The notes beneath the pieces were generated by a model. The model worked only from the letters and a program-made list of their open reading frames with translations, did no database searches and was not told the DNA's origin. The translations under genes and the position numbers were made by a program. From NCBI GenBank assembly GCA_019347695.1, contig JAHWKT010000019.1, forward strand, positions 1 through 33,756: a stretch of DNA of 33,756 nt, in the 5' to 3' direction. The stretch comes from Actinomycetota bacterium (GTDB lineage: Bacteria > Actinomycetota > Nitriliruptoria > Euzebyales > JAHELV01). Of this stretch, positions 1-33,756 are shown in pieces. Position 1 is the first letter of the stretch, and each line of letters opens with the position of its first letter.

Positions 1-13
1 GCTCTTCCGATCT
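1..13. other. Illumina adapter remnant
   Basis: The first 13 bases, GCTCTTCCGATCT, are identical to the 3' end of the standard Illumina adapter. They interrupt the reading frame of the ligD fragment that begins at base 14, so they are not genomic. A 13-base exact match at the very edge of a contig is very unlikely by chance. Untrimmed read ends that stop contig extension are the usual cause. Confidence 0.93.
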
Positions 14-283
14 CGCCTGCTTGGCGTAGAAGAACTCCCCGAACGCGCCGTCGGGCATCCGCTTCATGGTCAGCGGGCGCGCACGGACGTAGGGCAGCAC
101 GGCGTCGGCCACGGTGTGGTAGTAGGCGACCACATCGCCCTTCGTGTAGCCCTCGTCGGGCCAGAACACCTTGTCAAGGTTGGTCAGGCGGACCGTGCGT
201 CCGGCGATGTCCGCGTACCACGCGTCACGCTGCCGCTCGATCGGCGGCAACGCGCTCCACGCGAGCGTGAATGGTTCGGCCAC
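14..283 (-). CDS. ligD: LigD-type NHEJ polymerase/primase domain, N-terminal fragment
   Basis: The first 90 residues read from a GTG at 283 (VAEPFTLAW...) out of the left edge of the window. They contain the typical start of the LigD polymerase domain: LTNLDKVFWPDEGYTKGD, a YY pair, then RPLTMKRMPDG and EFFYAKQ. In bacterial non-homologous end joining this archaeo-eukaryotic primase-type domain fills in ends and adds nucleotides at breaks held by Ku. The gene is transcribed divergently from ku, the classic arrangement. Only the N-terminus is present, so it cannot be said whether ligase and phosphoesterase domains follow (full LigD) or whether this is a stand-alone polymerase. The frame is cut by the adapter at 1-13. 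Confidence 0.85.
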
Positions 284-428
284 TACCGGCCGTCGGTCGT
301 CAACAGGTTGCGGGTCTGCATCCGTTGCATTGTGACGCGCGGTGACGCCGTGTCGTATCAGCGGTGCCGCGACGCCGCGCTGGACGTATGCTCATCAGTA
401 CCGGCGATCTGCGGCGAAAGAGCGTGAC
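284..428. promoter_or_regulatory. Divergent ligD-ku intergenic region
   Basis: These 145 bases separate the divergent ligD and ku starts and must hold both promoters. I see no clear -35/-10 pair. The sequence ahead of ku contains GAAAGAGCGTGAC before the ATG, a weak ribosome site. An upstream in-frame start at 342 would add 29 residues unrelated to Ku, so it was not used. Confidence 0.35.
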
Positions 429-1265
429 ATGCCGAGAAGTCTGTGGAAGGGCACGCTGTCGTTCGGCCTGGTCACGATCCCGGTCCAGCTGTTCAGCGCG
501 ACAGAGAGCAAGACCCCGAGCTTCAACCAGCTGCGCGAGTCGGACCACAGCCGGATCTCCTACACGCGCGTCGCGAAGGCCGACGGGCAGGAGGTCGCCT
601 ACGACGACATCGTCAAGGGCTACGAGTACGCGCGGGACCACTACGTGGTGTTCACCAAGGACGAGCTCGACAGCATGCGCCCAGCGTCGAGCCGCTCGAT
701 CGAGATCGAGCAGTTCGTCCCGCTCGAGCAGATCGATCCGATCTACTTCGACCGCACCTACTACCTCGCGCCCGAGCCGTCGGGCGCCAAGGCCTACGGA
801 CTGCTCGCCGAGGCGATGGGTGACGGTGGGAGCGTCGCCGTGTGCCGGATCACGCTGCGCGACAAGGAGTACCTGGCCACGCTGCGGCTGCTGCCCGCCC
901 GCCCGGGTGCCGACGGCGAGGAGGCGTCGGGGCCCCTGTTCGTGCTCGAGACGATGCACTGGCCCGACGAGATTCGCGCGTTCGACCTGCGTGACCTCGA
1001 CATCGACGAGATCCCCCAGCCGAGGGACAACGAGGTCGAGATGGCCAAGCAGCTCATCGCCAGCCTCACCGAGGACTTCGACGCGACGCAGTACCACGAC
1101 ACCTACCGCGAGCGCGTCCTGGAGGCGGTCGAGGCCAAGGTCGAAGGCGAGGACATCACCGTCACCGAAGAAGCGGAGGACGAGGCACCGGTCGTCGATC
1201 TCATGGCGGCGCTGCGCCAGTCGGTCGAGCGTGCCGAGGAGCGCCGCCAGCAGGAGGCGTCGTGA
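429..1265 (+). CDS. ku: Bacterial Ku, NHEJ DNA-end-binding protein
   Basis: This 278-residue protein opens with MPRSLWKGTLSFGLVTIPVQL, the hallmark N-terminus of bacterial Ku, and continues with typical blocks (TPSFNQL, SYTRVAKADGQEV, GYEYA, DPIYFDRTYYLAPE). Bacterial Ku is a homodimeric ring that threads onto broken DNA ends and recruits LigD. Length is normal for the family (about 270-300). The ATG at 429 was chosen because the family always begins at this motif. The C-terminus is short and mixed acidic/basic, without the long lysine-rich tail of some mycobacterial Ku proteins. Its stop overlaps the start of fxsA, suggesting co-transcription. The divergent ligD fragment supports the assignment. 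Confidence 0.96.
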   Translation: MPRSLWKGTLSFGLVTIPVQLFSATESKTPSFNQLRESDHSRISYTRVAKADGQEVAYDDIVKGYEYARDHYVVFTKDELDSMRPASSRSIEIEQFVPLEQIDPIYFDRTYYLAPEPSGAKAYGLLAEAMGDGGSVAVCRITLRDKEYLATLRLLPARPGADGEEASGPLFVLETMHWPDEIRAFDLRDLDIDEIPQPRDNEVEMAKQLIASLTEDFDATQYHDTYRERVLEAVEAKVEGEDITVTEEAEDEAPVVDLMAALRQSVERAEERRQQEAS

Positions 1266-1792
1266 TGCGCGCGTTGCTCGTTGTCGTCTTCATCGTCGTC
1301 CCGCTGATCGAGCTTGCGATCATCGTCCAGGTGGGCCAGCTCGTCGGGACGGCGTGGACGATCCTGGCGCTGCTGGCGGTGTCGCTGGCGGGCGCCTGGC
1401 TGGTCCGCCGTGAGGGCACGCGTGCGTGGAGCCGGTTTCGCACCGCGCTGGCCAGCGGCCGGGTGCCCACCGACGAGGTGCTCGAGGGTGCGCTCGTGCT
1501 GTTCGGCGGTGCCCTGCTGCTGACGCCGGGGTTCGCGACCGACGCGGTCGGGCTGGCGTTGATGGTCCCGCCGGTCCGCGCGCTGTTGGCGTCCACGTTG
1601 CGGCGGCGCCTCGGTTCCCGGCTGACCGTCACGAGCGTCGGCGGCGGTACGCGACCGCGTCGCCCGGCGCCCACCCGATCGCGCGACGACGTGGTCGACG
1701 TCGAGGTCGTGAGCATCGAACGGACCCCCAGCGATCCCGGCGCCGCCGCGCGCAACGGGGATATCCACAACCGCGACACCGGTTCCGCCTGA
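1265..1792 (+). CDS. fxsA: FxsA family membrane protein
   Basis: This 175-residue inner-membrane protein has about three to four hydrophobic segments: residues 3-21 (LLVVVFIVVPLIELAIIV), 28-46, 68-90 and 94-108. The central block EGALVLFGGALLLTPGFATD followed by LMVPPVR is diagnostic of FxsA. In Escherichia coli this protein limits exclusion of phage T7 by the F plasmid; its normal role is unclear. The tail (residues 120-175) is hydrophilic and rich in Arg, Pro and Asp. The ATG at 1265 overlaps the ku stop (gTGATG); a GTG at 1262 would add only one residue. Confidence 0.88.
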   Translation: MRALLVVVFIVVPLIELAIIVQVGQLVGTAWTILALLAVSLAGAWLVRREGTRAWSRFRTALASGRVPTDEVLEGALVLFGGALLLTPGFATDAVGLALMVPPVRALLASTLRRRLGSRLTVTSVGGGTRPRRPAPTRSRDDVVDVEVVSIERTPSDPGAAARNGDIHNRDTGSA

Positions 1793-1809
1793 ATCGGCAC
1801 GAGAGTACC

Positions 1810-1815
1810 TACGCT
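1810..1815 (+). promoter_or_regulatory. Possible -10 box for a leaderless transcript
   Basis: TACGCT lies 8 bases before the GTG start at 1824, a spacing that would start transcription at or next to the start codon. Leaderless mRNAs are common in actinomycetes, and no Shine-Dalgarno sequence is visible here. No convincing -35 box was found, so support is weak. Confidence 0.35.
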
Positions 1816-1823
1816 GCCGTGGT

Positions 1824-2820
1824 GTGATCCGCACACCGACCCAGCAGCGCGCATGGGACGAGCTGCTCGCCGTCCACCAGCCCAGGCCCGCGCCCGACCC
1901 CTCGTGGTGCCGGGCGCTACGCGCGCGCGTCGCCGACGCTGCGCTACAGGCGGCGTCACACCTCGCCGAGGGCGACGTGCTGCGGATCAACAAGACCGCA
2001 CTCGACGCACTCAACTGCGACGGCCGTTACCTCGACCTGCGCGCGCAGCCGTTCGCGTGGTCCGTGCGCCTGCTCGCTGGCAAGCTGGCCCACCGCGCGA
2101 TCGAACTCGACCACGCCGGCGGCTTCCAGCGTCCGGTCGGCGACGTCGTCACCCACGCCTGGATGGAGACGGCCACCGACCGCGGGTCCGCCGCCCGGTT
2201 CGCGGCCGAGCTCGCGGGAGTGGCCGCCGACAGCCTGCGCGACACCGTCACCCAACGGGTGATCACTTTCCGCGAGTCGTTCCCGGTGCTGCCGCCGTCG
2301 GCGGAGGTCCGCGCCGAGAAGCCCTACACCGTGCGGCTGGCCGACGGGCGGGTCGAGCTGCGCGGTGTGCCGGACCTCGTGCTCGGCCGGGCGACCGCGA
2401 CCCAGCGTCGTGTGCTGCTGGTCGACCTCAAGACCGGCGGCCGGAGTCGACGCCACCTGCACGACATGCGCTTCTTTCTACGCCCTGCTGGCGACGGTCG
2501 CGACGGGCATCGCGCCGTTCCGCGTGGCCACCTACTATCTCGACGAGGCGGCGTGGGAGCACGAGGACATCGAGTTCGACCAGCTCGAGGCGGCCGCCCG
2601 CACGGTCGCGGACAAGGTGGCACGGGCCGGCCAGCTCGCTGGCAGTACCCCCCCGGCCCTCGACGACCTGCGGCTCGTGGCGTCCGCCGCCTGCCGGTGG
2701 TGCACGCGCGCGCCGGCCTGCCCGGCGGCGGCCGTCGACGAGGCAGAAGCTCACCAGGCCGTCGCCGGTCACATCTGTAACACTGACGCGCCCATGCCCG
2801 CTCCGCCGCTGCATGGTTGA
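1824..2820 (+). pseudogene. PD-(D/E)XK (RecB/Cas4-like) nuclease, frameshifted
   Basis: Two adjacent frames together encode one protein of about 331 residues. The first part (1824 to about 2475) carries GKLAH (His90), GVPD (Asp184) and VDLKTG (Asp201, Lys203), the RecB-family nuclease core. The second frame, from about 2475, gives YALLATVATG... and ends with CRWCTRAPAC. With Cys65 (LNCDGRY) this makes one N-terminal and three C-terminal cysteines, the layout that holds a 4Fe-4S cluster in Cas4 and AddB-type nucleases. The break sits at CTTCTTTCTAC (2471-2481); removing one T restores RFFYALL without loss. It may be a sequencing error or a real mutation. Role is inferred as DNA end processing, given ku and ligD nearby. 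Confidence 0.75.
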
Positions 2821-2854
2821 GCGTCGGCGCGTTCGTCACACCATGGGGACCACG

Positions 2855-3670
2855 ATGACCACGTCAGCCGCCTTCTTCGATCTCGATCGCACCCTGATGT
2901 CGGGCAGCAGCGCCTACTACTTCGGCAAGGCCGCCTATCGCGAGGGTCTGCGGCCGTGGCACCGCGTCCTCGGCGACGCCCTGAACACCGTCATCTTCCG
3001 CGCGTTCGGGGCGTCGGACGAGAAATCCGAGGCTGTCCGCGACGCGATCCTCGAGAGCGTGACCGGCACGCCCGCGGCCGAGCTGCGCCGGCTGTCGCCT
3101 GGCGTCGTCGAGGAGATCCTGCCCGCCATCCGGCCCGAAGCCCAGGCGCTGCTCGACATGCACGAGGCCGCTGGCCGCGACGTGTACATCGTGTCGGCCA
3201 GCCCCGTCGAGATCGTCGGCGAGCTCGCTCGCGCCCTCGACCTCGCCGGAGGACTGGGCACGACCAGCGAGATCGTCGACGGCGTCTACACCGGCCAGCT
3301 GGACGGGCCGTTCCTGTACGGCGAGGGCAAGGCGGCCAGGATCGCCGAGATCGCCGAGACGCGCGGCTACGACCTGCAGTCGTGCTACGCCTACTCCGAC
3401 TCGGGCAGCGACCTGCCGATGATGCAGCTGGTCGGCAACCCGGTGGCCGTCAACCCCGACCGTGCCCTGCAGGCGGTGGCGCACCGTCGCGGGTGGCCGG
3501 TCGTCGAGTTCAACGTGTCCGGCAAACGACGTCGGCGCACCGCGATCTCCGGCGGGCTCGGCGTCATGGCCGCCGCCGGCGGCTACGTGACGGGTCGGAT
3601 CCGCGCGGAGCGCCAGATCCGGCGGCTGCTGGAGGACACCACCTCGCGGCGCTGGCGCCGCCGTGGCTGA
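2855..3670 (+). CDS. HAD-IB family phosphatase (SerB-like)
   Basis: This 271-residue protein shows the HAD motifs: FDLDRT at residues 8-13 (Asp9 nucleophile, Asp11 acid/base), SAS at 114-116, Lys159 in GEGKA and SDSGSDLPM at 181-189 (metal-binding Asp182 and Asp186). The all-helical cap between motifs I and II and the SDSGSD signature fit subclass IB, whose members hydrolyse phosphoserine-like or lipid phosphomonoesters; the substrate is unknown. The C-terminal ~25 residues are basic (GRIRAERQIRRLL...) after a small Gly/Ala-rich segment, perhaps for membrane contact. The ATG at 2855 has GGGGAC five bases upstream; an ATG at 2843 has none. It overlaps the Fic-like gene by 8 bases. An adjacent HAD-IB and Fic-like pair is familiar to me from other actinomycetes. 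Confidence 0.85.
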   Translation: MTTSAAFFDLDRTLMSGSSAYYFGKAAYREGLRPWHRVLGDALNTVIFRAFGASDEKSEAVRDAILESVTGTPAAELRRLSPGVVEEILPAIRPEAQALLDMHEAAGRDVYIVSASPVEIVGELARALDLAGGLGTTSEIVDGVYTGQLDGPFLYGEGKAARIAEIAETRGYDLQSCYAYSDSGSDLPMMQLVGNPVAVNPDRALQAVAHRRGWPVVEFNVSGKRRRRTAISGGLGVMAAAGGYVTGRIRAERQIRRLLEDTTSRRWRRRG

Positions 3671-4739
3671 ACCTTCAGCCACCGGACTGGAGGTCTCCTC
3701 CCCGTATGTCGAGGCGCTGGAGGAGCAGCGGGCGGCACTGGTCACGGCTCTCGAACCGGTCATCTCGGCTGACGACGTCGAGGCAGCGCACCGGTCGAGT
3801 GCCCGGCTGTCGGTGCGACTCGACGCGAGCCCGCTGTCGGATGCGACCGCCGACGCGGTCGATCGGGGCGAGCTCGTCGTCTCCGCCAGCGAGGTGCGCG
3901 GGCGCGACGGTCACGGATGGGCGACGGTGCTGCGGCTCGACGGCATGCCGACGCAGGACATCGCCGCGGTGGAGTACCGGGGTGTGCGCGCCGCGCAGGC
4001 CGACGAGGCTGGCCTGGCGGCGCAGTTCCTCGCCGCACCCGTCACCACGTTGGAGCGTGCCCACCACCACATCGCGTCCGGCCTCGTCGCCGCCGAGCGC
4101 CTGGGCGCGCTGCGGCGCACCAGCCGTGCCGTGCACGACGGGGCGCAGGGCAGAGCGATCTTCCACGCGCCACCACCGGCCCAGCTGCCCGGGTTGCTCG
4201 CGGGGCTGCGTTCGTGGATCCACGCCGCACGCGCGTCGGTGTCACCACTGGCGCTGGCCGGCGTGGTGCACGCCCGCGTGCTGCACTGGCGGCCGTTCGA
4301 AGCGGGCAACGGCCGCGTCGGGCGGATCGCGTCGCGGATCGCCCTGCGCGCGACGTCGGCGGACCCGTGGGGCCTGTCCGTACCCGAGCACACCTACGCG
4401 GCCGACCCGTTGCGCTACATGGCCGAGGTCGCCGCGACGATCCGCCGGCGCGTCGACATGCGGCCGTGGAACGAGCTGACCGGGGAGGCGATCGTCGACA
4501 GCTTCGAGCGCGTCGCCCGCGGCAAGGGGGTCACCCCGACCGATGTCGATGCGCGGGCACTGCGCGCCGCCGGCACGTTCGCACCTGGTGCGGCGGTCAC
4601 CGTCGCCGCGTTCGCCGAGGTCATGGGCAGCGACCGCATCACGGCCCTCATCCAGTGCAATCGGCTCTGCTGGGCAGGTGTGTTCCGCCGCGATCTGGGA
4701 ACACGTGGGCTCCGATACGAGCGGCAACAGGGTGGGTAG
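3663..4739 (+). CDS. Fic/DOC-fold protein with altered catalytic motif
   Basis: This 358-residue protein has a Fic core at about residues 120-260. The Fic loop reads WRPFEAGNGRVGR (209-221), against the consensus HPFx(D/E)GNGRxxR. The glycine-rich anion-binding part is intact, but the catalytic histidine position is Arg210; His208 lies two residues earlier. Fic enzymes transfer AMP or other phosphate-containing groups onto proteins, and the His normally activates the target hydroxyl, so activity here is doubtful. The last ~80 residues may form a winged helix. A GTG start at 3663 overlaps the phosphatase gene by 8 bases, implying translational coupling. The stop codon lies inside the first copy of a 20-bp tandem repeat. 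Related actinomycete proteins with RPF in place of HPF are known to me, often labelled oxidoreductase. Confidence 0.7.
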   Translation: MAEPSATGLEVSSPYVEALEEQRAALVTALEPVISADDVEAAHRSSARLSVRLDASPLSDATADAVDRGELVVSASEVRGRDGHGWATVLRLDGMPTQDIAAVEYRGVRAAQADEAGLAAQFLAAPVTTLERAHHHIASGLVAAERLGALRRTSRAVHDGAQGRAIFHAPPPAQLPGLLAGLRSWIHAARASVSPLALAGVVHARVLHWRPFEAGNGRVGRIASRIALRATSADPWGLSVPEHTYAADPLRYMAEVAATIRRRVDMRPWNELTGEAIVDSFERVARGKGVTPTDVDARALRAAGTFAPGAAVTVAAFAEVMGSDRITALIQCNRLCWAGVFRRDLGTRGLRYERQQGG

Positions 4740-4770
4740 TGTCCGATCGGGGTGGGTAGTGTCCGATCGG
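4731..4770. repeat. Perfect 20-bp tandem duplication
   Basis: GGTGGGTAGTGTCCGATCGG occurs twice with no gap (4731-4750 and 4751-4770). The first copy supplies the last codons and TAG stop (4737-4739) of the Fic-like gene; the second lies just after it. It could be a recent slippage duplication, an operator pair or an insertion-sequence footprint. No transposase is nearby. Confidence 0.9.
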
Positions 4771-4920
4771 GCAGGGAGTAGAGGTTCGATCTAGTGGCAT
4801 TATCACGCAGCAGTTGCATGCTCCGATCGTCGTAGGGGATACACTACGACAGTGATAGGAGCCGGTGCACGGGGTAGGGCTCCGTGGCCAGGCGTCGCAG
4901 CCCGCAAGAGGAGAGCAATC

Positions 4921-5052
4921 GTGACCAAGCTTCGGAAGCACACGGCGGCCATCGCGCTGGCCTGTCTGCTCGCACTGTTCGGCACCGCGTGTGCGACGGA
5001 CTCGGGTGGCGGCGAGGAGGGTGGCACCGAGCCGGCCGAGGAATCGTCCTAG
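4921..5052 (+). CDS. Tiny secreted lipoprotein, 43 residues
   Basis: A GTG start at 4921 with a strong ribosome site (AAGAGGAG, 4906-4913) opens a 43-residue peptide. Basic MTKLRKH leads into a hydrophobic stretch (residues 8-20) and a lipobox-like LFGTAC with Cys24; the remaining 20 residues are acidic and Gly/Glu/Ser-rich. This matches a lipoprotein signal peptide plus the linker that normally precedes a solute-binding domain, but no domain follows. A strong hairpin terminator stands 80 bases downstream, so this looks like a complete transcription unit. A loose promoter (TTGCAT 4814-4819, TACACT 4840-4845, spacer 20) lies upstream. It may be a real mini-lipoprotein or the remnant of a truncated binding-protein gene. 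Too short for most gene finders. Confidence 0.65.
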   Translation: MTKLRKHTAAIALACLLALFGTACATDSGGGEEGGTEPAEESS

Positions 5053-5131
5053 GCCACCGGCCACCGCAGATCTCAGCGGCGGAGTCGCCCGCCACCTCCA
5101 GGTGGAAACGGCTCCGTCCCACATAAGAAGT

Positions 5132-5162
5132 ACAGGCCCCCAGCCGTATGGCGGGGGCCTGT
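5132..5162. terminator. Strong intrinsic hairpin between convergent genes
   Basis: ACAGGCCCCC (5132-5141) pairs perfectly with GGGGGCCTGT (5153-5162); inside, GCC-GTAT-GGC extends the stem. There is no U-tract. It sits between the lipoprotein (plus) and pncB (minus) and could serve both. A smaller perfect hairpin, CCACCTCCAGGTGG, lies at about 5091-5104. Confidence 0.8.
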
Positions 5163-5219
5163 CCCATGCTGCGGGAGGCCACGACGACCTCCGACAGCCC
5201 GCGCACAGGTAGTGGGCCA

Positions 5220-6527
5220 TCAGTCACGGAACTGCTCGATCAATCGCGTCCGCAGTGCGGCCAGTTCGTCGCTGAGCCGGATCTCGCGACGATGCCCGTC
5301 GTCGCCGAGCGCCGCGACCGCTTCGCGACAGCGTCGCGCGATCGTGTCGACGGTCTCGGTGTCGCTGCACCTGCGCCCATCGCGCAGCATGGGTTCGAGC
5401 AGCGCACGGCCCTCGTGTCGCTCGTGGTCGAGGCCGACGATGTCGCCGGTCGTGGTCCGCCAGACCTGCTTGCGGCCGGGATTCGAGGTCTTCTCCGGTG
5501 AGCTCGACAGCTTCAGCGTGGGTCGACCAGCGACCTCCGCGACCTTGTACACACCGGAGAACGCCGGATCGCTGCGCGCAGTGACCATCGCGGTGCCCAC
5601 GCCGTACGCATCGATCGGCGCGTCCGCACGTTCCAGCGCCGCGATGCTCGTCGCGTCGAGATCGCCCGACGCGATGATGTCGACGTCGTGCCACCCCGCG
5701 GCGTCGAGCTGTGCCCGCGCGCCGCGAGCCAGCTCGCCGAGATCACCGGAGTCCAACCGCACACCGCGCAGGCGGTGGCCACGCTCCGCGAGCTCGGCGG
5801 CGACGGTTATCGCGTTCGGGATGCCGCGGCCGAGCGTGTCGTAGGTGTCGACGAGCAGCACACAGTCTGCCGGGAACACCTCGGCGTACGCCCGGAACGC
5901 CTCGAGCTCGCTGGGAAACGCCATGACCCACGAGTGCGCCTGCGTGCCCGACACCGGCAGCCCGTACCGCTGTCCCGCCTGCACGTTGGACGTGCTGGCG
6001 CACCCGCCGATGATGGCCGCGCGGCTCGCGGTCAGCGCGCCGTTCGGGCCGTGTGCCCGGCGCGCGCCGAACTCGAGCACAGGTTTGCCGTTCGCGGCCT
6101 GCACCACCGCGAGCGCGTGGCTCGCCACCAGCGAGGCGTACGCGACCCGGTTGATCAGCAGGGTCTCGACCCACTGCGCCTGTAGCAGCGGGCCCGTGAC
6201 CCGCAGCAGCGGTTCGTTGCCGAAGACGGGAGTGCCCGAGCGGATCGCCCACACGTCACACGAGAACCGCTGGCTCGCCAGCCGCTCCAGGAACGGTGCG
6301 GGAAAATGCTCCTGGGACGCGAGGAACGCCACGTCGTCATCGTCGAACCGCAGGTCGACCAGTTCGTCGACCACCGTCTCGATCCCGGCGAGCACGACCT
6401 GATCGATCCCGTCGGGCGGGTGCCGGAAGAACAGATCGAACGTCGCGACGTCATCGGCCGTGCCGGCATCGAAATAGCCGGCCATCATCGTCAGCTCGTA
6501 GAAGTCGGTGAACAGCGCGTCGCTCAT
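5220..6527 (-). CDS. pncB: Nicotinate phosphoribosyltransferase
   Basis: This 435-residue enzyme makes nicotinate mononucleotide from nicotinate and PRPP in the Preiss-Handler NAD salvage route, in the cytoplasm. Visible signatures are LFTDFYELTMMAGY near the N-terminus, LEFGARRAHGPNGA (151-164), SGTQAHSW with His198 (the histidine phosphorylated in this family), VDTYDT (226-231) and RLDSGDLGEL. Length fits the actinobacterial form. Its ATG overlaps the uvrD2 stop by four bases (ATGA, 6524-6527), so translation is probably coupled. It is the last gene of a yyaL-like, uvrD2, pncB run and ends about 60 bases from a strong hairpin. Confidence 0.95.
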   Translation of the reverse strand: MSDALFTDFYELTMMAGYFDAGTADDVATFDLFFRHPPDGIDQVVLAGIETVVDELVDLRFDDDDVAFLASQEHFPAPFLERLASQRFSCDVWAIRSGTPVFGNEPLLRVTGPLLQAQWVETLLINRVAYASLVASHALAVVQAANGKPVLEFGARRAHGPNGALTASRAAIIGGCASTSNVQAGQRYGLPVSGTQAHSWVMAFPSELEAFRAYAEVFPADCVLLVDTYDTLGRGIPNAITVAAELAERGHRLRGVRLDSGDLGELARGARAQLDAAGWHDVDIIASGDLDATSIAALERADAPIDAYGVGTAMVTARSDPAFSGVYKVAEVAGRPTLKLSSSPEKTSNPGRKQVWRTTTGDIVGLDHERHEGRALLEPMLRDGRRCSDTETVDTIARRCREAVAALGDDGHRREIRLSDELAALRTRLIEQFRD

Positions 6528-8584
6528 GCCCGTGACCTATCGCTGGCGGCGTCGCCCAGCCCCGCCGGGGCGAGCAGGCCGAGCAGCTCCCTGCCGTAGC
6601 GACGGACCTTCGTGGTGCCCAGGCCATGGACCGCGAGCAGCTCCGCCACCGAGGTGGGACGTGTGGCGGCCAGCTCCTGCAGCGTGCGATCGTTGAACAC
6701 GACGTACGGGGGGACCTCGTCACGGCGGGCGCGCTCGAGCCGCCACGCCCGCAGCGTGCCGGCCAGCTGATCGTCGACCTGCGCGCCCCTGCCGGGCGTG
6801 GACCGCCGGCGGTCGGCGACATCGTCGAGGAACCGGGACGGGCGTCGCCTCACCGGCTTGCTCGACCAGCCGGGACGTTGCTGCGCCCACGACAGCCACA
6901 GGTGACGCCGCGCCCTGGTCATGCCCACGTACAGCAGGCGTCGCTCCTCGTCGAGATCGTCCTGCGTGACCGCGTAGGAGATCGGCACCATGCCCTCCTC
7001 GAGCCCCACCAGGCAGACGGCATCGAACTCGCTGCCCTTCGCCTTGTGCAGCGTCAGCAGGGTGACGGCCGGGCGTGTGGGGTGCGCGCCACCGGATGCC
7101 CGGGCCCGCTCGGCGAGCTCGGCGAGCAGCCCGGGCAGATCGATGTCGTCGCGCTCGTCGACGATCCGCGTGACCAGCTCGTGCAACGCCGCCACGTTGC
7201 GCCAGCGGCGGCGGGCAGCCTGACCGTTCGGCTCGCGTCGCGGATGCCAGCTGAGGCGTTCGCGCAGCACCTGCTCCACCACGCGGTCGGGCCGGCGGTC
7301 ACCGGCAGGGGTGGTGCCCGGCGGTGGCGGCGTCGCCCCCGTCGACACCGGGGGGTGCGCCGCCGCCTGGCGGATCGCCTGCATGGCCTGGCGGACCTCC
7401 GGGCGGTCGAAGAACCCGCGGTCGCCGTGCACCCTGGCCGCGACGCCGGCGCGTTCGAACGCCTCCTCCCACGCCTGGGTCTGGGCGTTGGTGCGCACGC
7501 AGACCGCGATCTCATCGATCGGTACACCGTCGTCGATCAGATCGCGGATCCAGTCCAGCGTTCTGGCCCGCTCGACCCGGTCGTCATCGAACGCCATGAT
7601 CCGCGGTCGCGGGCCGTCGTCGCGCTGCGCCCGCAGCTGCTTGGCATCTGGCCACGCTGCCCGCAGCAGACGGTTGGCGACGTCGAGCACGGGCGCCGTG
7701 GAGCGGTAGTTGTCGGTCAGTGTGACCATGGTCGCCGTCGGGAAGGTGGTGCGGAAGTTCCGGAGGTACTCGCTGGTCGCCCCGGAAAAGCTGTAGATCG
7801 TCTGGTCGGGGTCACCCACGACGCACAGCTCGTCGCGGTCGCCCAACCAGCGCCGCAGCAGCTGCCACTGCGCCGGGTTGACGTCCTGGAACTCGTCCAC
7901 GGTGAAGTAGCGGTACCGGTCGCGGACTTCGGCGGCGATCCCGTCGTCGTCCAGCAGCTCGACCGCGACGTGGAGCATGTCGTCGAAGTCGATGAGCCCG
8001 CGGTCGGTCTTGAGCGCCTCGTAGCGGGTGTACAGGGCCGCCATCTGCTCCGCCGGCAGCGGCGCGTCACGGTGCCGGCCGACCTGCGCGTACCGCTCGG
8101 GCGTCACCAGTCGCGCCTTGGCCCACTCGATCTCGCTGGCCAGGTCGGACGCCTCGACCCCCGCCGAACGCGCGAGCGGCAGGAGCAGCGGCACCTTGCG
8201 GTCGAGCACCTGCGGCGGATCGCCGTCGTACGCCCGCCGCCAGAAATACCGGATCTGGGCGAACGCCGCGGCATGGAACGTCGTGGCACGCACTCGACCG
8301 TCGCTACCCAACGCGTCCAACCGCGCTTTGAGCTCGGCCGCGGCCCGCTCGGTGAACGTCAGCGCCATGATCTGGTCGGCGCGAGCCACGCCGCGGCGGA
8401 TCTGCTCGGCGATCCGGTGGGTGATGGTGCGGGTCTTGCCACTGCCGGCACCCGCGATGATGCACACGGGTCCGCGGACGGCCCTGACCGCCACGGCCTG
8501 GTCGACGGACAGCCCGTCGAGCGCCGGTGTGGCAGGGGTGGGCTGCGGTGCGGTGTCCGACGTCGCGCGGGTGAGCTGAGCCAT
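6524..8584 (-). CDS. uvrD2: UvrD2-type superfamily I DNA helicase with HRDC domain
   Basis: This 686-residue helicase unwinds DNA 3'-to-5' in repair. It shows Walker A GAGSGKT (45-51), DEFQD (230-234), VGDPDQTIYSFSGA (motif III region), DNYRST (motif IV), LLTLHKAKGSEFDAV (motif V) and LLYVGMTRARRHL (motif VI). The C-terminus (about 610-675; RRDEVPPYVVFNDRTLQEL, then VHGLGTTKVRRYG) is an HRDC domain, which distinguishes UvrD2 from UvrD1/PcrA in mycobacteria. Residues 405-430 form a Pro/Thr/Gly-rich linker (ATPPPPGTTPAGDRR) inside domain 2. It follows the yyaL-like gene after 20 bases and overlaps pncB by four. Confidence 0.93.
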   Translation of the reverse strand: MAQLTRATSDTAPQPTPATPALDGLSVDQAVAVRAVRGPVCIIAGAGSGKTRTITHRIAEQIRRGVARADQIMALTFTERAAAELKARLDALGSDGRVRATTFHAAAFAQIRYFWRRAYDGDPPQVLDRKVPLLLPLARSAGVEASDLASEIEWAKARLVTPERYAQVGRHRDAPLPAEQMAALYTRYEALKTDRGLIDFDDMLHVAVELLDDDGIAAEVRDRYRYFTVDEFQDVNPAQWQLLRRWLGDRDELCVVGDPDQTIYSFSGATSEYLRNFRTTFPTATMVTLTDNYRSTAPVLDVANRLLRAAWPDAKQLRAQRDDGPRPRIMAFDDDRVERARTLDWIRDLIDDGVPIDEIAVCVRTNAQTQAWEEAFERAGVAARVHGDRGFFDRPEVRQAMQAIRQAAAHPPVSTGATPPPPGTTPAGDRRPDRVVEQVLRERLSWHPRREPNGQAARRRWRNVAALHELVTRIVDERDDIDLPGLLAELAERARASGGAHPTRPAVTLLTLHKAKGSEFDAVCLVGLEEGMVPISYAVTQDDLDEERRLLYVGMTRARRHLWLSWAQQRPGWSSKPVRRRPSRFLDDVADRRRSTPGRGAQVDDQLAGTLRAWRLERARRDEVPPYVVFNDRTLQELAATRPTSVAELLAVHGLGTTKVRRYGRELLGLLAPAGLGDAASDRSRA

Positions 8585-8604
8585 GTCGGACGCAGCCTAG
8601 TGGC

Positions 8605-10668
8605 TCAGGAGGCCGCTTCGCCGCCGCCGCCGCCCGCCAGCTGTGCATGGAGCGCATCCGGTGAGGTCACGGGCTGCTCGCAGACGAAGTGCCGGCACAC
8701 GTAGGCGGTGGCCCGACCGTCCCGCAGCGGGCGATCGCGCAGCAGCGGCACCGGATCAGCCGCGTCCGGTGTGCCGACCGCCAGGACCGCCCGAGGGCGC
8801 CACCGCTGCCGGTACACTCCGACCAGCGCATCGCGGGCGGGCGACGACGGTCCGACCACCGCCACCTCGGTCGACGGCCCGAGCCAGCGCTCGATCGCGG
8901 TGAGCAGGGCGCCGAACGCCGACGGCATCCGGACCGCGATCTCCGACAGCGTCGTGATGGTCTGCGTCGCCCGGTCGTGGTGGTCCTGCTCGCCGGTCAA
9001 TGCCGCAAGTCGCAGGTGGACGTCGACCATCGCGCTGCTCGCCGACGGCGTTGCGTTGTCCAGCAGCTCGCGTGGGCGCGCGATCAGCTGCTCCCCGTCG
9101 TCGGCGGTCGTGAAGTACGTGCCGTCCTGCGGATCACGGAACCGCGCGTCGGCGTCGGCAGCCAGCTCGGCCGCCCACGACAACCAACGCTGGTCGTGGT
9201 CGGCCTCGTACAGATCGATCAACGCCTGCGCCAGGAACGCCACGTCTTCGGCGAACGCCGGTATGCCCGCGCCATGGTCGGCCGTCCAGCGGTGCCACAG
9301 CCGCCCCTCGCCGTCGACCATCGTGTCGGCGACGAACTGTGCGGTTCGTTCGGCGGCCACGATCCACCCGGGTCGTCCGAGCGCGGCGCCGGCCGTCGCC
9401 AGCGCGCCGAACGCCAGCGCGTTCCAGCTGACGAGCACCTTGTCGTCGAGGTCCGGCGGTACCCGCCCGCTGCGGACCTTCGCCAGCTGCGCACGGACGG
9501 CGGCCCGCTCCGCCAGGGCGTCGTCGCCGATCGCCTCGGCCTCGTGCAGCACCGAGCTGCCCGCCGGGATGTGCCCGTGCGGGTCGTTGACGTTGCCGCG
9601 CCGCGTGACGCCCAGGCGTGCCGCCCACCGGCCGGGATCCACGTTGATGTCGTCCAGCGCTGCGACGAAGTCGTCGTGGCTCCACACGTAGAACTTGCCC
9701 TCCTGGCCCTCCGAGTCGGCGTCGAGTGCGCTGGTGAAGCCGCCGGTCGCGTCGGCCATGTCGTCCAGCAGCCACGCGACCGTCTCGTCGGCGACGCGCC
9801 GGTACCGGGGGTCCGACGTGACCTGCGCCGCGTGCGTGTACGTGCGCAGCAGCAGAGCGTTGTCGTAGAGCATCTTCTCGAAGTGGGGGACCAGCCAGCG
9901 CCGGTCGGTCGCGTAGCGCGCGAAGCCACCGCCGACGTGGTCGTAGATGCCGCCGCGCGCCATCGCCGTCAGGGTGTGCGTCGCCGCCGCCAGCGCGTCG
10001 TCGTCGCCGGTGCGCTGCGCGTACGCCAGCAGGAAGTCGAGCACCATCGCCTGTGGGAACTTCGGCGCGTTGCCGAACCCTCCCTCGTGGCGGTCCCACT
10101 GCGCCACGATGCGTTCGGCGGCGGTCGCCATCGCGGCCCCGTTCGCCGGCCGGCTGCCGTCAGGGCTGGCCGACACCGCCTGCAGCCGTTCGCTCAACTG
10201 CTGGCCGGCCGCGTCGACACGGTCGCGCTGGGTCCGCCACAGGTCGGCCACCGACGCCAGCACCCGCAGGAAGCCGGGCATGCCGCCGCGGTCGTCACGC
10301 GGCCAGTAGGTACCCCCGAAGAAGGGCTGTCCGTCGGGGGTCAGGAACACGCTCATGGGCCAGCCGCCACGGCCGGTCAGCGCCTGCACGGCGGTCATGT
10401 AGACCGCATCGACGTCCGGGCGTTCCTCGCGGTCGACCTTGATCGACACGAAGTCGGCGTTCAGTCGCTGGGCGACATCGCGGTCCTCGAACGACTCGTG
10501 CGCCATCACGTGACACCAGTGACACGCCGAGTAGCCGACCGACAGGAAGATGGGCTTGTCGGCCGCACGGGCCCGGTCGAACGCCTCGTCGCCCCACTCG
10601 AACCAGTCGACCGGGTTGTCGGCGTGCTGCCGCAGGTACGGGCTTGCGGCCGTTGCGAGCCGGTTCAT
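8605..10668 (-). CDS. Thioredoxin-fold protein of the YyaL/spermatogenesis-associated 20 family
   Basis: This 687-residue protein begins MNRLATAASPYLRQHADNPVDW, the strongly conserved family start, followed by a thioredoxin-like domain with a CHWC motif (Cys49, Cys52) in GYSACHWCHVMAHESFED. After FGGTYWP the rest (about 180-687) resembles the (alpha/alpha)6 barrel of sugar epimerases and glycosidases (for example WLVPHFEKMLYDNA and LDDKVLVSWNALA). The biochemical role of the family is not settled. The ATG at 10668 has GGGAGG seven bases upstream; a start at 10860 would add 64 low-complexity residues and was rejected. It is the first gene of a minus-strand run with uvrD2 and pncB and is divergent from the radical SAM gene. 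Confidence 0.92.
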   Translation of the reverse strand: MNRLATAASPYLRQHADNPVDWFEWGDEAFDRARAADKPIFLSVGYSACHWCHVMAHESFEDRDVAQRLNADFVSIKVDREERPDVDAVYMTAVQALTGRGGWPMSVFLTPDGQPFFGGTYWPRDDRGGMPGFLRVLASVADLWRTQRDRVDAAGQQLSERLQAVSASPDGSRPANGAAMATAAERIVAQWDRHEGGFGNAPKFPQAMVLDFLLAYAQRTGDDDALAAATHTLTAMARGGIYDHVGGGFARYATDRRWLVPHFEKMLYDNALLLRTYTHAAQVTSDPRYRRVADETVAWLLDDMADATGGFTSALDADSEGQEGKFYVWSHDDFVAALDDINVDPGRWAARLGVTRRGNVNDPHGHIPAGSSVLHEAEAIGDDALAERAAVRAQLAKVRSGRVPPDLDDKVLVSWNALAFGALATAGAALGRPGWIVAAERTAQFVADTMVDGEGRLWHRWTADHGAGIPAFAEDVAFLAQALIDLYEADHDQRWLSWAAELAADADARFRDPQDGTYFTTADDGEQLIARPRELLDNATPSASSAMVDVHLRLAALTGEQDHHDRATQTITTLSEIAVRMPSAFGALLTAIERWLGPSTEVAVVGPSSPARDALVGVYRQRWRPRAVLAVGTPDAADPVPLLRDRPLRDGRATAYVCRHFVCEQPVTSPDALHAQLAGGGGGEAAS

Positions 10669-10727
10669 GACAGCCTCCCGCGGGGCTCGCCGGTCTGGAT
10701 GATCGCGGCGGTGACCACCGTTCGACC

Positions 10728-12024
10728 GTGAGCATTGCGGAAGTCGAACATGCGTTCGATACTGGGTGGCATATCGAAAGCGTGCCCACGGAGACGCATG
10801 TGATGCGAACGCTGGCCGATCTGCAACGTCCCGATGACGACAGCGGCGGCCAGCTGCCACTCGCGTTGCGCAACGCGCGGACCGTCACCACACCGGAGTT
10901 CGCCGGCATGACCTTCCTCGAGGTCGAGGCGCGCTCGGCCCTCAACGCCGTGCGTGGCATGCCGTTCAAGTGGAGCATCAACCCGTACCGCGGGTGCTCC
11001 CACGCGTGCTCACACTGCCTCGATGGCGACACGCCGATCCTGACGGCCGATGGGCGCACGACGCCCTTGCGCGCCATCCGCGTCGGCGACGAGGTCTACG
11101 GCACGCAACGGCGTGGCCGGTTGCGTCGCTTCGTCCAGACCACGGTGCTCGCGCACTGGTCGGTCACCCGGCCGGCCTTCCGGATCCTTTTGGAGGACGG
11201 CAGGGCCCTGGTCGCCGGCGGGGAGCACCGGTTCCTGACCCACCGCGGCTGGCGGCATGTCACGGGACCCCACGACCAGGCTGGCCGCTGGGCCCGGCTG
11301 CTGGTGTCGGACTGGCTGGCCGGTCCGCGCCTGCCCGTGCGCGCCGGTGGCGCGCTCGAGCTGGCGACACGTGTGGTGGCCGTCGAACCGCTCGGTGTCG
11401 AACGGGCGCTGTTCGACATGACCACCGGCACGGGTGACTTCATCTCCGCCGGCGTGGTCAGCCACAACTGCTTCGCGCGGCCGACGCATGCCTACCTCAA
11501 GCTGTCGCCCGGAGCGGACTTCGAGCGCACGGTGGTGGTCAAGACCAACGTCGTCGAGGTGCTGCGCGCCGAGCTCGCGCGCCCCGGCTGGCGCGGTGAG
11601 CCGGTCGCGCTCGGCACCAACACCGACCCGTACCAGCGCTGTGAGGGTCGCTACCGCCTGATGCCCGGTGTCGTGGAGGCGCTGACGCAGGCGCGCACCC
11701 CCGTGTCGCGCGACTCGACGCGGTCGCCACCCTCAACGACGCCGGTGTGCCGACCGGCGTCATGCTGGCGCCGATCATGCCCGGCATCAACGACGACCGC
11801 GAGCAGATCGCCGAGCTGATCGACGCGGCCGCCGCCGCGGGGGCGACGCACATCACCCCGATCGTGTTGCACCTGCGGCCCGGGGTCCGCGAGCTGTTCT
11901 TGCCGTGGTTGCGCGAAGCCTATCCGCTGCTCGTGCCGCAGTACCGGGCGCTGTACCGCCACAGCACGGTGGCGCGCGACTACCACGAGCAGCCCACGCC
12001 GCCCAGCAGCTGCGGTTGCTGTGA
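10728..12024 (+). pseudogene. Rv2578c-type radical SAM protein, intein-bearing, with internal deletion
   Basis: The N-terminal frame (GTG 10728; ATG 10803 also possible) encodes NPYRGCSHACSHC, a CX3CX2C iron-sulfur motif, then a 151-residue intein, then CFARPTHAYLKLSPGADFE and ALGTNTDPYQRCEGRYRLMPG, typical of the Rv2578c radical SAM family. At VEALTQARTP (about 11700) the frame breaks. The next frame resumes at RVARLDAVATLNDAGVPTGV and runs LAPIMPGINDD... to at least ARDYHEQ. Compared with family members as I remember them, 45-55 residues (the SILTK...SIGTLDE...EPGTP core) are absent, so a deletion that is not a multiple of three joined two CGCACCCC-like sequences. The end is uncertain: a shift near 11990 would give HAAQQLRLL and stop at 12024; unshifted, the frame runs to 12223 into the next gene. 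The protein should be inactive unless this is an assembly collapse. Confidence 0.75.
11016..11468 (+). other. Mini-intein (151 residues) in the radical SAM cysteine motif
   Basis: The inserted protein segment starts with Cys (CLDGDTPILTADGRTTPLR, block A), has a block-B-like GGEHRFLTHRGW with His, and ends with LFDMTTGTGDFISAG then VVSHN (blocks F and G; His-Asn end), followed by Cys+1 of the host. Removing residues 97-247 joins YRGCSHACSH to CFARPTHAYL, restoring the third cluster cysteine. About 151 residues leave no room for a homing endonuclease, so this is a splicing-only intein. The open frame is intact, suggesting selection on splicing until recently, although the host gene is damaged about 230 bases downstream. 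I recall that intein-bearing members of this radical SAM family have been annotated elsewhere. Confidence 0.9.
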
Positions 12025-12126
12025 CGTGGCGGTCGGCCTGGCCGCGCTGCGTGATGAGGTCGGTTGCCATCTCGCGATGGTGGGCAGGCTGCTGTCCGGG
12101 TGCCGGCCATCGGGGAGAATGCCTGC

Positions 12127-13608
12127 ATGGGACGCGACATCGACCAGACCGAGTTCAGTCGCGAGGACCGCGTGCGGTACCGCGACAAGGTCAAGGTCAA
12201 CCTGTCGGCCCTCGAACAGCTGATGCGCGAGGGTCGGTTCGAGACCGGCCGGCGGTTGTGCGGGGTCGAGTGCGAGGTCTACATCACCGATCAGCGCGGT
12301 GACCCGGCGCCGATCAACGCCAAGCTGCTCGAGAAGATCGCATCCGACGAATTCCAAACCGAGCTCGCGCAGTTCAACATCGAGTTCGGCAACCAGCCGC
12401 GGCGCCTGGCCGACCACGTGTTCCATGCGATGGAGGTCGAGCTGCGGCGCAGCCTCAACCACGCCCACGCGATGGCCGAGCACCTCGACGCGCGGGTCGT
12501 CATCATCGGCATCCTGCCGACGCTGACCGACTTCGACATCACCGAGCAGAACCTGTCGGCGAACCCTCGCTACAAGGCGCTCAACGACATGATCCTCGGT
12601 CAGCGTGGCGAGGACATCCACATCCGCATCGAGGGCGACGAGACCTTCGAGACGATGACCGACTCGATCCTGTTCGAGGCGGCGTGCACGTCGGTCCAGC
12701 TGCACCTGCAGGTCGACCCGAAGGACTTCGCGCTGTACTGGAACACCGCCCAGGCGCTGTCGGCGCCGCTGGTCGCGGTCGGCGCGAACTCGCCGTTCCT
12801 GCTCGGCAAGCAGCTGCACCACGAGACGCGCATCGCGCTGTTCGAGCAGTCCATCGACACGCGCACCGAGGAGCTGGCGCAGCAAGGTGTGCGTCCGCGG
12901 GTGTGGTTCGGCGAGCGTTGGCTGACCGAGGGGCTGTTCGAGCTGTTCGACGAGAACGTCCGGTACTTCCCCTCGCTGCTGCCGCTGTGCGACCTCGAGG
13001 ACCCGCACGAGATGATCGCCGAGGGCAAGGCGCCGCGACTGCCCGAGCTGATGTTGCACAACGGCACGATCTGGCGCTGGAACCGGCCCGTCTACGAGGT
13101 CAACCGCGGCCGGCCCCACATGCGTGTCGAGAACCGCGTGCTGCCGGCCGGGCCCAGCGTGCCGGACATCGTGGCCAACGCCGCGTTCTACTACGGGCTG
13201 CTGCGCGGCCTGGCGTCGCGTGACCGCAAGATCTGGACGCAGATGAGCTTCGACGCGGCGCGTGACAACTTCTTCGCTGCCGCACGCGACGGCCTGACCG
13301 CCGAGCTGTACTGGCCGGGCGCCGGAGCGCACGTGCCGGTGACCGAGCTGATCGTGCGGCGCCTGCTGAGCATCGCCGAGGAGGGGTTGCGCGACTGGCA
13401 GGTCAACGACAGCGACATCGACTACTACCTCGGGATCATCGAGGAGCGCGTGCTGTCGGGCCAGAACGGCGCGACCTGGCAGATCGCCGCGTGGCGGTCA
13501 CTGCGCGAGTCGGGCCTTGACGACCACGAGGCGTTCCGCGAGCTGGTCAGTCACTACCACTCGCGGTCGTTCGCCGGCTCGCCGGTCCACACCTGGACCC
13601 TTCCGTAG
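12127..13608 (+). CDS. Glutamate-cysteine ligase family (GCS2) carboxylate-amine ligase
   Basis: This 493-residue protein starts at ATG 12127 (MGRDIDQTEFSREDR) and shows family blocks GVECEVYITD, TELAQFNIEFG, VVIIGILPTL, ACTSVQLHLQV, NSPFLLGKQLHHETRI, RPRVWFGERW, LHNGTIWRWNRPVYE and RVENRVLPAGP. The GCS2 fold joins the gamma-carboxylate of glutamate to an amine using ATP; close relatives are annotated glutamate-cysteine ligase, giving gamma-glutamylcysteine. The true substrate is not proven; the YbdK-like branch is weakly active and poorly defined. An in-frame ATG at 12064 would overlap the damaged upstream gene and is less likely. The genome also has mycothiol genes, so gamma-glutamylcysteine, if made, would not be the only thiol. 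It ends convergently with mca. Confidence 0.85.
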   Translation: MGRDIDQTEFSREDRVRYRDKVKVNLSALEQLMREGRFETGRRLCGVECEVYITDQRGDPAPINAKLLEKIASDEFQTELAQFNIEFGNQPRRLADHVFHAMEVELRRSLNHAHAMAEHLDARVVIIGILPTLTDFDITEQNLSANPRYKALNDMILGQRGEDIHIRIEGDETFETMTDSILFEAACTSVQLHLQVDPKDFALYWNTAQALSAPLVAVGANSPFLLGKQLHHETRIALFEQSIDTRTEELAQQGVRPRVWFGERWLTEGLFELFDENVRYFPSLLPLCDLEDPHEMIAEGKAPRLPELMLHNGTIWRWNRPVYEVNRGRPHMRVENRVLPAGPSVPDIVANAAFYYGLLRGLASRDRKIWTQMSFDAARDNFFAAARDGLTAELYWPGAGAHVPVTELIVRRLLSIAEEGLRDWQVNDSDIDYYLGIIEERVLSGQNGATWQIAAWRSLRESGLDDHEAFRELVSHYHSRSFAGSPVHTWTLP

Positions 13609-13680
13609 CCATACATCGGGCTGTCCGTGACCGGTACTCAAGCGCCGCGAGCGACGAGCGGCCGCCGTGGACTGCGGTAG

Positions 13681-13775
13681 CGGGTCCGGCGGCGCCCGCG
13701 CAGACGACTCAGGGTGTCCGAGCCTCGGGCGAGGACGGGTTCCCTTCGGAGTCGGAGCGGGCGCCGCCGGACCCG
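13681..13775. repeat. 19-bp perfect inverted repeat at the mca 3' end
   Basis: CGGGTCCGGCGGCGCCCGC (13681-13699) is the exact reverse complement of 13757-13775, with a 57-base spacer. The right arm lies inside the last codons of mca (GSGGAR) and the left arm lies past its stop at 13709. In the mca mRNA this would fold into a very stable hairpin enclosing the stop codon. It may act as a terminator or mRNA-end stabiliser between the convergent ligase and mca genes; no U-tract is visible. Confidence 0.85.
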
Positions 13776-14644
13776 TAATGGCCCGCAACACCGGCGAACA
13801 GCGAGTCCTCGGGCAGCGACGTGTCGACCCGCGTCTCGGCGAGCTCGAACTCCTCCCAGGGGTAGACCTCGCGGATCACGTCGTCCGGTAGCGTGAACCA
13901 CCGGCCGTCGGGGTCGATCTGGGTGGCGTGGGCGAGCAGTGCCTGCCGCGCCGTCGACAGGTGGTCACCAACGTCGATCCGCGTCGTGGTCGGGTCGGTG
14001 TAGTCGCTGTCCCACCGCTGCAACCACTCGGTGAAGGGCGACTCCATCCCGCGGTCGAGGCATGCCTGGTGCAGCGCCTCGAGCTTGCGCTTGGTGAACA
14101 CCCCCATGTAGTAGAGCTTGGAGACCTCGTGCGGTGCGCCGGCCCCGGGGAACTGCTCCGGATCGGCCGCCGCCGCGTAGGCGGCCGCCGAGACGTCGTG
14201 GCAGCGGATGTGGTCGGGGTGGGGGTAGCCGCCGCCCTCCGGATAGGTCAGCAGGACGTCGGGTCGCACGCGGCGGATGAGCTCGACCAGGCGACCGACC
14301 ACCTCGTCGATGTCGACGTTGAAGAACGCGTCGTCGGCCAGCACGCTGCCGTCGCCGTCGAAGTCCTCGTGGTAGCCGGAGTCGGGGTAGCCGAAGAAGA
14401 AGTGGTCGGTGACGCCGATGATCTCGAGCGCCCGCGCGAGCTCCTGCTCGCGGATCTCGGTTATCCGCTGGGCGACACCTGGCCGGTCCATCGCCGGGTT
14501 CAGGATGTCACCCGCACCCCCGTCCGTAAGGGTCACCACGGAGACGCGGTGGCCCTCCTTGGCGTACTTCGCCATCGTGGCAGCACCCTTGGAGGACTCG
14601 TCGTCGGGGTGGGCGTGCACGAACATCGCATGCAGTTGAGGCAT
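13709..14644 (-). CDS. mca: Mycothiol S-conjugate amidase
   Basis: This 311-residue zinc hydrolase cleaves mycothiol conjugates of toxins, releasing a mercapturic acid for export and recycling the sugar part. It begins MPQLHAMFVHAHPDDESSKG; His12 and Asp15 of AHPDDE with a histidine of PHPDH (142-145) form the zinc site of the LmbE/PIG-L fold. The block VTLTDGGAGDILNPAMD and the C-terminal WFTLPDDVIREVYPWEEFELA are typical of Mca rather than the shorter deacetylase MshB. It starts 10 bases after the CinA-like gene, indicating an operon. Mycothiol use is restricted to Actinomycetota, so this gene is good evidence for the lineage. Confidence 0.94.
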   Translation of the reverse strand: MPQLHAMFVHAHPDDESSKGAATMAKYAKEGHRVSVVTLTDGGAGDILNPAMDRPGVAQRITEIREQELARALEIIGVTDHFFFGYPDSGYHEDFDGDGSVLADDAFFNVDIDEVVGRLVELIRRVRPDVLLTYPEGGGYPHPDHIRCHDVSAAAYAAAADPEQFPGAGAPHEVSKLYYMGVFTKRKLEALHQACLDRGMESPFTEWLQRWDSDYTDPTTTRIDVGDHLSTARQALLAHATQIDPDGRWFTLPDDVIREVYPWEEFELAETRVDTSLPEDSLFAGVAGHYGSGGARSDSEGNPSSPEARTP

Positions 14645-14654
14645 GGGCGCCAGC

Positions 14655-15584
14655 CTAGCCTCGATCGGCCGGCTGCCTGCCGACCCGGTCGCCCTGCCCG
14701 TCGTCGTCGGCGGCATCGTTGTCGTCGTCGGCGTCGGCGTCCCAGCGGTCGGCGGTCGCACTCCACCCCTGGCGCCACTGGTCCGCGAGCCGGCCCATGG
14801 CCGGATCCTGTCCGAGCGCGTCGATCCGCGCACGAAGCTCGTCGACGACGGCGCCCACGGCGTCGGGATCGCCGTGGATCCGCAGCACGCACTCCGGTCC
14901 GGGGTACGAGCCGATCCGAACGTCCGGTCGCCGACGTGCGAGCTCCTCGAGCAAGGGCGTGAGCACCGACTCGGGGTAGGGATGGCGCAACTCCTCGGTG
15001 TGCGTCGGGGAGCCCAGATCGGCGAGCAGCGTGTCGTCGAGCTGCGTGACCAGTGCGCGGAACTGCCTCGGCACACCCGGCAGCACGATCATGGCGACGC
15101 CGCGGTCCGCCGGCCCGCCGTCGATGTCGATCCTGGCCGACGGGGCGCTCGCCATGTCGCCGGTGACCGGCCGGGCGCCACGCGGCGCCCGCGCCATCCT
15201 GCCCAGGGCCGAGCGCTGCGCGTCGTCGACCTCGTGACCGCGCTCGTGCAGGCGCGCGACGATGCGGTCGACCATCGCGCGCAGTGCGGGTTCCTCGACG
15301 AGCTCGACGTCGAGGAACGCGGCGACCGCGGCCATGGTGCGGTCGTCGGGCGTCGTTCCGATGCCACCCGACGTGAACACCACCCGGGGCCGCGCCCGCG
15401 CGAACTCGGCGCCCAGCGCCTCGACGATCGCCGCCTGGTCGTCCGGCACGACCGAGATCCGGTCGAGTGGGATGCCCAGCGCATGCAAGTGCCCCGCCAG
15501 CCAGCCGGCGTTGCTGTCGCGGACGAACCCGTCGAGGATCTCGTCGCCGACGACGACGATCGACGCTCGCAGGGTGCCGCTCAC
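14655..15584 (-). CDS. CinA/MoaB-like molybdopterin-binding-fold protein
   Basis: This 309-residue protein begins SGTLRASIVVVGDEILDGFVRDSN and contains VFTSGGIGTTPDDRTMAAVA, the MoCF (MoaB/MogA-like) signature found in the N-terminal half of CinA. It lacks the C-terminal nicotinamide-nucleotide amidase domain, so it belongs to the short COG1058 type. Known activities in the group include ADP-ribose pyrophosphatase; the substrate here is unknown. The last ~40 residues are strongly acidic (DADADDDNDAADDDGQGD). A GTG start at 15584 is preceded by AGGAG about nine bases upstream. It is co-transcribed with mca. Confidence 0.82.
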   Translation of the reverse strand: MSGTLRASIVVVGDEILDGFVRDSNAGWLAGHLHALGIPLDRISVVPDDQAAIVEALGAEFARARPRVVFTSGGIGTTPDDRTMAAVAAFLDVELVEEPALRAMVDRIVARLHERGHEVDDAQRSALGRMARAPRGARPVTGDMASAPSARIDIDGGPADRGVAMIVLPGVPRQFRALVTQLDDTLLADLGSPTHTEELRHPYPESVLTPLLEELARRRPDVRIGSYPGPECVLRIHGDPDAVGAVVDELRARIDALGQDPAMGRLADQWRQGWSATADRWDADADDDNDAADDDGQGDRVGRQPADRG

Positions 15585-15723
15585 CGCCGTCCGTCCGCTC
15601 CTGGTCCGGTGCCATGGGATCCGTCGTGCCGTGGCTGTCCCGGCTGCACGGACCCACGTTCCGCGCCCGTCGTCATCGCGGCTCGTGCTGGAGGATACCG
15701 GCGGCGGCGCACACTACGATGCG

Positions 15724-15742
15724 CGGCGAACGCAGTTCGCCG
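15724..15742. promoter_or_regulatory. Perfect 8-bp hairpin or operator upstream of a membrane protein gene
   Basis: CGGCGAAC-GCA-GTTCGCCG is a perfect inverted repeat with a 3-base loop, 16 bases before the ATG at 15759. It could be an operator for a dimeric repressor or a 5'-UTR hairpin affecting translation. Nothing else is recognised in the 174-base gap 15585-15758. Confidence 0.5.
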
Positions 15743-15758
15743 ACCGTACCGGGGCCCG

Positions 15759-16634
15759 ATGTACACCAGTACCGAGGATGCCAGGTCAGACCTGTTCCTG
15801 TCGGGTGCGGTGTACGTCATCGGGCCCGCGGCGTTCCAGATCGTGCGCAACGTGCTGCGGCTCGATCTGATCCCCGGTGTGACCGTGGTGTTGGCGCTCG
15901 TGATCCCGGTCGCAACGACAGCGCTGGTCCCGTACCTGTTGATGCGCTACCGCAACGAGTCGTTCGGCCAGTACGGCTACGGGGCCGGGCTGCCGCCGAA
16001 CTTCGGCGTCGGCTTGCTGCTGGCGTTGCCGATCGTCGTGGCCAGTGTGCTGGCGGGCACCATCACGCAAGGTGAGCCGCTCGCGGGCCTCGGCATCGTC
16101 GGGCTGTTGCTGGGCAGTCCGCTGGCCGTCGTCCAGCGGGTGCTGACCTGGGTCGGCCTGGGGTTCCTCGCCGTGTACGTGACGGTCAAGGCGCGCGACG
16201 CCTTCCGCAGCGACTACCGCACCGTGCGAGACGAGACCATCGCGCTCGGACGCATCCTCGGCATGGTCGCGGCCGCTGCCGTGTCGATCGCGCTGTTGTT
16301 CACCGCGCCCGGTGCCGGCGGCTTCAACGGAGGTCAGCTCGTCGCGGCGATCGCACTGCTGCCGCTGGGCGTCGCGGCCAGCGTGCTGCTGGTGATCCAG
16401 ACGCTGCGGGGACCATCGGCGACCAGCCGCGCGACCATGCTCACTCCGGTGGTGCTGCTCGCGCTGGGACCGTTCCAGCTGGCGTTCAACGTGTCCGAGC
16501 TGGCGCTGACGGTGGCGTTCGCGGTCGCCTACGCCGGGGTGGGCCTGGTCATCGCCGCGCTGCAGGAGTCGCGCCGTTCCGCGGTCGCAGGTCTCGGACT
16601 GACGCTCGCGATCGCACTGCTGTCCACCCTGTAG
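15759..16634 (+). CDS. Integral membrane protein of unknown function
   Basis: I do not recognise a family for this 291-residue protein. About seven to nine hydrophobic helices are visible, among them around residues 12-28, 36-62 (VTVVLALVIPVATTALV), 78-100, 105-140, 165-187, 190-215, 225-245 and 250-275. A hydrophilic loop KARDAFRSDYRTVRDE lies near 145-160. There is no signal peptide cleavage site and no obvious catalytic motif. The start MYTSTEDARSD was chosen because in-frame upstream sequence reads antisense to the CinA-like gene. An inverted repeat stands just upstream. It precedes ettA by about 200 bases and is likely a separate unit. Confidence 0.7.
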   Translation: MYTSTEDARSDLFLSGAVYVIGPAAFQIVRNVLRLDLIPGVTVVLALVIPVATTALVPYLLMRYRNESFGQYGYGAGLPPNFGVGLLLALPIVVASVLAGTITQGEPLAGLGIVGLLLGSPLAVVQRVLTWVGLGFLAVYVTVKARDAFRSDYRTVRDETIALGRILGMVAAAAVSIALLFTAPGAGGFNGGQLVAAIALLPLGVAASVLLVIQTLRGPSATSRATMLTPVVLLALGPFQLAFNVSELALTVAFAVAYAGVGLVIAALQESRRSAVAGLGLTLAIALLSTL

Positions 16635-16835
16635 GCGGGCGGTCGGCTGGCGCCGCTGTGCGCGACTCGCGGCGTGCGCAGGGCCCGCAGCCCGAGCGCT
16701 GCCCGTCTCGGTGACACCGGGCGGGCGGGCGCGTACGGTTTGCGGTGCTGTGCCGGCACCGTGTGGTCATCGACCCCGGGATCGCCGCCGGCACCGGCAG
16801 TAGTCGCACCGTCCCCTGTGCAGGAGCGCACCGCC

Positions 16836-18512
<1,677 letters not shown>

Positions 18513-18541
18513 CGCCGCCACCGGCAGCGCACCCGCCGGTC

Positions 18542-18583
18542 CTGGGGAACGGATTGGCGCTATGCGGTGAGATCGTTCCCCAG
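18542..18583. terminator. 10-bp hairpin between convergent ettA and mshC
   Basis: CTGGGGAACG (18542-18551) pairs perfectly with CGTTCCCCAG (18574-18583); the 22-base loop contains the mshC stop at 18560-18562. A smaller stem, ACCGGC/GCCGGT, lies at 18520-18540. Position and symmetry suggest a bidirectional terminator, but no U-tract is present. Confidence 0.5.
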
Positions 18584-19714
18584 ATCCAGGCCGAGGACCG
18601 TGGCCATGCGGCGTACCGACTCGCCGTGGCCCTCGTCGGCGAGCCGGTCGAGCGCCGCCAGCGCCCGCGGCGTGTCGAGGTCGTTGTCGAGACAGCGCAG
18701 CAGTGTCTGCTCCATCGTCGCGTCGGACCCGTCGCCGGTGGCCGCAGCCCGCCAGCGCTTGACCCGGTCGCACGCCGCCTGCAGGTCGTCGTCGCTGTGG
18801 CTCCACGTCTCGCGGTAGTGGTGGGCCAGCACGTAGGCGCGGATCGTCGCGCCCTCGAAACGGTCGAGCAGGTCACGGGCGAACACCAGGTTGCCCACTG
18901 ACTTGGACATCTTCTCGCCGTCGAGGCCCACCATGCCGGTGTGCAACCAGAAGCGTGCGAATGGTCCCTGGCCCGTCAGGTGCTCGGACTGCGCGATCTC
19001 GGCCTCGTGGTGCGGGAAGACCAGATCGCTGCCGCCGCCGTGGATGTCGATCACCCCGCCGAGGTGCTCCATCGCCATCACCGAGCACTCGATGTGCCAG
19101 CCCGGCCGGCCGTCACCCCACGGGCTGGGCCACCGCGGCTCGCCGTCGCCGCTCGGCTGCCACAGCAGGAAGTCGAGCTCGTCGCGCTTGCCGGACGCCT
19201 CCGGGTCGCCGCCCTTCTCGGCGAACTGCTCGAGCATCCGGTCGCGGTCGAGCCGCGACAGCCGCCCGAAGTCGTGCGCCGACGCGATGTCGAAGTACAC
19301 CCGTCCGTCGTCGAGTGCGTACGCCGATCCTCGGGCGAGCAGTCCGCCGACCGCAGTCACGATGGCCGGCACCGTCTCGGTCGCCCGGGGCGCGACGTCC
19401 GGCGCTCGACAGCCGAGCGCGCGCAGATCCCGGTCGAAGGCCGCTGTCTCGCGCTCCGCGAGCGTGCGGTAGTCGACATCGCGCTCGCGGGCGGTGCGCA
19501 GGATGTCGTCGTCGACATCGGTCACGTTGCGGACGTACCGCACCCGGTGACCACGGTGCTCGAGCAGGCGGATCAGCACGTCGAACATCACGTACGTCGA
19601 CGCGTGCCCCAGGTGGGCCGCGTCGTAGGGGGTGATGCCACAGACGTACAGGCGGACCGTGTGACCCGTGATGAGCGGACGCAGGTCGCCGCTGCGGGTG
19701 TCGAACAGCTGCAT
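18560..19714 (-). CDS. mshC: Mycothiol cysteine ligase
   Basis: This 384-residue enzyme couples cysteine to GlcN-inositol with ATP, the third catalytic step of mycothiol synthesis. It is a paralogue of cysteinyl-tRNA synthetase; the two are told apart by the active-site block, which here is CGITPYDAAHLGHASTY (Cys25 on) rather than the CGPTVYD of the synthetase. Zinc ligands Cys25, Cys210 and His235 are present, with HGGGSDLVFPHHE and KMSKS (268-272). The protein ends soon after the helical bundle, lacking the tRNA-anticodon domain, also as expected of MshC. The start at 19714 follows rnhB by 25 bases, suggesting an operon. With mca it confirms mycothiol metabolism. Confidence 0.9.
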   Translation of the reverse strand: MQLFDTRSGDLRPLITGHTVRLYVCGITPYDAAHLGHASTYVMFDVLIRLLEHRGHRVRYVRNVTDVDDDILRTARERDVDYRTLAERETAAFDRDLRALGCRAPDVAPRATETVPAIVTAVGGLLARGSAYALDDGRVYFDIASAHDFGRLSRLDRDRMLEQFAEKGGDPEASGKRDELDFLLWQPSGDGEPRWPSPWGDGRPGWHIECSVMAMEHLGGVIDIHGGGSDLVFPHHEAEIAQSEHLTGQGPFARFWLHTGMVGLDGEKMSKSVGNLVFARDLLDRFEGATIRAYVLAHHYRETWSHSDDDLQAACDRVKRWRAAATGDGSDATMEQTLLRCLDNDLDTPRALAALDRLADEGHGESVRRMATVLGLDLGNDLTA

Positions 19715-19739
19715 CGCGTACGAGCCTAGGGTCGTGCGG

Positions 19740-20465
19740 TCACGGCTGCCGACCCGCGGCGGCATCGAGGTCGAGATCGAGTCGCGGGGTGGTCCGTGCC
19801 CGGATCGGCGCCCAGCTGTGACGGTGGAGCACGCACGGGCCGTGCCGGTCGAGCGCGGCGACGTGGGGTGGGGACGGGTAGCCCTTGTTCGACGAGAACG
19901 CGTACGGCGGATGCGCGGCGCACACCCCACGCATCATGCTGTCGCGGGTCACCTTCGCCACGATGGAGGCCGATGCGATCGACGCCGACCGCGCGTCGCC
20001 GTGCACGATGGTCTCCACGGGCTGCTCCAGGCCTGACAGCATGTTCCAGTTGCCGTCGACGAGAACCGCGTCGGGCCGCACCGGCAGCGACTCGACCGCA
20101 CGTGACGCCGCGAGGCGCATGGCGTCGCTCATGCCGAGGCGGTCGATCTCGGTGTTGCTCGCGTGGCCGATCCCGATGCCGAGCGCGAAGTCCGCGAGCC
20201 GGGCGGCGAGCTCTTCCCGGCGTTGCGCGTCGAGCATCTTGGAGTCGCGCAGCTTGTACATCCGGCGATCGCTGGGCAGCACGACCGCCGCGAACGTCAC
20301 CGGTCCGGCCCAGGCGCCGCGCCCGACCTCGTCGACGCCGGCCACGCACGCGCCACGGGCCCACCAGAGTCGTTCGTGCGTGACGCCCGGCACATCGGGG
20401 AGTCGGACCCGCCGGCCGGTCGACGTGACGACGATGTTGCGGCGGCGCACGGCGGGCAGTCCCAT
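19740..20465 (-). CDS. rnhB: Ribonuclease HII
   Basis: This 241-residue nuclease removes ribonucleotides embedded in DNA and RNA of hybrids. GVDEVGRGAWAGPV carries Asp45 and Glu46, VLVDGN carries Asp137, and HGDARSASIASASIVAKVTRD carries the last acidic residue (Asp175), giving the DEDD set. The block KLRDSKMLDAQRREEL is also typical. The start was placed at ATG 20465 (MGLPAVRRRN); ATG 20474 would add three residues. About 33 N-terminal residues precede the usual start, with a short basic stretch. It lies between the GroES-like gene and mshC on the same strand. Confidence 0.94.
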   Translation of the reverse strand: MGLPAVRRRNIVVTSTGRRVRLPDVPGVTHERLWWARGACVAGVDEVGRGAWAGPVTFAAVVLPSDRRMYKLRDSKMLDAQRREELAARLADFALGIGIGHASNTEIDRLGMSDAMRLAASRAVESLPVRPDAVLVDGNWNMLSGLEQPVETIVHGDARSASIASASIVAKVTRDSMMRGVCAAHPPYAFSSNKGYPSPPHVAALDRHGPCVLHRHSWAPIRARTTPRLDLDLDAAAGRQP

Positions 20466-20539
20466 CGCGGGCATGCTAGCGGGTGCACGTGCGTGCGGTG
20501 CCACTCGGCCGCACGGACTCGGCTACTGAGACACAAGCC

Positions 20540-20875
20540 CTACAGGTACAGCCCGGTCGGACCGACGTCGCGCTCGCTGGAGGCGACGGCGTGCACGTCG
20601 CGTTCGCGCACGATGAGGAACACGTCGCCGCGCACGTCCACCTCGATGGCGGTGTCGGGCAGGAACAGCACCATGTCGTCGACGCCGATGCTGCGCACCA
20701 GCGGCCCGATCTCGGTGACCGTGCCCCACAGACCGCGCCGGTCGGCGGTCTTGGCGGTGGCCGGGATGATGATGCCGGCCTTGGAACGCCGCTCGTCGGT
20801 GTCGGGCAGGGCGCACATGATGCGATCGCCGGTCACGCGGACCGCAAGCTTGGCGTCGTCGTGCGGTGCGGGCAT
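20540..20875 (-). CDS. Solitary GroES/Cpn10-like protein
   Basis: This 111-residue protein matches the Cpn10 pattern: LAVRVTGDRIMCAL, a mobile-loop-like RRSKAGIIIPATAKT, GLWGTVTEIGPLVRSIGVDDMVLFLPDTAIEVDV, GDVFLIVRERDVHAV. In GroES the mobile loop ends in GGIVL and binds GroEL; here AGIII keeps the hydrophobic tripeptide, so chaperonin binding is possible. No groEL is adjacent, and the sequence is well diverged from canonical GroES, so it is probably a paralogue. The start at ATG 20875 has only a weak upstream purine stretch. It could instead cap a variant chaperonin or have another role. Confidence 0.8.
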   Translation of the reverse strand: MPAPHDDAKLAVRVTGDRIMCALPDTDERRSKAGIIIPATAKTADRRGLWGTVTEIGPLVRSIGVDDMVLFLPDTAIEVDVRGDVFLIVRERDVHAVASSERDVGPTGLYL

Positions 20876-20982
20876 CGTCGTCTCTCGCCGGGTGCGGTGG
20901 CCAAGCATAGACCCCAACTCGTGGTCGCGTTCCTTCCGCCGGGGAAGCGGTAGGTCGCCCGGGAAAGCTCAGGTGGCGCGGC

Positions 20983-20988
20983 TACGCT
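20983..20988 (+). promoter_or_regulatory. Possible -10 box for a leaderless transcript
   Basis: TACGCT ends six bases before the ATG at 20995, so transcription would begin at or next to the start codon. No Shine-Dalgarno sequence is present ahead of this ATG. The same hexamer stands in the same place before the nuclease gene at 1824. Confidence 0.4.
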
Positions 20989-20994
20989 GTGGGT

Positions 20995-21485
20995 ATGCGA
21001 AAGACTGTGCGTCTGCTCTCGGCGGTCGGTCCGGTCGAACGGCTGGGCCGCTCGATCGTCACACTGCCGCCTCCGGTGCAGCAGACCCTCGCGCAGGTCG
21101 CCGACCGCGAGGATCTGCCACTGGTGGCCGGTTCGTGGCATGACGATGGCAGCGGCTGCCTGGTCGCCAACGCGCTCGCCTGCCTCGCGCTCGCCAGGGG
21201 CGGGTCCGACCGGGTCGGCGTCCGCGGCGACGACGACCGCGTCGACCGCACCCTCGACCTGCGCATGCTCGACGCGTTCCCCCAGCTGTCCAGCCGGGAC
21301 ATGAACCTGCTGATCGTGGCCTGGGACGAGGCGGCAGCGCAGGCCGCGGCCAGAACCGACGTCGCGCTGCGGGCGCTGCTGCGTGCCGGCCTGGCGTGGG
21401 CGGGTGTGGGACCTGCCGCGCCGCCACCGGGGGGCGACGGTGACGACGCGGCGGTCGATGCGGTGGCTTACGGCGTGCCCACGGC

Positions 21486-21489
<4 letters not shown>
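20995..21489 (+). CDS. Conserved-looking protein of unknown function
   Basis: I do not recognise this 164-residue protein. It begins MRKTVRLLSAVGPVERLGRSIV and contains GSWHDDGSGCLVANALACLALARG, then LDLRMLDAFPQLSSRDMNLLIVAWDEAAAQAAA. It has no signal peptide or membrane segment; the last 30 residues are Gly/Pro/Asp-rich. The pattern His-Asp-Asp...Cys...Asn near residues 50-60 might be a functional site, but this is speculation. A TACGCT box directly upstream suggests a leaderless mRNA. The gene overlaps the htrA-like stop by four bases, tail to tail. Confidence 0.6.
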
Positions 21490-22673
<1,184 letters not shown>

Positions 22674-22727
22674 GAAACTCCTGTGTCACTGCGACCGACG
22701 ATCGGGTGGGCACGAACACCTCCAACG

Positions 22728-22753
22728 CTATGGGGCCAGTCCCAAGGCCATAG
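22728..22753. promoter_or_regulatory. Inverted repeat between htrA-like and response-regulator genes
   Basis: CTATGG and CCATAG are separated by 14 bases in the 161-base divergent region. Just downstream, AGTTACGGTAAAGGTCAG (near 22766) has half-site-like repeats such as OmpR-type regulators bind. Both could be operators for the adjacent response regulator. This is inference from position and symmetry only. Confidence 0.4.
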
Positions 22754-22834
22754 TGTGGAGTCGCAAAGTTACGGTAAAGGTCAGCACCTGTGGAACCCGA
22801 CGGACGACGCTCTCGCCGGCAGGAACACGCGAAC

Positions 22835-23569
22835 ATGGACCGACTCAGCGGACGAGCTCCAGTGATCCTGTTGGTCGAGGACGACGACGGCATCGCGCGA
22901 CCGCTCGTGGCTGCGCTGAAGGGCAGCGGCTACGACGTCACGCGGGTGAGCTCGGGTCAGCAGGCGCTTGCGAACGCTGCGGGGGTCGACGCGGTCGTGC
23001 TCGATCTCGGGCTGCCCGATCTCGATGGTGTGGAGGTCTGCCGCCGACTGCGCCGTCGCGCGCCCCAGGCTCGCGTCCTCATGCTGACTGCCCGGACGAC
23101 CGAGGCGGACGTGGTGGTGGGCCTCGACGCGGGGGCCGATGACTACGTCACCAAGCCCTTCCGGCTCGCCGAGCTGCTCGCGCGGCTCCGCGCGCTGCTA
23201 CGGCGGGGCGCCGAGTCGGTGCCGCGTGAGCGCGCGCTGCTGGTCGCGCAGGATGTACGTGTCGATCCTGCGGCGCGTCGGGCCTGGCGCGGGGATGAGG
23301 AGCTCGAGCTGACACCCAAGGAGTTCGAGGTGCTGCGCCTGCTGGTCGAGCACGCCGGTCGCGTGGTGTCGCGTGAGCAGCTCCTGCGCGACGTGTGGGA
23401 GACCACGTGGGGTGGGTCGTCGAAGACGGTCGACATGCACCTGTCGTGGTTGCGCAAGAAACTGGGGGACGCCGCCAGCGCGCCGCGCTACATCACGACG
23501 GTCCGTGGTGTCGGGTTCCGCTTCGAGAACAATGATGACGAGCAGCAGCCATCTCAACCGGTCGGGTGA
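22835..23569 (+). CDS. OmpR/PhoB-family response regulator
   Basis: This 244-residue regulator has a receiver domain (residues 9-122) with the acidic pocket VEDDD (14-18), phospho-acceptor Asp57 (VVLDLGLPDLDG), Thr85 and Lys107 (VTKPF). A winged-helix DNA-binding domain follows (about 140-235; ELTPKEFEVLRLLVEHAGRV, then SSKTVDMHLSWLRKKLG and YITTVRGVGFRF). The ATG at 22835 is preceded by AGGAA. The kinase gene follows at once. Divergence from the HtrA-like protease suggests an envelope-stress response, which is inference. Confidence 0.92.
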   Translation: MDRLSGRAPVILLVEDDDGIARPLVAALKGSGYDVTRVSSGQQALANAAGVDAVVLDLGLPDLDGVEVCRRLRRRAPQARVLMLTARTTEADVVVGLDAGADDYVTKPFRLAELLARLRALLRRGAESVPRERALLVAQDVRVDPAARRAWRGDEELELTPKEFEVLRLLVEHAGRVVSREQLLRDVWETTWGGSSKTVDMHLSWLRKKLGDAASAPRYITTVRGVGFRFENNDDEQQPSQPVG

Positions 23570-23627
23570 GCCGACCGGCGCGCCTGCCGCGACTCCAGCT
23601 GCGCGGCCGCTGACGAGCGGCGGCGCA

Positions 23628-24971
23628 ATGGATGGGGACCGCGCGGCGTCCGCTGGGATCCGTGGACGGCTGATCATGTGGATGCTGGTGGCCGTCGGTG
23701 TGGCGGTGCTCCTGCTCGGCGTGCCGCTCGCGGCCGTGGTCCGGCAGTGGGCGTACGGCCAGCAGATCGCGCAGGTGCGCAACGAGGCACGGCAGGTCAT
23801 CGCCCTGCTCGATCGCAACCTGTCGTCGACGCAGCTCACGACGGCGGTGTCACTGAGCGCCGAGGCGCTCGACGCGCGGGTCACCGTGCTGGACACGCAG
23901 GCGCGGGTGATCCGCGACTCTGCAGGTGTCCCGGGTGGCACGGTGTTCGACGACAGCCCGGTGCGGCACGCGTTGGCCGGCGGTGCCGACGGCGAGGTCA
24001 TCGGCGGCACACTGGTGGTGGCGGCAGCCGGCACGGCGGATGGCGCGCGGGTCGTGGTGCGGCTCGCCGAGCCGGCCGATGCCGTGGAGCGGCGGGTCGG
24101 CAGTGCGCTGATCGCCATCATCGGGTTGGGGGTGACGGCGCTCGCCGTCGGTGCCGCACTGGCGTCATGGCGCGCCAGACAGCTCGCCGAGCCGTTGGAG
24201 GCACTGGCAGTCTCGGCGCGGCGGCTCGGTCAGGGTGACTTCAGTGGGCGGGCGGCGCGCAGCGACATCGTCGAGATCGACCAGATCGCCGCCGCGCTCG
24301 ACCTCACCGCGGCCCGGCTGCGCACCGCGCTCGAGCGCAGCGCGTCATTCTCGGCCGATGCCTCGCACCAGCTTCGCACCCCGCTGACGGCACTTCGGCT
24401 CAACCTCGAGGCGCTGGCGGCCGAGACCGGTGAATCGACGGCATCGCTGGAGGCCGCGGAGGCCGAGATCGACCGGCTCGAGGCCACCATCGCGGAGCTG
24501 CTGGAGTTGGCCGACGCCGGCGCCGTGCCTGACGAGGTGGACCTGCGTGCCCTGACGCTGGAGCGACTGGATGCCTGGCGGACGCTGGCCGACGCGGTCG
24601 GACGTGCGGTCCGCGTCACACGCGAACCGGTGCCACTCGTGCGGGCGCGACCAAGTGCGGTCGGCCAGGCGCTGCAGGTGCTTCTGGACAATGCGCTCAC
24701 GCACGGGCGCGGCGATGTGACCGTCTGGCTGGAGCCGGTCCGGCGCGGCGCTCGCGTGTGGGTGCGACTGTGTGTGGGCGACGAGGGCCCCGGTGTGCGG
24801 CCAGAGCACGTCACCGACGGTGGTGGTCGCGGGCTGCCCCTGGCGCGTTCGCTGATCGAAGCTGAGGGCGGTCGCCTGGTGATCGACACCGACCAGGGCA
24901 GTCGTGTCTGCCTGCTGATGCCAGCTGTGGATGAACCGGCGTCCCTGGTTGTGGACGACGTCGTCCCCTGA
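23628..24971 (+). CDS. Sensor histidine kinase with shortened ATP lid
   Basis: This 447-residue kinase partners the regulator upstream. Helix 1 lies at about residues 15-38 and helix 2 at about 158-180, enclosing a ~120-residue extracytoplasmic sensor domain. HAMP (181-235) leads to the H-box ASHQLRTPLTALRLNLE with His247. The ATPase domain has an N-box (LLDNALTHG), G1 (GDEGPGV) and G2-like GGGRGLPLARSLIEAEGG, but only six residues separate PEHV from the second glycine motif; the usual F-box and most of the lid are absent. ATG 23628 was chosen; ATG 23532 would add 32 hydrophilic residues and overlap the regulator gene by 38 bases. No close mate for the sensor domain is recognised. Confidence 0.88.
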   Translation: MDGDRAASAGIRGRLIMWMLVAVGVAVLLLGVPLAAVVRQWAYGQQIAQVRNEARQVIALLDRNLSSTQLTTAVSLSAEALDARVTVLDTQARVIRDSAGVPGGTVFDDSPVRHALAGGADGEVIGGTLVVAAAGTADGARVVVRLAEPADAVERRVGSALIAIIGLGVTALAVGAALASWRARQLAEPLEALAVSARRLGQGDFSGRAARSDIVEIDQIAAALDLTAARLRTALERSASFSADASHQLRTPLTALRLNLEALAAETGESTASLEAAEAEIDRLEATIAELLELADAGAVPDEVDLRALTLERLDAWRTLADAVGRAVRVTREPVPLVRARPSAVGQALQVLLDNALTHGRGDVTVWLEPVRRGARVWVRLCVGDEGPGVRPEHVTDGGGRGLPLARSLIEAEGGRLVIDTDQGSRVCLLMPAVDEPASLVVDDVVP

Positions 24972-25095
24972 CGTGCCAAACGGCCCCCGAGACCGGCTCG
25001 CAACCCCTTCCCCTTGGGCTACGGACCGAGTCCCTACGGAGGCCGAATGGAACGGTAACGACAGTACGGCGCGGACCTGCTGTTCGTCAACCTGG

Positions 25096-25195
25096 TTGTC
25101 CACAGGGCCATCCACAGGTTGTGGATGTTCGATCGGCGATCCGCGACGTCGTGGGTGCGGGGTGGGGAAAACTTCTGTGGACAACCTGTGGACGC
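25096..25195. repeat. Cluster of DnaA boxes in a gene-free stretch
   Basis: Two exact actinobacterial-type DnaA boxes face each other: TTGTCCACA at 25096-25104 (plus) and TGTGGACAA at 25176-25184 (TTGTCCACA on minus). Near matches lie at 25108-25116 (CCATCCACA), 25120-25128 (ACATCCACA on minus) and 25187-25195 (GCGTCCACA on minus). The 386-base gap 24972-25357 holds no gene; it also contains GGGGAAAAC and a GC-rich stem CCGCGCG/CGCGCGG near 25243-25261. No dnaA or dnaN is present and the flanking genes converge, so this may be a DnaA-titration or regulatory site rather than the main origin. Confidence 0.75.
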
Positions 25196-25271
25196 CATCG
25201 TCGGCGCCGCCCGAAATCCGCCGCTGAGCTGCGCAAATGAGGCCGCGCGTGCGGCGCGCGGAAAAAGTTCT

Positions 25272-25284
25272 GACATCGGATGTC
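25272..25284. repeat. Perfect 6+1+6 palindrome
   Basis: GACATC-G-GATGTC lies downstream of the DnaA-box cluster and about 75 bases from the stop of the DUF2342 gene. Its size suits a dimeric regulator, but no gene starts nearby, so its role is unclear. Confidence 0.5.
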
Positions 25285-25357
25285 CGACGGGCGGATCGAA
25301 CAACGGCGAGTGAAGCGTGGGTGCACGTTTCGATGACGAGCGGTGTTCGCTGGCCGG

Positions 25358-26581
25358 TCAGTCCGCCGTCGAGTCGCCGGTGGGGTCATCCAGTTCGATG
25401 GCCGCCATCCGCACCAGCCAGCGACTGGGATCGGCGAAGTCGTCCGACGTCGGCAGTCGGCTCGCGTCGTGCCACACGCGGTCGAGTCCCTCCTGCCCGC
25501 GGGCGGCGATGACGGCATCGCAGAACGCTCTCGCGTCGCGGATCTGGCGGGGCACGAGGTCCAGGCCGATCAGCTGGTGCAGGGTGCGCTCGCCCGGACC
25601 CTGCGCGGCGCGTCGGCGGCGCATGGCCTCCTCGATGCGGCCCAGCGCGCCCAGGCGTCCGCCGGCTGCCGTGCCGACCACGACCTCGGCGTACGCCTCG
25701 ACGAACGCCACCAGTGCCTGTAGGTGGTCGAGCACGTGGCGTTGCGCCGTCGTCGGCTCGACCGTGAACTCCGAGCCGCCGAGCGCGTCGGACAGCGACT
25801 CCAGGTTGCTCGGGTCGAGCCCACCGGTGCCGAACTGTTCCATCAGGCGCTCGGGATTGAAGTCAGCGGCCACCGCGAAGTCGGCGATCCGCGCTGACAG
25901 GTGGGCCTGGAGCCAGTGCACGCCGGCCCACATGCGCCGGAAGACCGCTTCACGTAGTGCCAGCCAGTACCGCATCTCGGCGGGTTCGACGTCATAGTCG
26001 GCGGCGAACTGCTCGTGGGTCGTGCCGACCGTCGCCACGGTGCGGGCGTCGATGACCGGTACGCCCAGGTCGTAGGCACCCAGCAACTGACCGGCGAGGT
26101 TGCCGGCGATCGTGCCCACCTGCACGCCGTACATCATCGCACCCATCGCGCCGAACGACTGCCGCAGCGCGTCGGCGAACCCGGGCTGTTGCTCCATTGC
26201 GCGCAGCTGCTCGGGCATGCCCTCCGACAGGGCCTCGCCCATGCCGGCGGCCAGCGGCTCCACGAGCAGGCCCAGCCCCGTGCTGGTGGCCGCTGCGGCG
26301 ACCCATTCGCGGGCGGTCAGCGTGCGGACCGGCCCGGTGACCGCCCGCAACCCGGTGGCCTGGTCCAGCCACAGCTCGGCGACGTTGACGGCATCGGCGA
26401 ACTCGCGCTGGTCGCGGTCGGAACGCGGCGCCGGATCGGTCGCCAGCGACTCCGCCGTCTGCAGCGCCAGGTCCCAGTTGATCGGACCCCCCGTCCACGA
26501 CATGACCTTGGCGAGCTCACGGAACAACGGAACCTGTTCGAACATCCGTGGATCGAAGCCGCCGCCGAATGGATCACTCAT
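25358..26581 (-). CDS. DUF2342 / putative zinc-dependent metalloprotease family protein
   Basis: This 407-residue protein resembles the actinobacterial DUF2342 family: INWDLALQTAESLA near the N-terminus, LWLDQATGL, TAREWV, and a long central block GAMGAMMYGVQVGTIAGNLAGQLLGAYDLGVPV, then FAADYDVEPAEMRYWLALREAVFRRMWAGVHWL. Some databases label the family zinc-dependent metalloprotease or F420-associated. No HExxH motif is present; the candidate helix reads HLQALVAFVEAYAEVVV, so protease activity is not supported here. There is no signal peptide. The ATG at 26581 lies about 100 bases from the divergent SDR gene. Its 3' end faces the DnaA-box cluster. Confidence 0.82.
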   Translation of the reverse strand: MSDPFGGGFDPRMFEQVPLFRELAKVMSWTGGPINWDLALQTAESLATDPAPRSDRDQREFADAVNVAELWLDQATGLRAVTGPVRTLTAREWVAAAATSTGLGLLVEPLAAGMGEALSEGMPEQLRAMEQQPGFADALRQSFGAMGAMMYGVQVGTIAGNLAGQLLGAYDLGVPVIDARTVATVGTTHEQFAADYDVEPAEMRYWLALREAVFRRMWAGVHWLQAHLSARIADFAVAADFNPERLMEQFGTGGLDPSNLESLSDALGGSEFTVEPTTAQRHVLDHLQALVAFVEAYAEVVVGTAAGGRLGALGRIEEAMRRRRAAQGPGERTLHQLIGLDLVPRQIRDARAFCDAVIAARGQEGLDRVWHDASRLPTSDDFADPSRWLVRMAAIELDDPTGDSTAD

Positions 26582-26679
26582 ACGGTCATGGTAGACCCGC
26601 CGGTGTCGGCCGGAGCCGACGGCCGCGTGAGAGGATGCAAGGTCATGAGTGATGCACGGATCACCCTCGGTCGGCGATC

Positions 26680-27741
26680 GTGACGACCGTCGTTGTCGCT
26701 GGTGCCACCGGCACCGTCGGTGGGCGGCTGCTGCGCCGCCTGGCAGCCGATCCCGATGTCGACCGGGTGGTCGCCGTCGGCCGCACGGGGCCGGCGCAGC
26801 TGCCGCCGGGCGTGGAGTTTGTTCGTGCCGATCTGCGTGACGCCGTGCTCGGACGCCTGCTCCACGGCGCCGATGCGGTGGTCAACGTCGAGTTCGCCGA
26901 CGATCTGACCCACGACGACCGCGTGCGGCTGGTCGTGCGGGTGCAGGGGACGCGACGGCTTCTTGAGGCGGTACGGATCGCCGGGGTGCCCGCGATGGTG
27001 CACGTGTCGCCGGCGCTGGTGTACGGCGCGGACGAGGGCAACGAAGTGCCGCTGTCGGAGTCACAACCGCTGCGCACAGATCCGCGGTTCATCGCCGTGC
27101 ACCATGCGGTGCTCGCCGACGAAGCCGTTCGTGCGTTCGCCGGTGACCATCCGGCGTGCCGCGTGGTGGTGCTCCGTGCGGTGCCCGCAGTGGTGTCAGA
27201 CGTCGACTCGGCGGTCACGCGCCATCTCGAGAGTCCGCTGCTGCCGCAGGTCCACGGGTTCGACCCGCCCGTGCAGTTCATCGACGTCGACGACCTCGTG
27301 GAGGCGGTGCGACTGGTCGCGTTGGATCAGCGCGCCCGCGGGATCTACAACGTCGCGGCCGACGGGTGGCTGACCAGCAGCGACGTGCGGCGGATCCTGG
27401 CCCGTCCGGCCGTGCGACTGCCCCAGGAGGTGGCGGTGTCGGCCGCGACGGCGTTGTACCGGTTGCACCTGCTGGCGGTGCCGCCGCAGGCTCTGCGCTA
27501 CCTGATGCATCCGTGGGTGGTCGACACCACGCGATTGCGGGCGCTCGGGTGGACGCCGTCGGCGTCGCAACGCGACATTCTGCACCGCTTCGTGACGGAG
27601 CATCGGCGCTGGTTGAGCGTCGGACGGCTCCGCGTCCGTACCACGCGCCTGGTTGCGGCACTCGGCGCTGCGTGGGTGCTGATCGCGAGCGCCACCGCCT
27701 GGCTCGCCGCGCGGTGGTGGCGGACGCGGCGCGCTGTCTAG
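26680..27741 (+). CDS. Atypical SDR / NAD-dependent epimerase-like protein with C-terminal membrane helix
   Basis: This 353-residue protein opens with TTVVVAGATGTVGGRLLRRL, a GxxGxxG Rossmann motif of extended SDRs, and has VHVSPALVYG at strand 5 and YNVAADGWLT later. Where the YxxxK catalytic pair is expected it reads AVHHAVLADEAV, so Tyr and Lys appear to be missing; an NAD(P)-binding, non-catalytic or modified role is likely. Residues 325-347 form a single membrane helix (LVAALGAAWVLIASATAWLAA) followed by basic RWWRTRR, so it is probably anchored with the enzyme domain in the cytoplasm. GTG start at 26680. The repeat-rich leader of moaE follows. Confidence 0.8.
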   Translation: MTTVVVAGATGTVGGRLLRRLAADPDVDRVVAVGRTGPAQLPPGVEFVRADLRDAVLGRLLHGADAVVNVEFADDLTHDDRVRLVVRVQGTRRLLEAVRIAGVPAMVHVSPALVYGADEGNEVPLSESQPLRTDPRFIAVHHAVLADEAVRAFAGDHPACRVVVLRAVPAVVSDVDSAVTRHLESPLLPQVHGFDPPVQFIDVDDLVEAVRLVALDQRARGIYNVAADGWLTSSDVRRILARPAVRLPQEVAVSAATALYRLHLLAVPPQALRYLMHPWVVDTTRLRALGWTPSASQRDILHRFVTEHRRWLSVGRLRVRTTRLVAALGAAWVLIASATAWLAARWWRTRRAV

Positions 27742-27747
27742 GGTGGT

Positions 27748-27817
27748 GTCATGAGTGTCTCAAGTAGCGGCAGCGGTAGACACACGTCATGAGTGTCTCA
27801 AGTAGCGGCAGCGGTAG
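27748..27817. repeat. Two 32-bp direct repeats carrying ATGA junctions
   Basis: Bases 27748-27779 and 27786-27817 are identical (GTCATGAGTGTCTCAAGTAG then CGGCAGCGGTAG), period 38. A third, partial match (CACACGTCATGA) occurs at 27942-27953, at the start of moaE. As a result two mini-ORFs are linked by ATGA overlaps: 27751-27792 (13 codons, MSVSSSGSGRHTS) and 27789-27953 (54 codons, starting MSVSSSGSGR and ending RRHTS), the last overlapping the moaE ATG. They may be coupled leader peptides or a by-product of the duplication. Confidence 0.85.
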
Positions 27818-27823
27818 GGCGTC

Positions 27824-27892
27824 GGTCGTTGGTCCCCGCTCCGGACCGCGAACCCACTCGCCCTCCAAGGTCCTCCGCGGGGACCAACGACC
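27824..27892. repeat. 16-bp inverted repeat in the moaE leader
   Basis: GGTCGTTGGTCCCCGC (27824-27839) is the exact reverse complement of 27877-27892; the loop is 37 bases. Smaller hairpins follow: CCTCC-TC-GGAGG (27891-27902) and CACAC-TCT-GTGTG (about 27909-27921). The leader upstream of moaE is therefore highly structured and might be a regulatory RNA, for instance a molybdenum-cofactor sensor, though I could not match the known Moco motif. Confidence 0.7.
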
Positions 27893-27949
27893 TCCTCGGA
27901 GGGGGCGCCACACTCTGTGTGCCGCCGCGAACGGTCGTAGGCACACGTC

Positions 27950-28378
27950 ATGAACGCCCGCGTCCACACCGCCATCACGCACGAGCCGTTGTCGTCGGAC
28001 GCGGCACATGCCTTCGTCGGTGATCCCGGGGCGGGGGCGGTGGTCGTGTTCACCGGCACCGTGCGCAACCACGCAGACGGGCGCGACGTGTCCGGCCTGA
28101 CGTACGAGGCCTACGAGGAACAGGCGCGCACGCGGCTGGCGGCCGTGGCCGACGAGGTGGTCGCAGCGTGGCCGTCGGTCCTCGCGGTGTGGATGACCCA
28201 CCGCCTCGGTGGGCTGGCCATCGGCGAGCCGTCCGTGGTGGTGGCGGTGTCGGCCGCGCACCGTGGTGAGGCGTTCGCCGCGGCCCGCCAGGGGATCGAC
28301 ACGCTGAAGTCGACGGTGCCGATCTGGAAGCAGGAGCACTGGGCAGACGGTGGCGCCCACTGGCCAGGCACCGACTGA
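27950..28378 (+). CDS. moaE: Molybdopterin synthase catalytic subunit
   Basis: This 142-residue protein is the large subunit of molybdopterin synthase, which places two sulfurs (carried by MoaD) on precursor Z to make the dithiolene of molybdopterin. Typical blocks are GAVVVFTGTVRNHADGRDV, LTYEAYEEQA, HRLGGLAIGEPSVVVAVSAAHRGEAF and DTLKSTVPIWKQEHW, with the active-site lysines in the last block. Length is normal. No MoaD or other cofactor gene is nearby. The ATG at 27950 overlaps the stop of a 54-codon leader ORF (ATGA) within a duplicated, strongly structured leader. Confidence 0.95.
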   Translation: MNARVHTAITHEPLSSDAAHAFVGDPGAGAVVVFTGTVRNHADGRDVSGLTYEAYEEQARTRLAAVADEVVAAWPSVLAVWMTHRLGGLAIGEPSVVVAVSAAHRGEAFAAARQGIDTLKSTVPIWKQEHWADGGAHWPGTD

Positions 28379-28421
28379 TGTGACATCGGCTGAACGAAAT
28401 ATGACAGACGACCACTCGGGG

Positions 28422-28449
28422 TTGCATGCTTGTCACTATGAGTTATGCT
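28422..28449 (+). promoter_or_regulatory. Sigma-70-type promoter for a short transcript
   Basis: TTGCAT (28422-28427) and TATGCT (28444-28449) are separated by 16 bases, a good match to the consensus in otherwise GC-rich DNA. Transcription would start near 28456, and a perfect terminator hairpin begins at 28502, so the product would be about 85 nt. No protein gene starts between them. Confidence 0.65.
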
Positions 28450-28455
28450 GTGACT

Positions 28456-28541
28456 ACAGCGAGGTGAACGGCTCAAGCCCCCGCGGCCGTCACCTTGCTC
28501 CGACCGTCCGGGCGAGCGCCGACGCCCGGACGGTCACTTTT
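28456..28541 (+). ncRNA. Candidate small RNA of about 85 nt
   Basis: This stretch lies between a consensus-like promoter and an intrinsic terminator in the 442-base gap between moaE and the UPF0182 gene (28379-28820). It folds into a first stem, AGGTGAACGGC (28462-28472) with GCCGTCACCT (28486-28495, one bulge), whose loop contains CCCCC, followed by the terminator stem. Two hairpins with a C-rich loop recall the actinobacterial 6C RNA, but only one loop has five C residues, so that family is not claimed. It could also be an attenuator, but the terminator is about 280 bases before the next gene. Confidence 0.5.
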
Positions 28542-28543
28542 CT
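28502..28543 (+). terminator. Perfect 13-bp intrinsic terminator
   Basis: GACCGTCCGGGCG (28502-28514) pairs perfectly with CGCCCGGACGGTC (28523-28535), loop of 8 bases, followed by ACTTTTCT. It is the best Rho-independent terminator in the window. It could end the candidate small RNA and moaE read-through. From 28544 to 28820 I see no gene, only a possible promoter area for the UPF0182 gene. Confidence 0.9.
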
Positions 28544-28820
28544 GTCAGGACGATGGACCGCGACACCTGGGCACATGATCGTCGGGGCATGAGCCCCTCG
28601 ACTGGCGATGTCCGCCTGCGGCCCGGTTGGGGCGGCAACGCGGTCGCTGCGCGGAGCATCGGTGTCGTCGCCCACCGATCCGCGGCTATGGTTACCGCAT
28701 CGGGGCCACTCAGGCTGCCATCTGCACTCGGGCGCGGCAGGCTTACTACATGGGTCGATGGACGCGCCGTCGTCCGATGCCGGTCCTTGGCCCCGTCGCC
28801 CACGAGGAGAACACGACCTG

Positions 28821-31800
28821 ATGGAACTGCTGCAGGCCCTACGACAGCGATGGTGGCTCGTCGTGGGGATCCTTGTGATCGTCGTACTCGCGCTGTCGAC
28901 CCGCCTCGCCACCTTCTACACCGATGTCCTGTGGTTCCGCAGCATCGGTTTCGTCCGGGTCTTCTGGACGTTGCTGACGACACAGTTGGGACTTGGACTG
29001 GTCGCCGGGCTGTTCCTCACCGCCCTGCTCGCCGGCAACCTCATGCTCGCCCGCCGCCTGGCGCCGCGATACCGCATCCCGTCGCCCGCCGAGGAGAACA
29101 TCGAGCGCTACCGGACGCTCGTCGAACCGATCGCCAGGCCGCTGCTGCTGGTCGTCGCCGCCGTCGTCGGCGTCCTGTCCGGGCTCAACATCGCACCCGC
29201 CTGGCCGCGCTACGTGCTGTGGGCGAACGCCACCGAGTTCGGGCAGGTGGATCCGCAGTTCGGCCGCGACCTCGGCTACTTCGTGTTCGTCCTGCCGTTC
29301 CACACGCTGGTCAACTCGTGGCTGTTCACAGCGTTGGTCATCACCGTGCTGATGACGCTGGTGGCCCACTACGTGTTCGGTGGCATCCGCCCGCAGGCGC
29401 CCGGTCAGCGGCTGACCCCGCAGGTCAACGTGCACCTGTCGGTGCTGCTGGCCGCGCTGGTGGCGGTGCGCGCATGGGGCTTCTGGCTCGACCGCTACAT
29501 GCTCAGCTACTCCGAGCGCGGACAGGTGACCGGCCTGTCCTACACCGACGTCAACGCCCAGCTGCTGGCACTGCAGCTGCTGACGATCATCGCCGCGATC
29601 TGCGTCGTGCTGTTCCTGGTGAACATCCGCTTCCGCGGCTGGCTGCTGCCCGCCGCCGGTGTCGGCATCCTCGTGGTGGCTGCGGTGGTGCTGGCCGGCA
29701 TCTACCCCGCGATCGTGCAGCGCCTCCAGGTCGATCCACAGGAGCTGCCGCGGGAGCGCCCGTACATCGAACGCAACCTCGAGTTCACGCGGTTGGGGTT
29801 CGGTCTCGACGAGGTCGAGTTCGAGGACTTCCCGGCCGACGAGGAGCTCAGCGACCAGGCGATCCAGGACAACAAGACGACGCTGCAGTCGATCCGGCTA
29901 TGGGATCCGGCGACGCTGCAGAACACCTACCAGCAGCTGCAGGAGCTGCGGCCCTACTACGACTTCCGTGATGTCGACGTCGACCGCTACGAGCTCGACG
30001 ATGACCTGCAGCAGGTGATGCTCAGCGTCCGCGAGGTCGCGACCAGCGACCTGCCGGCTCAGGCCAGGACCTGGCAGAACCAGGCACTGGTCTACACCCA
30101 CGGCTATGGCGTGGTGTCCAGCGCCGTCAGCACACGTCGGCGCGACGGCCAGCCGGTGTTCCTGGTCAAGGACATCCCGCCCCAGGGCGTGTCCGAGCTG
30201 GAGATCGAGAACCCGCGGATCTACGTCGGCGAGAACCCGCCGCCCTACTCGATCGTCGGCGCGACCGAGGACGAGCTCGACTTCCCGCTCGAGGAGGGCC
30301 GGCCCGTCGAGCGCTTCCGCTACGACGGCGCCGACGGCGTGCCGGTCGGCTCGCTGCTGCGGCGGCTGGCGTTCGCGCTGCGGTTCGCCGAGCCGAACAT
30401 CCTGCTGTCGAACCTGATCACCGACGACTCGAAGATCATGTACAACCGCTCGGTCCGCGACCGGGTCCAGGACGTGGCGCCGTACCTCAAGCTCGACCAC
30501 GATGCCTACCCCGTCGCGGTCGACGGGCGGGTCAAGTGGGTGCTCGACGCCTACACGACGACCGACATGCTGCCGTACTCGCAGCGAACGAACCTGGCGT
30601 CGGCGACCGTGTCGGAGCAGACGCAGCTGCTCGCCTCGCCCGACCAGGAGGGGCAGCTGGTGCTCCAGGAGCGGTCCGTGCAGGTCCCGGGCCTGGAGGG
30701 CTCGGCCAACTACATCCGCAACAGCATCAAGGCCGTGGTCGACGCATACGACGGCACCGTGACACTGTACGTGGTCGACCCCGACGACCCCGTCATCCAG
30801 GCGTGGGCCAACGTGTTCCCCGACAGCTTCACCAACGTCGGTGAGGCCTCGGAGGACCTGCGGAGCCACTTCCGCTACCCGGAGGACATGTTCCGGGTGC
30901 AGTCGAAGCTGTTCGAGACCTATCACATCCCCGGTGCCGAGGCGTTCTACAACAAGGACGACGCGTGGACCATCCCGCAGGACGCCCAGTTCCAGGCGAA
31001 CAACGCCGACTCCAATGAGCAGCGCCTGATGCGCCCCTACTACCTGCTCATGCGGCTGCCGGGCGAGACCACCGAGGAGTTCGCGTTGATCCAGCCGTTC
31101 TCGCCCGAGCGGCGCGACAACCTGATCGGCTGGCTGGCGGGTCGCAGCGACGGTGAGCAGTACGGGCAGCTCAAGGCGTACCGCATGCCGCCCACCAAGA
31201 CCGTGTTCGGGCCGGAGCAGATCCAGGCGCGGATCAACCAGGACGACGCCGTCAGTGAGCAGATCACGTTGTGGAACCAGTCAGGTTCCAGCGTGCGCTA
31301 CGGCAACCTGCTGGTCATCCCGGTCGAGGACTCACTGCTGTACGCTCAGCCGCTGTTCCTACGCGCAGACCGCTCCGAGATCCCCGAGTTGCGACGGACG
31401 GTGCTCGTGTTCGGCGACCAGGTCGTCATGGAGGATACCCTGCAGGCCGCCCTCGAGGCACTGTTCGGGTCGGCCGCGCCGGATGTGGAGCTGCCGACGG
31501 GTGCCGAGCAACCCGTGGCCGGCGAAGGCGTGCCGGAGGGTGAAGGCACCGGCGACGAGCAACCGTCGGCGCCGGGTGGTGCCAGCCTCGACGACCCCGC
31601 CGTCGCCGACGCGCTCCAGCGCGCCATCGACGCGTTCGACGCCGCGGACCAGGCGTTGACCGACGGCAATCTCGGCGAGTACCAGGAGCGGACACGTGAG
31701 GCGGAGCAGGCACTGCGCGAGGTCGAGCGCCTGCTCGGGGGCGACAGCTCGGCCGCCGACACGGCGGATGACGCAGCCGGCAGCGGGCTGAGCGCGAAGC

Positions 31801-31826
31801 CCACCGAACCCGCCGACGGGCCTTGA
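28821..31826 (+). CDS. UPF0182 family large membrane protein
   Basis: This 1001-residue protein matches the UPF0182 (COG1615) family of actinobacteria and cyanobacteria, function unknown. The N-terminal third has about seven membrane helices (around 13-30, 48-70, 101-120, 155-180, 205-225, 245-265, 277-300), including the conserved TDVLWFRSIGF and YFVFVLPFH. The large extracytoplasmic part contains family blocks such as RPYIERNLEFTRLGFGLD, VDRYELDD, YTHGYGVV, ENPRIYVGE, KWVLDAYTTTDMLPYS and NYIRNSIKAVVDAYDG. The tail (from about 895) is acidic and Gly/Pro-rich, then a predicted helix DALQRAIDAFDAADQALTDGN. ATG 28821 has GAGGAG about 12 bases upstream; the 71 in-frame codons further upstream look non-coding. 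Confidence 0.93.
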   Translation: MELLQALRQRWWLVVGILVIVVLALSTRLATFYTDVLWFRSIGFVRVFWTLLTTQLGLGLVAGLFLTALLAGNLMLARRLAPRYRIPSPAEENIERYRTLVEPIARPLLLVVAAVVGVLSGLNIAPAWPRYVLWANATEFGQVDPQFGRDLGYFVFVLPFHTLVNSWLFTALVITVLMTLVAHYVFGGIRPQAPGQRLTPQVNVHLSVLLAALVAVRAWGFWLDRYMLSYSERGQVTGLSYTDVNAQLLALQLLTIIAAICVVLFLVNIRFRGWLLPAAGVGILVVAAVVLAGIYPAIVQRLQVDPQELPRERPYIERNLEFTRLGFGLDEVEFEDFPADEELSDQAIQDNKTTLQSIRLWDPATLQNTYQQLQELRPYYDFRDVDVDRYELDDDLQQVMLSVREVATSDLPAQARTWQNQALVYTHGYGVVSSAVSTRRRDGQPVFLVKDIPPQGVSELEIENPRIYVGENPPPYSIVGATEDELDFPLEEGRPVERFRYDGADGVPVGSLLRRLAFALRFAEPNILLSNLITDDSKIMYNRSVRDRVQDVAPYLKLDHDAYPVAVDGRVKWVLDAYTTTDMLPYSQRTNLASATVSEQTQLLASPDQEGQLVLQERSVQVPGLEGSANYIRNSIKAVVDAYDGTVTLYVVDPDDPVIQAWANVFPDSFTNVGEASEDLRSHFRYPEDMFRVQSKLFETYHIPGAEAFYNKDDAWTIPQDAQFQANNADSNEQRLMRPYYLLMRLPGETTEEFALIQPFSPERRDNLIGWLAGRSDGEQYGQLKAYRMPPTKTVFGPEQIQARINQDDAVSEQITLWNQSGSSVRYGNLLVIPVEDSLLYAQPLFLRADRSEIPELRRTVLVFGDQVVMEDTLQAALEALFGSAAPDVELPTGAEQPVAGEGVPEGEGTGDEQPSAPGGASLDDPAVADALQRAIDAFDAADQALTDGNLGEYQERTREAEQALREVERLLGGDSSAADTADDAAGSGLSAKPTEPADGP

Positions 31827-31835
31827 TGCGGTGCT

Positions 31836-31864
31836 TTGCGAACCGGCGTCGACGCTGCTACCGT
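31836..31864 (+). promoter_or_regulatory. Promoter of the initiator tRNA
   Basis: TTGCGA (31836-31841) and TACCGT (31859-31864) are 17 bases apart and place the start of transcription at about 31871, the first base of the tRNA. The match is moderate, but spacing and position agree well. Confidence 0.55.
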
Positions 31865-31870
31865 GTCGCC

Positions 31871-31944
31871 CGCGAGGTGGAGCAGTTCGGTAGCTCGCCG
31901 GGCTCATAACCCGGAGGTCGCGGGTTCAAATCCCGCCCTCGCAA
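31871..31944 (+). tRNA. Initiator tRNA-fMet (anticodon CAU)
   Basis: The 74-base sequence folds into a full cloverleaf with anticodon loop CTCATAA, T-arm GCGGG-TTCAAAT-CCCGC and discriminator A. Two initiator hallmarks are visible: a C1 x A72 mismatch at the top of the acceptor stem (CGCGAGG against CCTCGCA) and three stacked G-C pairs in the anticodon stem (GGG/CCC). CCA is not encoded. A tyrosine integrase gene ends 90 bases downstream, pointing toward it, so the 3' end of this tRNA is the likely attachment site of an integrated element. Confidence 0.96.
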
Positions 31945-31948
31945 CTCC

Positions 31949-31979
31949 GAGAAACCCCTGGTCAGCCGGGGGTTTTCTC
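31949..31979. terminator. Hairpin terminator after the tRNA
   Basis: GAGAAACCCCTGG pairs with CCGGGGGTTTTCTC around a TCAG loop, with one bulged T; A- and T-runs flank the GC core on both strands. It lies between the tRNA and the integrase stop at 32034 and can serve both directions. Confidence 0.8.
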
Positions 31980-32033
31980 ATGTCTGCGGGCCTCCTGTCG
32001 GGGGCGGTCAGGGGCGGGATGCTCACGAAATGC

Positions 32034-33239
32034 TCACATCCCGTCCTGGGTGGCGTCGTGCTCACGGCTGGGGTCTGCGGCGGGGTCGTCGATGAGCGCG
32101 GAGAGGCGCCGTACGGCGTCGGACTGCATGCCGGGGATGACGTGGGCGTAGGTGTCGAGGGTGAAGGCGACCGAGTGGTGACCAAGTCGCTCGGAGACGA
32201 TCTTGGCGTTCACGCCGGCCTGCAGCAGCAGCGTCGCGTGCGTGTGCCGGAGATCGTGCAGCCGGATCTTGGGGAGCCCGAGCGCGGCGACCCGCCGGCG
32301 GAACAGCTCGCTGAACCAGTCGGGGTGGATCCACAGCCCATCCTCGCGGGTGACGACGAGGTCGAGGTCGTGCCAGGCAGGTCCGCACATCAGGCGGTGC
32401 TCGGCCTGCTGGGTGCGGCGGGCCCGCAAGGCGGCGACGGTGCGCTCGTCGAGGTCGACGACGCGGCCGGAGCGGTTGCTCTTCGGTTCGGACAGCTCGG
32501 GGTGCCCGTCGACGTTGGCCAGGCGCTGGCGGACGGCCAGCCGCGCCGCCGTCAGGTCGACGTCGGCCCAGCGCAGGCCGAGCAGCTCGCTGCGGCGCAG
32601 CCCGGTCGTTCCGGCCAGCACCCAGGCGTAGCCGAGGCGCTCGTCGAGGTCCTCGCTGAGGAAGCGGCGCAGCTGTGCCGGTGTCCATGTCCGCATCGTG
32701 CGCCGGCGCGAGGCGACCGCCGACCGCTGGGACGGCGGGTCGGCCAGCGCGGCGACGTTGCGGTTGACGCGGCCCCAGCGGACCGCGTCCTTGAGCGCCT
32801 TGCGGACGATGACGTGGATCTCCCGGACGGTCTTGGGCGACAAGCCGCCGGTGCCGTCGACGCGGCCGGCGGTGATCAGCTCGGCGTAGAAGGCGTTGAG
32901 ATGCGCGGGGGAGAGGCGCTGCAGCGGTATCTGCCCGAGGCGGGGGATCACGTGGCACCGCACCTTACGGGCGTACTCCGTCCAGGTGGTGGCCCGCAGC
33001 GTCGGCGGGCGCATCGCCGGCAGCCACTCGTCCGCCAGGAACCCGCCCAGCGTCAGCGAAGAGGCCGCCACGTACGTGCCGGTGTCCAGCGTGCGCAGCA
33101 CCTCCCGCAGCGCCCGGTCGGCGTCGCGCTTGGTGGCGAACCCACCCTTCATCCGCTGCCGGCGACGACCGTCGCCGTGCGCGCCGACGTCAACGACGTA
33201 CGACCACGTCTTGCCGCGCCTGAAGACCCTGCCGTTCAT
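32034..33239 (-). CDS. int: Tyrosine-type site-specific integrase
   Basis: This 401-residue recombinase begins MNGRVFRRGKTWSYVVDVG, an arm-type DNA-binding domain, followed by a SAM-like core-binding domain (about 65-165; SLTLGGFLADEWLPAM, WTEYARKVRCHVIPRLG) and the catalytic domain (185-370). Catalytic residues are visible: Arg215 (TGLRRSELLGLRW), Lys253, His328 and Arg331 (HDLRHTHA), His354 (LGHHS) and nucleophile Tyr364 (DTYAHV). Length and order match phage and integrative-element integrases of actinomycetes. The start at 33239 was chosen over 33578, which lies in foreign or wrongly joined sequence. It points toward the initiator tRNA, as integrases next to attL usually do. No excisionase or other element gene is visible before the contig breaks. 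Confidence 0.94.
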   Translation of the reverse strand: MNGRVFRRGKTWSYVVDVGAHGDGRRRQRMKGGFATKRDADRALREVLRTLDTGTYVAASSLTLGGFLADEWLPAMRPPTLRATTWTEYARKVRCHVIPRLGQIPLQRLSPAHLNAFYAELITAGRVDGTGGLSPKTVREIHVIVRKALKDAVRWGRVNRNVAALADPPSQRSAVASRRRTMRTWTPAQLRRFLSEDLDERLGYAWVLAGTTGLRRSELLGLRWADVDLTAARLAVRQRLANVDGHPELSEPKSNRSGRVVDLDERTVAALRARRTQQAEHRLMCGPAWHDLDLVVTREDGLWIHPDWFSELFRRRVAALGLPKIRLHDLRHTHATLLLQAGVNAKIVSERLGHHSVAFTLDTYAHVIPGMQSDAVRRLSALIDDPAADPSREHDATQDGM

Positions 33240-33290
33240 GCTCGCAGTAGACACCCACCCTGCGACAGCCACTCGACGATTTCTCGACCC

Positions 33291-33299
33291 TGTGGATAA
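33291..33299 (-). promoter_or_regulatory. Single consensus DnaA box upstream of int
   Basis: TGTGGATAA is the exact reverse complement of TTATCCACA and lies 52 bases before the integrase start. A single copy can occur by chance. It may sit in the int promoter region. Confidence 0.35.
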
Positions 33300-33374
33300 C
33301 CGGAACCTTATGCGTCGCGAATCCGCACCGGCTGCCCGTCCGCGCCACCACCGATCGTGAGGAGGCTTGACCCC

Positions 33375-33475
33375 GTGACCGCACTGGACCAGTACGCCAG
33401 CGTCCATTACCTCGTTGAGGACGTGCAGGCCGCCGTCGACTTCTACACCGGTCATCTCGGCTTCACGCTGAACAC
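33375..33475 (+). CDS. VOC/glyoxalase-family protein, N-terminal fragment
   Basis: From GTG 33375 (GAGGAGG about ten bases upstream) the frame reads [20 protein letters not shown] then [12 protein letters not shown], the first beta-alpha-beta unit of vicinal-oxygen-chelate proteins, which bind a metal in glyoxalase and dioxygenase enzymes. After GFTLNT the sequence changes abruptly into an RND transporter while staying in frame, so only about 33 residues belong to the VOC gene. It has a normal ribosome site, so the native gene start is probably real and the remainder lies elsewhere. Confidence 0.75.
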
Positions 33476-33756
33476 CATGTCGCTGCTCGGCCTCTCGCTT
33501 GCGATCGGCATCCTCATCGACGACGCGATCGTGGTGCGCGAGAACATCGTGCGCCACGTGGAGATGGGGAAGGACCACTACACCGCGGCGCGCGAGGGCA
33601 CCGACGAGATCGGCCTCGCGGTCGCGGCGACGACCTTCTCGATCGTCGCGGTGTTCGTCCCCGTGGGCTTCATGTACGGCGTGGCGGGGCAGTGGTTCAA
33701 GCCGTTCGCGCTCACCATCGCCTGCGCCGTGCTCGTCTCGCTGCTCGTCTCCTTCT
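33460..33756 (+). CDS. RND efflux transporter fragment, probably joined by misassembly
   Basis: From [20 protein letters not shown] through [17 protein letters not shown] to [20 protein letters not shown] the sequence is the fourth-helix region of AcrB/MexB-type RND pumps, including the conserved DD pair of the proton relay. It starts mid-protein, with no N-terminal half, and runs off the right edge. Leucine codons here are mostly CTC rather than the CTG common in the rest of the window, suggesting another genome. The switch point (about 33459-33475) encodes GFTLN, which suits both families, the kind of short shared sequence at which assemblers join unrelated reads. Confidence 0.8.

Follow-up and report, generated by a model that had tools for sequence, protein, structure and literature searches.

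A strongly conserved candidate small-RNA gene with a single C-rich loop between moaE and a UPF0182 gene in Nitriliruptoria

Between moaE and a UPF0182 gene of a draft actinobacterial genome (the source genome G000, 215 contigs) lies a compact plus-strand unit (28422–28543), in which promoter-like hexamers, a hairpin with a C5 loop, and an intrinsic terminator follow one another and are under strong purifying selection from exactly the promoter to the terminator. Positions refer to the window, i.e., the whole 33,756-nt stretch of DNA that was analyzed. Judged from its sequence and that of its relatives, the unit very probably encodes a genuine regulatory RNA, and the reading that we prefer, with a probability of roughly 60%, is a stand-alone gene for a non-coding small RNA whose C5 loop would act in trans as in 6C/B11 RNA. 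What the comparisons confirm is a narrowly distributed, strongly selected candidate small-RNA gene and not a new kind of system. A limited literature search found no small RNA described for Nitriliruptoria. If real, the unit is a clean, strongly selected small RNA, and a sister genome that carries the terminator alone opens the birth or loss of such a gene at a pre-existing mRNA terminator to study. It also raises the question of whether one C-rich loop is sufficient for 6C-like regulation.

Anatomy of the unit

The putative promoter consists of a −35-like hexamer, TTGCAT (28422–28427, plus strand), and a −10-like hexamer of the TAnnnT type, TATGCT (28444–28449, plus strand), separated by a 16-nt spacer. 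In G002, a Nitriliruptorales MAG and sister genome, TTGCAT is kept and coincides with the left edge of the conserved block, and TATGCT is identical. An earlier, sequence-only reading had called this promoter good; the hexamers and their spacing are indeed present, but the adjective was too generous, as they match the E. coli sigma-70 consensus at only three of six (−35) and four of six (−10) positions and a consensus promoter scan made no call at TTGCAT-16-TATGCT. The promoter is credible for its conservation and not for its match to the consensus. No further copies of it were found. An inverted repeat spanning the −10 hexamer, GTCAC-N13-GTGAC (28432–28454, identical in G002), may be an operator; neither G000 nor G002 holds a second copy when up to three mismatches are allowed. 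The PafBC/RecA-NDp and CRP/GlxR motifs, compared with this dyad by eye, were rejected on account of wrong spacing or orientation.

Transcription from the unit’s own promoter would start at about A28456, the predicted +1, and would deliver a non-coding RNA of ~88 nt with two stable hairpins (28456–28543, plus strand), a prediction that is consistent with the identity to G002 (98%), the folding energy, and the covariance model matches. Hairpin 1 (28458–28499, plus strand) is built from 10 bp and 5 bp with a bulged A28468 and an 11-nt loop, CAAGCCCCCGC, which exposes a run of five Cs (28478–28482, plus strand). It is followed by an intrinsic terminator (28502–28543, plus strand; tail ACTTTTCT), also kept in G002, whose stem-loop (28502–28535; tail ACTTTTCTGT) comprises 13 perfect pairs and an 8-nt loop, AGCGCCGA, that has no C-run. 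A terminator scan found one terminator, compared with 0.4 ± 0.6 expected from 1.2 kb of shuffles. The terminator would end the small RNA and may also serve the upstream moaE transcript. The TTGCAT-16-TATGCT arrangement, the bulged stem with a CCCCC loop, the perfect 13-bp terminator, and the T-run had all been described in the sequence-only reading and were borne out on the sequence.

The 94-nt fold has a predicted energy of −55.3 kcal/mol compared with −34.0 ± 3.5 kcal/mol for shuffles (z = −6.05), and hairpin 1 alone gives a z of −4.64. Such energies are not exceptional in this GC-rich window, where 14 of 8418 scanned 88-nt windows are at least as stable, and because folding energy alone is unexceptional in GC-rich DNA, the decisive evidence is conservation.

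Conservation and distribution in relatives

In a DNA search of relatives, the unit was recovered from G002 with 98% identity over 123 nt. For comparison, identity between the two moaE genes is 79% at the protein level and 76% at the nucleotide level, and it drops to 51% at fourfold-degenerate sites. Conservation in sister genomes had been proposed as a check on the unit, with a lack of conservation in either stem as a refutation; in G002 it holds for the promoter, both stems, the loop, and the terminator alike. When the window was aligned to the G002 contig, 28422–28541 ranked first among 10,476 alignable 120-nt windows with 98.3% identity (mean 79%), exceeding every aligned protein-coding stretch; the runner-up (93.3%) lies within the UPF0182 gene. 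The conserved block reaches from GGGTTGCAT to the T-run with few differences and gives way to divergent sequence directly outside, so that its edges are the −35 hexamer and the T-run and hardly anything further, where the sequence-only reading had placed the unit.

Within the RNA, the sole substitution from G000 to G002 is C28494 to T, opposite G28463, which turns a G-C into a G-U pair and keeps the stem; the T-run carries an indel. The promoter region (28422–28455) is conserved as well as the RNA itself, and the hairpin loop, the bulge, and the GTCAC-N13-GTGAC repeat are all invariant. Taken together, these sequences are strong evidence that promoter, RNA, and terminator are selected together as a unit, with one informative change between the two species; covariation cannot be shown because the whole unit is present in only two genomes.

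The unit is single-copy in the genome, and among three sister genomes it is found whole in one (G002), whereas another keeps the terminator only. The latter, G001, is as close as G002 by moaE and retains the terminator behind moaE (94% over 48 nt), with promoter and hairpin 1 replaced by unrelated sequence; in the third sister, G003, nothing of the unit was found. Since G001 has the terminator alone and G003 has none of it, either the unit arose ahead of a terminator that was already there, or G001 and G003 have lost it. A covariance model searched against 66 genomes of the class and 396 of the phylum gave full matches only in G000 and G002 and a terminator-anchored match in G001, and when 84,980 species genomes (from which G000 itself was possibly left out) were scanned for the exact pattern, the sole match was on G002 contig JAHELV010000038.1. 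Beyond these, no convincing relative was found in the 66 class, ~400 phylum, and 84,980 species genomes, and searches of plasmids and viral contigs gave no match. Weak model matches outside the genus (G119, G036, G012, and G261) were rejected, as none has the C5 loop; the G119 match is a GC-rich terminator that looks alike but has no C-loop hairpin. Short blastn matches in the class (E ~1e-4 to 1e-2) mostly cover the palindromic GC-rich terminator region, do not comprise the whole unit, and were judged to be due to chance.

Proposed mechanism and comparison with 6C RNA

6C RNA is known as B11 in mycobacteria and as cgb_03605 in Corynebacterium glutamicum. It is named for its two stem-loops, each of which carries about six Cs (PMC4046766), and pairing through C-rich loops is an established mechanism of 6C/B11 (PMC12395582). 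By analogy, the C5 run of hairpin 1 is proposed as a seed for G-tracts (PMC12395582): the RNA would act in trans without coding, and its exposed loop would pair with G-tracts of target mRNAs close to their ribosome-binding sites, thereby blocking translation in the manner of 6C/B11. We consider this C5-loop/G-tract pairing the most likely mechanism. A search with the loop’s 10-nt complement revealed no target site common to G000 and G002, and a longer loop complement showed no enrichment over the control, a result that speaks neither for nor against pairing because genomes of this kind contain many short G-tract seeds. Four points weigh against the preferred reading, namely that the whole unit is carried by only two genomes; that in Mycobacterium marinum B11 the activity resides in the terminator loop and not in the other C loop (PMC12395582), whereas the terminator loop here has no C-run; that the promoter hexamers are poor; and that G000 and G002 share no loop-complement site.

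In plan, the unit resembles 6C: it is an intergenic actinobacterial unit of ~90 nt with its own (here predicted) promoter, two serial hairpins spanning the whole 6C model, the last of them a terminator, and a C-run in an apical loop. It differs from 6C in that the C-run is confined to loop 1, in its neighborhood, and in its restriction to part of one genus. It fails on two tested features that define 6C, the bit score and C-runs in both loops, and works plausibly, by analogy, like 6C. A comparison by covariance model had been suggested by the sequence-only reading, and its outcome is mixed: the best plus-strand Rfam match is indeed to 6C (RF01066) over its full length (1–75 of 75), yet at 25.7 bits it stays below the gathering cut-off of 47. 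At the gathering threshold, Rfam reports only a tRNA in the window.

It is tentatively conceivable, and on balance somewhat doubtful, that the unit represents a new small-RNA family with a lineage-restricted distribution in Nitriliruptorales, in which a promoter and one C-loop hairpin were added before the older terminator behind moaE, and which converged on the 6C mechanism, or is a stripped-down form of it, with a single C-rich loop.

Scr3920 (RF02828; 26.2 bits compared with a cut-off of 88) gave a weak match on the opposite strand that stems from the palindromic terminator and was judged to be due to chance, and a class-specific 6C model was dropped as its alignment of hairpin 1 was unreliable. 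In G041 (L020, 1501–1576), also of the class, a 6C-like two-hairpin candidate of 29.2 bits has a run of six Cs in its first loop that its second loop does not match, and is perhaps an independent form with a single C loop.

Alternative explanations

That the unit is the genus’s own highly diverged 6C ortholog, having lost the C-run of its terminator loop, is unlikely, although the full-length alignment is the only 6C match in G000 at E ≤ 10, no convincing canonical 6C was found elsewhere in four genomes of the genus, and the order does have 6C above the cut-off, in G008 (48.3 bits). The match in G000 has an E-value of 0.44 for the whole genome and that in G002 scores 24.9 bits, again below 47, while unrelated places in G002 and G003 reach 27.3 and 27.5 bits. 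Neither moaE nor the UPF0182 gene was found within 1.5-kb flanks of the other 6C matches of the class. The absence of Cs from the terminator loop, the absence of the unit from G003, and its reduction to the terminator in G001 also speak against orthology. No intermediates between the unit and 6C were found by covariance model in the 66 class and 396 phylum genomes.

Small RNAs associated with 3′-UTRs, which have their own promoter and share the terminator of the mRNA, are a class known from the literature. The unit is like them in following moaE on the same strand, with a single terminator between the two, and in that G001 keeps a terminator after moaE but not the small RNA; it is unlike them in that read-through from moaE into the unit is here a supposition. 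A location 123 nt past the moaE stop codon on the same strand, together with the terminator kept in G001, would also suit a mere 3′-UTR element of moaE, that is, a terminator plus an RNA-stabilizing or protein-binding hairpin 1 with no independent transcript. We regard this as quite improbable, since 28422–28455, for which such an element has no need, is as conserved as the RNA. Equally improbable is an RNA that serves as a protein sponge instead of pairing with mRNAs, or conserved DNA that is mainly an operator: the invariance of loop, bulge, and inverted repeat in both species would fit, whereas the single C-rich loop offers no repeated protein-binding motif to a sponge, and an operator leaves the conserved hairpins and terminator unexplained. 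A role in cis, as leader or attenuator of the UPF0182 gene, is very unlikely. The unit does precede that gene on the same strand in G000 and G002, yet the start codon lies ~278 nt away (roughly double that in G002) across poorly conserved DNA, the terminator in G001 precedes a DivIVA-like gene and not UPF0182, and the predicted fold shows no competing antiterminator pairing. Scarcely credible is a small protein gene, even though a GTG-started open frame passes through the RNA: there is no ATG, the GTG lacks a ribosome-binding site, the frame runs across the terminator, the single base change in the RNA would replace a Leu with Phe, and in G002 the T-run indel puts the frame out of register.

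Genomic neighborhood

Both flanking genes named in the sequence-only reading were corroborated by Pfam, moaE upstream (PF02391, plus strand) and the UPF0182 gene downstream (PF03699, plus strand). The UPF0182 gene probably starts at the ATG at 28821 and not at the longest-ORF start at 28608; GAGGAG lies upstream of this ATG, and homology to the sister genomes begins at ~28794–28802. Past the terminator, the gene order in G001 is the DivIVA-like gene, then UPF0182. The DivIVA-like gene, whose Pfam match is below the cut-off, lies between moaE and UPF0182 in G001 (L102, 11510–12661) and G003 and is missing from G000 and G002, the two genomes with the small-RNA unit.

Further along the window, after a tRNA-Met gene (31871–31945), comes a minus-strand ORF for a tyrosine-recombinase-like integrase (32034–33578). 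The alignments to G001, G002, and G003 all end at 31945–31948, the 3′ end of the tRNA-Met gene, which is where they should stop if an element has inserted into the tRNA gene.
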